A DNA stretch of 64,000 nt from NCBI GenBank assembly GCA_938002255.1, contig CALLAL010000006.1, positions 1-64,000 on the forward strand. Reading direction: 5' to 3'. The notes beneath the pieces are model-generated. The model saw nothing but the letters and a program-made list of their open reading frames with translations, was not told the DNA's origin and did no database searches. Origin of the DNA: an uncultured bacterium (lineage in GTDB: Bacteria > Desulfobacterota > BSN033 > UBA1163). This document shows, in pieces, positions 1 to 64,000 of this stretch; the stretch's first letter is position 1; every line of letters begins with the position of its first letter. Made by a program: the position numbers and the translations under genes.

Positions 1-2
1 AA

Positions 3-47
3 CACAATATTATTTTTGCAGCTGTAGAAGATCAGCTTAAGAAATAG
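3..47 (+). CDS. C-terminal end of an unidentified protein
   Basis: An open frame runs in from the left edge and stops at the TAG at 45-47, giving a 14-residue tail that ends in DQLKK. Nothing in so short a piece identifies the family. It lies on the same strand as the Fe-S cluster that follows, so it could be the previous gene of that group. Confidence 0.35.
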   Translation, partial: HNIIFAAVEDQLKK

Positions 48-64
48 TAACGACTATAGTCTTT

Positions 65-178
65 AGGTTAGGGTTAGGAAGCCCCTGCCTACCGGCAGGC
101 AGGCGTTTGGTTTGTGGGTAAAGGTTAGGTGAAGTTTCAGAGACTCATTTCCTAACCCTTACACCAAACTGGCATCAT
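65..178. repeat. Imperfect inverted repeat with TTAGGG-like words
   Basis: GGGTTAGGAA at 71-80 is matched exactly by its reverse complement at 149-158. The flanking words GTTTGG...GGTTAGG on the left and CCTAACC...CCAAAC on the right also pair loosely. Inside it, CCTGCC (84-89) and GGCAGG (94-99) form a tight hairpin. It is extragenic and has no coding sense. It is probably a REP-like palindromic unit; a transcription end for the gene running in from the left is the alternative. Confidence 0.45.
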
Positions 179-227
179 TACCCTAACCCATTGACTATGG
201 ACTTTTTCAAGAAGGGAGGTGTTTTCT

Positions 228-473
228 ATGCCAGGATTTGATGGATCAGGGCCAATGGGAATGGGTCCGATGACTGGTGGAGGAAGAGGTTATTGTGCGA
301 TGCCTTATAGGGGTTATAGACCCTATGGGTATGGCTTTAGAGTACCCTACTATCCAACTACCGGTATGTATCCATCTTATGGCCCTGTCTTTGGAGTAGG
401 TCGAGGGGGACTTCCATGGGGCGGTGGCCGTGGCAAATGTTTTGGTGGCGGGCGAGGGTTCCGTCGTTGGTAA
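228..473 (+). CDS. DUF5320 family small Gly/Tyr-rich protein
   Basis: An 81-residue protein that opens with the DUF5320 signature (MPGFDGSGPMGMGPMTG...GYC) and continues as Gly-, Tyr-, Pro- and Arg-rich low-complexity sequence with two cysteines. The family function is unknown. It is typically found in anaerobes beside MinD-type ATPases with ferredoxin inserts and NifX/NifB-like metal-cofactor proteins, as here. I chose ATG 228 over the in-frame GTG 219 because GGGAGG at 214-219 is an ideal ribosome binding site for 228 and would be inside the gene with the earlier start. A small hairpin (547-560) follows at a distance. Confidence 0.8.
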   Translation: MPGFDGSGPMGMGPMTGGGRGYCAMPYRGYRPYGYGFRVPYYPTTGMYPSYGPVFGVGRGGLPWGGGRGKCFGGGRGFRRW

Positions 474-633
474 TATAAAAAAGTGGTTGCATGGGGGCCT
501 TCAAGAGAACCCTCCCGCCCCCTAAAGTAGTTATTCTTTGACGCTGCAGGCTTTAGCCTGTGAGAAGTAAATTTTTTTATCATAAATGGGAGTTTGTGGC
601 GACAGTCATGTTAGTTCAGACAGGAGGTCAAAA

Positions 634-861
634 ATGCCAAGAGGTGATGGCACAGGCCCGCCAGGAAGAGGTCAAGGTGCAGAAAGAGGCACAGGGATGG
701 GCGGAGCTCGAAGAGGAAGAATGGGGGGGTCCAGAATGGGTGCAGGCCCAGGAGGGGAATGTGTTTGTCCCGATTGCGGAACAACGGCTCCTCATGAGGC
801 TGGCATTCCTTGTTCTTTTAAGAAATGTCCAAAATGTGGGGCGAAAATGGTGAGGAAATAA
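634..861 (+). CDS. DUF5320-like protein with C-terminal zinc ribbon
   Basis: A 75-residue protein. The first 45 residues are the Gly/Arg/Met-rich DUF5320 type (start MPRGDGTGP); the last 30 carry CPDCG, an isolated Cys and CPKCG, a rubredoxin- or zinc-ribbon-like metal site. ATG 634 is preceded by AGGAGG at 622-627. An in-frame ATG at 586 lacks a binding site. Same strand as the preceding DUF5320 gene and the MinD-type ATPase 150 bases later, so probably co-expressed in Fe-S or metal-cofactor handling; the exact role is unknown. Confidence 0.78.
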   Translation: MPRGDGTGPPGRGQGAERGTGMGGARRGRMGGSRMGAGPGGECVCPDCGTTAPHEAGIPCSFKKCPKCGAKMVRK

Positions 862-868
862 TAGCATT

Positions 869-994
869 TTGATAGCCCTCGGACTCCACATCGGTGAATT
901 GATTAAATGTTTAAGCTGCCTCACGGAAAAAGGAGCCATCCCGTACCGATTATACGAAGCCCGTTGTTATTATGAAAATTCCCAGAGGCATTGA
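869..994 (+). CDS. Possible 41-residue ORF or gene remnant
   Basis: A TTG-started frame gives a helical, two-cysteine peptide (contains HIGELIKCLSCL) ending 16 bases before the next gene. There is no ribosome binding site and no family match I can name. It may be the tail of a decayed gene rather than a translated unit. Confidence 0.2.
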   Translation: MIALGLHIGELIKCLSCLTEKGAIPYRLYEARCYYENSQRH

Positions 995-1010
995 AAGGAT
1001 AAATAACTGA

Positions 1011-1877
1011 ATGATTTTCTCAATTGCCAGCGGAAAGGGGGGAACTGGAAAGACCACCATCGCCGTTAATGTAGCCCTTTCGCTCCCCAAAGGGAATGTC
1101 CAATTAATTGACTGCGATGTGGAGGAACCTAACTCCCATATTTTTCTTAAGCCCACTTTCCATCAGGTTACCTCGGTAGGGATCCGGGTTCCCCGAATCG
1201 ATGAATCGAAATGCACCTATTGCGGAAAATGTGCTCAGGTCTGCGAATATCATTCGATAGCGGTCATTCTAAAAAGTGTTCTTGTTTTCGATGAGCTCTG
1301 CCACGGATGTGGTGCCTGCTCCTACCTTTGCCCTGAGAAGGCTATTTTTGAAGTCGAGAGGGAAATTGGCATTGTCCAGGAAGGGAATGCGAATGGAGTT
1401 AATTTTGTTAATGGGGTGTTGAACGTAGGAGAACCAATGGCCTCTCCGCTCATCCGGAAGGTCAAAGAGAAAATTCAGAAGGATAAGGTTGTCATCCTCG
1501 ATGCCCCTCCAGGGACAGCCTGTCCAGTCATTGAGACGGTCAAGGGGAGTGACTTCTGCATGCTGGTGACCGAACCCACACCTTTTGGACTGAACGATTT
1601 AGAGTTGGCTGTGGGAATACTTGAAAAATTGAACATTCCCACGGGGGTTCTCATCAATAAGGCAGATATCGGAGATCGGGAGATATGGAATTATTCCAAA
1701 TCTAAAAATATTCCGATTTTGATGGAAATTCCGATGAACCGTCGAATTGCTGAATCCTATTCAAAGGGGATTCCCTTCGTTATTGAAAATAGTTCTTATA
1801 TTTTTCACTTCCAAGAATTAATTGAAAAGGTGGAGAAACTTTATGAGTCAAATCGAGGAAGGCCAAGAATTGAATGA
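1011..1877 (+). CDS. MinD-superfamily P-loop ATPase with inserted 2[4Fe-4S] ferredoxin domain
   Basis: 288 residues, full length for the family. Order: deviant Walker A KGGTGKTT near residue 10, switch region DCDVEEPN near 40, then an inserted ferredoxin with CxxCxxCxxxC (about 68-79) and CxxCxxCxxxCP (about 98-109), then the rest of the ATPase with DAPPGT near 165 and the C-terminal nucleotide-base region (INKAD). Such proteins are cytoplasmic ATPases thought to load or transfer Fe-S or other metal clusters. The gene overlaps the following IscU/NifU gene by 35 bases, which implies translational coupling and supports a cluster-assembly role. AAAGGA at 995-1000 precedes ATG 1011. Confidence 0.9.
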   Translation: MIFSIASGKGGTGKTTIAVNVALSLPKGNVQLIDCDVEEPNSHIFLKPTFHQVTSVGIRVPRIDESKCTYCGKCAQVCEYHSIAVILKSVLVFDELCHGCGACSYLCPEKAIFEVEREIGIVQEGNANGVNFVNGVLNVGEPMASPLIRKVKEKIQKDKVVILDAPPGTACPVIETVKGSDFCMLVTEPTPFGLNDLELAVGILEKLNIPTGVLINKADIGDREIWNYSKSKNIPILMEIPMNRRIAESYSKGIPFVIENSSYIFHFQELIEKVEKLYESNRGRPRIE

Positions 1878-2256
1878 TGAGGTGGGCTACCTCGTCTATA
1901 ACGAGACGCTGATCGATCATTTCATGCACCCCCGAAATGTGGGAGAAATTGAAAATCCTGACGCGATGGCAGTGGTGGGTGATTCAGAGTGCGGAGACTT
2001 TATTAGAGTCTACCTCAAGGTGAATGAAGGAAGAATTTCGGATTTCAAATTCTTGACCCAAGGATGCCCTGGGGCCATATCTACCTCCAGCATTGCCACA
2101 GAATTGGCAATCGGAAAGACACTTGAAGAGGCGTTGAAGCTCACGGACAATGATGTGATCGAAGCAGCGGGTGGCATTCCGGCCAAAAAGGCCCATTGCT
2201 CCCTTCTTGCGATCAGGGGATTGCATGAAGCAATATTGAATTATCAGAAAAAATAA
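1843..2256 (+). CDS. IscU/NifU-type Fe-S cluster assembly scaffold
   Basis: A 137-residue IscU-like domain with the three scaffold cysteines in context: SECGD, QGCPGA and KAHCSLLA, plus the conserved Asp two residues after the first Cys. The reaction is transient assembly of [2Fe-2S]/[4Fe-4S] clusters for transfer to apoproteins. It lacks the ferredoxin and Nfu domains of full NifU. ATG 1843 is used because AAGGTGGAG at 1827-1835 lies just upstream; an earlier in-frame ATG (1822) would place this site inside the gene. The gene begins inside the end of the ATPase gene. No cysteine desulfurase is present nearby. Confidence 0.88.
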   Translation: MSQIEEGQELNDEVGYLVYNETLIDHFMHPRNVGEIENPDAMAVVGDSECGDFIRVYLKVNEGRISDFKFLTQGCPGAISTSSIATELAIGKTLEEALKLTDNDVIEAAGGIPAKKAHCSLLAIRGLHEAILNYQKK

Positions 2257-2288
2257 ATATCCAACTGCTCCCCTTGAGAGACTGCGTC

Positions 2289-2546
2289 ATGATTGCAAAC
2301 ATTGAGGAGGGGCAGCCAGATTCCCAAAGATTTAGAATGCGGGTCTTCGAGGTGATGGGAAATCGTCGTTATTATATAATCGAATATGATCATATGCATA
2401 GCAAGCTTGAATTTGAACTGATCAAGGTTACCTCACTAAATTTTTTCCATCTGATTGCCCCTCCTCATTTTCAAAAAGCCGGTTTTTCATATTACAAAAA
2501 AGTCTCTGCGGGAAGTGATGGTGATCATGGTACAGAACGAAATTAA
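2289..2546 (+). CDS. Hypothetical 85-residue protein
   Basis: An open frame between the scaffold gene and the second ATPase, overlapping the latter's start by 20 bases in another frame. The peptide has a basic, aromatic middle (RVFEVMGNRRYYIIEYDH) and no motif I recognise. GAGG-type sequence upstream is weak. Position and overlap would fit an operon member, but the C-terminal part looks like accidental coding. Low confidence. Confidence 0.35.
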   Translation: MIANIEEGQPDSQRFRMRVFEVMGNRRYYIIEYDHMHSKLEFELIKVTSLNFFHLIAPPHFQKAGFSYYKKVSAGSDGDHGTERN

Positions 2547-2913
2547 ACAATTAGCCATTGTGAGCGGCAAGGGTGGTACTGGCAAAACGACGATAGCTGC
2601 TGCTTTTGCCGCATTAGCAAAGAACAAAGCCATGGTGGACTGTGATGTGGATGCCACGGATTTGCATCTTCTGCTTCAGCCTAAGGTCTTGGTCCAGGAA
2701 AAATATTTTGGGGGAAGATCCCCTCACGTGGATTTAGATAAATGTACGCAATGTGGGCTCTGTACCGAAATTTGTCGGTTTAGTGCTATTGATAACGGAG
2801 TGGTAGACTATATTTCATGTGAGGGATGTGGTTTTTGTAGCCATATCTGCCCCGAAGGTGCGATTAAGATGGAGGAGGCTTTCTCCGGGGATTGGTTTGT
2901 TTCTGAGATATAA
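2527..2913 (+). pseudogene. Truncated MinD-type ATPase with ferredoxin insert
   Basis: A paralogue of the gene at 1011. It has Walker A (SGKGGTGKTT), the DCDVDATD switch and both ferredoxin clusters (CTQCGLCTEIC and CEGCGFCSHICP), then stops 20 residues after the ferredoxin, at 128 residues instead of about 290. The C-terminal half of the ATPase fold, including the second Walker-type strand, is missing, and nothing resembling it follows before the palindromic repeat at 3060-3120. GGGAAG at 2510-2515 points to ATG 2527. Paired MinD-ferredoxin ATPases are usual for these clusters, so one partner has apparently been lost. Confidence 0.75.
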
Positions 2914-3054
2914 TGTTTCTTGAAGAGTGAGACAGAAAGTGGGATAAAAAGGTGCTCGTTGGAGGAGAAGGGAAGGAGGAGAGATGGATGAGCACCGAGC
3001 TAAGGGTAGAGGGATTGTGCGACAAATGTGGGAAGGGGTGGAAGCGTTTTTAAT

Positions 3055-3122
3055 GGCGTGTTGAACTTGGTTCAGCATCTCATGTAACAGATATTTAGAT
3101 CCTGAGATAAATTCAGGATGAC
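3055..3122. repeat. REP-like double palindromic element
   Basis: Two dyads lie side by side: TGAAC-TTG-GTTCA (3062-3074) and TCCTGA-GATAAAT-TCAGGA (3100-3118), the latter followed by TGACA. Words of this type (CCTGA...TCAGGATGACA) are common extragenic palindromes in environmental Deltaproteobacteria-like genomes. The element lies directly between the truncated ATPase and the start of the next gene, so it may mark the rearrangement that removed the ATPase 3' half. Confidence 0.6.
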
Positions 3123-3905
3123 ATGACTCAGGGTATGGGACAGGGTCTCAAAGGCGGGAAAATGATGGGGTATCAAAAGTTCTGTTATTGGGTGGACTCC
3201 GATGTTTTGAGAAAAGTCAGGGAGGCCGTTGAACAGAGCAAGGAGAAATTGGGTGAAGAACTTCGAATTCCTTGCCGGGTTTTAAGATCATCAAGGGATA
3301 TGGCATATATAGCGCCTCCGGCATGGGATGGCTTTTGTAAAAGGAGAACTTCCTGGTACCGAAGATCAGACAAGACAGGTCAGTTTCTCGTAGTCAGCAA
3401 TACCTCTTTGAATCATTTGGATATTGGCAATCCGATCATCATTAAAGAATCAAATTTTAAACCCGACCGCCTCCCGTCTTATCAGGAAATCCTCCAATTA
3501 ATTAAATTAGAAAAATATCAAAGCTTGAAACCCGACATCTGGGACAGGGTTGATCCATTGGATAAAGAATTTTATCAAAAGTGGTTTGACCGTCGTCCCT
3601 CCCAAGAGCCTTTTGATTTTGACAAAATCTTTGCACACCACTTAGCCAATCATGCCAATTTCATTGATCCCAAATTCCTGATCGACCGGGATGGGATAAA
3701 AGCCCCTTATTCCATCGCGGATAGTATCCATGTGTGCTCTTCCTGTATCGAATTTTTCAACATCCTAGGAGAGCAGTGGCCAATCAAATATGTGGTTCCC
3801 TGTATTGGGGCCGTTCAATTTGCTCATCTTCCGATAGATGAGTATTTCGAAGTGAGAGGTGGAAGTGGGGCCAACGATAAAGCGGACTCGGCGGGGACAC
3901 TGTAA
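3123..3905 (+). CDS. Uncharacterised 260-residue protein with CxxC motif
   Basis: I do not recognise a named family. The protein is rich in Asp, Lys and aromatic residues. It has a basic N-terminal third (GFCKRRTSWYRRSD) and, near residue 205, the motif HVCSSCIEFFN followed by VVPCIGAVQFA, suggesting metal binding or a redox disulfide. No signal peptide or membrane segment is seen. The start is uncertain: ATG 3123 directly abuts the palindromic repeat, while ATG 3162 has AAAGGCGGG just upstream. The last 15 residues (GGSGANDKADSAGTL) look unlike the rest and may be a frameshifted end. Confidence 0.6.
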   Translation: MTQGMGQGLKGGKMMGYQKFCYWVDSDVLRKVREAVEQSKEKLGEELRIPCRVLRSSRDMAYIAPPAWDGFCKRRTSWYRRSDKTGQFLVVSNTSLNHLDIGNPIIIKESNFKPDRLPSYQEILQLIKLEKYQSLKPDIWDRVDPLDKEFYQKWFDRRPSQEPFDFDKIFAHHLANHANFIDPKFLIDRDGIKAPYSIADSIHVCSSCIEFFNILGEQWPIKYVVPCIGAVQFAHLPIDEYFEVRGGSGANDKADSAGTL

Positions 3906-4402
3906 GAGCCTTGTAGTGGAACCTTATAAAGGTCAGGCATTAGCTTTCACCAACTTTGCGGAGTTCATATTTAGGGAAGACCCTATGACCCATTCAATTC
4001 TAATCATACCCGCATTACAAGGGTCTGGGAGTGTTCCTGTCGAGTCCGATTAATGCAACTGAAAGATAAAGGTAAACTGTACGATGAAGATGGTTTTCAT
4101 CGAACCGAAACCCAACCTGTCAAGTTGTATTGAAACCTTACCCTGAAGAAACAAACCCAAACGAATGTCGCCTCTACATTCAAGGCAATCCTCGACCCAC
4201 TTGCGAAAGATTCCTCTGTGGACCCTTATAACCTGCTCTTCCCCAACAACCCATCTTGAATATGCGAAACACGGTCCTCGGTTGAAAAACCAGAAATTGA
4301 CTTGATCCGCTTCCCTTAAAGCAGAACGATATTGCTATCCTTTTCTCTCCCCACCAAAGCGTTCCCCCCCGCTTCAGTGACGCATTTCAATGCTTCTTAT
4401 TC
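3906..4402. other. Gene-free stretch, no recognisable gene
   Basis: No long frame or family signature. A short frame at 4084-4143 (MKMVFIEPKPN...) resembles the start of cobalamin-binding radical SAM proteins but stops after 20 codons, so at best it is a relic. Otherwise I see nothing that can be named. Confidence 0.4.
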
Positions 4403-4431
4403 TTGACAATAAAAGCGAAATTGATTATATC
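4403..4431 (+). promoter_or_regulatory. Sigma-70-like promoter
   Basis: TTGACA at 4403-4408 (perfect -35) and TATATC at 4426-4431 with a 17-base spacer. Transcription would begin near 4438, immediately before two tandem hairpins. There is no start codon with a ribosome site before those hairpins. Confidence 0.6.
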
Positions 4432-4444
4432 CAGCTCGGAATAG

Positions 4445-4557
4445 AAGCCACGAAGGTTTGGGTCAAAAGATTGTATACGTGGCTTTTTTATTTCCCTGAA
4501 ATCAAAACCACGAAGGTTTTATGTCTTGCCGAAGCAAGATCCTTCGTGGTTTTTTTA
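4445..4557 (+). terminator. Tandem terminator-like hairpins (site A)
   Basis: The first stem is AAGCCACG (4445-4452) with CGTGGCTT (4478-4485), running straight into a T tract. The second is CCACGAAGG (4508-4516) with CCTTCGTGG (4541-4549), flanked by AAAA and TTTTTTT. Both are good intrinsic terminators and stand about 10 and 70 bases after the promoter start. The unit is either a small RNA gene or an attenuated leader of the receptor gene at 4816. The arrangement recurs at 7.05 kb and 43.5 kb. Confidence 0.6.
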
Positions 4558-4815
4558 TGGGATAGAAAAGCGAAAAGAAATTTTCGATGAAAGGAAACTT
4601 CGATAGACCTTAACAGTGCAAGAAATTGAGCTCAATGCCATGGGAGGAGGTGAAAAGAAGATTTACGAGGTTTAGGGTTGGAGATGGGACGCGACCATCG
4701 GCCTGAAACGTGGAACGCGCCCCATCCATAGGGAAACACTGCAACCGCAATGCCCCCCTTTTAATTAGCATACCACAAGAAAGGGGGTAAGAAAAGAACT
4801 GAAAGGAGGTTTTTC

Positions 4816-5345
4816 ATGAAAGGAGCCGTAAAGAGAAGAATGGGGAGGATTTACGGATTGATTCTTACCCTCTTGTTTTTCAACATTTCGGTAGGATTGG
4901 CAGAGGAAGCCGAAAAAAAAGAGGACCCAGCCCTATTGGAAGAGATTACTGTAAGAGACACCCCCTACAGTAATCCAGTGACTCCCATCCCTACGCGTTA
5001 TGGCACCCAGTATCATCGGGTGACCGATGAACAGATCAAAGAGCAGAATGCTTATGATTTCCATTCCACTCTCAGAAATGTGCCAGGGGTTATGTTTCAG
5101 AACAAAAATCTATTTAGAGATCAAACCAGCCACAATCTCTACATTCGTGGCCGGGGGGCCAGCCATCCCAGCGCGGATTTCGCTATTGAATTTGACGGAG
5201 TTCCACGCTATGGAGCAATCTTTGGCCAATTGTTAGGTGACAGTAATGGACATGGTTCGCACCGACATGCCAGTAAGTAATCCCAGTCAATATTGGGAAA
5301 AAATAAACCCGGAAGTGGTTGACCACTATGAAATCGGCTTGACCC
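4816..5345 (+). pseudogene. TonB-dependent receptor, truncated and frameshifted
   Basis: The first 145 codons encode a signal peptide (hydrophobic LILTLLFFNISVGLA), a TonB-box-like segment (EEITVRDT) and the receptor plug domain (RVTDEQIKEQNA, LRNVPGVM, IRGRGA, IEFDGVPRYG). Near 5243 the frame shifts: the second frame from 5246 continues with a segment typical of the distal beta-barrel (NPSQYWEKINPEVVDHYEIGL) and then breaks off. So the plug is joined directly to a late barrel piece: about 400 residues of barrel are missing. AAAGGAGG at 4801-4808 precedes the ATG. The outer-membrane receptor cannot be functional. Confidence 0.8.
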
Positions 5346-5355
5346 ATACCTGCAT

Positions 5356-5460
5356 CTGCCGGATGAGGAAACGATGCGCGCTTTGCTAAAAAGGGCAGGA
5401 TTGTCTATTGGCACGTTCATAGATGAGCCGGGTTTCTATTGCATTATTGCAAAAAAATAG
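5356..5460 (+). pseudogene. 3' fragment of a class I SAM methyltransferase
   Basis: A frame different from the receptor gives LPDEETMRALLKRAGLS and a tail DEPGFYCIIAKK before TAG 5458-5460. This is the usual C-terminal end of small class I methyltransferases (a late helix, then the last beta strands). It is fused directly to the end of the receptor fragment near 5340-5355, so it is a leftover of a separate gene brought in by deletion. Confidence 0.6.
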
Positions 5461-5533
5461 TCACAGTAGAATGTGATAAGACTAACGGTACTCTTCAGCT
5501 TTTATAGCTTTTAACGGTAAAACAACGAAAAAC

Positions 5534-6421
5534 ATGAAAACCTCCTGGAGGACACTTTCTGGAAGCAGGTCGTGCTCATGGATCATCTCGGTTTTGATTC
5601 ATCTGATTCTCTTTTCGATTCCGATAGTCATGGACAGAGAGCCACAAAGTGAGGAAATCGAATTTTTTATATCCATAGACGAGGTTCAGGTTCCACCTGA
5701 GCCGGTGGTAAAACCGATAGTTTTTAAGAAGCTACGGCCTGAGCCTGTCAAAGAAATGGTTCAACCGATCCAGCCTTTCTCCCCCAAGATAGAACTGCCG
5801 AAAATCATCGAACCGGTCAATGAAGTGATGAAAGAATCAGAAGTTATCGAACCGGTCCAGGAAGTTTTTAAAGAACCGGAGTTTATCGAACCCGTTCGAA
5901 AAGTTTTAAAGGAACCAGTGGAACCCGAGGAAAAACCCATCATGACTGAAACAAATAGGCAGCCGGCCACAGAACCCCACCCCTCCCTCTTCGTGCCGAC
6001 TTTGCCGGAGATCCCGGTGATAAGTAGTGGTAAGCCTGCCGAAGGCCAGAGAATCGATACAAAACCGGACACCAAGCAACAATCACTCGTGAGCCATTAT
6101 ACGGTTCGAACTGAAACAGAAACCCCGATCGAAACCAGATTCGGAGCCTCTGTTGCCCCCGCTTTTCTGCACAGGGTCATGCCTATCTATCCTATGATGG
6201 CAAGAAGGCTGGGTATGGAGGGAAAAGTGGTACTAAAATTGACCATTGATGAGAAAGGAGTACTCCGGGAAGTAGAAGTCATTGAAAAGGCAGGCTATGG
6301 ATTTACGGAGGCGGCCGTAGAGGCTGTAAAGAAATCAACCTTTCTTCCTGCAAAAAAAGACGGAAAACCTATTGCTTCCCGGGCACTCCTTCCCATAACG
6401 TTTCAATTAGAGAAGCACTGA
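5534..6421 (+). CDS. tonB: Energy transducer TonB
   Basis: 295 residues. There is an N-terminal signal anchor (IISVLIHLILFSIPIV, about 19-34), a long Pro/Glu/Val-rich periplasmic spacer with three copies of an IEPV-x-EV-x-KEP repeat (about 90-135), and a C-terminal TonB domain (about 205-293) with the typical YPMMARRLGMEGKVVLKLTID and a final LPITFQLE strand. It links proton-motive force, through ExbBD, to outer-membrane receptors. It looks intact, although both neighbouring receptors and the exbB that follows are broken, so it may be idle or serve distant receptors. The ribosome site is poor (AACGAAAAAC). Confidence 0.88.
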   Translation: MKTSWRTLSGSRSCSWIISVLIHLILFSIPIVMDREPQSEEIEFFISIDEVQVPPEPVVKPIVFKKLRPEPVKEMVQPIQPFSPKIELPKIIEPVNEVMKESEVIEPVQEVFKEPEFIEPVRKVLKEPVEPEEKPIMTETNRQPATEPHPSLFVPTLPEIPVISSGKPAEGQRIDTKPDTKQQSLVSHYTVRTETETPIETRFGASVAPAFLHRVMPIYPMMARRLGMEGKVVLKLTIDEKGVLREVEVIEKAGYGFTEAAVEAVKKSTFLPAKKDGKPIASRALLPITFQLEKH

Positions 6422-6535
6422 TGATGATCTTTTTTAAAAGGTGGTTTTTTAATCATCTGCCTCCTCCTGGATTCCATTGTAGGGATTGGCCTACTGATCG
6501 ATAAGTTTATTTTAGTGTCTCGAATGGTTTCATGA
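6421..6535 (+). pseudogene. exbB: exbB N-terminal fragment
   Basis: An ATG overlaps the tonB stop codon (TGATG), the usual coupling of these genes. After MMIFF the frame shifts at a T6 run, and the second frame (6428-6535) reads LKGGFLIICLLLDSIVGIGLLIDKFIL, the first membrane helix of ExbB/MotA/TolQ proteins, then stops. About 80% of exbB and all of exbD are missing. Confidence 0.65.
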
Positions 6536-6655
6536 TCCTGAGGAAGAAAAGAAGCGGCAACCCGGGAAAGCTTTCATTCCGGCGCCCAACGAACATCTTT
6601 TAGGGAGGAGGACGAACCTGAATGTGATTGTTTCGAACCAGCCCATCCTGAGAGG

Positions 6656-6897
6656 GAGGCGACGTTGGTAGAGACTCAGAAGAAGAAGAGATTTCTGTTC
6701 AGCTATCAGGGCTACAAAGCCGATCAGCCATTCAATGTGTGGTGGGAGAGCAAGGGTTGGTGCTTCACACCGGGTTAAGGGACGGCGATGTGCCGGCTGG
6801 TTATGAGCCTAATCTTTTGCAATACTGTGAGGCAGGGCAGAACAAGCGGTTCGGGAAAATCAGGTTGGTTGTTGTGAACCGTCCGGGTAGCAAATAA
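6656..6897 (+). mobile_element. Degenerate IS1380-type transposase fragment
   Basis: Two overlapping frames together read as the core of an IS1380-family DDE transposase: EATLVETQKKKRFLFSYQG...QPFNVWW, then after a frame change VLHTGLRDGDVPAGYEPN and YCEAGQNKRFGKIR. The first frame carries the DATLVET-like element around the first catalytic Asp (here Glu), the second the GDVPAGYE element. Stops, a frameshift and missing ends make it inactive. No terminal inverted repeats or target duplications were found. It sits inside the decayed transport locus and probably caused some of its rearrangements. Confidence 0.65.
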
Positions 6898-7006
6898 AGC
6901 GCTCTAAGAGCTAAACCAAAACATGGCCGCAAAAAAACAACTGCTTCCGACCCTCTCTCACCCCGTTTCGTAACCGGAGGCAGTGGATTTAGGAATGGGT
7001 GTTTGC

Positions 7007-7035
7007 TTGACATGGCGGTCAAAATCGATTAAAAA
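7007..7035 (+). promoter_or_regulatory. Sigma-70-like promoter
   Basis: TTGACA at 7007-7012, 17-base spacer, TAAAAA at 7030-7035 (weak -10). As at 4403 it leads immediately into two hairpins. Confidence 0.4.
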
Positions 7036-7052
7036 AATTCCCTAAAGTAAAA

Positions 7053-7156
7053 AAAGAGGCGAGGCAGAAGCGCTCCTCTTTAAAAATATTTTTTCAAGTG
7101 AAGCCATGAAGGAATGATTTCATCACCGAAGTGATAACCCTCATGGCTTTTTTATT
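7053..7156 (+). terminator. Tandem terminator-like hairpins (site B)
   Basis: First stem AAAGAGG (7053-7059) with CCTCTTT (7075-7081), then an A/T stretch with T6. Second stem AAGCCATGA (7101-7109) with TCATGGCTT (7141-7149), containing an inner hairpin ATCAC-CGAA-GTGAT (7122-7135) and ending in TTTTTT. It lies 100 bases before the methyltransferase gene. The outer stem of the second hairpin is the same AAGCCRYG type as site A, with compensating changes. Confidence 0.6.
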
Positions 7157-7254
7157 TGGACGAAAGAAACTCCCCTTTGAACTCTTTCCGGAAATTTCCC
7201 GTCAAGAAGTCGGTCTAAGGTTCCCGAAGAAAAATTCTTTAAAGGTAAAGGACA

Positions 7255-7962
7255 ATGGGAGAAAGAAGCAAACCGATTACGGCAGCATCCATCGAGTTCT
7301 GGGATCATTATGCAAAATGGTATAAGCTCTGGATGGAACATACCCGTTATCACCAAATGATTGTGGAAGTATTAAAGAGAATGATATCCCCTGGCTGGAG
7401 GGTCCTGGATATAGGTGCTGGAAATGGGGTTCTTTCTATTCCTCTTTCTTATTGGGGTTGTCATGTAACAGCCCTTGAGCCCTCTTCGGGAATGAGAAGT
7501 CTCCTGGAGGAAGAGATTTCTGAGAAAAAAGGTAAGGGGCTAAAGATAGATGAAAGATCTTGGGAGGCTATTTGTCCAGAAGAGTTGTTGGATTATGACC
7601 TTATCATCGCTTGTAATTCCCTTCATCTTACACAAATTGAATTTGGAGAGGCCCTTGAGAAAGTATTTCAAACGGGGGCAAAAAATATTTTTTTCATCTA
7701 CGAGATTGACTCGCTGTCTTTCCAGTTCATTCCTTTTTATAAAAATTATAGATTAGTTTTTTCAGGAAGCTATGAGGTAGAAGATTCGTTTGCTTATCAT
7801 AACTTGGGGGAGCTCTTGGAACACCGAAGCGTTTTTTGTAGACACATCACTCAGTCTGCGGACATGATGGATTTAAGAAAGAAAATCTTTTTCCGAGAGG
7901 ACCATTTTTGGCTAAAGGATACATCACAAGTCATGATGTCTTGGTGGGAGAGAATATATTGA
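7255..7962 (+). CDS. Class I SAM-dependent methyltransferase
   Basis: 235 residues. The SAM-binding motif I is VLDIGAGNGVLSIPL (about 49-63), the acidic end of strand 2 is ALEPSSGM, and motif IV is DYDLIIACNSLH. The N-terminal FWDHYAKWYKLWMEHTRYH is typical for small-molecule methyltransferases of this type. The substrate is unknown. Methyltransferases of this kind occur next to TonB-dependent receptors in deltaproteobacterial metal or corrinoid loci, and the tail of another one is fused to the receptor fragment at 5.35 kb, so a metabolic link to the lost transport system is plausible. AAAGGA upstream supports ATG 7255. Confidence 0.82.
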   Translation: MGERSKPITAASIEFWDHYAKWYKLWMEHTRYHQMIVEVLKRMISPGWRVLDIGAGNGVLSIPLSYWGCHVTALEPSSGMRSLLEEEISEKKGKGLKIDERSWEAICPEELLDYDLIIACNSLHLTQIEFGEALEKVFQTGAKNIFFIYEIDSLSFQFIPFYKNYRLVFSGSYEVEDSFAYHNLGELLEHRSVFCRHITQSADMMDLRKKIFFREDHFWLKDTSQVMMSWWERIY

Positions 7963-8136
7963 GAAAGGGGGGTGAAATTGTAAAGCATCAAGAGAAAAAG
8001 ATACGAGAGAGGATAAGGTGTGTCTGTGGAGGAAGACTGGAGCACACTTCATCAGGGTAGACACAAATTATTACCCATCCTTCCCTTTTTATCCTTCACG
8101 TAAATGGAGAGGTGATAAAATATATGGAGGTGTGAT

Positions 8137-8362
8137 ATGTATACTGCGACCCGAACGGAACGAATCATGGACGAGGTTCCCGGAAGAATTGAAATGATTA
8201 CAAAGGATGAAATTGAACGATATCGAGGAAGCGGAAGTAAAGTAGACGATATTTTGAGATATGTTTCTGGATTAATTGTCGTAAGAGGAAACGGGGTTTA
8301 TAGTTTAGGAGCTCAGGCTACTCTCAGAGGGCTTTCCAATGAGCAGGCAAGAACTTTGATAC
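8137..8362 (+). pseudogene. TonB-dependent receptor plug fragment
   Basis: About 75 residues of plug domain: [56 protein letters not shown]. There is no signal peptide and no barrel; the frame is cut at 8358-8362, where cobT-like coding sequence begins in another frame. A ribosome site (GGAGGTG) precedes ATG 8137, so a short peptide could still be made. The DEVP...VSGL and RGLS words resemble BtuB-type vitamin B12 receptors, but are not decisive. Confidence 0.7.
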
Positions 8363-8716
8363 TCAGCTTTGATTGCCGCATCACTTTCACCTAAGATAAA
8401 ACCCTACCTCATCGCTTCCCATCAATCGGCTGAGCCGCGGCATAAGATTGTTTTAAACCATCTCGGACTCAAACCCTTGCTGAATCTTGATCTTCGGTTA
8501 GGTGAAGGCACTGGATCGGCCTTGGGAATATTCCTCGTTGAGGCAGCCTTAAAAATCCTTAATGAAATGGCTACATTTGAGGAAGCAGGAGTTTCTAAAA
8601 AATACCCTAACAATGGGGGATTTGGGGCCACCAATTTAAAAAGCACCTGCACACGCTCAGGGGCGCACAATACATTGATGGGTCTCCATTACTTGACTCA
8701 CCCCAAAAACTACTAA
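8363..8716 (+). pseudogene. cobT: cobT 3' fragment fused to receptor remnant
   Basis: From 8363 the frame reads [20 protein letters not shown], then [26 protein letters not shown] and [20 protein letters not shown], the conserved C-terminal quarter of nicotinate-nucleotide:dimethylbenzimidazole phosphoribosyltransferase (lower-ligand assembly of cobalamin), including the catalytic-Glu region EAGV. The normal end is lost: the frame runs on for 35 unrelated codons to 8716. The first three quarters of the gene are missing. It is joined base-to-base to the receptor plug fragment. Confidence 0.8.
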
Positions 8717-8937
8717 TCTAAAAAACTTGCCAGTTTAGGAATTCTTTTCTCCCGAAAAAAAAGTTTGCCAAGACTTGGGGGCTATGATAATATGCGCCAT
8801 AATGTGTTTACAGCTATCTTGGGAAATAAAAAACAATTTCTCAAGGGCTGTTTTTTACTGGAGGACTATTGGCATATGAATTGCAGATATTTAATTTGTT
8901 CTATATTAAAAGCTCAATTGATGGAAAGGGTATAAAA

Positions 8938-9285
8938 ATGGAAAACCTCCATGATGGACTGACCGAAAGACGGGAATATCCAAGGATCAATCTCGAGACA
9001 AAGGTTTCTATCAGAACTTCGGATTTAGAGCCCTTTATGATGGCATGGATTCAGAATATATCGAAAGGAGGCTTTAAGGTCAAAGGGGATAATTCTTTAA
9101 ATACTAAAGATATCTTTTTCACTGGGAATGAAATTTTCTTTGAGACCTACGAGGATTTTTTCCAATTGAAGGGTAAAGGCGCAATTGTGTGGACGTCTCC
9201 GCGAGATAATGAAGCAGGCATTAAATTTGATGACCTTGATCAAAGGAGTCGTAAGTTTCTTGAGGATTTCTTAGGAATGTTTTGA
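8938..9285 (+). CDS. PilZ domain protein
   Basis: 115 residues with the two c-di-GMP contacts of PilZ domains: an RxxxR-like box in ERREYPRINLETKVSIR near the N-terminus and NISKGGFKV (N/DxSxxG) about 30 residues later. It is a single-domain cytoplasmic receptor for c-di-GMP; the target is unknown. ATG 8938 is chosen because GGAAAGGG lies 8-15 bases upstream; an in-frame ATG at 8869 would add a hydrophobic extension without a binding site. Confidence 0.83.
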   Translation: MENLHDGLTERREYPRINLETKVSIRTSDLEPFMMAWIQNISKGGFKVKGDNSLNTKDIFFTGNEIFFETYEDFFQLKGKGAIVWTSPRDNEAGIKFDDLDQRSRKFLEDFLGMF

Positions 9286-9459
9286 TGGTTAAGTTTAATT
9301 GACAATTTTTGTTTGACAAAAAGTCAAAGTCTGCACTTTTTATATACTTTTACCACAAATAGGATTTCATTCATCCAATACACCCCGTCTCCAGAATAAT
9401 CCTTTGCTAAGTTTCCTACGGAATGTTATGATTTCTAAAATCCCTGAACATTTTCTTAT

Positions 9460-10707
9460 ATGAATGCGGAAATTATTGCCGTTGGATCAGAGCTTCTTTT
9501 AGGGCAACTCATCGATACGAATACCTCCTTTATCGCCAGGCACCTGGCAGAGAATGGTTTAGAACTTGTTCAAACCACTTCTGTTGGGGACGACCTTGAT
9601 CGGATTAAAAAAGTCATTCAGGAGGCTTCCCGCCGTTCCGCCATTATCATTACGACAGGTGGTATTGGTCCGACAGAAGATGACCTGACCCGTGAAGCTG
9701 TTGCAGAGGTCTTTGATCGTCCTCTCGAATTTCACCCACACCTCATGGAACAGATCGAGGCCTTATTCAAAAGGCGAGGATTCCGGATGTCAGAAAATAA
9801 TCGTAAGCAGGCGTTTATCCCCCAGGGGGCACGACCTATAGAGAACCCTAAAGGGACAGCTCCAGGATTCATCGTGGAACACCTTGAAGGAGTCTTGATT
9901 TCCCTTCCGGGTGTGCCTTTTGAGATGGAATATTTAATGACAACTTCGGTGCTTCCCTATCTGAGAAGGCGATTTCAACTCGAACATCAAATTATAAAAT
10001 ATAAAGTCCTTCGGGCGTGTGGTCTTGGCGAAAGCGCCATTGGTCTTCAGATCAAAGACTTAATGAAAAGAGATCAGAACCCTTCTGTAGGAACCCTTGC
10101 TTCCATAGGTGACATTAAGATCCGTATTACAGCCAAAGCCGATAGTCCAGTTGAAGCCTCTCAACTCATTGAAGAGATGGAAAAGAAGATCAGGGAGCGG
10201 CTTGGTGTCCTGATCTATGGTGTTGATGAAGAAACGTTACAGGGAAAAGTGAGTCATGAGCTGGAAAGAAAGAACCTAACCCTTTCCGTGGTGGAAACCT
10301 TCACGGGAGGAATCCTTGCCCAAAAACTGGCTCATGCGGGGAGCCACGCTTTTATTGCAGGATTTGTTCTTCCAATGGATAAATCTATATCGGACTTCTT
10401 AGACATTTCAACCGATGAATTCATATCCCTTCAACAGAACCCACAAACTCTCGCGGATCGGCTTGCTAAGAAGGTAAGAGAGAGAGCTCAAGCCACCATC
10501 GGACTTTCAGAATATGGGAAGGTGGTTGGAAGCCAGGGAGGGGGGGAATCCCGCATAGAAACTTACTATTCCCTATCTATGGAAGAGGGGATGCTGGGAC
10601 TCCATCATACCCTGGGAGGCGAACTCTGGATGGTTCGAGAAAGAGCGTCTATCATTGCTCTCGATATGCTGAGGAAATATCTTCTGGACCTAACGCCCAG
10701 GGAATAG
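9460..10707 (+). CDS. cinA: CinA-like protein
   Basis: 415 residues. The N-terminal MoaB/Mog-like (COG1058) domain is complete: AEIIAVGSELLLGQ, TTGGIGPTEDDLTREA, NPKGTAPGF and SLPGVPFEME. The C-terminal PncC/CinA_C domain (about 260-410) is divergent: the usual AESCTGG reads VETFTGG, and the strongly conserved later motifs (GGV.AYS, PGG) are hard to find. The N-domain acts as an ADP-ribose or nucleotide pyrophosphatase in the family; the nicotinamide-nucleotide deamidase activity of the C-domain is doubtful here. ATG 9460 has no clear ribosome site. It is followed at 46 bases by a Nudix gene. Confidence 0.85.
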   Translation: MNAEIIAVGSELLLGQLIDTNTSFIARHLAENGLELVQTTSVGDDLDRIKKVIQEASRRSAIIITTGGIGPTEDDLTREAVAEVFDRPLEFHPHLMEQIEALFKRRGFRMSENNRKQAFIPQGARPIENPKGTAPGFIVEHLEGVLISLPGVPFEMEYLMTTSVLPYLRRRFQLEHQIIKYKVLRACGLGESAIGLQIKDLMKRDQNPSVGTLASIGDIKIRITAKADSPVEASQLIEEMEKKIRERLGVLIYGVDEETLQGKVSHELERKNLTLSVVETFTGGILAQKLAHAGSHAFIAGFVLPMDKSISDFLDISTDEFISLQQNPQTLADRLAKKVRERAQATIGLSEYGKVVGSQGGGESRIETYYSLSMEEGMLGLHHTLGGELWMVRERASIIALDMLRKYLLDLTPRE

Positions 10708-10753
10708 AGCCAAGAGCCAGAGGGTCAGGCGATATCTTAAATAGGAGAAAACA

Positions 10754-11200
10754 TTGGCAAAGAAAACCTTTCGATGCCCCAATTGCCAAACAGAGATTGA
10801 GCTTTACTTGAATCCTTTACCCACCGTTGATATCATCATCGAGGTCGAATCCGGGGGAATCGTTCTGATTAAGAGAAGGAACCCTCCCTACGGATGGGCA
10901 CTTCCCGGAGGCTTCGTGGATTACGGAGAGTCTCTGGAAGAGGCTGCCATTCGTGAGGCAAAAGAGGAGACCCATTTAGAGGTTACTCTTGAGAGACAGT
11001 TTCATACGTATTCTGATCCGAAAAGAGATCCAAGGCACCATAGCATTTCAACGGTTTATCTTGCGAAAGCTAAGGGGAGACCTGAAGCCGGAGATGATGC
11101 CATCGAGATCGGAATGTTTAATGAAACGAATCTTCCCGAAGAGATCGCCTTCGACCACCGCTCTATTCTGAGCGATTATTTCAAACAGAAACGGACGTAG
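10754..11200 (+). CDS. Nudix hydrolase, ADP-ribose pyrophosphatase-like
   Basis: 148 residues with a Nudix box [22 protein letters not shown] (G-x5-E-x7-REU-x-EE pattern complete; the following Gly is His). A short N-terminal CPNCQ knuckle precedes it. The likely substrate is ADP-ribose or a related nucleoside diphosphate derivative, which would fit the upstream CinA. The start is TTG 10754, with AGGAGA at 10743-10748. Confidence 0.82.
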
Positions 11201-11264
11201 TCCCCCTTCCTCTCACTTCCTAGAGAACTTTTCCGGTTGCCTTCGGTTTTGGGACTGGAAGGCA

Positions 11265-11894
11265 TCAGGTATGCTTCATCACAATACTTGAGATGATGTT
11301 GGCAGCCTCATCGCCACGATCTGCTGCATTGCTAAGATGACGATAGATTTCCCGCATCTTGAGCATATAAATCGTATCTGTTCCCTTGAAGAGATCGGCT
11401 AAGGCTTTGTGATAGGCTTTTTCCATCTGATTTTCATAGGACTTTGCCTTGACGGCATGCTCAGAGGCGATTTTGGGATAGTCTTTAAGGATGTTGACCG
11501 CATCGTTGATCTCACGGGCGGCTTTGCGGAGGATATCGACCATCTCCTTGATATGACTATCTCCTTTGACCTCGTAGATTTCCATCTCATCGACTGTTGT
11601 ATTGGCGTAGTCCACGACGTCATCAATGGCCCGTGAGAGTTGATAGATATCTTCCCGGTCAATGGGAGTGATAAAGGTCTGATCCAACTCCTGAATCAAA
11701 ATTCTTCTTAATTCATCTGCTTCCCTCTCAATTTTACGTACAAGATGGGCGTTTTCTTTGCTGCTGTTCTCCGCGTAGGATGAGAGGGCATCAAGTCCTT
11801 CAATGCTCTTTGCCGATTGGCGGGTGAGGAGGTCAAAGAAGCGATTCTCACTGCTTGAAAAGGGTTTCTTTTTTCTAAGGAAATCAAATACCAT
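11265..11894 (-). CDS. DUF47 / PhoU-like regulator of phosphate transport
   Basis: 209 residues, all helical, with the PhoU-like metal-binding pattern: EREADELRR (about 57-65), REDIYQLSRAIDDVVDYA (about 80-97) and AADRGDEAANII near the end (E/D-xxx-D motifs). DUF47 proteins accompany Pit transporters and are thought to control them. The gene lies 15 bases after pit on the same strand, so the two form an operon. Confidence 0.88.
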   Translation of the reverse strand: MVFDFLRKKKPFSSSENRFFDLLTRQSAKSIEGLDALSSYAENSSKENAHLVRKIEREADELRRILIQELDQTFITPIDREDIYQLSRAIDDVVDYANTTVDEMEIYEVKGDSHIKEMVDILRKAAREINDAVNILKDYPKIASEHAVKAKSYENQMEKAYHKALADLFKGTDTIYMLKMREIYRHLSNAADRGDEAANIISSIVMKHT

Positions 11895-11909
11895 CGCTTT
11901 CTCCTTTTA

Positions 11910-12953
11910 TTAAAGATGAGGGTGGATGATCCTAATAATGTAAAACACCAGTCCTGCCATGATTGCAGAGGCGGGGATGGTGATGAACCATGCCAGGATG
12001 ATATTTTTTGCAACCCCCCAACGAACTGCTGATATTCTCTGTCCTGCTCCAACGCCCATAATGCTGGAGGCAACCACGTGGGTGGTGGAAACAGGCCCTC
12101 CGAGAAGCGCTGCTCCAAGGATGACAATTGCAGAGGACGTCTGAGCACAAAAGGCATGAACGGACCTCAACCGATAGATTTTTGCGCCGAGGGTTTTAAT
12201 GATTCGCCATCCGCCGCTTGCTGTTCCCAGGGCAATGGCCGCGGCGCAGCTTGCGATCACCCAGAACGGGACCTCAAAATTAGGGAAGACACCAAGGATC
12301 ACCAGCGACATCGTAATGATGCCCATTGATTTTTGGGCATCGTTGGCGCCGTGGCTAAGAGAGAGTCCAATTGAGGAGATGATCTGGACCCGGTTGAAAA
12401 AATGGGAGATTTTTGGGGTTGCCCTATTGGAAAGACGGAAGGTGAGTCTTAGGACAAAGGTTCCAAAAACGAGCCCGATTAAAGGGGTAAAGATGAGGAA
12501 CGAGATTACGTAGAGGAGCCCCTTCCATAGAATTTTATCAGGACCATAAGCGATTAACACCGCTCCGATCATTCCCCCGACCAAAGCATGGGAGGAACTG
12601 GAAGGAAGCCCCCAGGCCCAGGTGATGAGATTCCAGGCAATGGCACCCATCAATGCCGCCATGACCAAAGAAATCGAAAGTCCGGTCTGGCTCGGGTTAA
12701 AGGCTGAGATGTCAATGATTCCTTTTCCAATCGTATGCGCGACAGCCGTTCCTATGAGAAAAGGTCCAACGAAATGAGCGAAAGCGGCCAATCCCAGGGC
12801 ATTTCGTGGGGACATGGCTCCTGTGGCAATAATCGTGGCAACGACGTTCGCTGCATCGTGAAATCCGTTGGAATAGTCAAAGAAGAGGGCAAGCACTACA
12901 ATCAGAATTGAAGCCAATAGAATCGACGTTTCGATCGTGAACCTCCCATGCAA
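11910..12953 (-). CDS. pit: Inorganic phosphate transporter, PiT family
   Basis: 347 residues with about ten membrane helices. Both PiT signatures are present as inverted halves: DYSNGFHDAANVVATII (about 26-42) and SLSHGANDAQKSMGII (about 200-215). It takes up phosphate (as metal-phosphate) with protons or sodium in the inner membrane. It is cotranscribed with the DUF47 gene downstream. Confidence 0.92.
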   Translation of the reverse strand: MHGRFTIETSILLASILIVVLALFFDYSNGFHDAANVVATIIATGAMSPRNALGLAAFAHFVGPFLIGTAVAHTIGKGIIDISAFNPSQTGLSISLVMAALMGAIAWNLITWAWGLPSSSSHALVGGMIGAVLIAYGPDKILWKGLLYVISFLIFTPLIGLVFGTFVLRLTFRLSNRATPKISHFFNRVQIISSIGLSLSHGANDAQKSMGIITMSLVILGVFPNFEVPFWVIASCAAAIALGTASGGWRIIKTLGAKIYRLRSVHAFCAQTSSAIVILGAALLGGPVSTTHVVASSIMGVGAGQRISAVRWGVAKNIILAWFITIPASAIMAGLVFYIIRIIHPHL

Positions 12954-13024
12954 AGCTATTTACCTGTGTAGACAGGTTATAATGGAATCCTCCCTTCCTT
13001 GTCAATATCCTAGCGGCGATATTC

Positions 13025-14056
13025 TCACTTGCGAAGGAGGCTGAGAAGGTCTGTTGAAGTTTCAAAGACCAGGTCCGCTCCTGCCTGGCAGAGCATCTCT
13101 CTTGCTTCTTCCCTATGAGAATAACTCCCCAGGAAGGCGATGGCCCATATTTTTGCCTCTTTTCGGGCCGCTCTGGCAGCGACGATATCGTCAACCACAT
13201 CCCCGATGTATCCCACCTCGGGGTTGGGAAGACCTGATTCATGGATCACTCTTAACAGAGCGTAAGGATGGGGTTTGGTCCGTTTGACCCTTTTTCCGGT
13301 CGTTTTTAGAATTCGTTTTTCCTCCTGCTCGCACTCATCCAGGGTGACCACACTGTCAAAATAAGAAGAGAGTCGAAATCGGTTTAATGCCAATTGGGCT
13401 TCGAATCTGGGCCTGCCGCTTGCGATTCCTAAAGTCATCTTCTTTCGGAGGGCAGAGAGAATCTTTCGATCAATTAGGAGTCTTTCTCTGAGGTATAACC
13501 CTTGACCTCTATAAAAGAAAGGCCTGAGGTGATAATAAGACGGAAACTCTTTCCCTAAGTAGAATTCCTGAAAAATTCGTTTCACGAGATTCTGCTGATT
13601 AAGGTCCCCCGACTGGAAGACCCATCCATCTAACTTTTTTCCCAGAACCGTCCGAACCCCTTTCAGACCTCCTCCAGACGCTTTGACCCGAGAGAGGAAT
13701 GAAGAAAGGTGGTTTTTGTGAGGGGAAATAGGTTTTTTCTGACGGAAGTGGACAAAGGATTGTCGGAGGTAGCGTACGATGGTCTCAGGGGAAGAGAATG
13801 CCTTTTGGGGTGGGGAAGGAGGAACCTTTGCGATGGAGAGGAGATAGAGAAGAAAGCCAGCCGTTAAATCCCAATCATTATTAAACCCTCCTGCCGATTT
13901 AAAAAGGGAGATGGCTTCGGAAGAGATCCAATCGGCTTTTAATCCTAAGCATTCTTTAAGATAAGTATGGATGGTTTGTTGAATCGTTTTCCGATAAGAT
14001 TGGGAGACATCGATAAGGACTCCATCCATGTCAAAGATGAGAAGATCCATAGCCAT
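13025..14056 (-). CDS. HAD superfamily phosphatase with large cap insert
   Basis: 343 residues. HAD motif I LLIFDMDGVLIDVS at the N-terminus, motif II LGIASGRPR, motif III KRTKPHPYALL and motif IV GYIGDVVDDIVAA are all present, and Asp pairs are intact. An insert of about 150 residues with many basic residues lies between motifs I and II (C1 cap). The substrate is unknown; the length resembles IA-type phosphatases found near sugar or histidine genes. GGGAG lies 4 bases before ATG 14056 and 10 before ATG 14050, so either may be used. Confidence 0.78.
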   Translation of the reverse strand: MAMDLLIFDMDGVLIDVSQSYRKTIQQTIHTYLKECLGLKADWISSEAISLFKSAGGFNNDWDLTAGFLLYLLSIAKVPPSPPQKAFSSPETIVRYLRQSFVHFRQKKPISPHKNHLSSFLSRVKASGGGLKGVRTVLGKKLDGWVFQSGDLNQQNLVKRIFQEFYLGKEFPSYYHLRPFFYRGQGLYLRERLLIDRKILSALRKKMTLGIASGRPRFEAQLALNRFRLSSYFDSVVTLDECEQEEKRILKTTGKRVKRTKPHPYALLRVIHESGLPNPEVGYIGDVVDDIVAARAARKEAKIWAIAFLGSYSHREEAREMLCQAGADLVFETSTDLLSLLRK

Positions 14057-14185
14057 TAAACTCCCATCACCCCATTCCAAACAACAACCTCCAAATACTC
14101 AATCCAATTTCTTCTTTTTTAACATTTAGGTTGTTCTGATCTGGGTCATGATTGGATAATGGGTGATGGGTTATTCAATTCTATT

Positions 14186-16117
14186 CTATATCCCTTCAAC
14201 TTCTTCGAGGACGACTCGGACAAGGCTATCCACATCGAGCCTCTGCATTCGATAAAGATCTTCTGGTTTTCCGGAGCTCCCATATTGAGTGATTCCCATC
14301 CTTCGGAGACGCGCAGGGATTCCGTGTTCAGCAATAACGCCAGCGACAAGACTCCCCAACCCTGTCTGGGCATGGTGATCTTCATAGGTAATCACTCTTC
14401 CTGTATGGGCGGCTTTCAGAATAGCCTCTTTGTCCAAATCGGTTACACAGGAAAGATTAAGGATCTGGACTTCGACTCCTTTTTCTTTCAATTTTTGCCA
14501 TGCTTGGATGGCACGAAAAACCATCCCTCCATTGGTGATCACCGCTGCGTCTTTCCCAGGACGGATGAGGTCCGCTTTGCCATATTGAAATTCATAGGGT
14601 GCAGCAAAACAGGGAACTCCATCTTCATTCAGGAGAATTGGCGTAGGACTTCGGCCCATAGCCACCAAAAAATTCCCTTCAGCTTGAGTTACGTATCGAA
14701 TCACTCGATCGGTTTGGTTCGGATCTGCTGGAACGATGATGCGATAGCCAAAGAGATTTCTCATCAAGCCGATATAGTCAATACATTGGTGGGTCTTCCC
14801 GTCTTCTCCCACATCAAGACCGTTATGGGTGCAGATCAGTTTGAGATTGGTTTCGTTGATGTCATTGAGACGGTGCTGGTTATAGGTCTCATCCACTCCA
14901 AACACACCAAAATCCGCGAAAAAAGAGACGAAGCCAAGGGTCGAGATGGCGCCGGAGAGGGTGGCCGTGTGGTGTTCCTGGATTCCTCCTTGAAAGAAGT
15001 AGTTTGGAAATTGTTTGGCGAAGGCGTTTGTCTTGGTCGAAGACGCCAAATCGCAATCAAAAACGACTATGGGGAGAAAGCCATCTTGATGCAGGTTCGT
15101 CTTGGCAAGGTCAACCAGGGCATTGCCAAAGGCAGAGCGGTTATCCATCCTTTGTTCTTTTCCATAATCTTTAGGGCCTCCGGTTTGTATGGGAAAGCTT
15201 CTTTTCTTCCCTTTTCGCCCCTCAAAGGGAATCGCATTTGTCTCCCGTTTCTGTCGATATGATTCCAGATCATCTTCGAGGCCCAGTTCCTGAATCGCTT
15301 TTTTATATTCCTCCCCGTTCAGGGCTCTTCCGTGATATTCCTCCTTTCCTTCCATAAACGAAACCCCTTTACCCATGACTGTATGAGCGAGGATGGCTGT
15401 GGGAGTTCGGGAATAGATGGATGCTCTTAACGCCCCATATATCTGCTGATATTGATGGCCGTCAATTTCCAGAACCTTCCAACCATCGGACTCATAGTTT
15501 TTATAGATGTTCTGGGGCATAATCTCTTCCGTAACCCCGCTGATCTGCCGGTTATTATAATCAATGATCGCGGTGAGGTTATCGAGGCCATATTTGATCG
15601 CAAAGCGACGGGCTTCAGATATCTGACCTTTTTGCTGTTCTCCACAACCCATTGCCACAAAGACATGGAAATCCTTTTTTAAAATTTTCGCCCCCAGAGC
15701 AAGGCCACACCCAGCAGAGAGGCCCTGGCCCAGATTACCCGTATTCCACTCCAGACCTGGGATGGTTTTCTCTACATGACCTTCGAAAGGACTTCCAGCC
15801 TTTCTGAAATTGGTAATAGCCATCTCAATTGGAAAGAAACCCGTTCTTCCGAGAGCCGCATAGACTCCTGGAGAGGTGTGACCATGGCTGATCACAATCC
15901 GGTCTCTGTCCGGGTCGTCTGGGTTTCTGGGATCGATGTTCGCATAGGAATACAGAACAAGATAAAAATCGATCGAGGACATCGATCCGCCCGGATGGCC
16001 AGAACCTGCCAAGGTAGTCATCTTGAGAATATCTCCCCTTGCCAACTTTGCCCATTCCGAAAGACGATGGATGGATTCTTGATCCAGTGTTTCTGCCTGG
16101 AACCGCTTTCCGGTCAT
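14186..16117 (-). CDS. tkt: Transketolase (fused full-length form)
   Basis: 643 residues containing both halves. N-part: SGHPGGSM (about 37-44), ISHGHTSPG, NTGNLGQGL, the ThDP loop and DYNNRQISG. Central and C-part: GGIQEHHTATLSG with the catalytic Glu, DFGVFGVDETYNQHR, HNGLDVGEDGKTHQ, TYEDHHAQTGLGS. It transfers C2 ketol units in the pentose phosphate pathway. Odd: the Mg-binding Asp of the ThDP motif (usually GDGE) is replaced, MGCGEQQKG, by Cys158 (codon 15644-15646). ATG 16117 is fixed by GGAGG eight bases upstream; an earlier in-frame ATG at 16324 lacks one. Diverges from the HAD gene at 16217. Confidence 0.86.
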   Translation of the reverse strand: MTGKRFQAETLDQESIHRLSEWAKLARGDILKMTTLAGSGHPGGSMSSIDFYLVLYSYANIDPRNPDDPDRDRIVISHGHTSPGVYAALGRTGFFPIEMAITNFRKAGSPFEGHVEKTIPGLEWNTGNLGQGLSAGCGLALGAKILKKDFHVFVAMGCGEQQKGQISEARRFAIKYGLDNLTAIIDYNNRQISGVTEEIMPQNIYKNYESDGWKVLEIDGHQYQQIYGALRASIYSRTPTAILAHTVMGKGVSFMEGKEEYHGRALNGEEYKKAIQELGLEDDLESYRQKRETNAIPFEGRKGKKRSFPIQTGGPKDYGKEQRMDNRSAFGNALVDLAKTNLHQDGFLPIVVFDCDLASSTKTNAFAKQFPNYFFQGGIQEHHTATLSGAISTLGFVSFFADFGVFGVDETYNQHRLNDINETNLKLICTHNGLDVGEDGKTHQCIDYIGLMRNLFGYRIIVPADPNQTDRVIRYVTQAEGNFLVAMGRSPTPILLNEDGVPCFAAPYEFQYGKADLIRPGKDAAVITNGGMVFRAIQAWQKLKEKGVEVQILNLSCVTDLDKEAILKAAHTGRVITYEDHHAQTGLGSLVAGVIAEHGIPARLRRMGITQYGSSGKPEDLYRMQRLDVDSLVRVVLEEVEGI

Positions 16118-16216
16118 TTTGAACCTCCGGCCAAAGGTGATGACCCTTACTTTATAATAGAGATTGAATTGATTGCAAGCCTCTTTTAAGATAGGGTTTA
16201 TCAATGGAGGTGACCC

Positions 16217-16978
16217 GTGCCAGGAATTGAATATGAAGAAAAGCGTATTCCCTGTCGTTTGATCATTTTCGATAAGGATGGGACGTTGATTGACTTTTCG
16301 GCAACCTGGGTTCCTTTGATTCAAAAACGAGTAGCCTTCCTCTTGAAACGATTGGGAAGAAATGGACCCTTAAGAGATTTTTTGTTGAAATCATGGGGAA
16401 TCGATCCTGTTAGTGGAAGAGTCGATCCGAGAGGTCCCTGTCCTGTTTCGCCCAGGTCAGATGAGATTGTCATCGGAACAATGGCCCTCTACCAGCATGG
16501 GTATCCGTGGGATGAAGCCAAACAATGGGTAGGGCAAGCCTTTGACCAGGCGGATGCTGATGGCGATTGGCGCCAAATGGTTGTACCCATCAAGGGCATC
16601 CAAACGATCCTCGCTCAGCTTAAAAAGGATGGGTTCAAAACAGCCCTGGCAACCAATGATGAACGAAAGGATACGGAGGCCATTCTCCACCACCTTGGCA
16701 TGGAGGACCTCTTTGATATGATCCTCTGCTGGGGTGAGGTCAACCCACCTAAGCCCGATCCTGAAACGATTTTTAAAATTTGTCGCACCCTTTCCGTTCG
16801 CCCCCAAGAGACTGCCATGGTTGGAGATTCGGTCACCGATATGATGATGGGAAAAAAAGCAGGGGTGGCCCTAACGATCGGGATTCTTGAAGGGGGTGTC
16901 ACTCCAAGAGAGGAGTTGGAGAAATTGGCCGATTTGGTAGTAGAATCTGTTAGGAATCTGACATTTTATCGGGATTAA
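16217..16978 (+). CDS. HAD-IA family hydrolase
   Basis: 253 residues with all four motifs: LIIFDKDGTLIDF (I), TALATNDERKD (II), PPKPDPE (III) and AMVGDSVTDMMMG (IV). C1-cap type, like phosphoglycolate or other sugar-phosphate phosphatases; the substrate is not determined. The start is GTG 16217 behind GGAGGTG (16207-16213). It diverges from the transketolase gene, with about 100 bases between the starts, so a shared promoter region is likely. Confidence 0.85.
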   Translation: MPGIEYEEKRIPCRLIIFDKDGTLIDFSATWVPLIQKRVAFLLKRLGRNGPLRDFLLKSWGIDPVSGRVDPRGPCPVSPRSDEIVIGTMALYQHGYPWDEAKQWVGQAFDQADADGDWRQMVVPIKGIQTILAQLKKDGFKTALATNDERKDTEAILHHLGMEDLFDMILCWGEVNPPKPDPETIFKICRTLSVRPQETAMVGDSVTDMMMGKKAGVALTIGILEGGVTPREELEKLADLVVESVRNLTFYRD

Positions 16979-17008
16979 TCTCTCAAGGGTTAAATCTTCT
17001 TTCTGGAG

Positions 17009-17042
17009 GTGGGGTCATCCTATTTTGTCGAGATGACCCCAC
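17009..17042. terminator. Hairpin between convergent genes
   Basis: GTGGGGTCATC (17009-17019) pairs perfectly with GATGACCCCAC (17032-17042) around a 12-base loop. It separates the converging HAD and ferredoxin genes. There is no T tract on either side, so it may be an RNA-stabilising or Rho-assisted end rather than a classical intrinsic terminator. Confidence 0.45.
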
Positions 17043-17096
17043 AACGCTCGCCCTCACTGATTCATGAAGTTCACATCCATTCGACTCAAAAAGAGA

Positions 17097-17882
17097 TTAA
17101 CGAGGATGGGCAAAGGTGCGTGGACGATTCACGCCTGGGGATTCCACCTCAGGTTTGATTTCGCCGCGGATTCCGATTCGCACCTTTTTCAATGGGATCT
17201 GTTTCCCTGAAGCTTCAATGGCATCCTCGGTCACCTTAACAAGGCCGAAACAACAAGGTACTTCCATAAAAGGCACGGTGACGCTCTTGATTGAATTTGC
17301 CTTAAAGATGGCGGTCAGTTTTTCTCGATAGAGCTGAATATCATCCAGTTTCGGACAGCCCACCACGACAGCCTTGCCCCTAAGAAAATCCTGATGGAAG
17401 TCGGGGTAAGCAAACGGAACGCAGTCAGCGGCGATCAATAAATCTGCCTCCTGAAAATAAGGGGCTTCAACTGGCACCAATTTCAGCTGAACGGGCCATT
17501 GCGTGAGTTGAGAAACCGATGATCCCTTTGGGCCGGAGTTCACACTGGGTTGGGGAGCCTGGAACTGTAGCACTCTTGATGAAGGACATCCTGTAAATTC
17601 AGGTTGGGGCTTCGGCTGAAAAATTGGAATAGCCTCTTTCTGTTTGTGGAGATGGATTTCCACTGCCTTTTCATCGAATTCTTCCGCCTCTCTTTCGATA
17701 ATCCGAATGGCGTCTTCAGGGCAATGTCCGAGACAGGCTCCTAAGCCATCACAGAATTTGTCAGTGATCAGTTTTGCCTTTCCGTTAACAATTTGCAAAG
17801 CTCCTTCAGCGCAGTTTGGAATACAGAGGCCGCACCCCGTACATTTTTCTTCGTCAATTTGAACGATCTTTCGTATTGCCAT
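17097..17882 (-). CDS. Ferredoxin-domain protein of the Hcp-associated type
   Basis: 261 residues. N-terminal 4Fe-4S domain: CTGCGLCIPNC (cluster 1) and CDGLGACLGHCPEDAI (cluster 2, with altered spacing). After a Pro/Gln-rich linker (about 95-120), the C-terminal half has conserved cysteines in ADCVPFAYPDFH, VVGCPKLDD and VPCCFGL, suggesting another metal site. Proteins with this order are widespread in anaerobes and are often encoded with hybrid cluster protein. It is probably a cytoplasmic electron carrier in nitric-oxide or nitrosative stress response. An FNR/CRP-like palindrome lies 62 bases upstream of the start. Confidence 0.8.
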   Translation of the reverse strand: MAIRKIVQIDEEKCTGCGLCIPNCAEGALQIVNGKAKLITDKFCDGLGACLGHCPEDAIRIIEREAEEFDEKAVEIHLHKQKEAIPIFQPKPQPEFTGCPSSRVLQFQAPQPSVNSGPKGSSVSQLTQWPVQLKLVPVEAPYFQEADLLIAADCVPFAYPDFHQDFLRGKAVVVGCPKLDDIQLYREKLTAIFKANSIKSVTVPFMEVPCCFGLVKVTEDAIEASGKQIPLKKVRIGIRGEIKPEVESPGVNRPRTFAHPR

Positions 17883-17943
17883 GGTCCCATCCTCCTTTAG
17901 GTTAATTTTAATTAAACGATAATAGGTTTTAAAACCTTTTGCA

Positions 17944-17957
17944 TTGATTTAAGTCAA
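17944..17957 (-). promoter_or_regulatory. FNR/CRP-family operator (copy 1)
   Basis: TTGATTTAAGTCAA on the plus strand (TTGACTTAAATCAA read toward the gene), one mismatch from the perfect palindrome at 46663 and 50682. A TATTAT at 17919-17924 could be the -10 element, 19 bases beyond the box. A second palindrome AGGTTTTAAAACCT lies at 17924-17937. Confidence 0.65.
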
Positions 17958-18049
17958 AAGATAAAAACTTTTATAACTTCATCAAATGACGACATTTAAT
18001 CAAACCCAATCCTGTCACCGCCTATAAAAAATTTGATCTGGCTTCCAAA

Positions 18050-18358
18050 AATGGAGAAATCTTTCTTGTTCACCATTATTTCTTAGCCGAAGGTGCTGCG
18101 CTATTTCAGGCGAGATGAAGGGTTACTTCCGCTCTTCTCTATTTGGAGGATGCGAAATCGTTTGAAGTGGAATGGATGGATATGGCATTGCATGAAAGGG
18201 CCATTACGGAGTTCGAAAAGATTCAAAATCGAGGGGTCACTTTTTGGGATTGCATGAGTTTTGTCGTAATGAGAAGGAGAGGCGTGAAAATCCTGTTGGC
18301 TTTTGACCCTGATTTTCAAAGCCAAGGTTTTTCCCTGTATGGATCGTTTTGGGTTTGA
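18050..18358 (+). pseudogene. VapC-like PIN domain remnant
   Basis: A frame with a TGA near 18116 reads as a PIN nuclease: a helix-rich N-terminal piece (LAEGAALFQAR), then after the stop VTSALLYLEDAKSFEVEWMDMALHERA, IQNRGVTFWDCMSFVVMRRRGV and ALLAFDPDF-like LLAFDPDFQSQGF. The Asp of DCMSFVVM and of FDPDF are the late PIN acidic residues. The N-terminal catalytic Asp region is missing and there is no antitoxin gene. It is an inactive toxin remnant. Confidence 0.55.
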
Positions 18359-18515
18359 GAGATTGCAAATTTCAAAATTTTCTTCAAGGAAACTGCCATG
18401 AAAGTTTTACCCTCCCCTGAGGTATTTTTAGAGAGATGCTCAAGACGGAGGGTGACCTGAATCCTTTGATCTTCATGCTCGCGATGAACGCCATCGGGAG
18501 TTTGATTCGCAGCCT
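18359..18515. other. Gene-free stretch next to PIN remnant
   Basis: No gene or motif recognised between the PIN remnant and the segment repeated at 51.57 kb. Likely decayed sequence. Confidence 0.4.
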
Positions 18516-18755
18516 CTATAGGACACCCAAAGGTTCGCCTCCAAGCCTTTCTGAACAGATCGCTCCTGCTCGTATCAATAGAGATGATGCAATATCTGGG
18601 GGAATGAAGGGGACCGGGTTTAGCCTGCGCGGGAATTTGGTCCGTTTTTCGTCGATTTTAGTGCCGGGGTAGATCTTGAAATCTGCCACCGATACAACCC
18701 CAAGGCTGATGAAAACCATGACAATCACAAAGACTGTATTTCTCAATCGTTTCAT
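18516..18755 (-). CDS. Small exported or membrane-anchored protein, possibly partial
   Basis: 79 residues from ATG 18755. An N-terminal helix (VFVIVMVFISLGVVSVA, about 8-24) is a good signal peptide or anchor after basic KRLRN. The rest is basic and Pro-rich, and the last 25 codons lie in a segment that recurs at 51.57 kb (SERL.GE pattern). So the C-terminus probably comes from a repeat insertion. Function unknown. Confidence 0.35.
   Translation of the reverse strand: MKRLRNTVFVIVMVFISLGVVSVADFKIYPGTKIDEKRTKFPRRLNPVPFIPPDIASSLLIRAGAICSERLGGEPLGVL
18534..18602 (-). repeat. Dispersed 69-bp repeat, copy 1
   Basis: About 79% identical by eye to 51570-51638, with many differences at third codon positions when read on the minus strand (DIASSLLIRAGAICSERLGGE here; DVASFLFKRARAIRSERLQGE there). 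The pattern suggests both are pieces of one formerly coding element. Confidence 0.5.
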
Positions 18756-18871
18756 TCTAAGTCTTCTAATTTTAATGGGATTTTCGTTCTTCAAGCCTTC
18801 TATGGACGGAGAGTGAATAGACATATACATCTACATCCTCCGTAAAAAATTTAATCCTATTTTAAATGGGA

Positions 18872-19213
18872 TCAAATGCTGCTCTGTCTTTCGGCGAAAT
18901 CGCCGACCACGGGGAGTTTGTATTTTTCTCCTTGAAAGGCCTTAAACATGAGGAAGAGCCAGAGGAGCAGGGTCAGGATTGAGAGAATGAGGGAAAAAAT
19001 CCATCCGATCACAGGGATCACTCCAAGAATGATCATGGCTACGAAGAGGGGCAGAAAGATGGCAAGGGACTGGGCTGCGTGAAACCGAACGAACTTGTTC
19101 TCCCTCTCAAGGGCAAGGAAAATAATTCCGGATATCCATCCCAGAACATAAGATAACAATGCCTCAATATTTTCATCCATCCCCAGTGACGTCTTGTTTT
19201 TTGAATTTTCCAT
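18872..19213 (-). CDS. DUF4870 family small membrane protein
   Basis: 113 residues with a short polar N-terminus and three hydrophobic helices (about 18-35, 50-70, 75-95). The family pattern is clear: ALLSYVLGWISGIIFLALERENKFVRFHAAQSL near the start and MFKAFQGEKYKLPVVGDFAE at the end. Inner-membrane protein of unknown function. Confidence 0.85.
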   Translation of the reverse strand: MENSKNKTSLGMDENIEALLSYVLGWISGIIFLALERENKFVRFHAAQSLAIFLPLFVAMIILGVIPVIGWIFSLILSILTLLLWLFLMFKAFQGEKYKLPVVGDFAERQSSI

Positions 19214-19363
19214 CCTGTTGACCTCGCGCTCGACTTGATTTTTATTCTAGGAAACTCATAAAGACGATTCAATGACTCTATTGGATACCAAACTGTTTGT
19301 AAAAGGTCAAGTGAAAAAACTTTCTTTTTATGGTAAAGGTAACAGCAAGAAGGAGGAGGGACG

Positions 19364-20233
19364 ATGTCCTGGCAGGCGCTGGCAGCGGTGATTTTTTGGG
19401 GGTTTTCGTTTATCGCCACGAAGGTAGCATTGCGGGAAGTCCATCCCTTCACTCTTTTGACTCTACGTTATGCGATCGGTGCCTTCATGCTTCTTTCGGT
19501 GCAATTGATCCGGGACAGCGATTTCTTTAGAGGGTTCTCCTCTCGGGATTGGTTATCCATCTTCATCCTCTCTGCTCTTGGAATTTCTGGCCTTGGCCTG
19601 CTCCAAGCCTACGGACTCCTTTATACCACCGCCATTAATACCGGATGGATTATTGCGATCAATCCCATTCTGATCGCCCTTTTTGGACGGTTCTTTCTCG
19701 GTGAGGCCATTACAGGTAAAAAGGGCTTTGGGATCCTCTTAGGGTTTTTGGGAATCTTTCTGATTATCTCGAAAGGGTCGATTTCATTCTCCCTCTTTCA
19801 ATTCGCATCCACCTATGGGGATCTCCTGGTCTTGGCCAGTGTAGTTGCCTGGAGCCTATTTACCATTGGGGGAAAAAGTTTCCTCTTTCGATTTCCTCCT
19901 TTAGCCATCGTAACCAGCATGATGGTCTTAGGCTGTTTGTTTGTGCTTCCTTTGAGCCTTTTCAAGGGAGAGTGGAATAACCTCCTCTCTATTTCTCCCC
20001 ACGCCTGGATGGGCATCTTCTTTTTAGGATTTTTCTGCTCAGGACTGGGTTATCTCTTCTGGTATTCGGCTCTTGAGACAAGAGATTCTGGAGTCATCGG
20101 CGTCTATCTTTATCTGGAGCCATTTGTAACTCTCATCGGGTCCGTCCTCTTGTTGCATGAAAAGATTCTGTGGATTACGATGGTGGGGGGAGGGATGACC
20201 CTTGCCGGTGTCTATCTGGCAACCAGAAAATAA
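19364..20233 (+). CDS. DMT superfamily (EamA) transporter
   Basis: 289 residues, ten predicted helices made of two EamA repeats (about 5-135 and 150-287). The first begins LAAVIFWGFSFIATKVALRE, the second SVVAWSLFTIGGKSFL; the ends have the usual GVYLYLEPFVTLIGSVLLLHE and GGGMTLAGVYLATRK. Exporter of a small metabolite; substrate unknown. AAGGAGGAGG precedes ATG 19364. Confidence 0.87.
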   Translation: MSWQALAAVIFWGFSFIATKVALREVHPFTLLTLRYAIGAFMLLSVQLIRDSDFFRGFSSRDWLSIFILSALGISGLGLLQAYGLLYTTAINTGWIIAINPILIALFGRFFLGEAITGKKGFGILLGFLGIFLIISKGSISFSLFQFASTYGDLLVLASVVAWSLFTIGGKSFLFRFPPLAIVTSMMVLGCLFVLPLSLFKGEWNNLLSISPHAWMGIFFLGFFCSGLGYLFWYSALETRDSGVIGVYLYLEPFVTLIGSVLLLHEKILWITMVGGGMTLAGVYLATRK

Positions 20234-20411
20234 GTCTTAGATTGATAGGTAACGCTGATGCCATTCCCCGAAAAATGGATTTTGCTCCCGAAAGAATATC
20301 AAGAGAAAGGGAGAAAAGGGGGAGACGGTTAGAGAAAAAAATGATTGGATGAAGGATAGTGTAAGATGGTGTGTGTCAATAGAGAGTGAGGGGGTTGGAT
20401 GCATTGACGTA

Positions 20412-20440
20412 TTGACAGGACTTGGGATTGGTGTTATCAA
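20412..20440 (+). promoter_or_regulatory. Sigma-70-like promoter of the cold-shock gene
   Basis: TTGACA (20412-20417), 17-base spacer, TATCAA (20435-20440). It lies 39 bases before the TTG start of the cold-shock gene. Confidence 0.5.
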
Positions 20441-20478
20441 ACCCACTTGAAAAATCAAGAGTGAAGGAGGAGCATCGG

Positions 20479-20682
20479 TTGGCTAAGGGAAAGGTGAAAT
20501 GGTTTGATGCGAAAAAAGGGTACGGCTTTATCAAACAAACAGAAGGTCGCGATGTCTTTGTTCACTTTTCAGGGATTCTCAGTGAGGGATTTAAATCCCT
20601 GCGGGCTGGTGAAGAAGTGGAGTTTGAAATTTCAGATGGGCCCAAAGGGCCTCAAGCCGTCAAGGTGTTGAAGGTCAATTGA
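20479..20682 (+). CDS. Cold-shock domain protein
   Basis: 67 residues, the normal CspA size. It opens [19 protein letters not shown] (RNP1 KGYGFI) followed by [10 protein letters not shown] (RNP2 VFVHF). It binds single-stranded RNA or DNA as an RNA chaperone. The start is TTG 20479, eight bases after AAGGAGG (20464-20470); the upstream codons in frame are not conserved. Confidence 0.9.
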
Positions 20683-20872
20683 TTTGCTCTCCATTCTAAT
20701 TATTAAGCCCTAATCTCAAAATACCACGTCATACAACCCAGCATTTCGAGCCTTTGGATGATGCAAAGGCTCTTCAAGAACACCCGTCTGCCTTGGTCCT
20801 CTGCAGGTTCAGGTTTGGGATCAAGATGTCCTCCGTTGACTTTTCAGAAGAGGGTCGATTAAATTTAGCGAT

Positions 20873-22639
20873 GTGGAAAAAGAAGGATTGCGATCATTCA
20901 GGACTCTCCGCGAAGACCTTTTTAGGAATCGTTGGAGTATCCTGATCGGGCTTGTTGCCCTTGTTGTTGTTGATATCCTTCAGCTTCTCATCCCGAGGGT
21001 GATCAAATATGCCATTGATGATCTCACCTCTGGGGACCTCGGCTCTTCCCATCTTCTTTTCTACGGTCTTCAAATTTTTATTCTGGCTCTGGGTGTTGGT
21101 GGATTTCGATATATCTGGAGATACCTTCTCCTGGGGGCATCACGCCGCATCGAAAAAAGTCTGAGGGATCGTTTCTTCCTTCATCTCCAAACGCTTTCCC
21201 CATCCTATTTCTCGCGGACCAAGGTCGGAGATCTGATGGCTCATGCCATGAATGATATCGAATCCGTTCGGATGGCGATGGCCCTGGGGATTGTTTTTTT
21301 AGTTGACACCATCATTTTGGGTCTTTTGGCCCTCTTTTTCATGATTTACATTCACCCTTTATTAACCGTTTATGCTGTTCTCCCCATGCCCTTCATTACC
21401 GTCATCACCTTCGTCTTTAGCAGATTAGTTCATAAACGATATGAAACGGTTCAAAAAACCTTTGCCAATCTGACCGAAAGGGTAAGAGAGTCCATTGCCG
21501 GAATCCGGATCATCCGTGCCTATGTGAAAGAAGCGATCGAGAGGGAAAAACTGGCAAACATCAGCCAGGAATTTATCAAAAGGAATATAGGACTAACTCA
21601 GATCTGGGGGATGTTTTTCCCTCTCCTTCTTTTTCTCTCCAATCTTTCCATGGCCCTGGTTCTCTATCTTGGAGGAAGACTCACCATCCTTCAGTCCATT
21701 TCGACAGGGGATTTTGTTGCTTTTATGAGTTATCTGGGAATGTTTGTATGGCCAATGATGGCTCTGGGTTGGGCGATCAATATGATTCAGCGTGGAGCCG
21801 CCTCAATGGGACGCATCAATAAGATTTTTGCTGAGAGACCCGAAATTGATGATGCCCTGGCCGTTTCAGGCCCTTACTCTCTTCGGGGAGGCATTGAAAT
21901 CCGGGGATTGACGCTTGCCCATGGACATGGAGGCGATCCACTTCTCATCGAAATTCGTCTAAACATCGAACCCGGAGAAAAAATAGCACTCGTCGGTCGA
22001 ACAGGGGCTGGTAAGACGGTTTTATGCCACCTTCTCGTGAGAATGTTGGAGTCACCCCAGGGAACGATCTTTTATGATGGGGTAGAGATCCACCGCATTC
22101 CCCTTAAAGAATTGAGAAGGGATATCGCTTTTGTTCCTCAGGACACCTTTCTTTTTTCGGATACCGTTCGTGAAAATATCGCAATGGGGCGGCCCGATGC
22201 TTCAGCCCGGGAGGTAGAAGAAGCAGCAAGACTTGCCCAGATCTATGATGAAATTGTTGGATTCCCTGCAGGAATGGAGACCGTCATCGGCGAAAAAGGT
22301 ATCACGCTTTCTGGTGGCCAGAGACAACGCATTGCCATCGCCAGAGCCATTCTGATGAATTCGCCGATCTTTATTCTTGATGATGGGCTTTCCTCGGTTG
22401 ACCTCCAAACCGAGGAACGGATCCTTGAGGGGTTGGAAAAGTTTCTTATCGGGAAAACCTCTCTCCTTGTTACCCATCGTGTGGCTCCCCTTCGAAGGGC
22501 AGACCGAATCATTGTTCTGGATCAGGGAAGAGTTGTAGAGATGGGAGATCATGCCACTCTCCTCTCCAGGGGAGGGATCTATGCAAAACTTTATTGGGAG
22601 AGGGAGATGGAAGAGGAGATCGAAAAGGGAAAATTCTAA
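20873..22639 (+). CDS. ABC exporter half with degenerate ATP site
   Basis: 588 residues: six-helix exporter membrane domain (about 15-310) and nucleotide-binding domain with Walker A GRTGAGKTV, Q-loop FVPQDTF, signature LSGGQ and Walker B FILDDGLSSVD. The catalytic Glu after Walker B is Asp (LDD). That substitution marks one half of heterodimeric exporters (TM287/288 type); the partner is the next gene. Lipid-linked or drug-like substrates are usual. The start is GTG 20873 with a weak AGAGGG upstream, so it is not certain. Confidence 0.87.
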   Translation: MEKEGLRSFRTLREDLFRNRWSILIGLVALVVVDILQLLIPRVIKYAIDDLTSGDLGSSHLLFYGLQIFILALGVGGFRYIWRYLLLGASRRIEKSLRDRFFLHLQTLSPSYFSRTKVGDLMAHAMNDIESVRMAMALGIVFLVDTIILGLLALFFMIYIHPLLTVYAVLPMPFITVITFVFSRLVHKRYETVQKTFANLTERVRESIAGIRIIRAYVKEAIEREKLANISQEFIKRNIGLTQIWGMFFPLLLFLSNLSMALVLYLGGRLTILQSISTGDFVAFMSYLGMFVWPMMALGWAINMIQRGAASMGRINKIFAERPEIDDALAVSGPYSLRGGIEIRGLTLAHGHGGDPLLIEIRLNIEPGEKIALVGRTGAGKTVLCHLLVRMLESPQGTIFYDGVEIHRIPLKELRRDIAFVPQDTFLFSDTVRENIAMGRPDASAREVEEAARLAQIYDEIVGFPAGMETVIGEKGITLSGGQRQRIAIARAILMNSPIFILDDGLSSVDLQTEERILEGLEKFLIGKTSLLVTHRVAPLRRADRIIVLDQGRVVEMGDHATLLSRGGIYAKLYWEREMEEEIEKGKF

Positions 22640-22682
22640 ATTCGAAGCATGATTTTCCATGTTCGGATTGCTGGGTTAAACA

Positions 22683-24809
22683 ATGTACGCTGATTTTGGG
22701 TATATGGAAGAGGGGAAGTTGGGGAAGCCCTACGACCTCAAGTTGATGATTCGGCTGGGGGCTTTTCTCAAGCGTTACTGGTTCTTGATGAGCCTTTCCT
22801 TGCTCCTCGTCCTCTGTATGGCTGGTCTTGATCTGGTCATTCCCTATTTAACCAAAGAGGCGATTGACCTGTATATTCTAAACAGTGCCAGAGAAGTAAT
22901 CCTTCGCCGAGACAACTCTCCTGAAGAGATACGGTTTCTTCAACATGTTGAGGATCGGCTCATTCCGATGAGAATGGAGAACCGCTTTCTTCTTCCATCG
23001 GATGCTTTCAGGTCGATGGACCGAAGAGAAATTATTTTTTTGCAAAAGGCAGGTCTGCTTACTGAAAACCGTTACTACCTCTTCATCCCCAAACGTCTCG
23101 AAGAGGAAGCCTTGCCCCTCAAATATCCTGACATTTTTGATAGAAGCGGTCGCTATATTTATCTCCCTCTGGAGAGGGTGAAAGTATTGGAGAGGGAGGA
23201 TCAGCTTCTCATTAGAGAAGGGGATATTGAAGGGGTTTTACGTATTGCCCTCCTCATGGTCATCATCTTGGCCCTCCATTTCGGATTAAATTTCTTTCAA
23301 GTTTATACCATGGAAGTGGCGGGTCAAAAGATGATGCATGACCTTCGGATCAAAGTTTTCACTCACCTTCAAACCCTTTCCATTTCCTTTTTTGACAGAA
23401 ATCCTGTGGGAAGACTGGTTACACGACTTACCAATGATATCCAGAATGTCCATGAAATGTTCACCTCCGTTCTTGTCAATCTCTTCCGCGATGTTCTCTT
23501 GTTGATAGGAGTCATCGCCATCCTGCTTCATCTTCACAAGGAGATGGCCCTTCTGTCTTTTTCCATGGTTCCTCTCATTTTTATTACGACCCTCTTCTTC
23601 AGTCGGTTAGCCAGAGAGGCGTTTCGAGAGATTCGTTTTAAGGTAGCCCAGATGAATAGTTTCCTCCAGGAGAGTTTATCAGGCATTCAAGTCGTACAAC
23701 TGTTCAGGAGAGAAGCAGCAAATGGGAAGAAGTTTGAGAAAATCAATGAAGCTCATTACTTAGCGAATATGAGACAGATCACCATTTATGCCTTCTTTGT
23801 TCCGCTGGTCGAAATTTTAAGCTCAGGAGCCACAGGATTCCTCATCTGGTATGGGGGAGGCAAGGTTCTGCAAGAAGCCATTAGCCTTGGGGTTCTTGTT
23901 GCCTTTCTCTCTTATATACGGATGTTTTTCCAGCCCATTCGGGACCTTTCGGAAAAGTATAATATCCTCCAATCCGCGATGGCTTCTCTCGAAAGAATCT
24001 TTGGTCTCTTGGATCAAGAGACCAACATCACGTTGCCAGGCTCGCCGGTTCGAGGAACCCTGAGGGGGCATATCGAGTTCCAGCAGGTCTCTTTTTCCTA
24101 CAATGGAAAAGATCGGGTCCTCCAGGATATCACCTTCTCTGTATCAGAAGGAGAGACGGTCGCTCTTGTCGGAGCTACCGGTGCTGGAAAGACATCCCTT
24201 CTTCACCTCATCGAACGGTTTTATGAGCCGGAAGAAGGGAGGATTCTCGTGGATGGGGTTGATATTCGTGAGAGGGATATCTCTGAACTCCGTTCACAGA
24301 TAGGCTTGGTCATGCAGGATACGTTTCTTTTCGCTGGCACCATCGAGGAGAATATCCGGTTAGGGGATCCTCATGCCAACGGGGAAAGGGTCAGAGAAGT
24401 GGCTCGGGCCGTCAATGCAGATCAATTTATTATACGATTGGTCAATGGATATCAGACCATGGTGGGAGAAGGGGGAGAGGTGCTTTCGGCAGGCCAAAGG
24501 CAACTTTTAGCATTTGCGAGAGCCCTTTACACTGACCCAAAAATTCTGATCCTGGATGAGGCAACCTCTCATGTGGATCCTGAGACTGAACGGTTAATTC
24601 AGGAGGGTTTGAAACGATTGCTTCAAGGGAGAACAGCGATCGTGATCGCCCATCGTCTCTCAACGATTCAAGACGCAGATCGGATCATTTTGCTTCATAA
24701 AGGAAGAATTCTGGAAACTGGCACTCATGAGGCTTTAATGAAAAAGCAAGGGCTTTATTACCGATTGTTTCAGATTCAGTTCGGCGTCAATCAATGGATC
24801 GCCCGGTAG
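22683..24809 (+). CDS. ABC exporter half with canonical ATP site
   Basis: 708 residues. The membrane domain carries an insert of about 110 mostly charged residues between the first two helices (about 65-185), absent in the partner. NBD: Walker A GATGAGKTS, signature written LSAGQ, Walker B ILILDEATSHVD with catalytic Glu, and H-loop IVIAHRLS. Together with the upstream gene (44-base gap) it forms a heterodimer in the inner membrane. The large insert probably faces the periplasm and could bind a partner. ATG 22683 lacks a clear ribosome site. Confidence 0.87.
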   Translation: MYADFGYMEEGKLGKPYDLKLMIRLGAFLKRYWFLMSLSLLLVLCMAGLDLVIPYLTKEAIDLYILNSAREVILRRDNSPEEIRFLQHVEDRLIPMRMENRFLLPSDAFRSMDRREIIFLQKAGLLTENRYYLFIPKRLEEEALPLKYPDIFDRSGRYIYLPLERVKVLEREDQLLIREGDIEGVLRIALLMVIILALHFGLNFFQVYTMEVAGQKMMHDLRIKVFTHLQTLSISFFDRNPVGRLVTRLTNDIQNVHEMFTSVLVNLFRDVLLLIGVIAILLHLHKEMALLSFSMVPLIFITTLFFSRLAREAFREIRFKVAQMNSFLQESLSGIQVVQLFRREAANGKKFEKINEAHYLANMRQITIYAFFVPLVEILSSGATGFLIWYGGGKVLQEAISLGVLVAFLSYIRMFFQPIRDLSEKYNILQSAMASLERIFGLLDQETNITLPGSPVRGTLRGHIEFQQVSFSYNGKDRVLQDITFSVSEGETVALVGATGAGKTSLLHLIERFYEPEEGRILVDGVDIRERDISELRSQIGLVMQDTFLFAGTIEENIRLGDPHANGERVREVARAVNADQFIIRLVNGYQTMVGEGGEVLSAGQRQLLAFARALYTDPKILILDEATSHVDPETERLIQEGLKRLLQGRTAIVIAHRLSTIQDADRIILLHKGRILETGTHEALMKKQGLYYRLFQIQFGVNQWIAR

Positions 24810-24919
24810 ATTTTTCGGCTGATGACCTAAACCCAGGTTCAACCTTTTTGGAGGAGGGGACAGCGAGCCTCGAATGCTGGTTGACAAAGTAAATGCCCGT
24901 ATCCTATAAAGGGAGTGAT

Positions 24920-25129
24920 ATGAAGGAAGATGAAGAGATTCAACCTCAAATTCCAGAGGAAGAGAGGAGGCGGGCCATTGACCTCAACCTTCTCTTTCCG
25001 GGAAAAGATTATGATTTAAATCGTCTCTTTCCTGATGAAGAGACTAAAAGATTACTCCATGATTTAAAACGGAATAAGAGGGAAATTGACCGTTTTATCA
25101 AAAGCCTAAATATTGAGGAGGAGGAGTAA
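24920..25129 (+). CDS. Small acidic/basic helical protein, unknown
   Basis: 69 residues, very rich in Glu, Arg, Lys and Leu, with a repeated LNLLFPGKDYDLNRLFPDEE pair. No family is recognised. ATG 24920 is preceded by GGGAGTG. It overlaps by adjacency the zinc-ribbon gene (stop then start with no gap), so translational coupling is likely. Confidence 0.6.
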   Translation: MKEDEEIQPQIPEEERRRAIDLNLLFPGKDYDLNRLFPDEETKRLLHDLKRNKREIDRFIKSLNIEEEE

Positions 25130-25357
25130 ATGAAATGCCCCCATTGTGAGGCGATCATCCCTTTTCTTCTCTGCGGGAAATGTGGAGAGTCAATTCCTGA
25201 AAAGAGCAACTATTGCTGCTGGTGTGGGAGCCAAGTTTCTCCCAAAGAGGAACAAGGGGATTTTTCAACTCGAGTGTTATGCCGTGATGGAACCTGTATC
25301 GGGGTCATCAATGATTTGGGGGTTTGTAACATCTGTGGAAAGCCTCTGGTTGGGTAA
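25130..25357 (+). CDS. Zinc-ribbon protein
   Basis: 75 residues with four CxxC knuckles (MKCPHCE, LCGKCGE, YCCWCGS, VCNICGK) plus a Cys pair CRDGTC. It looks like a double zinc ribbon, probably a small metal- or protein-binding adaptor. GAGGAGGAG directly before ATG 25130 is a strong ribosome site, shared with the end of the previous gene. Confidence 0.68.
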   Translation: MKCPHCEAIIPFLLCGKCGESIPEKSNYCCWCGSQVSPKEEQGDFSTRVLCRDGTCIGVINDLGVCNICGKPLVG

Positions 25358-25409
25358 AGAAGCTCAGGACTCTTTTAAAATTGCATGGTAAATCATGGGG
25401 TTGGATCAA

Positions 25410-25438
25410 TTGACAGATGGACTTCAAGTGATTAACTT
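25410..25438 (+). promoter_or_regulatory. Possible promoter of lon
   Basis: TTGACA (25410-25415), 17-base spacer, TAACTT (25433-25438, weak). It lies about 45 bases before the lon start. No heat-shock (CIRCE) element was seen. Confidence 0.35.
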
Positions 25439-25481
25439 ATGGGTAACAGAACGAATCCTATGATGGATGAGGAGGTTTTTT

Positions 25482-27896
25482 ATGATTTTTTTGCCCAAGA
25501 GTGGCGCTGATAAGGACGAAAAAGGGAAAGAAGAGCGGATCCTGGTTCCATCCGAGCTTCCCATTCTACCGCTTCGGGGGACTGTGCTTTACCCGGATTT
25601 GATTCTTCCGATCATGGTGGGCCGGAAGCGGTCTGTGAAGCTGATTGACGACGCGATGGATTCTAATCGCATTATTGGAATTGTAACCCAAAAGCGTTCT
25701 GAGATTGAGGATCCGAAGGAGAGTGACCTTTACTCAGTCGGGGTGGCCGCATTGATTTTACGAATGATTCGAGAATTGGATGGGAGTCAGCGGGTCATCG
25801 TCCAGGGGATTTCAAGGATCAGGATCAGAGAATACTTCCAGAAAGATCCTTATTATAAGGCACGAGTCGAAACAATGGAAGAGGGAATAGTTACAGGGGT
25901 AGAGATTGAAGCATTGATGATGAATTTAAAGAACCTCTTTCAGAGGGCAGTTGAATTAGCCCCCTATTTGACTTCGGAATTAGGTTCAATGGTCAACAAC
26001 ATTAAATCCCCTTCCATTCTGGCGGATCTGATCGCTTCCAATCTTAACATTTCAACTCCTGAAAAGCAGGGCATTCTTGAGACGGTTGACGTCCGGGAAC
26101 GACTCACGAAAGTCCATCTCATCCTCAATAAAGAGGTTCAGGTCCTTGAGTTGGGCAATAAGATTCAATCTCAAGTGAAGGAGGATATGGATCGGACTCA
26201 GAGAGAGTATTACCTCCGGGAGCAGTTGAAAGCCATTAAGAAGGAATTGGGGGAATTGGATGACCACTCCAGCGAAATTAAAGAATTGAGGGAGAAGATC
26301 AAGAAAGCCAAGATGCCACCGGAAGTGGTCACTGCTGCCGAAAAAGAGTTGGATCGTCTATCGAAAATCCCACCGGCCTCTGCAGAATATACCGTGGCTC
26401 GCACCTATCTTGATTGGCTGGTTGAACTGCCATGGTCAGAATCCACAGAAGATAATCTGGATATCCTCAATGCTCAAAAAACCCTTGATGAAGATCATTA
26501 CGATCTTGAGAAAGTGAAAAAAAGGATCCTCGAGTATCTGGCGGTCAGAAAATTGAAATCTGACATGAAGGGCCCCATTCTTTGCTTTGTGGGACCTCCA
26601 GGAGTGGGGAAGACCTCATTGGGGAAATCGATTGCAAGGGCGATGGGTCGGAAATTCATTCGAATCTCCTTAGGAGGCGTCAGAGATGAAGCCGAAATTC
26701 GGGGACACCGAAGGACCTATGTGGGTGCCCTTCCGGGACGCATCATTCAGGGAGTAAAAAAGGCAGGTTCTAACAATCCGGTTTTTATGTTGGATGAAGT
26801 GGATAAAATCGGGATGGACTTTCGTGGTGACCCATCCTCTGCCCTTCTTGAAGTGTTGGACCCGGAACAGAATTTCTCCTTTTCTGATCATTATATCGAT
26901 CTTCCCTTTGACTTGTCGAAGGTGATGTTTATTACGACCGCCAATGTCCTAGACACCATTCCTCCTGCCCTGAGAGACCGAATGGAGACCCTTGAACTTC
27001 CGGGCTATAGCGAAGATCAGAAGATGATGATCGCTAAGGAATTCATCATTCCCAAGCAGATTACGGAACATGGATTGACTCCCGAGCATATCGAGTTCCA
27101 GAACGAAGCGATTCAAGTGATTATCAGTTCTTATACGCGCGAGGCCGGGGTCAGAAATTTAGAAAGAGAAATCGCAGCCATCTGCCGAGGTGTTGCGAAA
27201 GACGTGGCTTCTGGAGCAAACCAGCAAAAGGTTCTTATCACCCCTGAGCTTCTTCACAAGTTTCTCGGACCGGTGAAATTCTTTCCTGAAGTGGCTGAGC
27301 GAACGTCTGAACCAGGGGTGGCCACTGGACTGGCTTGGACGCCGACAGGCGGGGACATCATCTTTGTCGAAGCCACTAAGATGAGAGGAGAGAAGGGATT
27401 GACGTTGACGGGTCAATTAGGGGATGTGATGAAAGAGTCCGCCCAAGCGGCCTTAGCCTATGTGCGTTCGAAATCAAAGGAACTCAACATTGAAGAAGAT
27501 TTCTTTGCTAAACATGACATCCATATCCATGTCCCTGCGGGCGCCATTCCTAAAGATGGCCCTTCTGCAGGAATCACCATGTTTGTCGCCCTTGTTTCAC
27601 TTCTGACGAATAAACCGGTTCGAAGTGATGTGGCACTCACCGGCGAAATAACTTTGAGAGGACTTGTCCTCCCTGTAGGGGGAATCAAAGAGAAGGTTCT
27701 GGCAGGAATGCGGGCAGGGATCAAGACGATTATCCTTCCAGCCAAGAATGAGAAAGATTTGGAGGAAATTCCTGAGCACATTCGGAATCAAATGGCTTTT
27801 AAATTTATTCAGAGGATGGATGAAGCGATTGAACTGGCGCTCAAACAGCCTGAAATCTCAAAGGCTGAGCACGGGACAATGGCTGTTACTGCCTAA
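25482..27896 (+). CDS. lon: ATP-dependent protease Lon
   Basis: 804 residues, standard LonA length. N-domain (LPILPLRGTVLYPDLILPI), central coiled coil, AAA+ module with Walker A GPPGVGKTSLGKS and Walker B FMLDEVDKIG, then the protease domain with the catalytic Ser in KDGPSAGITM and the Lys about 40 residues later (GGIKEKVLAG). It degrades misfolded and regulatory proteins. ATG 25482 is chosen because GAGGAGG (25469-25475) lies just upstream; the ATG at 25467 would include it. Confidence 0.95.
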   Translation: MIFLPKSGADKDEKGKEERILVPSELPILPLRGTVLYPDLILPIMVGRKRSVKLIDDAMDSNRIIGIVTQKRSEIEDPKESDLYSVGVAALILRMIRELDGSQRVIVQGISRIRIREYFQKDPYYKARVETMEEGIVTGVEIEALMMNLKNLFQRAVELAPYLTSELGSMVNNIKSPSILADLIASNLNISTPEKQGILETVDVRERLTKVHLILNKEVQVLELGNKIQSQVKEDMDRTQREYYLREQLKAIKKELGELDDHSSEIKELREKIKKAKMPPEVVTAAEKELDRLSKIPPASAEYTVARTYLDWLVELPWSESTEDNLDILNAQKTLDEDHYDLEKVKKRILEYLAVRKLKSDMKGPILCFVGPPGVGKTSLGKSIARAMGRKFIRISLGGVRDEAEIRGHRRTYVGALPGRIIQGVKKAGSNNPVFMLDEVDKIGMDFRGDPSSALLEVLDPEQNFSFSDHYIDLPFDLSKVMFITTANVLDTIPPALRDRMETLELPGYSEDQKMMIAKEFIIPKQITEHGLTPEHIEFQNEAIQVIISSYTREAGVRNLEREIAAICRGVAKDVASGANQQKVLITPELLHKFLGPVKFFPEVAERTSEPGVATGLAWTPTGGDIIFVEATKMRGEKGLTLTGQLGDVMKESAQAALAYVRSKSKELNIEEDFFAKHDIHIHVPAGAIPKDGPSAGITMFVALVSLLTNKPVRSDVALTGEITLRGLVLPVGGIKEKVLAGMRAGIKTIILPAKNEKDLEEIPEHIRNQMAFKFIQRMDEAIELALKQPEISKAEHGTMAVTA

Positions 27897-27914
27897 CGTT
27901 CTTCTGTTCGTTGC

Positions 27915-29141
27915 GTGGACTTTCCCAAACTTCGACCTTTAAATATTTTCCCGGTCCAGATGTCTGGGCAAAGATGGGTCTGCCTTCAGGACCCATCTCA
28001 TATTAGCGAACAAGCCCTTTTCCTACCCCCGCCTCTTTATTTCATTGTTTCTCTCTTTGATGGGCATCATTCGATTCTCGATATTCAGGCAGAATATATG
28101 CGAAGGTTTGGAGAATTTCTTTTTACCGATAAGATCGAGGAAGTCATCCATCAACTCGAAGACGCCCTTTTTCTTGAAGGAGAAACCTACGAAAGAGCCT
28201 TACGCGAAAAGGAAGAGGCATTCAAACGGTCCCGTGTTAGGGAAGCTGTATTTGCAGGCAAGAGTTATGAAAAAGACCCCCAGAGACTAAAAGTCCAACT
28301 CTCCACCTATTTCACCTCACCAGAAGGTCCGGGTCCCTTACCGGAACGAAGAGAGGATCGGTTTTTGAAAGGAATCATTGCCCCTCACATTGACTTTCAG
28401 AGAGGGGGCTTCTGTTATGCTTTTGCCCATCGGGAAGTCTGGCAGAGCTCTTTACCGGATTGCTTCGTTATTTTTGGAACCGCCCATCACTTGATGAGCC
28501 ACCCTTTTTGCCTGACTTATAAAGCCTTTTTGACGCCCCTCGGGAGGCTGGAAACGGATGGTGAACTCATTGATGCCATTCAATCGCAATCTTCTTACGA
28601 TCTTTTGATGGACGAAGGTGTTCACCGAAGCGAGCATTCCATTGAATTTCAATGTGTCTTTCTCCGATATCTGTTTCCAGAACCCACCCCCCTTAAGATC
28701 GTTCCCATTCTGTGTGGATCATTTCATGAAGCCATTGAAACACAGAGATCGCCCATGGACGATCCCATGATTCGTCAGTTCTTCGAAGCGGTCATCGCCT
28801 CTGTTTCATCCCTCGGTAGGACGGTCTGCTATCTGGCAAGTGCAGATCTGGCCCATATGGGACTTCAATTCGGAGATACAGAAGGAATGGGGGAAGATGA
28901 GCTCAGGACCCTGGAGTCGGAGGACCGGGAGATGCTTTCGCATTTGGAACAGGGGGATGAAGAGGGCTTCTTTGAGTTCATTGTTAGAGAAAAGGACCGG
29001 AAACGAATCTGTGGGCTTCCAGCCATCTATACAATGCTCAGGGTCATGCAAGGACCTCAGGGCAGGCTCCTCAAATACGGCCAGGCTTATACCCCAGAAA
29101 CCCAATCGGTTGTCTCCTTTGCCAGCCTTGCCTTTTATTAG
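27915..29141 (+). CDS. amrB: AmmeMemoRadiSam system protein B (MEMO1-like)
   Basis: 408 residues. An N-terminal domain of about 100 residues (PqqD-like winged fold by appearance) precedes the MEMO domain, which has IAPHIDFQRGG, FVIFGTAHH, EHSIEFQCVFLRY and CYLASADLAHMG with the metal-site His residues. The usual AmmeMemoRadiSam radical-SAM partner is not in the window, so its context here is unusual. The start is GTG 27915, only 18 bases after lon, with a poor ribosome site; read-through from lon is likely. Confidence 0.82.
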   Translation: MDFPKLRPLNIFPVQMSGQRWVCLQDPSHISEQALFLPPPLYFIVSLFDGHHSILDIQAEYMRRFGEFLFTDKIEEVIHQLEDALFLEGETYERALREKEEAFKRSRVREAVFAGKSYEKDPQRLKVQLSTYFTSPEGPGPLPERREDRFLKGIIAPHIDFQRGGFCYAFAHREVWQSSLPDCFVIFGTAHHLMSHPFCLTYKAFLTPLGRLETDGELIDAIQSQSSYDLLMDEGVHRSEHSIEFQCVFLRYLFPEPTPLKIVPILCGSFHEAIETQRSPMDDPMIRQFFEAVIASVSSLGRTVCYLASADLAHMGLQFGDTEGMGEDELRTLESEDREMLSHLEQGDEEGFFEFIVREKDRKRICGLPAIYTMLRVMQGPQGRLLKYGQAYTPETQSVVSFASLAFY

Positions 29142-29188
29142 ATTGCAGATAGGAATAGAGATTTGTCATTTTGAATTCTGGAATCTCC

Positions 29189-29207
29189 ATTCCGAAGTCC
29201 GAAATGG
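29189..29207. repeat. 19-bp dispersed word, copy 1
   Basis: ATTCCGAAGTCCGAAATGG, matched with one change (A for G) at 51403-51421. Extragenic at both sites. Confidence 0.5.
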
Positions 29208-29210
29208 GAA

Positions 29211-29450
29211 TCAGGAGGGTTTCATTCGGGTTTTATCGAGCGATGGGTAGATTTGGGAAAGTTTGGCTTCAAGGTCCGCAGGAACCTCAATCTGCAAGTT
29301 TAAGATCTTTTCTCGGATGAGGGCAAGGGTCCCCAACTTTTCACTTACCTCTTTGGGGGTCACTCTGCTCAACCTTTTTGAAAGCTCTTTGACCTCTTCG
29401 TTGAGGAACTCGATCAATTTTAGAATCTCTGCCACTTTTCGTTGAGACAT
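29211..29450 (-). CDS. Small coiled-coil protein, unknown
   Basis: 79 residues with heptad-like Leu/Ile spacing (EILKLIEFLNEEVKELSKRL, LGTLALIREKILNLQIEV). No family recognised. Its end overlaps the repeated ATTCCGAA... word region at 29.19 kb only slightly. Same strand as the transglutaminase-like gene upstream. Confidence 0.5.
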   Translation of the reverse strand: MSQRKVAEILKLIEFLNEEVKELSKRLSRVTPKEVSEKLGTLALIREKILNLQIEVPADLEAKLSQIYPSLDKTRMKPS

Positions 29451-29524
29451 TGGAATCCTACTCCTTCATTTTTGGGTATCCACCATAGCCGATTTGAAAC
29501 AATAATTCAAGCTATTTCATCCTT

Positions 29525-30229
29525 CTATTCTTTCAAGACCTCTTCGCTCTCAAAATCGGACAGACTTCTGTCTCCCTCCTCTTCAAATTTCTTGATCCAC
29601 CGGTTGATCCTTTCCTCTCCGTAGGTCTTTTTCCATCCAGTCAAAATATGGTCAACCGGAATATCGGTAAAGGTTCCTTCAATGGCTATGTATTCCATAA
29701 ACCGTTGGTTTTCGAGATTATAGGGTTGAAACAGGGAGTCTTCTCGGCCGTTAAATTCAAGGGGAACGACCTGATGCCTCAAACAGAGCTCCCGATTAAA
29801 TGCGGGAGTGGCCTTGACCCATTTTCCCTCAAGATAGAATTCAACAAATCCATGGGAAACAAATAGATCGGTCCCAAGAAATTCGATGAGCTGTTTTGTG
29901 GCCAGATGATTTCGAACCGTTGCCAGTCCGATTCGGGAGGGAATCCCACAGGCCCTTCCCAGAGCGCAGAGAAGAGAGGCTTTGGGTACACAGAAACTCC
30001 GGCCCCGCTTGAGGACATAGCTTGCGCGGTAATGTTCGGGCAAAAAGAAAGGCGAATAGGGATCGTAACGAATACCATCACGGACCGCAAGGTAGAGCTT
30101 CACGGCTTTTTCGACGGGATCTTTTAGCCGACCTGCAATCTCTTGAGCCAGACCTCTGACCTCTTGATGGTCGCTATCGATGATGTCCGTTGGGTCCAAA
30201 TAGGACATTTCTTTGTTCTTGTTCATCAT
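29525..30229 (-). CDS. Transglutaminase-like cysteine protease domain protein
   Basis: 234 residues. The catalytic Cys lies in KRGRSFCVPKASLLCALGRA, the His in SHGFVEFYLEGKWVKATPAF and the Asp-like position in the following strand; RDGIRYDPYS is the usual N-terminal word of bacterial transglutaminase-like proteins. No signal peptide. Substrate unknown. Confidence 0.82.
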   Translation of the reverse strand: MMNKNKEMSYLDPTDIIDSDHQEVRGLAQEIAGRLKDPVEKAVKLYLAVRDGIRYDPYSPFFLPEHYRASYVLKRGRSFCVPKASLLCALGRACGIPSRIGLATVRNHLATKQLIEFLGTDLFVSHGFVEFYLEGKWVKATPAFNRELCLRHQVVPLEFNGREDSLFQPYNLENQRFMEYIAIEGTFTDIPVDHILTGWKKTYGEERINRWIKKFEEEGDRSLSDFESEEVLKE

Positions 30230-30303
30230 CGTTTTATATAATCTCTTTCATGGTTTCTTTCAACCTGGCCCCATGAGCATTCAGGTGTTTTGCAAACATA
30301 GCC

Positions 30304-30540
30304 TCAGATTCTTCCAGCAAGCACCACCCCCATCCTAACCCTATTCTCGTGTAAAGCCCCAGGACCGAAGAGCAGGTTGAAAACCATAGGGAAGATATTT
30401 GCGATACGGACTTCGATAAAACCAGGGATCAGAGGGATAGCCGTCTTAAAGGCGATGAGGGCAGCTGAATACATAGCGGCACAGACCGCCACCAAGATGA
30501 TCATCCTGATATTTCTCCACATCCGAAAAGCCGCTTTCAT
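30304..30540 (-). pseudogene. Truncated ECF-type transporter S-component-like gene
   Basis: The first 55 residues resemble the start of energy-coupling-factor S components: a helix IRMIILVAVCAAMYSAALI, then PLIPGFIEVRIANIFPMVFNLLFGPGA (the GF.E.R..N.F...FGP pattern of the first loop). The frame then runs for 20 unrelated basic residues and stops, so about 70% of the protein is missing. ATG 30540. Confidence 0.5.
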
Positions 30541-30745
30541 GATTTTTCACCCCTGATTATACCGACTTAGAAAAGGCCCATGCCCTGATAAAAATTTACT
30601 AAATTGGAATATAAGGTGTCAATCAAAAATGAAGGTCCTGCTCTGCCCATTTATTTCATTGAGGTATTCCATTTTATTGAGAATATCGAGTGGATGTGGT
30701 ATGAACATTTAATAAAAGAGGATCCATGCCTGGAGAGGTGCAGAG

Positions 30746-31150
30746 ATGGTCAAGACCCTTCAAGTGCAAAGTTCCAAACAGACAGAATTCATCGATATCA
30801 CGAGGCAGGTGACCGAAATTGTACTAAAGACAGGGATCAAGGAGGGCCTCTGTATCCTTTATGTTCCCCATACCACGGCCGGAATTACAATCAATGAAAA
30901 TGCGGATCCAAGTGTTCCGAGAGATATTCAGATGGAGATCAATAAGATCGTTCCTTTCGAAGATCGATACCTCCATACGGAAGGGAATTCCGCAGCGCAT
31001 ATTAAATCAAGTCTCATGGGAACTTCCTTAACCCTCTTCATCGAATCGGGACGACTCCTTCTGGGAACCTGGCAGGGAATCTTTTTCTGTGAATTCGATG
31101 GGCCAAGAAGCCGGCAGGTTCACGTAAAGGTCATCGAGGATAGACGATAA
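30746..31150 (+). CDS. yjbQ: YjbQ / UPF0047 family protein
   Basis: 134 residues, the complete family length. Signature HTTAGITINENADPSVPRD, then LHTEGNSAAHIKSSLMGTS and LGTWQGIFFCEFDGPRSR. Members of this family have thiamine-phosphate synthase side activity; the physiological role is unclear. Stop is four bases before the next gene, which is probably cotranscribed. Confidence 0.92.
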   Translation: MVKTLQVQSSKQTEFIDITRQVTEIVLKTGIKEGLCILYVPHTTAGITINENADPSVPRDIQMEINKIVPFEDRYLHTEGNSAAHIKSSLMGTSLTLFIESGRLLLGTWQGIFFCEFDGPRSRQVHVKVIEDRR

Positions 31151-31153
31151 CTA

Positions 31154-31924
31154 ATGAACTTCGAAGATCTTATAGACTCAGCAGACCTCCTACTCGAAAA
31201 AGAACCGAAGCTGATTCAGCTTCCGTCCGAGGGAAAGGTGGTCTTTGTGGGAGACACTCATGGAGACCTCGATGCTTCAGAGCGGGTTCTAAAACAATAT
31301 TTGAAGAGACCTTATCGAGTCGTCTTTTTAGGGGATTATGTAGATCGAGGAAAAGAGTCCGAAAAGAATGTGGTCTATCTGCTCCGCATGAAGCTTGACC
31401 ATCCGGAAGAACTTTTTCTTCTTGCTGGGAATCATGAAGGTTATCTGGTGAAAGAACTTCACCCTGCCCATTTCTGGGAGTCAATCCCGTTGAAGAAGAA
31501 AGAGCGATACGGAAGGCTCTTCTCCAAGTTTCCTCTCTGCGCGACATCTGCCAATGGCCTTTTGGCTCTTCATGGTGCACTCCCTGAATTATCTTCTCTC
31601 GAAGAGGTGAATCAAATTCAGTGGGGAGACTCCAATTGGGACAGAATGGTGTGGGGCGATTTCATTGAAGAGGAAGGGGATTTCCTGGGTGATCCATGGG
31701 GAAGGCCTCAATTTGGAAAGGACTATTTTAATCGTTTAATGGATAGGTATCAAAAAAAGGTGCTGGTCCGCTCGCATCAACCCTATGCCCCCTCATTGAT
31801 GTTTGGAAAGCGGTGTATTACGATTTTTACTTCCAATGCTTATCCATTGATCCGGACGCTTGTGATCGTCGATCTGGAAAAAGAGATTCAAGATGCCAGG
31901 GATGTGATCATCGAAAGAATATAG
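31154..31924 (+). CDS. PPP-family serine/threonine phosphatase
   Basis: 256 residues with the PPP metal motifs: FVGDTHGDLDA (GDxHG), FLGDYVDRG (GDxVDRG) and LLAGNHEGY (GNHE), and later His residues in LALHGALPE and RSHQPYAP. Bacterial PPP phosphatase of the archaeal/bacterial type; cytoplasmic. Substrate unknown. Follows yjbQ by 3 bases. Confidence 0.9.
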   Translation: MNFEDLIDSADLLLEKEPKLIQLPSEGKVVFVGDTHGDLDASERVLKQYLKRPYRVVFLGDYVDRGKESEKNVVYLLRMKLDHPEELFLLAGNHEGYLVKELHPAHFWESIPLKKKERYGRLFSKFPLCATSANGLLALHGALPELSSLEEVNQIQWGDSNWDRMVWGDFIEEEGDFLGDPWGRPQFGKDYFNRLMDRYQKKVLVRSHQPYAPSLMFGKRCITIFTSNAYPLIRTLVIVDLEKEIQDARDVIIERI

Positions 31925-31962
31925 CCTGTGGTCAGCTCGTTTTAATTAGGAAGGCGTGGACG

Positions 31963-32613
31963 ATGCCCAAGATCATTTCCTTTGATATGGACGGAACATT
32001 GGTTGATCCAGAATTTACAGATTGGGTCTGGTTACGTGGAATCCCGGAGCTTTTTGCACAACAGAGAGGGATTCCCTTTGATGAGGCAAAAGCGTTGGTG
32101 ATCAAAGAGTACCAAACGGTAGGAGAAGGGGCCATCGAATGGTATGACATCAAATATTGGTTCAGGCGTTTTCAATTCGATGAGACCTGGGAGACCCTGA
32201 TGAGACGATATGTTGATAAGATTAAGACCTATGAGGATGTTCCTCCCCTTTTAGAATATCTGAAAGCAAAGTATCCATTGGTGCTTACGTCGAACGCAGG
32301 GAGAGAATTTATTCATCTGGTCATGGAAACCACTGGCTTGGAAAGATATTTCAACCGTATCTTTTCCGCCACCTCTGATTTTCAGGTCGTCAAAAAGACC
32401 CCTCACTTCTATCAACAGATCTGTGATCTTCTCGGGGTAGAGCCGAAAGATCTTGTCCATGTGGGTGACCATTATGAATTCGATTATCTCGCACCCCAGG
32501 CTCTCGGGATCAAGGCGTTCTATCTGGACCGTACAGGACAGGGAAATGGTGATTCTGTTCTGTTTAATCTGAGAGATCTGGTAAAAAGGCTTTTTCCATT
32601 GGCAGAGGGTTAG
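31963..32613 (+). CDS. HAD-IA family hydrolase
   Basis: 216 residues. Motif I IISFDMDGTLVDPE, motif II LVLTSNAGREF, motif III VKKTPHFY, motif IV VHVGDHYEFDYLAP (GD with the later D). C1 cap. The likely role is small phosphate-ester hydrolysis. ATG 31963 has AGGAAGG upstream; a longer frame reaches back into the preceding gene and is not needed. Confidence 0.8.
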   Translation: MPKIISFDMDGTLVDPEFTDWVWLRGIPELFAQQRGIPFDEAKALVIKEYQTVGEGAIEWYDIKYWFRRFQFDETWETLMRRYVDKIKTYEDVPPLLEYLKAKYPLVLTSNAGREFIHLVMETTGLERYFNRIFSATSDFQVVKKTPHFYQQICDLLGVEPKDLVHVGDHYEFDYLAPQALGIKAFYLDRTGQGNGDSVLFNLRDLVKRLFPLAEG

Positions 32614-32784
32614 AAGATGAGCCTCGGAATGGGAACGGGGTGGTTTGTCGAAGAGAAAGAAGCCAGATCCTCGTTTCATTGAGATCCACCCAAAGGGTGC
32701 TTTTTCCCGGAGAGATCAAAATATTCTTAAGGCATCTTCAATCAGTTTGTTATGTTCATATGACGCTCAGGGGGGGCAATATTC

Positions 32785-34029
32785 ATTAGCGAAAGAAGAA
32801 ATGCGTCACGACTCCATTGGGCCTGGATTGTTCTGGCCTCAAGTTTTATTACCCTTTTGGTCAACTATAGCATACGCATAGGTGCCTACTCCATTCTTCT
32901 TCCTAAAATGATCCAAGACCTTCGAATCAATCTGGTTGAGGCAGGCCTGATCCGAACCGCTTATTTTTTAGCCTACGTCCTTGGTTCTCCTTTCATGGGA
33001 TGGTTGACCGATCGATTAGGAGGGCGGTGGGTCATCAGTTTCTTCTGCCTTTTTCTTGGGACAGGGACTTTTTTGATGGGACTGGCTCCTAACCTCCATT
33101 ATGCCATCCTCTGCTATGGTATGGTTGGCTTAGGGGCAGCGGCCATCTGGACCCCCACGGTGACTTTGATTCAAAGGTGGTTTTCTGCCTCCAGGCGGGG
33201 CATGGCCTTGGGGATTCTCTCTCCCAGTTATGCGATAGGGTTTGGTCTCATGGGATTGATCCTCCCGGAGATGGTTGAAACTCTGGGATGGAGAATGGCC
33301 TGGTTTCTTTTAGGGATTGCGGGATGGGGATTGGTCTTATTGAATGGTTTTCTTCTTAGGAATGGTCCAGAAGAGATGGCCCTTCAGCCCTGGGGAGATA
33401 CAGAAAAACCCTCTGTCCCTTTTTCCCCTCCCCAGCGTCAAGATCTCTTTGGGAGTCTTCTTCGTAGAGCAACCTTCTGGTGGATGGGCCTCTCCTATTT
33501 TTTTATCTCCCTAGCCGCTTATATGATTTCAGACTTTTTGGTTACCTACAGTGTCGTGGAGTTGCAGGTTGATCATGGTAAAGCTTCAGGTTTGCTTACG
33601 ATCATGGCTGCCAGCGGGATCCTGGGAGGTTTTTTTCTGATGTGGCTTTCAGACTTTATTGGGAGAAGGAGAGCCCTGTTCATCATTCATGTTACCCTAG
33701 CCTTGAGCATTCTTTGGATCCTTCTGGTGAAAGGAAACTTTTTTTCCTTGAGACTAGGGATCGCAGGATTTGGATTCTTATTTGGGGCCATCTGGCCCAT
33801 GTATGGAGCTTGCACTCGGGACTATTTCCCAAAAGAGGTGACAGGATTCGTTTTTGGAGTCATGACCATTTTTTATGGCCTTGGGGCAATGGTCAATTCT
33901 CTGTTGACCGGCCTCGTGGTTGACCATACCGGATCTTTCCGAGGAGCCTTTGGGGTAGGCATGTTGTCATCTTTTGTTGCCGCTCTGATGGTGACCCAAC
34001 TTAAAAAGAACATAGACTTTGAGAGGTGA
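32785..34029 (+). CDS. MFS transporter, start unclear
   Basis: At least 390 residues (from TTG 32857), up to about 414. Twelve helices; the loop motif GWLTDRLGGRW after helix 2 and SDFIGRRRALFI in the second half are the MFS A-motif pair. The coding pattern and helix 1 (HWAWIVLASSFITLLVNY) extend upstream of the first accepted start codon, but the only candidates there are ATT 32785 (with GGGGGG upstream) or a frameshift. So either a rare start codon or a small sequence error. A nitrate, sugar or oxalate-type substrate cannot be told. Confidence 0.78.
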   Translation: MSERRNASRLHWAWIVLASSFITLLVNYSIRIGAYSILLPKMIQDLRINLVEAGLIRTAYFLAYVLGSPFMGWLTDRLGGRWVISFFCLFLGTGTFLMGLAPNLHYAILCYGMVGLGAAAIWTPTVTLIQRWFSASRRGMALGILSPSYAIGFGLMGLILPEMVETLGWRMAWFLLGIAGWGLVLLNGFLLRNGPEEMALQPWGDTEKPSVPFSPPQRQDLFGSLLRRATFWWMGLSYFFISLAAYMISDFLVTYSVVELQVDHGKASGLLTIMAASGILGGFFLMWLSDFIGRRRALFIIHVTLALSILWILLVKGNFFSLRLGIAGFGFLFGAIWPMYGACTRDYFPKEVTGFVFGVMTIFYGLGAMVNSLLTGLVVDHTGSFRGAFGVGMLSSFVAALMVTQLKKNIDFER

Positions 34030-34093
34030 TTGAAAGAACTCTCTCTTTTATGATAAGATCTTTTGGTGAATGAGTTGTGAGGAGGAGATTGGC

Positions 34094-35497
34094 ATGGCAT
34101 CCAGCCCGAGGATCTTGGTGGTTGATGACGAAATGATTGTTTGTGAAAGCTGTCAAAGAATTCTTGAAGAGGAGGGATTAGAAGTTGAGATTGCCCTCAG
34201 CGGGACAGAAGCCTTTGCGAAAATGAGAGAGAATCCTTTTGATATTGTTATTACCGATCTCAAAATGCCAGGGATTGATGGGATGGAAGTCCTTCGAACC
34301 ATACGAAGAGAGTATCCCGATACGATTGTGATCATGATAACAGGATTTTCAACCGTTGAAACTGCGGTTGAAGCCATGAAATTAGGGGCTTTCGACTACA
34401 TTCCCAAACCGTTTACCCCTGATGAGGTGACCATTGTTGTTAAGAAAGCCATTGAGCAGAAAAACCTTCTCTTAGAAAATCTTTATTTGAGGCAGGAGCT
34501 TCAAGAAAAATATGGTTTCCACAACATCGTGGGGAAAAGTAAGAAGATGCAGGAGATCTACCGGATTATCGCCAAGGTCGCTCCCACAGAGAGTACGGTG
34601 CTGATCTACGGACAAAGCGGGACCGGAAAAGAGCTCATTGCAAGAGCCATCCATTATAATAGCCCAAGGAGAGACAAGCAGTTTGTCACGGTCGATTGCG
34701 CAGTGCTCTCGGAGAATCTTCTTGAAAGTGAACTGTTTGGTCATGTGAGAGGATCCTTCACGGGTGCGGTGACGACCAAACCAGGACTCTTTGAAGTCGC
34801 AGATGGAGGCACGGTTTTCCTCGATGAGGTCGGGAACATCAGTCTTCCCATACAGGCAAAACTCCTTAGGGTATTACAGGAACGTGAATTTACTCCTGTG
34901 GGAGGAACCAAAGCCAAGAAAGTCGATATCCGCCTGATTGCAGCCACCAATAAAGATTTGGAAAAGATGATCAAAGAGGAAACTTTTCGAGAGGATCTTT
35001 ATTACCGATTAAATATCGTTCCCATCATCCTTCCACCCCTCAAAGAACGTCAGGAAGATATTCCCCATCTGGCGGTCCATTTTCTAAAAAAGTATTCCGA
35101 AGAGATGGGAAAGACAATCAAAGGCTTTACGCCTGAGGCAATGGAGAAATTGATGAAGTATCCATGGCCCGGCAACGTGCGAGAATTAGAAAACGTCATC
35201 GAGCGGACGGTTGTGATGATGGATGAAGAGATGGTACGCATCGAACACCTCATTCTGCCTGGCCAGCAGGAAGGTGACAGGACTGAAAAACAGGTTCCCA
35301 TGACCAGTGAAGAACTGAAGGAAATTAAAAAGCAACTCCGGGAAAAGGCGGTGGAGGAGATAGAAAAGGCATTTGTCATCAATGCGTTGGAACGTAATCA
35401 ATGGAATGTGACGAAGGCAGCAGAAGAAGTTGGAATGTTACGGCCAAATTTCCAGGCTCTCATGAGAAAGTATAATTTAAGGGTGAGAGACGAGTGA
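34094..35497 (+). CDS. NtrC-family sigma-54-dependent response regulator
   Basis: 467 residues: receiver domain with phospho-acceptor Asp55 (ITDLKMP) and Lys of YIPKPF; AAA+ domain with Walker A YGQSGTGKE (about 173), Walker B GTVFLDEVG, arginine-rich R-finger RLN; sigma-54 loop reading GSFTGA (220-225) instead of GAFTGA; Fis-type helix-turn-helix at the C-terminus (NVTKAAEEVGMLRPNFQALM). It activates sigma-54 promoters when phosphorylated. ATG 34094 is supported by GAGGAGG upstream. The nearest sigma-54 promoter is at 35.97 kb, before the nonahaem cytochrome operon. Confidence 0.93.
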   Translation: MASSPRILVVDDEMIVCESCQRILEEEGLEVEIALSGTEAFAKMRENPFDIVITDLKMPGIDGMEVLRTIRREYPDTIVIMITGFSTVETAVEAMKLGAFDYIPKPFTPDEVTIVVKKAIEQKNLLLENLYLRQELQEKYGFHNIVGKSKKMQEIYRIIAKVAPTESTVLIYGQSGTGKELIARAIHYNSPRRDKQFVTVDCAVLSENLLESELFGHVRGSFTGAVTTKPGLFEVADGGTVFLDEVGNISLPIQAKLLRVLQEREFTPVGGTKAKKVDIRLIAATNKDLEKMIKEETFREDLYYRLNIVPIILPPLKERQEDIPHLAVHFLKKYSEEMGKTIKGFTPEAMEKLMKYPWPGNVRELENVIERTVVMMDEEMVRIEHLILPGQQEGDRTEKQVPMTSEELKEIKKQLREKAVEEIEKAFVINALERNQWNVTKAAEEVGMLRPNFQALMRKYNLRVRDE

Positions 35498-35566
35498 GAC
35501 CCTTTTTGCCTCCGTATTGGTTATTTTCGGAAAAAGAGTAAATATCCCAGGAAAGAGCGAATTTCA

Positions 35567-35773
35567 GTGTCGGATTTTTTTAAATGGTTGATTTTGGGCT
35601 GGTCTCTTGTCGTTATTGGAATTGCAGCCCTTGGTCTGGTTCTTGTTGTAAAATACGGTGAAATCAAGAAGATTGAAACGGACGATGTAACACTCTGTTT
35701 TATAATAGCCTTTTTCTGCTGGTTAATTCCAATTATAGCCTTTTCAATTCTTGCAAGGACGTTAGGTTTTTAG
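35567..35773 (+). CDS. Small two-helix membrane protein, unknown
   Basis: 68 residues, start GTG 35567, with two hydrophobic helices (WLILGWSLVVIGIAALGLVLVV, and LCFIIAFFCWLIPIIAFSIL) separated by a KKIETDD loop. No motif is recognised. It lies between the NtrC-type gene and the AT-rich promoter region of the cytochrome operon. The ribosome site is AGGAAAG-like. Confidence 0.5.
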   Translation: MSDFFKWLILGWSLVVIGIAALGLVLVVKYGEIKKIETDDVTLCFIIAFFCWLIPIIAFSILARTLGF

Positions 35774-35970
35774 CTAAAATAAATGTATATTTTTTTTATT
35801 TTTTTTTAAAAATCAATAAATTCTATTAATTAGTGAATTTTTGCTCAAAATAATACGATTCAAATAGAATAATAAAAATATACATTTTGCCTTTAAAAAT
35901 TAAGGATTTTTTATTAAAAATCTTAATAATATCAAAATATTATAATATTAATAAATGGAATGGTTTAACG
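35774..35970. promoter_or_regulatory. Very AT-rich upstream region with dyads
   Basis: No gene. Nearly all A and T. Two dyads stand out: AAGGATTTTT...AAAAATCTT (35902-35924, one mismatch) and the perfect palindrome AATATTATAATATT (35936-35949). They lie 25-85 bases upstream of the sigma-54 -24 element, where an NtrC-type enhancer or an IHF-bending site would be expected. Confidence 0.4.
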
Positions 35971-35971
35971 T

Positions 35972-35987
35972 TGGCACATGAAATGCA
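35972..35987 (+). promoter_or_regulatory. Sigma-54 promoter
   Basis: TGGCAC at 35972-35977 and ATGCA at 35983-35987, with the GG (35973-35974) and GC (35985-35986) pairs 10 bases apart, as required. Consensus is TGGCACN5TTGCA; only the first T of the -12 element differs. A palindrome TGAAATGCATTTCA (35979-35992) overlaps the -12 element. Transcription would start near 35999, 34 bases before the cytochrome gene. Confidence 0.7.
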
Positions 35988-36032
35988 TTTCAAAAAACGA
36001 AAAAAGCTTACTTTCCTTGGGAGGGGTCTTTA

Positions 36033-37085
36033 ATGAAGATCATCCATAAATATAATTGTGCTGGGGTATGCCTATATCTATCCGTTTTATTTTTAATCAT
36101 GATTTCAGGGTTGACGTCAACCGCTTGGGGCGATAGCTCAATGTGTTTGTCCTGCCATGGAGATAAAAGCCTGACTAAAACAGATTCAAGGGGTAATAAA
36201 ATATCTCTTTTCGTATCCGAAGAAGAATTCAAAAAGTCTGTCCATGGTTCTATAGCCTGTTCAGATTGCCATACCCAGATCCTTGATGATTCTCATGCAC
36301 AAAAGAAAGGAAAAAAGGTTGATCGGAAAGTTGATTGTGGTTCCTGCCACGAGGAATCAGAGAAAATCTATCAAACCAGTGTGCATCGTTTAAAAGCAGA
36401 AATTTCTTGCAAAGAATGTCATGGATATCACTATGTGACTCCTCTGTCCAATCCCAAATCGGCCACTTATCGAACGAATCTGGTTCAGACCTGCGGAGCA
36501 TGCCACGGTGAAGAAAGCAAGCAATTTGCTGAAAGCGTTCATGGCGTTGGACTCTCAAGAGGAAGACCTAATCATCCCACCTGCACCACCTGCCATGGCA
36601 CCCATGGAATCAAACCAAGATCCGATCCAGACTCTGCGGTTCATGAAAGAAAGATAGCCATCACCACCTGCCCTCAGTGTCATGCGGCAGAGCAGATCAC
36701 CCGGGAGTATCGGTTTACGACAAAACCTGTGAAATCTTATTACGATAGCTTTCATGGACTCTCTTATCGTGGTGGAGATACCTTTTCGGCCAACTGTGCA
36801 AGTTGCCATGGCGTCCATGATATCCGTCCCTCCTCTGATCCAAAGTCAATGATTCATAAAGATAATCTTCAAAAAACCTGTGGCGCATGTCACCCTAAAG
36901 CCTCCCTCAATTTCGCAAGAGGCAAGATACACACCCTCCCTGATATTAAAGGAGGCGATTTTGGTGAAAAAGTGGTGGGGTGGGTTCGGGTGACCTATAT
37001 CTTTTTGATCGTTTCTGTGATTGGGGGAATGATCTTCTTTAATTTCACCGATTGGTTAAGAAAAACCATTGATCGAAAGCCTTAA
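36033..37085 (+). CDS. Membrane-anchored nonahaem c-type cytochrome
   Basis: 350 residues: signal peptide (about 1-32, cleavage near STAWG), nine CxxCH motifs (CLSCH, CSDCH, CGSCH, CKECH, CGACH, CTTCH, CPQCH, CASCH, CGACH) with extra His residues for axial ligation, and a C-terminal helix VTYIFLIVSVIGGMIFFNF. The pattern resembles periplasmic haem proteins that feed electrons from the quinol pool to a terminal reductase or to the cell surface. The next gene encodes a matching cytochrome b. GGGAGGGG precedes ATG 36033. Predicted sigma-54 control. Confidence 0.9.
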   Translation: MKIIHKYNCAGVCLYLSVLFLIMISGLTSTAWGDSSMCLSCHGDKSLTKTDSRGNKISLFVSEEEFKKSVHGSIACSDCHTQILDDSHAQKKGKKVDRKVDCGSCHEESEKIYQTSVHRLKAEISCKECHGYHYVTPLSNPKSATYRTNLVQTCGACHGEESKQFAESVHGVGLSRGRPNHPTCTTCHGTHGIKPRSDPDSAVHERKIAITTCPQCHAAEQITREYRFTTKPVKSYYDSFHGLSYRGGDTFSANCASCHGVHDIRPSSDPKSMIHKDNLQKTCGACHPKASLNFARGKIHTLPDIKGGDFGEKVVGWVRVTYIFLIVSVIGGMIFFNFTDWLRKTIDRKP

Positions 37086-37103
37086 CTCAGGGAGTGAATC
37101 ATT

Positions 37104-37934
37104 ATGGCTCGAAAATATCTTCGAATGACCTTAAATGAACGAATCCAGCATCTCAATCTTGCCATCAATTTTACCATTCTGGTCATCACCGGGTTTGCTT
37201 TGAAATATCCGGAAGCCTTCTGGGCTTCACCCATCACGGATGTTCCATTAGGAATGACCTTTCGAGGTTTCCTCCACCGGCTCTCCGGAGTGGCTACGGT
37301 CACCCTTGGAGGATACCACCTCCTCTACCTCGCCTTTACGGAACGAGGAAGGCAGATTGTCAAAGATATGATCCCAACCTTTAAAGATGCTGTAGATCTC
37401 TGGGAAACTCTGAAGAACAACCTCTTTATCAATCGGCCCGCCAAAATAATCAAAATGGGTCGGTTTAATTTCAGAGAGAAATTTGAGTACTTAGGCCTCA
37501 TCTGGGGAACAATTGTGATGACCGTCACAGGATTTATCCTTTGGTTTAAAGAAGAGTGGCTCCTCTTCTTTCCCATGTGGACGTTTGATGTGGCACGGGC
37601 CATCCATTTCTACGAGGCGATCCTGGCAACCCTAACCATTCTCGTCTGGCATTTCTATTCTGTAATTCTCAATCCCGATGTCTATCCAATGAACTGGGCT
37701 TGGATCGATGGGCACTTGACAGAGCATGAGATGGAGTTGGAGCATGGGATGGAACTGGAAAGGATCAAAGAGGAGGAAAAACGGAGATTAGTCGATTTCC
37801 AAGAAGCCTCCAACGCAGGAGGGGGACGGATCTATCCCCTCCATCCCGAGAGCAGCAGTAGATTGAACGTCCGCCGTTTTTACGGGATTGTTCAAGACTT
37901 GAATGAATCGATTAAAAATTGGAAAGGGATTTAA
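37104..37934 (+). CDS. Membrane cytochrome b (formate-dehydrogenase-gamma / b561 type)
   Basis: 276 residues with four or five helices. Haem-ligand candidates are His in ERIQHLNLAINF (helix 1), HRLSGVATVTLGGYH (helix 2) and IHFYEAILATLTILVWHFYSV (late helices). The last 60 residues are soluble. It probably oxidises (or reduces) menaquinol in the inner membrane and exchanges electrons with the nonahaem protein encoded 18 bases upstream. Together they form a quinol:cytochrome unit of NrfHA/CbcX type; the final acceptor is unknown. Confidence 0.87.
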   Translation: MARKYLRMTLNERIQHLNLAINFTILVITGFALKYPEAFWASPITDVPLGMTFRGFLHRLSGVATVTLGGYHLLYLAFTERGRQIVKDMIPTFKDAVDLWETLKNNLFINRPAKIIKMGRFNFREKFEYLGLIWGTIVMTVTGFILWFKEEWLLFFPMWTFDVARAIHFYEAILATLTILVWHFYSVILNPDVYPMNWAWIDGHLTEHEMELEHGMELERIKEEEKRRLVDFQEASNAGGGRIYPLHPESSSRLNVRRFYGIVQDLNESIKNWKGI

Positions 37935-38020
37935 TCGTTTTGTCCTCGTCGGTGTGTCACCCTGATCAATAGGGATCTTCGTTTCATTAAACGAAACTTA
38001 GCCAAAGGGGGTGAGGGCAG

Positions 38021-38188
38021 ATGAAAGAGAGCATCTGGGAAAGATATGGTCCTTATCCAAAGAAGAAAGAGAAGAAAAGAGGTCGAATGAAAGAAGGAAA
38101 CTTTTTAAGGAAGAATTTCAATTGGCTACAATGGAGGGCAGATCGGATTAGTGGCGTGACGATTTATCATCCTTGTTTACAACACTAA
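38021..38188 (+). CDS. Small basic protein, possibly third gene of the cytochrome operon
   Basis: 55 residues, Lys/Arg-rich (KKKEKKRGRMKEG), with GGTGAGGGCAG just before ATG 38021. No family recognised. It lies 86 bases after the cytochrome b gene and before the terminator at 38245. It could be a spurious frame. Confidence 0.35.
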   Translation: MKESIWERYGPYPKKKEKKRGRMKEGNFLRKNFNWLQWRADRISGVTIYHPCLQH

Positions 38189-38244
38189 TCCGCCTTGAAG
38201 GAAATCGAAAACAGATTACAGGCTTCGACGAAAAAGGATTATAG

Positions 38245-38313
38245 CCCTATATATCCTCTTACTCCCACCATCCAAACCCCACCCAAATGGAGAGGATATA
38301 TAGGGTTTTTTTT
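38245..38313 (+). terminator. Strong intrinsic terminator
   Basis: CCCTATATATCCTC (38245-38258) pairs perfectly with GAGGATATATAGGG (38292-38305) and is followed at once by eight T (38306-38313). The 33-base loop is C- and A-rich. It should end transcription of the cytochrome operon; it lies 72 bases before the M48 gene. Confidence 0.8.
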
Positions 38314-38384
38314 ATTGTCGCCATCATCGGAACGTGTTAAGATTAGATCGATTTATTTAGAGGTTTGTCAAGAAAAAGAGACCG

Positions 38385-39797
38385 ATGATCCATCCAAAGA
38401 ACCTTGCCTCTTGGGTGTTTTCGTTTTTGGTTTGCTTGCTCATCGTCTTGCCTTCACATGTTTCCTGGGGGATGACGACGGAGGACGAGAGAAAATTAGG
38501 CAGACAGATCCTCCTCGAAATGGAGAAACAGGTTGATTGGGTGAAGGATCTGATTTTGCAGACGACCATAAACAAAATGGGCCACTCCCTTGCCAGTCAT
38601 GCGGGCCCCACTCCTTTCGAATTGAAATTTTATATCATCAAAGGGACGGATCCTAATGCCTATGCCGTCCCCGGAGGACACATTTTTTTAACCACAGGGT
38701 TGTTGGTTACTGTAGAGAATGAGCATGAACTCGCCGGGGTCATCAGCCATGAAATCGCCCATGTGATGGGTAGACATGTTGTCCAACTGATCGAACGTTC
38801 AAAGCGGCTCAGTATCGCTTCGATGGCAGCCGTCATTGCAGGTGCCCTGTTAGGAGGAGGAGGTAAAACTTCTGAAGCTGTGGCAGCTACAGCAATGGCC
38901 ACTGCCGAAGCCCTTGCTCTGAAATATACCCGGGAGATGGAAATTGAAGCAGATCAAAACGCTCTGAATTATCTCATTCGATCTGGTTATGATCCGAGAG
39001 GGCTTGTCACCTTTATGGGTAAGATTCAAAAGGTGCGTCTAACCTCAGGCCCAGGCGTTCCCACTTATCTTTCTACCCATCCTGCTGTTGAAAACCGAAT
39101 CTCATTGATGGAAAACCTTATTCAAACCGTGCCTAAAATCTCTGGACCCTTCAAGAGCTTAGGATCATTTAGAAAGATTCAGGCCAGAGCCTTTGTCGAA
39201 GAGAGAGAGCCCCATGTTGCGGTGAACCATTTCCAATCTATGGTCAATGCTGACCCACAAAATAGCCATCATTATTATGGGCTGGGGCTTGGCTATCGGA
39301 AAATGGGTCGCCTGGATAAATCGATTGAAGCCTTTCAACAGGGACATCTCTTGGCTTCCAATGACCATGATCTCCTCAGAGAACTTGGAATTGCTTCTTT
39401 TCTTTTGGGGAGGCTGGAGCAAGCCATTCACCATCTTCAATCAGCCCAATCCCTCTCTCAAGACATTCTGGGTGGTGAGGAAGATCTGCTGACCTTATAT
39501 TACCTTGGTAGATGCTATCAGGAGAAAGGGAATGTCTCAGAGGCATTGCCGCTCTTTTTAAAAATCCAAAAGGCTCATCCCGAATGGATGGAGATCCATC
39601 ATAGTCTTGGCTCTGCTTATGGGAGGATAGGCCAGAAAGGCCTTTCTCACTTCTATTTTGGCAAATATTTTAAGTTAAGAGGGGAAAGTCGAAGTGCCCT
39701 CCTTCACTTTCGAACCTCTCTCGATTGGCTTGAAAAGGGAAGTCAGGAGAGAGAGGAGGCGCAACGAGAGGTTCGTGAATTGAGTGGAACAAAGTAG
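38385..39797 (+). CDS. Periplasmic M48 metalloprotease with TPR repeats (BepA/YfgC-like)
   Basis: 470 residues: signal peptide (about 1-28), M48 domain with HELAGVISHEIAHVMGRH (HEIAH zinc motif) and the third ligand in EMEIEADQNAL, then TPR repeats (about 280-460; YYGLGLGYRKMGRLDKSIEAFQ, LYYLGRCYQEKGNVSEALPL, HHSLGSAYGRIGQ). Proteins of this layout control outer-membrane protein assembly by degrading stalled substrates. The promoter should lie in the 70 bases after the strong terminator. Confidence 0.88.
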   Translation: MIHPKNLASWVFSFLVCLLIVLPSHVSWGMTTEDERKLGRQILLEMEKQVDWVKDLILQTTINKMGHSLASHAGPTPFELKFYIIKGTDPNAYAVPGGHIFLTTGLLVTVENEHELAGVISHEIAHVMGRHVVQLIERSKRLSIASMAAVIAGALLGGGGKTSEAVAATAMATAEALALKYTREMEIEADQNALNYLIRSGYDPRGLVTFMGKIQKVRLTSGPGVPTYLSTHPAVENRISLMENLIQTVPKISGPFKSLGSFRKIQARAFVEEREPHVAVNHFQSMVNADPQNSHHYYGLGLGYRKMGRLDKSIEAFQQGHLLASNDHDLLRELGIASFLLGRLEQAIHHLQSAQSLSQDILGGEEDLLTLYYLGRCYQEKGNVSEALPLFLKIQKAHPEWMEIHHSLGSAYGRIGQKGLSHFYFGKYFKLRGESRSALLHFRTSLDWLEKGSQEREEAQREVRELSGTK

Positions 39798-39887
39798 TGC
39801 TTCCAAATTAGGGAAGGGCACCCCAATACTTTGCGTTTAATGAGATTTTCATTCCTTGTAGGATGGTAAGGGAGGAAAGGAAATAGA

Positions 39888-40418
39888 ATGCGATCGGTTG
39901 AGGAGTTTTGTCAATGCGCTCTGGAAAGAGGAGCAGATGGGGCCAAAGCGATCGATCCTGGCACCGTGGTTACAGCGGATTGGGTGAGATTGAAGTGCCA
40001 GTTCGGATGTTCGGGTTTTGGGAGAAGTCATTGCTGTCCGCCCTATACTCCCACTCCAGAGATCACCCGAAGAGTAATCGATTCCTATCAGAAGGCCATT
40101 TTGATCCACCGACAGATTGCGGATAGAAACAAGAGAAGGGAAGAGACCAAACGGTTTAATGAGATGGTGATACGGCTCGAAATTGACATTTTTTTAGAAG
40201 GCTATTATAAAGCGTTGGGTATGACTTCGGGGCCTTGTCGACTCTGTAAAGCATGTGATGTAAATCTTCCCTGTCAACGAGGCATGGAAGCACGACCCTC
40301 TATGGAAGCGTGCGGGGTGGATGTGTTTCAGACGGCGAGGAGGAACGGGTATTCTATTCAGGTGGTGAAAACTCAAGAAGACATCCAGAATATCTTCGGG
40401 TTGGTTCTGGTAGAGTGA
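39888..40418 (+). CDS. DUF2284 cysteine-rich metal-binding protein
   Basis: 176 residues with 11 cysteines in the family arrangement: RLKCQFGCSGFGRSHCCPPYTPTPE, GPCRLCKACDVNLPCQ and MEACGVDVFQTARRNG. The C-terminal clusters suggest one or more Fe-S centres or zinc. Cytoplasmic; function unknown. GGAAAGG lies upstream of ATG 39888. Confidence 0.82.
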   Translation: MRSVEEFCQCALERGADGAKAIDPGTVVTADWVRLKCQFGCSGFGRSHCCPPYTPTPEITRRVIDSYQKAILIHRQIADRNKRREETKRFNEMVIRLEIDIFLEGYYKALGMTSGPCRLCKACDVNLPCQRGMEARPSMEACGVDVFQTARRNGYSIQVVKTQEDIQNIFGLVLVE

Positions 40419-40529
40419 ATTCATTGAACTGCTTTATTATTGATAACCACATCGGGCAACTCGTCTCTGATGTTAAAGGCTTCAACCAAGAGTGGTATTT
40501 TGAGTGAGGTAAAAGGGAGACGTTTCCAC

Positions 40530-43232
40530 ATGAAGGGTAAGGAGAAGCGGAGAAAGGGTGAAGAGATTGTTAGGCTCAATCAAGAACTTTCAATTCTCAA
40601 CGCCATTAGCCAGACTGTAAACGAATCAATCGATTTTGATGAGATCTTAAACAAGAGTCTGGATAAGATCGTCGAAATGACGAGCATTCAATCGGTGGGA
40701 ATTTATCTTTTAGAGGAAAAGACCGGCGAGTTGGTCTATGTGGCCCATCGAGGATTTTCAATGGCGTTTACCCGAGGCATGAAACGTTTGAAATTGGGGG
40801 AAGGGGCAACCGGAAAGGCTGCCCTCTCTGGAGAATCCCTCTTCATTGATGATTATCCAAACTATCCTGAAGCCATTCCTTTTGCTATTGAAGAGGGGTT
40901 GAAGTCCCTTGCCGTGGTTCCACTAAAATCGAGAGAGAAGATTTACGGGACCCTCAATATTGCTTTAAAGGATTACTATCCCTTCACGCCCTCGACACAA
41001 AATCTCTTGAAGTCCATTGGACAAATCATTAGTGGGGCAATGGAACGGGCCTCCCTCTACACCGAGAATGTCCGTCGTCTTGAGGAGCAGAGAACCCTCT
41101 ATCTCATTAGTCAAGAAATTGGTTCCAAGCTTGAGTTGAAAGTCATTCTTGAAAAAATCATCAAAAGTGCCATTGAAATTTTAAAAGTCCAGACAGGATC
41201 TATCCTTCTCTGGGACAACAGAAAACAGACTTATGTTTATGTCATTGCCAAAGGATTGACCGAAACGTTAATCGGTCAAGAGATATCTCCCACCTCAAGA
41301 GGATTGGGTGGAGAGGTTTTAAGGACGAAACGGCCGGTAGTGTATAAGCATTATGATACTCACCCGAATCGTTTGTTAGAACTTGACTCTTTCCATCTGA
41401 AAGAGGTGTTAGGCGTTCCTCTGATTGTGAGGGAAATGGTCATTGGAGCCATGATCGTTGCTTCCACTAATCCTCATAAACATTTTGAGGAAAATGACAT
41501 TGATCTCCTTTCATCCTTTGCTCAGCAAGCAGCGATTGCCATTGGAAATGCTAAACTCTATGAGGATTCTTTAACGAAAATAAGACAATTAACTGCGCTT
41601 TATGAAGTCAGCAAGAAACTTTCCTCCACCCTTGACCTCGATGAATTGCTTAAGAGAGCCTTGGAACTCCTACAAGAGCAATGGGGATACTCTCTGTGTA
41701 CCATTCTCTTGATCGATGCAGATAAGAATGAACTCTATATCCGGCAGCTGATTGGCCGAAATTTCGAAGAGGTCAAGGATATCAGGTTTCGTGTGGGAAT
41801 AGATGGAATTGTTGGTTGGGTGGCAAACACGGGGGAACCTCTTTATGTTCCAGATGTCTCAAAGGAGCCCCGTTATATCCCGGGTTCTCCGGAAGGAAAG
41901 TCAGAGGCCGCCTTTCCCCTTAAGGTGAGGGAAAGAGTGATTGGTGTTCTCGATGTCGAGAGCAATGAGGTGTACGGATTTGATGAAGAGGATTTAAAGG
42001 CCCTCGCTGCCTTTGCCAGTCAGGTGAGCATCTTCATTGAGAACGCCCAACTCTTTTCCGATTTGAAACAGACCCTCCAGGAATTGAAGCAAGCTCAGGA
42101 CCAGATGGTTCAGGCTGAAAAATTAAGAGCGATGGGAGAAATGGCAAGCGGCGTGGCCCATGATTTCAATAATGTCCTTGCCGCCATACTCGGGAACATT
42201 CAACTCCTGCTTCATTCCTTTGAGCATTATGGACCTGAGGAAATCAAAGAGCGATTAAAAACGATTGAAAAAGCCTCCAAAGATGGAGCCGAGACTGTTC
42301 GCCGCATTCAGGAGTTTACGGGGAAGAGAAGGGATAGAGAATTCATTCCTCTTTCGTTAAATGACCTTGTCAATGAGGTCGTTGCCATTACAGAACCCCG
42401 ATGGAAAGATCAGACTCAGAAGAAAGGAATCCATATTGAATTGGTTAAGCACCTTGGGAAAGTGCCTCCGATTCTTGGGAACCCCTCCGAGCTCAGAGAG
42501 GTTTTGACCAATATTATTTTTAATGCCGTCGATGCGATGCCTAAGGGAGGGAAAATCACTCTTTCCACCCAACCTCATTCGGAAGATTGGGTGGAGATAA
42601 GGGTAGAAGATACAGGGATAGGCATGAGCGAGGAAGTCAGGAAAAAGATCTTCGATCCTTTTTTCACCACAAAAGGAGTGACCAGCTCCGGATTAGGGAT
42701 GAGCGTTTCCTACGGAATCATCAAACGGCATGGAGGCGAAATCCTGGTTGAAAGCGAACCCGAGAAAGGCACCGCCTTCATTCTACATCTCCCGATGGGT
42801 TACGGAGAAGAGGTTAAAGAGACAGAGAAGAAGTTAGAGAAACCAATGGGATTGGTGCGTCCAGCGAAGATCCTTGTTATTGATGATGAGGAAGCTGTGC
42901 GGGATGTTTTGTCCCGGATGTTGAGAGCGAAGGGACATCACGTTGAAGTCGCATCTGATGGAGATGAGGGGATCGAACAATTTAAACAAGAACCTTTTGA
43001 TCTGGTTTTTACTGATCTTGGTATGCCAAAGGTTTCAGGTTGGGAAGTTGGAAAGGCATTAAAAGCATTAAACCCCAAAGTTCCAGTGGCCATGATCACC
43101 GGGTGGGGGATGGAGTTAAATAAAGAGAAGATGAGCGAAAATGGAATTGACCTCATCATCTCCAAACCCTTCAACTTTGACCAGGTGACCAAACTCATCA
43201 ACGAGGCACTGGAGTTGAAGGAGAAGATGTAA
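40530..43232 (+). CDS. Hybrid histidine kinase with three GAF domains and a receiver
   Basis: About 900 residues, no membrane segment. Three GAF domains (about 20-175, 190-345, 360-525), a coiled-coil, HisKA with the phospho-His near 544 (SGVAHDFNN), HATPase (N box LTNIIFNAVDAM, G boxes VEDTGIGM and SSGLGM) and a C-terminal receiver with Asp near 829 (FTDLGMP). It is a cytoplasmic sensor of a diffusible ligand, redox or oxygen signal. With no cognate regulator adjacent, the NtrC-type regulator 5 kb upstream is a candidate partner. The start is uncertain: ATG 40530 (GGGAG 11 bases upstream) or a further upstream codon. Confidence 0.87.
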   Translation: MKGKEKRRKGEEIVRLNQELSILNAISQTVNESIDFDEILNKSLDKIVEMTSIQSVGIYLLEEKTGELVYVAHRGFSMAFTRGMKRLKLGEGATGKAALSGESLFIDDYPNYPEAIPFAIEEGLKSLAVVPLKSREKIYGTLNIALKDYYPFTPSTQNLLKSIGQIISGAMERASLYTENVRRLEEQRTLYLISQEIGSKLELKVILEKIIKSAIEILKVQTGSILLWDNRKQTYVYVIAKGLTETLIGQEISPTSRGLGGEVLRTKRPVVYKHYDTHPNRLLELDSFHLKEVLGVPLIVREMVIGAMIVASTNPHKHFEENDIDLLSSFAQQAAIAIGNAKLYEDSLTKIRQLTALYEVSKKLSSTLDLDELLKRALELLQEQWGYSLCTILLIDADKNELYIRQLIGRNFEEVKDIRFRVGIDGIVGWVANTGEPLYVPDVSKEPRYIPGSPEGKSEAAFPLKVRERVIGVLDVESNEVYGFDEEDLKALAAFASQVSIFIENAQLFSDLKQTLQELKQAQDQMVQAEKLRAMGEMASGVAHDFNNVLAAILGNIQLLLHSFEHYGPEEIKERLKTIEKASKDGAETVRRIQEFTGKRRDREFIPLSLNDLVNEVVAITEPRWKDQTQKKGIHIELVKHLGKVPPILGNPSELREVLTNIIFNAVDAMPKGGKITLSTQPHSEDWVEIRVEDTGIGMSEEVRKKIFDPFFTTKGVTSSGLGMSVSYGIIKRHGGEILVESEPEKGTAFILHLPMGYGEEVKETEKKLEKPMGLVRPAKILVIDDEEAVRDVLSRMLRAKGHHVEVASDGDEGIEQFKQEPFDLVFTDLGMPKVSGWEVGKALKALNPKVPVAMITGWGMELNKEKMSENGIDLIISKPFNFDQVTKLINEALELKEKM

Positions 43233-43278
43233 TCCAAAACTTCCACAAGCCATCGATAAGAATAAAAAGAGTGAATCA

Positions 43279-43292
43279 TTTCACATGTGAAA
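43279..43292. promoter_or_regulatory. Perfect palindrome upstream of the GAF leader promoter
   Basis: TTTCACATGTGAAA, ending 12 bases before the -35 element at 43304. The position is that of an activator operator. It could also be the base of a weak terminator for the kinase gene, since A8T6 follows. Confidence 0.45.
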
Positions 43293-43303
43293 AAAAATTT
43301 TTC

Positions 43304-43331
43304 TTGACATTGAAGTCCAAAAGAGTAGAAT
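43304..43331 (+). promoter_or_regulatory. Sigma-70 promoter of the GAF-protein leader
   Basis: TTGACA (43304-43309), 16-base spacer, TAGAAT (43326-43331), both near consensus. Start of transcription near 43338 gives a leader of about 255 bases. Confidence 0.6.
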
Positions 43332-43337
43332 CAAATT

Positions 43338-43475
43338 AAAAGTTAGTGCATGAAAATGGGTCAGCTTCGTGTTTCTCATCTCAACAGTGGTGGTGGCTTT
43401 TATAGGTTCTATCAAACAAAAGTTTACCCACTGTCTTTGGCTGATCACTAAAGAATAGTTAAAATAGATTCATCA
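43338..43475 (+). ncRNA. Structured leader RNA, candidate riboswitch or small RNA
   Basis: A nested fold can be drawn: GGTCAGC (about 43357) with GGCTGATC (about 43440); inside it CAGTGG with CCACTG; inside that ATAG-GTT-CTAT and AAAC-AAA-GTTT, a four-way-junction layout. I could not match it to a known riboswitch class. It is followed by two hairpins of terminator type (43478-43556) and then the GAF gene, which is what an attenuated leader or a stand-alone RNA would look like. Confidence 0.4.
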
Positions 43476-43477
43476 GC

Positions 43478-43556
43478 GAGGGCCGTGGGTAGTTGAAATA
43501 TTACCACGGCCCTCAATATGTTGAGCCGTGGGATAATGATCCTCACGGCTTATTTA
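43478..43556 (+). terminator. Tandem terminator-like hairpins (site C)
   Basis: First stem GAGGGCCGTGG (43478-43488) with CCACGGCCCTC (43504-43514), perfect. Second stem AGCCGTG-GGAT (43524-43534) with ATCC-T-CACGGCT (43539-43550), followed by the weak T-rich tract TATTTATT. The ribosome site of the GAF gene starts 23 bases later. Confidence 0.6.
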
Positions 43557-43593
43557 TTCCCTGAAAAACCATTTTATGAAAGGGGGTGTAACT

Positions 43594-44199
43594 ATGGAAA
43601 GCAATAGGGAGCAATATGTTACGAGTCTCTATGAGCTGGCTGCAAACATTAACTCAGCCCGCGCTCCTGAGTCCATCCTCCAGTCTCTGGTCGAGGGCAT
43701 GGCTAAAGCCATGGGAGCGAAAGGATGCTCGATCATGCTTCTTTCGCCAGACAGAAAGGTATTGCTTCATACAGCAGCCTACGGACTCAGTGATTGGTAT
43801 GTGAGAAAAGGCCCGGTATCTGCCGATAAAAGTATTTCCGAAGCCTTAGAAGGCAAGCCCGTGGCGGTTCTGGATGCAACGGTAGATCCACGGATTCAGT
43901 ATCAGGAGCAGGCCGGGAAAGAGGGCATTGTGTCTATCTTATCCGTTCCCATGATGCTGAGGGAAGACATCATTGGTGTGCTTCGAATCTATTCAGGAGA
44001 ACGGAGGTATTTCAACCTGGACGATATGTATTTTGCCGCTGCTGTGGCCAACCTTGGAGCTATTGCCCTTGAAAATGCCAGGCTGTACGAGGCGGTGCAG
44101 AAAGATTACGAGACATTCAGGCGGGATATGCTCGAATGGCGTGCGGCTTTGGGATACGAATGGATGCTGGGGGAAACGGTAACGCCTCCGGAAGAGTAA
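43594..44199 (+). CDS. Stand-alone GAF domain protein
   Basis: 201 residues with a single GAF domain (about 20-165: INSARAPESILQSLVEGMAKAMGAKGCSIML, SVPMMLREDIIGVLRIYS, LGAIALENARLYEA). No output domain. It probably binds a small ligand or an Fe/haem cofactor (no Cys or His cluster seen) and acts on another protein. ATG 43594 has GAAAGGGGG upstream. Its stop is five bases from the stop of the convergent b5-fusion gene. Confidence 0.85.
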   Translation: MESNREQYVTSLYELAANINSARAPESILQSLVEGMAKAMGAKGCSIMLLSPDRKVLLHTAAYGLSDWYVRKGPVSADKSISEALEGKPVAVLDATVDPRIQYQEQAGKEGIVSILSVPMMLREDIIGVLRIYSGERRYFNLDDMYFAAAVANLGAIALENARLYEAVQKDYETFRRDMLEWRAALGYEWMLGETVTPPEE

Positions 44200-44204
44200 A
44201 AGAA

Positions 44205-45110
44205 TTACCACCAGCGCCAGAGTGCGATGATGAAAGTGATCAGGAACACAAAGATCAGGTTCACATAAGCCATGAAATAAAACACCTTCTCAGGTAATGT
44301 TTTCTTCTTTTTTGTGGCCACTGATATCAAATCTCCCACAAGGGGCATTTTTATAATTTTTTCTTCTCCATGAGGAGCCGTGCCGAGGGCTTCTGTTAAA
44401 TCATTGCCTGCCAGATGTTTTCTGACGTGATTTCCCTCCACCCACAGTCTGCTGGAACTGACGTCATAAATTTTCCCTTTATAAGCAATGTAGGCTGGTT
44501 TTTTGTCCGTTCCATCGAAACGTGATAATTCGTCTGCCGTATATTCTTTCTTTTTCTCAAGAGGAAGCTGAACTATTTTTTTCCTCAATTTAGGCCCGAT
44601 GACGAACGTGACGATGGAAGCGGAGCTTACCATGATGAAAAACAGGATCAGTTTAATGCCCAAAAGCATTCCAAACCTGGTCGTATAAAATGCTTCCCAG
44701 GCCGGAATCCGTGCAATGGTGAGGGGAATACCTGTTGCGGTAAGCAGGAAGATCCCAAGCCAGCCCAGGATCAATTCCCCTTTCGGCAATCCCTTTGCGG
44801 CATAGGCGGGTTTGAGGAGGATGTGAACATAGAGAATGGTTCCGAACCAGGCGATGGCGGTCAGGAGGTGCAAATAACCGATGATCAGCCTGATCCCCTT
44901 TTGAAAGGGGCGGAGAGGGCGGTATTGCCCCTTTGCCTGCAAGTCTTCTCTAAAGCCTTCTCCCTCTTTGGTTAATTCTCCCCCTGTTGGATCGACGTGG
45001 CAATGCAGACAGTCGAAGGTCGTCTGCTCGGCATATTCGGGGGTTCCGTGGGAGAAAAAGGGTAAGAATAAAAGGTACCCCCCTAAAAGAAATAGGCCTA
45101 TGATCTTCAT
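44205..45110 (-). CDS. Membrane protein fusing a c-haem site, CopD-like helices and a cytochrome b5-like domain
   Basis: About 301 residues. N-terminal signal anchor, then one haem c motif FDCLHCHVDP (about 36-40). A membrane part of four helices (IIGYLHLLTAIAWFGTILYVHILL, ILGWLGIFLLTATGIPL, MLLGIKLILFFIMVSS) with CopD-like His residues. Then a cytochrome b5-like domain (about 190-265) beginning YTADELSRFDGTDKKPAYIAYKGKIYDVS with haem-ligand His in GNHVRKHLAG and APHGEE. A last helix follows. Encoded 92 bases after the octahaem gene; it is the likely membrane electron partner. ATG 45110 chosen; the codon at 45116 is TTG. Confidence 0.78.
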   Translation of the reverse strand: MKIIGLFLLGGYLLFLPFFSHGTPEYAEQTTFDCLHCHVDPTGGELTKEGEGFREDLQAKGQYRPLRPFQKGIRLIIGYLHLLTAIAWFGTILYVHILLKPAYAAKGLPKGELILGWLGIFLLTATGIPLTIARIPAWEAFYTTRFGMLLGIKLILFFIMVSSASIVTFVIGPKLRKKIVQLPLEKKKEYTADELSRFDGTDKKPAYIAYKGKIYDVSSSRLWVEGNHVRKHLAGNDLTEALGTAPHGEEKIIKMPLVGDLISVATKKKKTLPEKVFYFMAYVNLIFVFLITFIIALWRWW

Positions 45111-45164
45111 GGGCAATTCATTTTACTAGAATAAAAGGGTGAACGCAAGAGGAGAAATGAGGGG

Positions 45165-45195
45165 GGGAGGAGTTCCCAGAAAGGAAACTCCTCCC
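45165..45195. other. Intercistronic hairpin in the octahaem operon
   Basis: GGGAGGAGTT (45165-45174) pairs perfectly with AACTCCTCCC (45186-45195) around a short loop. It sits between the octahaem and b5-fusion genes. With no T tract on the minus strand it is more likely an RNA-stabilising or processing element than a terminator. Confidence 0.5.
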
Positions 45196-45201
45196 ATGAA
45201 G

Positions 45202-46449
45202 TCATTTTTTCGTTTTAGCACGCAGATCCGCAGCCTTCTCTTTAATCTCTGTCAGGCTCTGTTGCATTTTACTCCAACCGTACCACAAGGCATAGTCGGG
45301 ATTGGCGTGAAATGTTCCCTGGAAGGTTCTCATTCGATGTTCGAGGAACATGACAAAGAGTTTTTGCTCGATGGTGGTCGGAGCATCGTGAAACGTAAGA
45401 AGGTCAGGGAATGGATAAGCATAATTTTTAGGTTTGGGAAGGATGCCATCCTTGTAGAGATCAGCCACAATGCGAATGGCTTCCGCCATCACACGGTCCG
45501 CATCCTTGATGATTTGATCCCCTTTTTCCAGTTCAGCCTTTGCAAAATTGATGGAATGACATTGGTTGCATGCTTTCAGCATTTTGTCACGTTCTTTTTG
45601 CCAGCTTTCTTGAGTCAATCGGGCCAAGTCAGCGGCTTTTACCGCTTCAAGTCGTCCCGTGGGTTTTCCATCTGGATCGAGCACACCGAGTCCTTGAAGG
45701 ATCGTTGCTCGGTCCGCTGCCCATTGTTTATCCTCCGGCATGGGCAGTCGAACCGCCAGAAAACCCCATGCCGTTCTCACTTCATGACTTCCTTCTTGCA
45801 TATGACAGGTCTGACAGGTGGGTGCCGATGCAGTGGCTGGGAGCGTCTTATTCTGTTTCAAAAGAAAACGAACTCCATGCTTTGAGCCTGAGTACATCTC
45901 CCATTGAGGATGATCAAACCCCATATGGCAAGTCTGACAAGCCTGGGGCTGTTTTGCTTCTACCACGGAAAAGGTGTGTCGCGTATGGCAGGCATCGCAG
46001 GAAGCGAGGCCAAATCCGGCTCCGCTTTTTTTCAACTCCTTTATTTCCGCTTCGGTTTTCATTCCAATCTTATGGCATCCCCCACACCCCTTCATTCCTT
46101 CCATTAAGGACATGGGCTGCCAGTGGGCCGTGGGCATGGCTTTCATCGCCGTCCATGCATGAGCATGTTTTCCAGACTTAAACTCCTTCACCCGTTTGTC
46201 ATGACAGGTCGCGCAGGTGTCCGGTGTGGGGATCTTGGCCTTTGCAACATCTTGGCGGGATTTGTGCTCAGAGCCGTGGCATTCTGCGCATCCGATCTTA
46301 TTTTTACTATGTTTGCTCAGTTGCCAATCGTTTACAATTCCAGGGGTTACTCTCTTATGGCATTCCACACAAATTTGTGCATTTGTTGTCGGGGATAACA
46401 AAAAGGTCCCCAAAAAAATGAAAAGGGCAAGGCGTAATCTGTTTCTCAT
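45202..46449 (-). CDS. Octahaem c-type cytochrome, hydroxylamine oxidoreductase family
   Basis: 415 residues: signal peptide (about 1-24), then eight CxxCH motifs (CVECH, CAECH, CATCH, CGGCH, CDACH, CQTCH, CQTCH, CNQCH). The C-terminal HAO-family word HRMRTFQGTFHANPDYALWYGWSKM is conserved. Members act on nitrogen compounds: hydroxylamine oxidation in nitrifiers, and reduction of hydroxylamine, nitrite or NO in anaerobes. I cannot tell whether the catalytic Tyr crosslink is made. No C-terminal anchor; periplasmic. AAAGGAGG precedes ATG 46449. Promoter and operator at 46.64-46.68 kb. Confidence 0.88.
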   Translation of the reverse strand: MRNRLRLALFIFLGTFLLSPTTNAQICVECHKRVTPGIVNDWQLSKHSKNKIGCAECHGSEHKSRQDVAKAKIPTPDTCATCHDKRVKEFKSGKHAHAWTAMKAMPTAHWQPMSLMEGMKGCGGCHKIGMKTEAEIKELKKSGAGFGLASCDACHTRHTFSVVEAKQPQACQTCHMGFDHPQWEMYSGSKHGVRFLLKQNKTLPATASAPTCQTCHMQEGSHEVRTAWGFLAVRLPMPEDKQWAADRATILQGLGVLDPDGKPTGRLEAVKAADLARLTQESWQKERDKMLKACNQCHSINFAKAELEKGDQIIKDADRVMAEAIRIVADLYKDGILPKPKNYAYPFPDLLTFHDAPTTIEQKLFVMFLEHRMRTFQGTFHANPDYALWYGWSKMQQSLTEIKEKAADLRAKTKK

Positions 46450-46634
46450 GTTTTACGTTCCTCCTTTCCGACAATTTGTAACAAAATAGATTTTCTGAAA
46501 TTTTTTGTCTAAAAGGTTTTCATACCTCCTTTCGGATAGGTTGAATAAGCGTTTAACATTATTTATAATGAAATTGTAAATTAAATACAATGCTTATTCT
46601 CAAGCCTTTGGTTTCATACAAAATAACTCAACTC

Positions 46635-46640
46635 ATTATA
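46635..46640 (-). promoter_or_regulatory. -10 element of the octahaem operon
   Basis: TATAAT on the minus strand, 22 bases beyond the TTGACTTAAGTCAA box, so the box is centred near -41.5 as for class II FNR/CRP activation. Start of transcription is predicted near 46628, giving a leader of about 180 bases. Confidence 0.7.
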
Positions 46641-46662
46641 GCCATCCTTCAAATATAAACTT

Positions 46663-46676
46663 TTGACTTAAGTCAA
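46663..46676. promoter_or_regulatory. FNR/CRP-family operator (copy 2), divergent
   Basis: TTGACTTAAGTCAA, part of an 18-base perfect palindrome (46661-46678). It lies between the octahaem gene (minus) and the duplicated-domain gene (plus). A consensus -10 lies toward the former (46635-46640) and a weaker TATGAA toward the latter (46700-46705). One box could drive both. Confidence 0.75.
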
Positions 46677-46748
46677 AAAAATCTAATCAGGGTAGGCTTT
46701 ATGAAGTAAGGGAGAATAGAGATTCAGTTCAAAGGAGGTATGAAGAAT

Positions 46749-47192
46749 ATGACCCACGAATATTCTGGAAAGTATGCCTCAAAACATCCGGCAGGAACCA
46801 AACCGAACGAAGAGATTGCGAGAATGATTCAGGAAAAATCCCCCGGCCGTGAGCTCGCCTGTGGAATGGCTGAAAAGATTTCGAAAGAGCTGAAGGTCAG
46901 CCTCTCAGAGGTTGGAAAGACTGCTGATTTACTGGGAGTAAAGATCAAAAAATGTCAACTTGGCCTCTTTGGTTGGGGTAATCAACCGAACCACGGCAAA
47001 GACATCCATCCGGCCGGGTCTGTCCCGATGGAGATCGAAAGGGCTCTTCAAGAAGTCGTTGAAGGGGGAAGGGTTACATGCGCTTCGATCTGGGCGATTG
47101 CCGATCGATTGGGTATAGAGCGGAAAGCCATCTCAACCGCCTGCGAAACCTTAGGGCTCAAGGTCCGCGCCTGTCAGCTTGGCACCTTCTAA
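46749..47192 (+). CDS. Two-repeat helical protein, possible DNA-binding regulator
   Basis: 147 residues made of two tandem copies of a domain of about 65 residues: HPAGTKPNEEIARMIQEK...VKIKKCQLGLFG (about 15-80) and HPAGSVPMEIERALQEV...LKVRACQLGTF (about 85-147). Each copy has a helix-turn-helix-like middle (LKVSLSEVGKTADLLG; LGIERKAISTACETLG) and ends in CQLG. Function unknown; a transcription factor is plausible but unproven. ATG 46749 is used, as AAGGAGGT (46732-46739) abuts the earlier ATG 46740. Probably under the 46663 box. Confidence 0.68.
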   Translation: MTHEYSGKYASKHPAGTKPNEEIARMIQEKSPGRELACGMAEKISKELKVSLSEVGKTADLLGVKIKKCQLGLFGWGNQPNHGKDIHPAGSVPMEIERALQEVVEGGRVTCASIWAIADRLGIERKAISTACETLGLKVRACQLGTF

Positions 47193-47644
47193 ATTAAATT
47201 GTTTAAACACCAAAGTTGGAACGATCCAGTGGAATGTGGGGCGGGGAGTCCCCTTGAACTTAAAAAATAAAATTCTTAATAGAGTATTATGGGTTGCGGT
47301 GAAGGGAGTTGTCCAGATGATTCCTCTTACGCATTTTCTTGAAACTTTAACCTCTTTGCTATCAGGGCAAAGATGGATTCTGTGTATCTGCCACTCTGAA
47401 CAATAAGCAGGCATTGGTCACAACCCCGCGTAGGGCTTCAATAACTGGGGGATGGTTAAAGCGAAAGAGCGTGAAACTCCCTGTAAAAACTGGTGCTGGA
47501 AACCGGTTTGAATAGACGTATTCTCCAAACCTATTCTCTTTGTTTTTCTACCCGGAAAAAAAGAGAGCGTCATCAACCATGAGGTGCATCCATGTCATCA
47601 TGATGAGCAGGAGGAAAAAGGAGGTCGCTTTTCATCAAGGATCT
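47193..47644. other. Gene-free stretch with a terminator-like hairpin
   Basis: No gene recognised. A hairpin with outer stem GGTTT (47505-47509)/AAACC (47527-47531) and inner stem GAATA (47510-47514)/TATTC (47519-47523) precedes a T-rich stretch and could end transcription. A GC-rich section (about 47415-47500) with repeated AAAGCGAAAGAGCG-like purine runs could be part of an RNA, but I cannot name it. Confidence 0.4.
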
Positions 47645-48466
47645 TCACCTAACAAAAGCAATCTTCTCCGCACATTCCTTCAAGAGATGATAGGCGGAGC
47701 CTCCCTGCCTCAGAAGCTTTAGCATCCGATCAGAGTTCAGGATCCGAATGCCTGCCATTACCCTAACGCCCTTCGTGAAAAAGGCATCAGGGAGAAGGCT
47801 GGCGGTGGGACCTATGATCGCTGTGCGTTTTTCGTTGGAGATCCATGACAGAACTGAATCAATGGTATGATTGACGATGGCGGTTCCAGTGATGATCACC
47901 ACCTGTGAATTCTCAATGGCTGTTTTCAATTCGGAATCTGGTTTAAAATATTTGATCTCCTCTGGTCTCAGGGCTGAAGGATTCTTCTCGATAATGTAAA
48001 ACGGGTTTCCCATGGCTTTCAGCCTCCTGATGTAGGGACCAAAAGCCCCGATCAATGAGACCGTTTCACGAGGCTGGATGTGAAGCAAGTCGAAACCATC
48101 CTTATCTACAACTAGTTGATAGTCTTTTGGGTTTTCCGATTCGATGATCCATTGAGAAAGTCCATTGAGGGTTGCAATGCCAATGGCGCTTTTCAATACA
48201 TTAGGGTCAAGTGAGTAAGGAACGATTTCAGAAGCAGATTTTCCGTCCAGATTTCCAGCCGACGGCATTCTGGCCGCAGAGGTGGGGCAACAGACCGCCT
48301 CGGGAACTTCTCCAATGGGCGTAAAGGCGCAACCGGCATGGCCGCTTGAGAGCTTTACGCCCGTGAAGAAGACTCCGATCACCAGATCTCCCACCCGAAC
48401 TTCTTCGAGTGGGGCAGGAGACTTTTCCTTTACCATCGCGATGGTATCTGCGATCACCGTTGACAT
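47645..48466 (-). CDS. DUF364/DUF4213 family protein (putative metal chelation)
   Basis: 273 residues with the family order: N-terminal DUF4213 domain (EEVRVGDLVIGVFFTGVKLS, VCCPTSAARMP, AIGIATLNGLSQWII) and the C-terminal Rossmann-like DUF364 domain (VSLIGAFGPYIRRL, VVIITGTAIVNHTIDSVL, AIIGPTASLLPDAFFTKGV). Such proteins are associated with metal transport or cofactor loci in anaerobes. It lies 31 bases after norB on the same strand, so it may be part of the nor operon. Confidence 0.83.
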   Translation of the reverse strand: MSTVIADTIAMVKEKSPAPLEEVRVGDLVIGVFFTGVKLSSGHAGCAFTPIGEVPEAVCCPTSAARMPSAGNLDGKSASEIVPYSLDPNVLKSAIGIATLNGLSQWIIESENPKDYQLVVDKDGFDLLHIQPRETVSLIGAFGPYIRRLKAMGNPFYIIEKNPSALRPEEIKYFKPDSELKTAIENSQVVIITGTAIVNHTIDSVLSWISNEKRTAIIGPTASLLPDAFFTKGVRVMAGIRILNSDRMLKLLRQGGSAYHLLKECAEKIAFVR

Positions 48467-48497
48467 ATCACCTTTTTCCCATCCTTCTTATTTGAAC

Positions 48498-49817
48498 TCA
48501 ACTGCTTTCCTTTGTGGCCAGACCTATTACATCAAGGACGTACACAAGGGTTCCAATCAGGAAGGCAATGCCTGTATAGAACACCCCAATGATCCAGGGC
48601 CTCATAAATCCCTGAACTGTTAGAAAATCTATCCCCAACCCTCTCTGAAAATAAGATTGAATCAGCCCCGCTGCTCCGAAGGCAAGTCCCATGACCATCA
48701 TGGAAGTCGTTGTGATCCAGAAGGCCCAGAACCCCTTTTTCTGATTAAATTGTTCCAATCCTTTCAATCTGGGAAGGGCAAAATAGACGATGGTTAGAAC
48801 GAGCATGGCATAGGCCCCAAAAAACGCCATATGACCATGAGAGGTTGTGACCTGTGTTCCATGAGTCCAGCGGTTCACCTGGGGAAGGGTATGAATCACA
48901 CCCCAGACACCTGCACCGATAAAATGGAAGATGGCACAACCAACCGCCCAGTAAAGGGCCAGGCGGTTTTTGACCTCAAGCTTGCGATGTCGTACGTGGT
49001 TGAGGGTATCAAAGACCATGAAAAGGATTGGAAGAGGTTCCATGGCACTGAAGATTCCTCCCCACCAGAGCCAGTATTCTGGAGTCCCGATCCAGTAATA
49101 ATGATGACCTGTTCCAATGATTCCTGTAATCAGGACAAGCCCAACCTCGATATAAAGCCATTTCTCTATGACCTGTCGTTCCACACCGGTCAACTTGAGC
49201 AATACAAAGGCCATAATGGCAGCGGCGATCAATTCAAAGGCTCCTTCTACCCAGAGATGAACGACCCACCACCAGTAATAGTAGTCGAGGGTGAGATTCT
49301 TAAAAAAAGGAATTCCGAACAGCCACATCACCGCAAGCATGACAATGCCACCCAAGAGCATGCCCTGGATAGCAGTCCACTTTTTGGTCCGGATCATAGT
49401 CATGAAGATATTGAAGATGAAGATAAGGGCAATCACAACAATGGCCCATTTTAATTCGACGGGTAATTCGAGAAGAGGCCTTCCAGCTGTCCAACCAAAA
49501 AGAAATCCAATCACAGCGACCAAACCGCCTATGAGAAGAAGCCAGAACTGTAGATTGGCAAGCTTTGTGCTGTAGAGTTCTGTTCCGGATTCCTCCGGGA
49601 CGATATAGTAAGCCCCTCCCATGAATCCAAAGAGTAGCCAGACCACTAAAAGATTGGTATGGATGGCTCTTGCGGTATTGAAGGGAAGGAGGCCAATAAG
49701 AGGATCGGGCCAGACATATTTGGCTGCCAGGAGAAGTCCCAAGATCACCTGGAGACCAAAGAAAACCGCAGAGATGACAAAGTATTTAATCGCTACTTTT
49801 TGTGATTCGTAAGTCAT
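48498..49817 (-). CDS. norB: Nitric oxide reductase catalytic subunit NorB
   Basis: 439 residues, twelve helices. Haem and Fe-B ligands are in place: His in RAIHTNLLV and in SHGHMAFFGAYA (haem b and b3), VVHLWVEGAFELI and GTGHHYYW for Fe-B, with the Fe-B-associated Glu in HLWVEG and the second Glu in FSAMEPLPI. It reduces two NO to N2O at the haem-iron site in the inner membrane. AAAGGAGG precedes ATG 49817. Encoded after norC (85-base gap), as usual; norD and norQ are absent. Confidence 0.92.
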   Translation of the reverse strand: MTYESQKVAIKYFVISAVFFGLQVILGLLLAAKYVWPDPLIGLLPFNTARAIHTNLLVVWLLFGFMGGAYYIVPEESGTELYSTKLANLQFWLLLIGGLVAVIGFLFGWTAGRPLLELPVELKWAIVVIALIFIFNIFMTMIRTKKWTAIQGMLLGGIVMLAVMWLFGIPFFKNLTLDYYYWWWVVHLWVEGAFELIAAAIMAFVLLKLTGVERQVIEKWLYIEVGLVLITGIIGTGHHYYWIGTPEYWLWWGGIFSAMEPLPILFMVFDTLNHVRHRKLEVKNRLALYWAVGCAIFHFIGAGVWGVIHTLPQVNRWTHGTQVTTSHGHMAFFGAYAMLVLTIVYFALPRLKGLEQFNQKKGFWAFWITTTSMMVMGLAFGAAGLIQSYFQRGLGIDFLTVQGFMRPWIIGVFYTGIAFLIGTLVYVLDVIGLATKESS

Positions 49818-49901
49818 ATGTTCCTCCTTTTATTAGAAATAGGTCGGAGTTTTTAGTTCGGAGTGCTTTTTTGTCACCCAACTCCAAACTCATTAATAGA
49901 A

Positions 49902-50597
49902 TTATTTGAGCCCTGCCAGAAAACTCACCAAGGCCTGCACCTCATCTTCGGAAAGCTGAGGGTAGGCTGGCATCTGAGTTACGGGGTTAATCGATTTCGG
50001 GTTTTTAATTAACTGGGCAAGCCATGAAGTATCCCTTTTTGCGCCGATATGAGAAAGGTCAGGGCCGATGACTCCTCCCTGTCCTCCGATCCGATGGCAG
50101 AGATCGCACCGATTCTGATTGTAAACATTTTTCCCTTTTAAAATCTGGGCCGTTTCCTCGAGAGGGGCTCCAGTGATCTTAGCTACTGTGATTGGTTTGG
50201 GTGGCCATTGGTTGGTATCGATAGCATCCACCCATTTCAAAAAAGCAATCAACTTATTGATTTCGTCGTCAGTAAGTTTCTGATTGGGCATCTTTCGTCG
50301 ATGAGGGTCAGGGGAATCCGGGTTTTTTAAAAATTGTTTTAGCCAGGTGTCTCCTCTGGAGGAATAAACCTTAGTCATATCTGGAGCATAATAGGCTCCG
50401 ATCCCAAGGATCGTGTGGCAGTCATTGCAATTATATTTGTGCCAGACCCTCTTTCCCATAACGACCTCATCGGTTAGTTTGTCTGTATTCGTGCGTTTCG
50501 GAATGGTCGAATGGGTGTCGATGGTGAGCCAGATGAAGACGGCCGAACAGATGACCGTCCCCCAGATGAAGAAATTTCTCGCTGCTTTCTTCTCCAT
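49902..50597 (-). CDS. norC: NorC-like dihaem cytochrome
   Basis: 231 residues. An N-terminal anchor (FFIWGTVICSAVFIWLTI), then a NorC domain with haem motif YNCNDCHTILGIGAYYAPDM (about 55-59), then a second cytochrome c domain with RCDLCHRIGGQGGVIGPDL. Ordinary NorC has about 150 residues and one haem; the second domain is fused at the C-terminus and probably takes electrons from a separate donor. It delivers electrons to NorB. AAAAGGAGG precedes ATG 50597. An FNR/CRP-type box lies 85 bases upstream. Confidence 0.85.
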   Translation of the reverse strand: MEKKAARNFFIWGTVICSAVFIWLTIDTHSTIPKRTNTDKLTDEVVMGKRVWHKYNCNDCHTILGIGAYYAPDMTKVYSSRGDTWLKQFLKNPDSPDPHRRKMPNQKLTDDEINKLIAFLKWVDAIDTNQWPPKPITVAKITGAPLEETAQILKGKNVYNQNRCDLCHRIGGQGGVIGPDLSHIGAKRDTSWLAQLIKNPKSINPVTQMPAYPQLSEDEVQALVSFLAGLK

Positions 50598-50681
50598 AAA
50601 GTCCTCCTTTTCAGTTCTGTTTCACAAAGGAATGGATTGATTCTTTTAAAAAAAAGATCTCTCTGAAAATGGCAAAAATCA

Positions 50682-50695
50682 TTGACTTAAGTCAA
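50682..50695 (-). promoter_or_regulatory. FNR/CRP-family operator (copy 3), upstream of norCB
   Basis: Perfect TTGACTTAAGTCAA, identical to the copy at 46663. The -10 element at the expected distance is not clear, so the promoter may start elsewhere, but the position upstream of norC fits regulation by an NO- or oxygen-responsive FNR-family protein. Confidence 0.65.
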
Positions 50696-50747
50696 AACGA
50701 TTGAGTTTTAAATTAAAAAATTGAGAGGGGGGGACATCTGATTAAAA

Positions 50748-51404
50748 CTAATGGACAGCAAAATATTTTTTAAATTCCTTCCATTTCTTTTCTCCAATTC
50801 CTTTCACCTGTTTCAGCTCGTCGACGGAGTGGAACCTTTTTCTTCTTTGTCGATAGGCAATAATTTCTTGAGCGAGTGATTCTCCAATCCCCGGGATCAG
50901 GTAGAGCTCTTCGATGGTGACCTGATTGAGGTCAAGAGGGATATTGAAGACGAGCAGTTTATTGGCATCCATCCTTCCGATTTTTATTTTGATCTGCTCC
51001 CCTTCGCTTCTTGCCACTCCTGCCAGTAGAGAGGGGGATATCTTTTGAATCGTGATGAGCGTTCCGGTTTTGAGAACTTCATTAGACAAATCTGGATCAA
51101 TCGAAGCCGATCCCTTTAGGCCGCCTACCTTCTCGATGACCTCTTTGAGAGAGGGTGAATGTTGGAAGAGATAGACCCCGGGTTTCCAAACCTCTCCCGC
51201 AACCTCTACCACAAATTCTTTACAGACTGCTTCCGGGAGAGAAGGGGAAGGGGGGTGAAATTTGAAGTAGAAAAGACTAAAGAGGAAAAGGGCTAAAACG
51301 AAGAGGAAGAGTTGCTGGCTTATTGAAAAATACGGAATAGAGAGTGCGGATTGCGAAGTAAAAAAGGATTTTAACTTCTGTTTTATGAATTCCAAAATCC
51401 GCAT
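50748..51404 (-). CDS. comEA: ComEA-like DNA-binding protein
   Basis: 218 residues: N-terminal membrane anchor (LFLFVLALFLFSLFYF), an SLBB-type soluble domain (VVEVAGEVWKPGVYLF, about 65-145) and a C-terminal pair of helix-hairpin-helix motifs (LDLNQVTIEELYLIPGIGESLAQEIIAYRQ, SVDELKQVKGIGEKKWKEF). It binds DNA on the outer face of the inner membrane in competence systems; no other competence gene is nearby. Confidence 0.85.
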   Translation of the reverse strand: MRILEFIKQKLKSFFTSQSALSIPYFSISQQLFLFVLALFLFSLFYFKFHPPSPSLPEAVCKEFVVEVAGEVWKPGVYLFQHSPSLKEVIEKVGGLKGSASIDPDLSNEVLKTGTLITIQKISPSLLAGVARSEGEQIKIKIGRMDANKLLVFNIPLDLNQVTIEELYLIPGIGESLAQEIIAYRQRRKRFHSVDELKQVKGIGEKKWKEFKKYFAVH

Positions 51405-51421
51405 TCCGAAATCCGAAATGG
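51403..51421. repeat. 19-bp dispersed word, copy 2
   Basis: ATTCCGAAATCCGAAATGG, one base different from 29189-29207. Confidence 0.5.
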
Positions 51422-51569
51422 ATTAACCCTCCCGTCGCAAAAACGGGGAAGGACAATCCGCCCTCCAAGACTTCTAATGGCGTTTTTTATCATGTTATGG
51501 AGAGCGGGGGACTTCACTTAAAGCGAATTCCAGCAGGGAAACGAAACGGTTGTATCGATACGGAAAGAG

Positions 51570-51638
51570 ATTCGCCTTGAAGCCTTTCCGAACGGATCGC
51601 CCTTGCCCGTTTGAAAAGAAATGATGCAACATCCTGGA
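51570..51638 (-). repeat. Dispersed 69-bp repeat, copy 2
   Basis: About 79% identical to 18534-18602. Read on the minus strand it encodes DVASFLFKRARAIRSERLQGE and runs on to a stop. It lies in the gap after cimA, whose stop is at 51639. Confidence 0.5.
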
Positions 51639-53252
51639 TTAACTGTCTTCTTCCTTCAGGAGTTTGTAGTCAATCGAGTCCACGAGGGCCTGCCAACTGG
51701 CCTCAATGATATTTTCAGAGACTCCCACTGTTCCCCATTTAGACTGTTGGTCTCCGGATTCAATCAGGACTCTGGTTCGAGCAGCGGTTCCATCTTTCGT
51801 AGTCAGGATTCTCACTTTGAAATCGAACAGCTTCACTTCTTTAAGTTCGGGATAGAACTTTTCAAGAGCCTTTCGGATGGCATGATCCAAGGCATTGACC
51901 GGTCCATTTCCCACAGCGGCGGTATGTTCGATTTGATCGCCGACGCGAACCATGATCGTTGCCTCAGAAAAAGAATGGTTCTCCTCTTTTTTCTCGACGA
52001 TTACGCGAAACCCCAGAAGCTCGAAGAATTTTTTATGTCTTCCAAGAGCCTTTTTCATTAAAATTTCAAATGACCCCTCTGCACCCTCAAACTGAAATCC
52101 TTCATGTTCGAGTTGTTTGAGATTCTCCAGGAGGGTTCGGATGTTAGGGTCTTTGCTTTCGAGGTCGATCCCGAACTCCGCCGCCTTGTAGAGTATATTT
52201 GACTCTCCGGAAAGGTCAGAGATGAGGACCCTCTGACGGTTTCCAACCTGCTCGGGCACAATATGTTCATAGGTCAGTGGACTTTTCCGGATGGCACTGA
52301 CATGAACCCCCCCCTTATGGGCAAAAGCACTGTTGCCCACATAGGGGAGGTACTTGGGATGGGGGAGATTTGCGAGTTCTGCTACAAAGCGAGAGACCTC
52401 GGTGATCTTTTGGAGTTGAACCTCGCTGATGCAGTCCACCCCCATCTTCAATTTAAGATTGGGGATGATGGAACAGAGATTGGCATTACCACATCGTTCT
52501 CCATAGCCGTTGATCGTTCCGTGAACCTGAGTGATTCCCTCCTGGACTGCGAGAAGAGAGTTGGCAACGGCCAACTCCGAATCGTTATGAACATGGATGC
52601 CCAGAGGACGGGAAATCGTCTTTCGAACCTCTCGAATGGCCTGTTGGAGGTCATGGGGGAGAGTCCCTCCATTGGTGTCACAGAGGACGATCCAATCTGC
52701 TTGGGAGTCCTGAGCTACTTTCAGCACGGAGAGTGCATAGGCAGGATTCTTTTTAAACCCGTCAAAAAAATGTTCTGCGTCGAAGATGACTTCGGGGACT
52801 CTTTTTTTTAGAAAACGAATTGATTGAGAAACAATCTCCAGATTCTGTTCCAGGCTGATGTTTAACGCTTCCAGCACATGGAGGTCCCAGGATTTCCCAA
52901 AGATCGTGACCACCTGTGTTCCCGCGTTAATCAGTGATTGGAGATTCAGATCTTCCTCAGGGGATAGGCCAGCCCGACAGGTGCTGCCAAAAGCCACCAC
53001 CTTTGCGTTCGAAAGAGAGAGAGATCGAATTTCCTGAAAGAACTGAAGATCTTTCGGATTAGAGCCGGGCCAACCTCCTTCGATATAGTGGATTCCCAGT
53101 TCATCCAATTTTTGGGTGATCCGAATCTTATCTTCCATCGAGAACGCAATGTCCTCCGCCTGAGACCCATCCCGGAGCGTTGTGTCATAAATTTTTATGG
53201 ATCGAGAGGAATTCAATCTTGACTCTCCCATATAGACATGATCAGGGTCCAT
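51639..53252 (-). CDS. cimA: (R)-citramalate synthase
   Basis: 537 residues, the CimA length. Catalytic domain: [18 protein letters not shown] (metal Asp and Arg), SVEDK-like [29 protein letters not shown] (metal His-x-His) and [13 protein letters not shown]-terminal LeuA-type regulatory domain from about 400 ([29 protein letters not shown]). It condenses pyruvate and acetyl-CoA in the threonine-independent isoleucine route. The start is uncertain; a second ATG at 53231 has weak support. Follows lysC by 17 bases. Confidence 0.92.
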
Positions 53253-53269
53253 TGGTTATGGACGATTGA

Positions 53270-54508
53270 TTATTTTTCTTCTGTCACCGTGGGTTTGTCC
53301 AGCTCAAAGGCGTCGTGAAGGGCTCGCACAGCGAGCTCGGTATATTTCGAATCAATCACACAGGAGATTTTAATCTCCGAGGTGGAGATCATCTGGATGT
53401 TGATCCCCTCCTTGGCGAGAGCCGAAAACATCTGGGCAGCCACATTGGAATGACTTCTCATTCCCACGCCAATGATCGATACCTTGGCGATGTTTTCATC
53501 GGAAAGAACTTCTTGTCCGCCAATCTCCTTGACCTGGTCCCGAACGATTTGTAACGCTTTGGAGAAGTCGGTTTTCGGAACCGTGAAAGCCACATCGGCA
53601 CATCCCTTTTCCGTACTGGAGGTCTGGATGATCATGTCTACCACGATATTGGCATCAGCAATGGGTTTAAAGAGTTTGGCCGCCACTCCTGGAACATCTG
53701 GGAGTCGCATGACCTCAATCTTTGCCTCATTCTTATTATAAGTCACCCCTGAAACAACGACCCTTTCCATCTCTCTCTCCTCCTTGCATACAATCGTTCC
53801 TGGGTTATCGTTGAATGACGATCTAACATGAATGGGAACGTCATATTTTTTGGCAAATTCGACCGAGCGGATTTGAAGTACCTTGGCTCCCAGACTTGCC
53901 ATTTCAAGCATCTCATCATAAGAAATCTTAGAGAGTTTACGCGCCTTGGAACAGATATTCGGGTCGGTGGTATAAACGCCGTCAACATCGGTGTAAATTT
54001 CACAGATATCTGCCCGAAGGGCGGCGGCTACCGCCACTGCGGTTGTATCAGAACCTCCCCGGCCAAGGGTGGTGATATTTTCGGATTCATCCACACCCTG
54101 GAACCCAGCCACGACGACCACCTTCCCATTCTTTAAATCCTCAAGCATCTTCTCTGACTCGATTCCGGTGATACGGGCTTTGCCGAAGGCGCTGTCCGTC
54201 GCAATTTTGATCTGGAATCCAAGATAGGATTTCGCATCACAACCCATTGATTTGAGAGCCATCGCCAGCAGGGCAATGGAGACCTGCTCGCCTGTAGAAA
54301 TGAGGACATCCATCTCTCGTTCGTCGGGTTCGGGGGTCATCTGGTAAGCCAAACGGATCAGTTTGTCTGTTTCTCCAGCCATGGCCGAAACGACAACGAC
54401 TACCTGATGCCCCTCCTCTCGGGTCCGGAGCACCCTTCTTGCCACATTTCGAATACGATCAATATCCCCAACAGATGTTCCACCATACTTTTGAACCACC
54501 AAAGCCAT
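53270..54508 (-). CDS. lysC: Aspartate kinase
   Basis: 412 residues. [13 protein letters not shown] at the N-terminus, [40 protein letters not shown], then two ACT domains (about 265-400). It phosphorylates aspartate as the first step toward Lys, Thr, Met and diaminopimelate. ATG 54508 is chosen because GGGGAGG lies six bases upstream of TTGGCTATG; the earlier in-frame TTG is less likely. Downstream of tsaE, upstream of cimA. Confidence 0.94.
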
Positions 54509-54529
54509 AGCCAACCTCCCCTTATGGTC

Positions 54530-54538
54530 GTTCGGAGT
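54530..54538. repeat. GTTCGGAGT word at a gene junction
   Basis: GTTCGGAGT between tsaE and lysC. The same nine bases occur at 49866-49874 and, inverted, at 58878-58886 and 61010-61018, each between two genes of this operon region. Confidence 0.45.
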
Positions 54539-54577
54539 AAGGAGTTCAGGGTCTGAAGAAGTCCGTCTGACATTGAT

Positions 54578-55051
54578 TCAGTGTTTCACTCCAAACTCTG
54601 AACTGAATTGTTTCAACAGTGCTTCATACCTCTCCCCTAACGGAACTAACTCAATGGATCGGGTCTGTTTCCCCGTATAATACAAATGAATCCAGAGGAG
54701 TTGACCTGGGAGTAAAGAGGGTATCTTGTCAGCCCATTCAACGGCCGTTACTCCATCCCCTTGAAAGTATTCTTCTAATCCTAATTCTTTTGCCTCTTCC
54801 TCTTCCATTCGATAGAGATCCATATGATAAAGGGTGATCTTTCCAGGGTGTTCATTAATCAGTGTGAAAGAAGGGCTGGAGATGTAAGCCGATTTTTTAA
54901 ACCCGATCCCCTGCGCAAGCCCCTTAATCAGCTGTGTCTTTCCTGTGCCCAGTTCTCCCACCAGAGCGACGACATCTCCTCGCCGAAGGAAACGCCCAAG
55001 CTGTTTGCCGATGCGTATGGTTTGTGAAGGACTTCGGGAATGAAGCATCAT
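54578..55051 (-). CDS. tsaE: tRNA threonylcarbamoyladenosine biosynthesis ATPase TsaE
   Basis: 157 residues: Walker A ALVGELGTGKTQLIKGLAQGIG (about 28-50), SPSFTLINEHPG, LYHMDLYRMEEEEAKELGLEEYF and AVEWADKI. It supports TsaBCD in making t6A37 of tRNA. Typical neighbour of nnr, acpS and lysC in Deltaproteobacteria. Confidence 0.94.
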   Translation of the reverse strand: MMLHSRSPSQTIRIGKQLGRFLRRGDVVALVGELGTGKTQLIKGLAQGIGFKKSAYISSPSFTLINEHPGKITLYHMDLYRMEEEEAKELGLEEYFQGDGVTAVEWADKIPSLLPGQLLWIHLYYTGKQTRSIELVPLGERYEALLKQFSSEFGVKH

Positions 55052-55176
55052 CAGTTAGATCCATCACCCTCATCAAACTCCCCATGACCACATCACAAGG
55101 GCAGGGACAATCGTTGGAAGATGGGGTAGGGGTAATGGTTTGGTTATGGGTGCTTGGAGTTTGGTCCGTTCCAATT

Positions 55177-55650
55177 TCAAGCTTTATACTTAAAATCATC
55201 CGGATTGAGGTTTTCAAGCCATTCCTTCAATTGATCTCCGTCTTTTTCAAAGTCGATGGTTTGTGCCTTTTCGATGACTTCGTCTGAAACAAAGATCGGG
55301 GCATCCACCGCAAGGGCAATCGCAATGGCATCACTGGGGCGAGAATCGATGATAATCTCCTGCCCTTTTCGATTCAGGTGGATCAACGCATAATAGGTAT
55401 TATCTTTCAAATCATTGACCACAATTTTCATGACCCGGGAGTCCAGAGTTTTTAAAACGCTGTGGATGAGATCGTGAGTCATCGGTCGGTGGGAATCAAT
55501 CTTTTTCAATTTCATCGCTATGGCATTTGCCTCGAAGGGGCCAATCCAGATGGGGAGTCCAGTTTTGTTGGCCAGATCCATGAGAAGGACGACAAAGGCA
55601 TTTGAGGTGGAATCGAACGTCAAGAACTTCACCTTCATTTCAACTAACAT
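55177..55650 (-). CDS. Bifunctional nuclease domain protein (DUF151)
   Basis: 157 residues, whole family length. Conserved words: VLLMDLANKTGLPIWIGPFEANAIAMKL, RPMTHDLIHSVLKTL, YYALIHLNRKGQEIIIDSRPSDAIAIAL and APIFVSDEVIEKA. The family has nuclease activity in the few tested members; physiological role unclear. Confidence 0.93.
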   Translation of the reverse strand: MLVEMKVKFLTFDSTSNAFVVLLMDLANKTGLPIWIGPFEANAIAMKLKKIDSHRPMTHDLIHSVLKTLDSRVMKIVVNDLKDNTYYALIHLNRKGQEIIIDSRPSDAIAIALAVDAPIFVSDEVIEKAQTIDFEKDGDQLKEWLENLNPDDFKYKA

Positions 55651-55661
55651 GCGAGGCTCCT

Positions 55662-56828
55662 TTATTTGGAAGCAGAACGAGCGGCAGGAAACCTTAAGGT
55701 GGCTCCCACTCCATCATGCTCCTTTAAAACGATATGATCATCCATCCATCGAACCTCCCCATCTTGCCGGAGGACCGATCTCATCATTTCTTCTCCCAGC
55801 GGAACTTCTTTTACGTTTCCCCTGCAAAAAAGACAAGTGTTTTGAGAAGGGAGTGGCGGACGATACCAATCTAAGGTTCTACATTGGGGGCAGAACTGTC
55901 CTGGAAGATTGAACGATGATAGAAGATAAAGGATTTGTATCTGTCCTTTGTTCAGGGCTTCCAGGGTTCCATTCAAACCTAAGGTTGCTCGTGCCGGTGT
56001 TTTCTCTTTTAAGCCCTCAATGTCTCTGGCAACCTCTTCTTTTTCCCTCTCAAAGAGACGTTCAACGATCTGCCTTAAGATCTTGGAGCGTTCTACCGAA
56101 AAATCGATGGCAAAGGTGTCGGCGATCTTCTGTTTAACCCGTTCTGGAAGGAAACTCTTAAAATTGGCAAGGGTTCGGTCCTGGCCGATGAGGACGACTC
56201 TCTTCCATTTTCCTGTGTCAAAGAGTTCAATCAATTGTTCGGAGACTTCTTTATGGTGTTTATTGATGTGATCCCGGATATGTCGCTGGTACCTCATTTG
56301 GGCCCAGCCTCCCTGATCATGGCGGCCCGGGACCTCATTCTCTATTGAAAATTCGGCCAACAGTCCCTCCAGAGCCATTTCAAAAAGTTTTGCTGAATCC
56401 GTTTCGACCATGACTGCAAGGGTATCTTGGTATTGGGAGGAAAGGCGCACCAGGGGACTAAGGACCGGTTGATCGGAAAGAAAGAATTTATTTTCAAAGG
56501 GGATGATGGAGGGGTAGGTGAGGAAGAGATCGTTGGCGCTGCAGGAAAAAATAGCCATTCCTTCCACTCCCTCCTCATAAGAACGGCGGACCAGCCCTTC
56601 TACAAATCGTTCGATCCGTTGCTGATCTTCGGGAAAGAGTTTTTCCCAATTCTCTTTTTTTTTGACCTCTTCCACCCCTTTCTTCAATTGGTTTTTGACA
56701 AAGAGGCGAATACGCTCTCGCTGTTGTTCGGAGTCCCACCGAGTATTCAAATAGAGAGAGATAAAAGGATAGGGACTTGGTTCGATGCGGGCCAACTTTT
56801 TGATCTCACTTCTCATGTCCATGAGCAC
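55662..56828 (-). CDS. eRF1-like bacterial release-factor-family protein
   Basis: 388 residues. N-terminal half with a core similar to archaeal/eukaryotic release factor domains (FISLYLNTRWDSEQQRERIRLF, EGMAIFSCSANDLF, PLVRLSSQYQDTLAVMVETDSAKLF), then GRHDQGGWAQMRYQRHIRDHINKH, which holds the Gln-rich catalytic-like loop, and VVLIGQDRTLANFKSFLPE. The C-terminal region has a zinc knuckle pair FCPQCRTLDWY...CLFCRGN. Such baeRF proteins are suspected to rescue stalled ribosomes or to cleave nascent chains. Twelve bases after the bifunctional nuclease gene in transcription order. Confidence 0.8.
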   Translation of the reverse strand: MLMDMRSEIKKLARIEPSPYPFISLYLNTRWDSEQQRERIRLFVKNQLKKGVEEVKKKENWEKLFPEDQQRIERFVEGLVRRSYEEGVEGMAIFSCSANDLFLTYPSIIPFENKFFLSDQPVLSPLVRLSSQYQDTLAVMVETDSAKLFEMALEGLLAEFSIENEVPGRHDQGGWAQMRYQRHIRDHINKHHKEVSEQLIELFDTGKWKRVVLIGQDRTLANFKSFLPERVKQKIADTFAIDFSVERSKILRQIVERLFEREKEEVARDIEGLKEKTPARATLGLNGTLEALNKGQIQILYLLSSFNLPGQFCPQCRTLDWYRPPLPSQNTCLFCRGNVKEVPLGEEMMRSVLRQDGEVRWMDDHIVLKEHDGVGATLRFPAARSASK

Positions 56829-56866
56829 TCCGATTTATCCAATCCTAACAAACTTCTATTATGGAA

Positions 56867-58417
56867 TCAAATCCCGCCATGGAGGAGCGAGGGGATCTTC
56901 CGGATAATATCGGTAGCAACCAAAGACTTTTCGCCAAGTTCCTGGGCGACTTCATCCCCTGCAAGGCCGTGGAGATAGACCGATGCTTGGAGGCAGGAAA
57001 GCAGATCCATTCCCTGACAGAGAAGTCCTCCCATCATTCCACACAAAACATCTCCAGTTCCTCCGGTGGCCATTCCTGCGTTTCCGGTCGGATTAATGTA
57101 AACCTCTCCCTTTGGAGTGGCAATGAGCGTTCGGTAACCTTTCAATACCACATAGGCATGGCTGGATTGAGCAAACTGTTTTGTAACCCCGATTCGATTT
57201 TCCTGAACTTCTTTAACAGTGGTATGAATCAATCGGGCCATCTCACCGGGATGAGGGGTGAGTACCATGAATCGGTTGGAGAGCGGAAGGGTCTTGGGTT
57301 GAGTGGCTAACGCATTTAGTCCATCGGCATCGATTATCATGGGAAGGTCAATCGCTTTGATCAATTTGAGGATGAGTGATTGGGTTTCCTTGAATGTTCC
57401 AAGGCCGGGGCCAATGACCACCGCCTTCTTATTTTCACAGAGGCGGAGGATAGGGTGAAAGGCCCTTAGACTGAGTGTCTGTTTAGGAGTTTCTGGAAGG
57501 GGTTCGGTCATCACTTCTGTCAATTTCACTTCCATAATTGCATTGAGACTCTTCGGGATGGCGAGCGTAACCAATCCTGCTCCCATCCTGAGCGCCGCTT
57601 CACAGACCATGGCTGCCGCTCCTGTCTTCCCGACAGAGCCGGCAATGACCAGCAGATGACCATAATCCCCCTTGTGAGTATCTGGGCGTCTTGGCAGAGA
57701 AAGAACCTGCCTGATCTTTTCTCTTTCAAGCAGATGTGTTTGGATCTTCTCTTCCTCCACCAGTTGTTTGGGAATGCCGATGTCGACGATTTTTAGCTCT
57801 CCGGCGTAATCGGTTCCTGGGGAAAGAAGAAGCCCCAGTTTAGGCAAACCAAACGTCACGGTCATATTGGCCCTTATGGCTGTGCCAAGGGGTTTTCCTG
57901 TATTGGCATTCAATCCAGAGGGGATATCAACCGCTACGATCGGCTTCCGAAGGGTATTGAGATGGTCAATCACCTCTCTGTAGTAGCCTCTCACCTCTGC
58001 ATCAAGCCCTGTTCCAAAAATGGCATCGATCAGAAGATCTGCTTTTTCTATATCCTTCTTTATCTTTTGATAATCCTTGGCAGAAGAGGCAGAGAGGATC
58101 TCTCCTTTCATTCGGTGGAAGACATAATGATTGACCTCGGCCTCTCCTCTTAGGGACTTCGGGTCTGTGAGGAGAATGACTTTAACCGGTACCCCACGGT
58201 TCATCAGATGTCGAGCGATCACGAAGCCATCGCCCCCATTATTTCCTTTCCCTGCGATCACCGCCACCTTCATTTTGTCAAGGTTGGGGAAAGAGGCTAA
58301 GATCGCTTCTGTGGCTTCCCTGCCTGCATTTTCCATGAGGAGAACACCTGGAATTCGGTAAGTTTCAATGGCTTTACGATCCAATTCCTGCATCTGCTCA
58401 GCGGTCGCTACTTTCAT
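56867..58417 (-). CDS. nnr: Bifunctional NAD(P)H-hydrate epimerase/dehydratase
   Basis: 516 residues. N-terminal epimerase (YjeF) domain: EQMQELDRKAIETYRIPGVLLMENAGREA, GKGNNGGDGFVIARHL, AVDIPSGLNANTG. C-terminal ADP-dependent dehydratase, ribokinase-like: HKGDYGHLLVIAGSVGKTGAA, LTPHPGEMARL, NPTGNAGMATGGTGDVLCGMM. It repairs NAD(P)HX. The usual neighbour of acpS. Confidence 0.95.
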   Translation of the reverse strand: MKVATAEQMQELDRKAIETYRIPGVLLMENAGREATEAILASFPNLDKMKVAVIAGKGNNGGDGFVIARHLMNRGVPVKVILLTDPKSLRGEAEVNHYVFHRMKGEILSASSAKDYQKIKKDIEKADLLIDAIFGTGLDAEVRGYYREVIDHLNTLRKPIVAVDIPSGLNANTGKPLGTAIRANMTVTFGLPKLGLLLSPGTDYAGELKIVDIGIPKQLVEEEKIQTHLLEREKIRQVLSLPRRPDTHKGDYGHLLVIAGSVGKTGAAAMVCEAALRMGAGLVTLAIPKSLNAIMEVKLTEVMTEPLPETPKQTLSLRAFHPILRLCENKKAVVIGPGLGTFKETQSLILKLIKAIDLPMIIDADGLNALATQPKTLPLSNRFMVLTPHPGEMARLIHTTVKEVQENRIGVTKQFAQSSHAYVVLKGYRTLIATPKGEVYINPTGNAGMATGGTGDVLCGMMGGLLCQGMDLLSCLQASVYLHGLAGDEVAQELGEKSLVATDIIRKIPSLLHGGI

Positions 58418-58799
58418 GGTCTTTCCCCTCTAATAGAACATGGGCCACGGCGAAAGGTCGGTCGTGGGATAGAGTAAGATAGGCCTTTTCAATGTGATGA
58501 ATTTGAAGCACTTCTTTTGCCTTTCTATAAAAGGAGAAAAAGGGTTTTCCCAAAAGGTCGTTCTTCACCTCGATATCTGTCCATTGAATCCCGTTCCGAA
58601 GCCCTGAACCGATGGCTTTTAGAAAGGCTTCTTTGGCGGCAAAACGGATCGCAAAGCATTCAGAAGGGCGGACCATTCGTTGACATCGAGAGATCTCTTC
58701 ATCGGTATAAACCCTGCTGAGAAAGTGATCTCCCCATCGGGTTATCAATCGCTCAATCCGCTCAATATTGACGACGTCAATGCCAGTGCCAATAATCAT
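58398..58799 (-). CDS. acpS: Holo-[acyl-carrier-protein] synthase
   Basis: 133 residues: IIGTGIDVVNIERIERL (Asp for Mg2+), RFAAKEAFLKAIGSGL (Glu) and LSHDRPFAVAHVLLE. It attaches 4'-phosphopantetheine to ACP. Overlaps the nnr start by 20 bases. Confidence 0.95.
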   Translation of the reverse strand: MIIGTGIDVVNIERIERLITRWGDHFLSRVYTDEEISRCQRMVRPSECFAIRFAAKEAFLKAIGSGLRNGIQWTDIEVKNDLLGKPFFSFYRKAKEVLQIHHIEKAYLTLSHDRPFAVAHVLLEGKDHESSDR

Positions 58800-58877
58800 C
58801 TGTATGGTGCAACGAGTCGGAGATTCAAATGCGAAGTCCTGGGGGATTGATGTTTGACTCTGAACTCCTGACTTCGA

Positions 58878-58886
58878 ACTCCGAAC
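58878..58886. repeat. ACTCCGAAC word (inverted) at a gene junction
   Basis: Inverted form of the 54530 word, in the pdxJ-acpS gap. Confidence 0.4.
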
Positions 58887-58892
58887 TTATAT

Positions 58893-59606
58893 TCATCGGA
58901 GGAGGGCGATCATTTCCCGGACGGCACGGTCCAATCCTACCAGGACAGCGCGCGCGATGATGCTATGCCCGATATTGAGTTCTTCAATCTCTTTGATTTC
59001 GGCAATTCGTGAAACGTTTACATAATTCAACCCATGACCGGCGGCGATGCGTAGGTTCCTTTGAGAGGCTTCTCCCACGGCATCGAGAATCCTCTTTAAC
59101 TCCCCATCCCTCTGGGATTTTGTTTTGGCTTCGCAGAAATGGCCGGTATGAATCTCAATGGCTTCGGCTTCTAATTCTTCTGATGCCTTGATCTGGTTTT
59201 TATCAGGGTCCACAAAGAGGCTCACAGGAATATGGCCTCGATGAAGTCGTTGAATCGCCTTTTTAATAGACTGGAAATTTTTAACAACATCAAGTCCTCC
59301 CTCCGTGGTCAGTTCTTCTCTTTTCTCGGGGACCAATGTAACAATGTCCGGCTTCGTGGAGAGGGCGATCTTGATCATCTCTTCAGTCGCGGCCATCTCA
59401 AGGTTGAGCTGGGTTTGAATCATCTCCCTCAAGATACGAAGATCTCGGTCCTGAATATGGCGTCGGTCCTCTCTCAGATGGCAGACGATGCCGTCGGCTC
59501 CAGCCAGTTCAACAATCGAGGCGGCAGTTACTGGATCAGGGTAAGCCACTCCTCGCGCCTGCCTCACCGTGGCCACATGGTCGATATTGACTCCCAATCT
59601 TGTCAT
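58893..59606 (-). CDS. pdxJ: Pyridoxine 5'-phosphate synthase
   Basis: 237 residues with [58 protein letters not shown] and [11 protein letters not shown]. It joins 3-amino-2-oxopropyl phosphate and deoxyxylulose phosphate in vitamin B6 synthesis. ATG 59606 is chosen, four bases after AAAGGGAGG; the codon before it is also ATG. Next to glmM. Confidence 0.95.
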
Positions 59607-59645
59607 CATTCCTCCCTTTTTCAAAAATTATTTCATCCCTCATCC

Positions 59646-61004
59646 CTATGACGCTCCGAGATGCTTCTTAACCCCTTCCACCAACTCCATCGCCATCTCA
59701 TGAATTTTTTTCTCATCCTCACCCTCTACCATAATCCGGAGAAGAGGCTCTGTACCTGAATATCGAATCAAAAGCCTTCCAGAGTCTTTGAGAATTTGCT
59801 CGATCTCTCGAATCTTATGATCAATCTCAGGGATTTCCGAGAGCGCCTTCTTCTCCCTCACTTCCACATTATAGAGCACTTGGGGAAGGGGTTGCATGAC
59901 CTTAGCCAGTTCGTCTAGGGGCTTTTCCTTTCTCTGCATAATGGCGAGCACCTGGAGAGCAGTGAGAATTCCGTCACAGGTGGTGTTATAGTCCAGAAAA
60001 ACGGTATGACCTGACGGTTCCCCTCCAAGGTTGTACTTTCCACGAACCATCTCTTCCACGACATAACGGTCCCCCACCTGGGTTCGGACCACCTTGCCTC
60101 CTGCACGGCGGATGGCTTGTTCCAACCCCATATTGCTCATCATCGTGGTGACGACGGTCCTCTTTTTCAGTCGTGCTTCAGAAAGCATCTGGAGGCCACA
60201 GATGGCAAGGATATGGTCGCCATCCACTTGCTTTCCATATCGATCGACGAAGACGATCCGATCGGCATCTCCATCCAGGGCAATCCCAATGTCCGCCTTC
60301 TCTGTTAGAACGAGTCGGGTGACCACTTCAGGGTGCAAGGATCCGCATAGGGCATTGATGTTCTGTCCATCCGGTTCGATTCCGGCTGGAATCACCTCTG
60401 CTCCTAACTCTTCGAAGACTGTGGGAGCGACCCGATAGGCAGCTCCGTTGGCGCAATCAAGGGCGATGCGAAGTCCATCGAGGGTGAGATCATTGGGAAA
60501 GGTGTTTTTCAAAAAGACGACATACCTTCCTACTGCATCTTCAATCCGGTGGGCTTTTCCAATGGCCCCTGCTGTTGGTCTGAGAGAATCGAGGTGATCT
60601 GAAAAGATCAGCTCTTCAATCCGTTGTTCCATCTCATCAGGAAGTTTAAACCCATCGCGGGAGAAGATCTTTATGCCGTTATCATAGAAGGGGTTGTGGG
60701 AGGCTGAGATCACCACTCCGGCATTGGCTCGCATACTGGTGGTGATAAAGGCAATGCCAGGCGTGGGCAGGGGGCCAACCAGCCAAACATCGGCTCCCAT
60801 GGAACAGATACCTGAAGCCAGGGCTGTTTCCAGCATATATCCGGAAAGCCGCGTATCTTTTCCGACCACGATTCGATGCTGACCTTTCACATCCTTGAAG
60901 AGGTGCGCAATAGCCCTGCCGATCTGCATGGCCATCTCACCCGTCATCGGGTCCACATTAGCCACTCCTCTGATTCCATCTGTTCCAAACAATTTCCGTG
61001 TCAT
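59646..61004 (-). CDS. glmM: Phosphoglucosamine mutase
   Basis: 452 residues. [13 protein letters not shown] at the start, phospho-Ser loop [17 protein letters not shown], metal loop [12 protein letters not shown], sugar loop [10 protein letters not shown] and phosphate loop [13 protein letters not shown]. It interconverts glucosamine-6-P and glucosamine-1-P for peptidoglycan and LPS. ATG 61004 sits eight bases after TTCGGAG, part of the dispersed GTTCGGAGT word. In many relatives cdaA and ybbR lie immediately upstream; here folP does. Confidence 0.95.
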
Positions 61005-61009
61005 GTTAT

Positions 61010-61018
61010 ACTCCGAAC
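61010..61018. repeat. ACTCCGAAC word at the glmM ribosome site
   Basis: The inverted copy gives GTTCGGAGT on the minus strand and supplies the ribosome site of glmM. Confidence 0.45.
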
Positions 61019-61042
61019 TCCCCATTCGTCACTCCAGACCCT

Positions 61043-62245
61043 TTACCCTCCAGCTCTCCGGATCGCATCGGCAACGGCGATCGCCCTCTTTGCTTGAAGC
61101 ACATCATGGGCTCTAATGATATGTGCACCGTTTAAAACGCCAATGGCAATGCTTGAGAGGGTTCCTTCAAGCCGCTGGTCAGGTGGTGTATCAAGAATCT
61201 TTCCGATAAAGGATTTCCGGGATGTCCCCAAGAGGATGGGTTTTCCAAGGACTCGAAATTCGGAAAGATGTTTGATGATGAGAAGATTATGTTCGAGGGT
61301 CTTCCCGAATCCAATTCCAGGATCAATCAGGATCTGTTCAGGAGACACCCCCGCAGACTCTGCTCGTTGGATTGCCTCTTGTAGATAGGCGATCATCTCA
61401 GAAAAGAGAGAACGGTAATGGATATCCTTCTGCATGGTTTCAGGTATCCCGCGGATATGCATCAGGACGATAGGAGTTTTTTCTTTCGCTGCTACTTGGG
61501 CAAGTTCAGGATCAAAGTGGAGCCCGCTGATGTCATTAATAATTTCAGCGCCGGCCTCGATGGCTCTGCGTGCCACTTCTGATTTATAGGTGTCAATGGA
61601 AAGGGGAACATCTGTCTTTTTCACTAACGTTTCAATGACAGGGAGAATCCGTCGGAGTTCTTCCTCCAGTCCAAGGGGTTTAGAACCTGGTCTGGTGGAC
61701 TCTCCTCCAACATCAATGATGTCTGCCCCTTCTTCAACCATCTTCATGGCATGAGCAATCGCCTTCTCTTTTTCATAAAAGAGACCCCCATCTGAAAAGG
61801 AGTCGGGAGTGACATTGAGTATTCCCATTAAAAGGGTTTTTTTATGCAGTTCAAACGTCTTACGCCGGCAGGAGAGGATAAAACGGTCTTTTAAAATATT
61901 TTGAAAGGTCTGTTTTAAGGTTTGGCTGAGTTTCTGCATGGGGGGATAAAGATCGAGTTTTTGAATCAGTTTTTCAAACTGTTGCTGGCTCCCCATCAAA
62001 AGCCCATCTGTTGATGTAAGACTGCAATCGAGGCTTCTGCCATCCAGAGCGACTTCGCCTCCAAGGGAAAGCATCTCTTGCTTGAGAAGGTTTGCGGCTT
62101 TGGGGTCGATGCCTTCCACTCTAAGATTGAAATGGAGGGCTTTTCCTTTCATCCATTCGACGCCCTTTGGATCCATACCCACGGCCTCGATTTGATGAAC
62201 CGCCTCTTTCAAATCGGTAATGTGGAGACATCGAATTACGTTCAT
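61043..62245 (-). CDS. folP: Dihydropteroate synthase with N-terminal extension
   Basis: 400 residues. The C-terminal 270 residues are the complete enzyme: LMGILNVTPDSFSDGG, VDVGGESTRPGS, SIDTYKSEVARRAIEAGAEIINDISG, LILIDPGIGFGKTLEHN and LLGTSRKSFIG. The first 120 residues form an added domain found in several deltaproteobacterial FolP proteins. It makes 7,8-dihydropteroate in folate synthesis. Spaced 135 bases from ftsH. Confidence 0.93.
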   Translation of the reverse strand: MNVIRCLHITDLKEAVHQIEAVGMDPKGVEWMKGKALHFNLRVEGIDPKAANLLKQEMLSLGGEVALDGRSLDCSLTSTDGLLMGSQQQFEKLIQKLDLYPPMQKLSQTLKQTFQNILKDRFILSCRRKTFELHKKTLLMGILNVTPDSFSDGGLFYEKEKAIAHAMKMVEEGADIIDVGGESTRPGSKPLGLEEELRRILPVIETLVKKTDVPLSIDTYKSEVARRAIEAGAEIINDISGLHFDPELAQVAAKEKTPIVLMHIRGIPETMQKDIHYRSLFSEMIAYLQEAIQRAESAGVSPEQILIDPGIGFGKTLEHNLLIIKHLSEFRVLGKPILLGTSRKSFIGKILDTPPDQRLEGTLSSIAIGVLNGAHIIRAHDVLQAKRAIAVADAIRRAGG

Positions 62246-62379
62246 CTTATCGTTTGGAAAAAAAGGTTATGGTTGTTACGGGTCAATCCTAAATGAATCG
62301 ATTTCCACACCTTCGTCTTGCCCAAAAAGGATATTTTCTGGCTTTCAAAAAGAATAAAGCTCTACGGTACGTCTTGATT

Positions 62380-64000
62380 TTAGACAGCCTCACCCTTGAT
62401 GATCCGGTCAATCTGGTTTCCATCAAGAACTTCTTTTTCAAGGAGGGTATTGGCCAGCCGGTGAAGGGTATCCATATTATTCTGGATGATTTCCTTTGCC
62501 TTCTCATATCCTTGGGTGACGATGGCCCTTACCTCTGAATCGATCAGGCGAGCCGTCTCTTCGCTGTAATCCCTGTGCTGGGTAATCTCCCTTCCGAGAA
62601 AGATCTGTTCTTCTCTCTGGCCAAAGGCAAGGGGTCCCAGTTTCTCGCTCATCCCCCATTCGCAGACCATTCTCCTTGCCAGTTCTGTTGAGCGCTCAAT
62701 ATCATTACCGGCACCGGTGGTCTGACGTTTCAAAACCAGTTCCTCCGCTACCCTCCCGCCCATCATCACGGCGATGTTGTTCAGGAGGTAGTCCTTCGGA
62801 TAGGTATGCTTCTCATCGATGGGGAGTTGCTGAGTGATCCCAAGGGCACGGCCTCTCGGAATGATGGTGACCTTGTGAATAGGGTCTGTACCTGGAATCA
62901 GTTTTGCAACAAGGGCGTGGCCAGCTTCATGAAATGCAGTGATTCGTCTCTCTTCGAGAGGAATGATCATGGACTTCCTCTCAACCCCCATGAGGACTTT
63001 ATCCTTGGCCTGATCGAGATCTGACATGTCTACCTGATCTTTTCCAAGACGAGCCGCTAAGAGAGCGGCCTCGTTGACCAGATTCTCAAGATCGGCTCCT
63101 GTAAATCCTGGGGTTCCTCTTGCCAGGACGGAGAGGTCGACATCATCCGCTAAGGGTGTCCGTTTGGTGTGAACCTTTAAGATTTCTTCCCGTCCTTTCA
63201 CATCAGGAACCGGCACCACAACCTGACGATCAAATCGGCCTGGCCTGAGGAGTGCGGGATCGAGAACATCAGGTCGATTGGTGGCAGCGATCAAGATGAC
63301 ACCCTCATTCGATTCAAAGCCATCCATTTCGACGAGTAATTGATTAAGGGTCTGTTCCCTCTCATCATGACCTCCGCCCAATCCGGCACCGCGGTGTCGT
63401 CCAACCGCATCAATCTCATCAATGAATATAATACAGGGGGCATTTCTTTTGCCCTGAAGGAAAAGGTCTCGAACACGAGATGCGCCTACCCCAACAAACA
63501 TTTCAACAAAATCAGAACCACTGATGCTAAAAAAAGGGACATCGGCTTCACCAGCAATCGCCCTCGCCAGTAAGGTTTTTCCCGTTCCAGGAGCTCCAAT
63601 CAGAAGGACGCCCTTTGGAATTCTTCCACCCAATTTGGTGAACTTTTTGGGATCCCTGAGAAAATCGATAATCTCTTCAAGTTCGTCCTTTGCTTCTTCG
63701 ATTCCAGCCACATTGTCAAAGGTCACCCTGTGCTGGTCTTTGGTGAGGATTTTCGCCTTGCTCTTTCCGAAAGAAAGAGCTTTCCCTCCGCCAATCTGGA
63801 CCTGGCGCATAAAGAAGATCCAGACACCAATAAGAATGATCATGGGAAACCAGGAGATGAGGATATTCTGCCATAGAGGAGATTCTTCTTCCTTCTTGGC
63901 ACTAATGGTGATCCTCTTTTCTCTAATCAGCTTGATCATTTCAGGGTCTTCAGGTGCATAGGTTTTAAATTGTTTTCCTTCTGCATCTTTCCAAACAATA
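62380..64000 (-). CDS. ftsH: ATP-dependent zinc metalloprotease FtsH, 5' end off the window
   Basis: At least 540 codons; the frame runs open to the right edge and lacks the first part. Present are the second membrane helix ([22 protein letters not shown]), AAA+ Walker [15 protein letters not shown], Walker [13 protein letters not shown], the second region of homology ([19 protein letters not shown]) and the protease HEAGH ([11 protein letters not shown]). Membrane-bound quality-control protease, here the start of the housekeeping run. Confidence 0.96.

Follow-up and report, generated by a model that had tools for sequence, protein, structure and literature searches.

A predicted HcpR-type activator site before an octahaem cytochrome operon of the hydroxylamine oxidoreductase family in a Desulfobacterota genome without hcp

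Genes and operators at the locus

The window, i.e. the whole stretch of 64,000 nucleotides that was analysed, belongs to contig C6 (81.8 kb) of the 3.27-Mb genome (98% complete) of an uncultured sediment bacterium of the Desulfobacterota. Its minus strand encodes a canonical cytochrome-c nitric oxide reductase (norCB), a putative metal-chelation protein, an octahaem cytochrome c of the hydroxylamine oxidoreductase (HAO) family, and a membrane protein that is the second gene product of the octahaem operon; a divergent gene for a duplicated-domain protein lies upstream of the octahaem gene, and a ferredoxin-like gene is located elsewhere in the window (Table 1). The gene of the membrane protein stays beside the octahaem gene in relatives. 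In relatives, the DUF4213/DUF364 gene likewise retains a place between norB and the octahaem gene, which suggests a link with nitric oxide reductase or haem assembly.

Table 1. Coordinates of genes, operators and promoter hexamers in the window
Feature	Position	Strand	Remark
4Fe-4S ferredoxin-like protein	17097..17882	-	FrdX-like position in the regulon; FrdX identity only putative
TATCGT at the -10 spacing of the ferredoxin-like gene	17916..17921	-	conserved spacing of 32
One-mismatch box TTGATTTAAGTCAA	17944..17957	.	precedes the ferredoxin-like gene
Membrane protein with CxxCH, CopD and cytochrome-b5 domains	44205..45116	-	second gene of the octahaem operon
Octahaem cytochrome c, HAO family, eight CxxCH	45202..46449	-	lacks an equivalent of Tyr467 (Leu388)
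TATAAT, predicted -10 element of the octahaem promoter	46635..46640	-	centre 32 bases from box centre; class II, -41.5
Predicted HcpR-type operator, 18-base perfect palindrome	46661..46678	.	core TTGACTTAAGTCAA at 46663-46676
TATGAA, originally proposed plus-strand -10 element	46700..46705	+	at 33 instead of the conserved spacing of 32
Duplicated-domain protein, conserved start MTHEY...	46749..47192	+	divergent neighbour of the octahaem operon
DUF4213/DUF364 putative metal-chelation protein	47645..48466	-	third gene, after norCB
NorB, cytochrome-c-type nitric oxide reductase	48498..49817	-	E 1e-124 to NorB of 3o0r
NorC, nitric oxide reductase subunit C	49902..50597	-	extra haem c domain
GATCTT at the -10 spacing of norC	50654..50659	-	weak; several relatives have GATTTT there
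Second perfect box	50682..50695	.	precedes norC

The original prediction, made from the letters of the window, had described a Crp/Fnr-type box inside an 18-base palindrome between the octahaem gene and its divergent neighbour, and this description is exact, with all coordinates correct. It had also proposed a genome-wide search for the 14-base core, which yields only two perfect copies (0.018 expected from base composition), both intergenic: the one at 46663 and a second at 50682. The latter, as well as the near copy at 17944, had been overlooked. There are three copies with a TA centre in the window, all of them intergenic, and every remaining TTGA-N6-TCAA match of the window lies inside a long open frame. 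Of 210 palindromes generated by permuting the half-site, TTGACTTAAGTCAA alone is present in the 81.8-kb contig and the other 209 are absent; TTGACTTAAGTCAA has two perfect copies and four within one mismatch, versus one for the next-best permuted palindrome. Matches to the 14-mer with up to three mismatches are expected about three times per window, as would suit a chance match or a repeat without a role in transcription, but the exact copies are far above expectation and intergenic, and boxes recur before the same genes across the genus with a fixed spacing to the -10 element, so that this explanation can practically be dismissed. The palindrome is instead predicted to be a real HcpR-type activator site with an unusual target.

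Promoter geometry

As originally noted, the minus-strand hexamer TATAAT (46640-46635) is separated from the box by 22 bases, which is the conserved spacing. The distance of 32 bases between the centres of the box and the -10 element places the box at -41.5, assuming that the -10 element spans -12 to -7, in agreement with the class II position originally assigned to the site before the octahaem operon; transcription is predicted to start near 46628. Of the seven boxed promoters of this genome, six have a TATnnT hexamer at a distance of exactly 32 bases from the centre of the box (p ~6e-12 against a background of 1%, the rate over other offsets), namely those of the octahaem gene (TATAAT) and the genes for YgbA (TATTTT), a small Zn protein (TATTCT), an HD protein (TATGGT), the ferredoxin-like protein (TATCGT) and NnrS (TATGAT), the seventh being norC (GATCTT). 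Among 45 promoters of relatives, TAnnnT is found at this distance in 29, the next-best offset accounting for 7. The geometry is that of a class II activator, with the site at -41.5 that characterizes class II Crp/Fnr-dependent promoters in 6/7 and 29/45 cases, respectively.

On the plus strand, TATGAA (46700-46705) does lie one base further from the box, with 23 bases between them, and the hexamer at 32 on this side is TTATGA. The original prediction that the one site could also switch on the duplicated-domain gene is not supported. A single box serving both directions would be consistent with the presence of TATGAA at 33, with a distance from box to start (72-81 bases) in the usual range, and with retention of the box-gene pair in G004, which has lost nearly all of the octahaem gene; however, there is no -10 element at spacing 32 in G000 or G004, TAnnnT occurs at 33 in only one of the 45 promoters of relatives, and the orthologues in G009 (73% identical) and G008 (62% identical) lie elsewhere and have no box. 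Shared control of the duplicated-domain gene is rather doubtful because of these unboxed orthologues and the off-by-one spacing, although the pair in G004 keeps it conceivable.

Targets of the box in this genome and in relatives

Boxes are found before seven genes or units: norC, the octahaem gene, the ferredoxin-like gene, ygbA, a Zn-ribbon/CcoN-like unit, nnrS and the HD gene. The pattern TTGAYNTANRTCAA has seven copies in this genome and 3-10 in each genome of the genus, compared with 0-1 when its letters are reversed. Repeatedly boxed across the genus are the genes of NorC, the ferredoxin-like protein, YgbA, a 48-aa four-cysteine protein, the HD protein and NnrS.

The seventh boxed gene encodes a DUF1858-NnrS protein of 581 aa (L022:3143-4963, C21:93142; box TTGACCCAAGTCAA, TATGAT at 32), the orthologues of which in G002, G003, G007 and G009 are boxed as well. 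A boxed unit that is conserved across the genus (L020:5059-5205 and 5259-5672, C6:67058-67671) encodes the 48-aa four-cysteine protein together with a CcoN-like membrane protein of 137 aa. A 71-aa protein (MAEY...; L140, L146, L160, L161, L171) with no Pfam match is encoded approximately 110-150 bases after a TTGATTTAAGTCAA box in five species of this genus. A near-match, TTGACTTAAGTCCA (L024:4029-4042, C24:20028), is intergenic and has TAAGAT at 32, with no clear target gene found. The box at C33:18533 was rejected as a regulon member, having neither a -10 element at 32 nor a close target.

The octahaem gene is linked to the box in several ways. In G003 and G008 it is the fourth gene of a boxed norCB operon (box-norC-norB-DUF364-octahaem); in G015 a box directly precedes it; and in this genome and G004 DUF364 is separated from the octahaem gene by a second box together with the duplicated-domain gene. 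Thus, with these different layouts, the link to the box has evidently been kept by different arrangements, although several relatives possess the octahaem gene without any box. In G004 (L077:3025-3153) the octahaem gene is deleted except for its last 43 codons, and the box and the CopD/cytochrome-b5 gene remain.

The predicted leader of the octahaem transcript is unusually long (~179 nt, versus 10-50 nt for most other targets), and its fold (z = -1.6) gives no convincing RNA structure. Two strong Shine-Dalgarno sequences are present in this predicted leader (46453-46628); a very short frame (ATG AAA ACC TTT TAG), possibly a relic or a leader peptide, follows the upstream of the two. This length, together with the single operon-like array of norCB, DUF364 and octahaem genes in G003 and G008, could indicate that the octahaem gene is mainly read through from the norC promoter, the box at 46663 being secondary or meant for the divergent gene. 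This is quite unlikely in the present genome, in which an opposing gene occupies part of the 1.2 kb separating DUF364 from the octahaem gene and a perfect TATAAT stands at the conserved spacing before the latter.

No hcp gene is found in the genome by the Hcp model, two Prismane-family matches being CODH-like by eye rather than Hcp, and nrfA was not found either. A box-linked octahaem gene is present in 6 of 13 genomes lacking hcp, versus 1 of 10 others (Fisher p = 0.09, two-sided; scored by eye in non-independent genomes), which is suggestive only of an association between lack of hcp and box linkage of the octahaem gene.

The candidate regulator

A search of the whole genome for genes of the FNR/CRP family, another check proposed at the outset, found exactly one protein above the Pfam cut-off for the Crp-type helix-turn-helix model, encoded at C6:64425-65108. 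The original statement that no such regulator is encoded in the window is correct to the letter; the sole Crp/Fnr gene over threshold, however, starts only 425 bases beyond the window's end. Weak HTH_Crp_2 matches on contigs C19 and C35 are under the cut-off, and the C19 frame appears GntR-like by eye. The protein at C6:64425 has the architecture of the Crp/Fnr family, with a cNMP-binding domain (PF00027, 2e-24) and an HTH_Crp_2 domain (PF13545, 1e-17). Autoregulation was rejected, there being no TTG-N8-CAA in the region upstream of its gene.

The regulator has a single cysteine in 228 aa and therefore no FNR-type cluster. Its recognition helix (ISETLSR) presents Ser-Glu-Arg at positions 180/181/185 in CRP numbering, compared to Val-Glu-Arg in FNR and Arg-Glu-Arg in CRP, and thus conforms to HcpR1 proteins, with Ser or Pro at 180, Glu at 181 and Arg at 185 (PMC1274295). 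The HcpR proteins of delta-proteobacteria other than Desulfovibrio, which have Ser or Pro at 180, are associated with the motif wyTTGACnnnnGTCAArw, and two cyanobacteria have close HcpR orthologues with the same kind of site (PMC1274295); boxes of this form precede the targets in the present genome. In a tree of 132 proteins, including named Geobacter, Geomonas and cyanobacterial proteins and leaving out the sequences of PMC1274295 themselves, the regulator falls into a clade of 117 (support 0.96) that holds all 22 hcp-adjacent regulators, all with Ser, Pro or Gly at 180 and then Glu-Arg, and that excludes FNR, CRP and DNR. The regulators closest to it are from metagenome-assembled genomes labelled Syntrophaceae and Deltaproteobacteria RBG_16_49_23. 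Despite the absence of hcp from this genome, the box is tied to HcpR by a set of 42 hcp genes taken from relatives and from HcpR loci, 30 of which have TTGAY-N4-RTCAA within 350 bases.

The original prediction had left the binder open among FNR, DNR and HcpR proteins. By its cysteine count, helix, position in the tree and the boxes of hcp genes, the regulator is of the HcpR (HcpR1) type as judged from its sequence, rather than FNR or DNR. If the box were bound by an oxygen-sensing FNR or a denitrification-type DNR, the octahaem operon would be an anaerobic-respiration gene set; the half-sites are similar, and among solved structures that of DNR comes closest to the regulator (E 2e-29). This assignment is nevertheless very unlikely: the one cysteine contrasts with the four that FNR requires for its oxygen-labile 4Fe-4S cluster, FNR and DNR both lie outside the regulator's clade, the helix residues speak against them, DNR prefers TTGATnnnnATCAA (PMC1274295), and the genome has no other over-threshold Crp/Fnr protein.

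The octahaem cytochrome

The octahaem protein matches structures of HAO, best of all 6h5l ('similar to hydroxylamine oxidoreductase'), which we take to be Kuenenia HAOr. Tyr467, the cross-linking residue of the Nitrosomonas enzyme (1fgj), aligns with Leu388, so that the protein, with eight CxxCH motifs and no equivalent of this tyrosine, groups with tyrosine-less HAO proteins such as Kuenenia HAOr (kustc0458) and Campylobacterota Hao. The cross-link tyrosine is also lacking in 6h5l, but the protein of this genome has Leu rather than Trp at that position, is shorter, and has a CopD/cytochrome b5 partner. Absence of the tyrosine in the HAO family is held to favour reduction (PMC8940962), although there is disagreement over what the tyrosine-less protein of Kuenenia does (PMC11897245). 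With its HAO tyrosine missing, the octahaem enzyme is probably reductive, and may reduce NO, nitrite or hydroxylamine.

Comparison with known regulons

Switches of this kind have been known since 2004-2005 (Rodionov et al., PMC545781, PMC1274295). The HcpR (HcpR1) regulon of Geobacter, Desulfuromonas, Desulfotalea and cyanobacteria (PMC545781, PMC1274295) has the same box, TTGACnnnnGTCAA, a regulator without FNR cysteines and with a Ser/Pro-Glu-Arg helix, and targets among NO genes (norB in Synechocystis, for which an HcpR regulon of norB only was reported, PMC1274295) and ferredoxin- and cytochrome-type genes. In contrast to it, the present genome lacks hcp, and among the targets are an HAO-family octahaem cytochrome, ygbA, nnrS, the HD gene and a small Zn-ribbon protein. 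The DNR regulon of Pseudomonas and denitrifying beta-proteobacteria similarly has an NO-responsive Crp/Fnr activator of nor genes and an FNR-like box, but that box is CTTGATnnnnATCAAG. The NsrR regulon of enterobacteria shares ygbA as an NO-stress target (PMC1274295), but NsrR belongs to a different family, acts as a repressor and has a different box, whereas the ygbA box of this genome is of the HcpR type and in an activator position. In the open-access literature, the passages found in the one paper that contains both 'HcpR' and 'hydroxylamine oxidoreductase' do not link the two; as far as this literature shows, what is new is an HAO-type octahaem gene among HcpR-type targets, in a genome without hcp.

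Proposed mechanism and significance

Computation establishes the box, its rarity, its spacing, its conserved targets and the identity of the only candidate regulator; building on these, we propose that the palindrome is, very probably, the operator at which the HcpR1-type regulator of this genome exerts class II activation of the octahaem operon within a nitrosative-stress regulon. The activating signal would most likely be NO, bound to the haem of the regulator, as we infer from characterised HcpR proteins of P. gingivalis and D. desulfuricans; haem binding or an NO response has been demonstrated or put forward for other members of the HcpR family (PMC12750200, PMC5701242). Its dimer would bind the box and, as a class II activator, recruit RNA polymerase to TATAAT, switching on the octahaem cytochrome and its membrane partner; the regulator would likewise switch on norCB, the ferredoxin-like gene, ygbA, the small Zn-ribbon/CcoN-like unit and the genes of NnrS and the HD protein, the whole set constituting the nitrosative-stress regulon. 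Counted against this explanation are the long octahaem leader, the fact that a box directly before the octahaem gene is not general, and the absence of hcp.

We tentatively suggest, as a possibility less likely than its alternative, that in this lineage of Desulfobacterota a tyrosine-less octahaem HAO-type reductase and NorCB came to replace Hcp within the HcpR response. If so, a periplasmic multihaem enzyme would remove NO or hydroxylamine under a regulator named for hcp, and the move of its gene from fourth place in the norCB operon to a boxed promoter of its own would be a recent rewiring, seen here. Anoxic settings harbour abundant tyrosine-less octahaem cytochromes of the HAO family, whose function in the cell is unsettled; from HcpR-type control shared with nitric oxide reductase, YgbA and NnrS, one would predict that such an enzyme helps to detoxify NO or hydroxylamine. 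The box with TATnnT at 32 also provides a precise search rule for NO-stress genes in uncultured Desulfobacterota, one that reaches several genes without known function.
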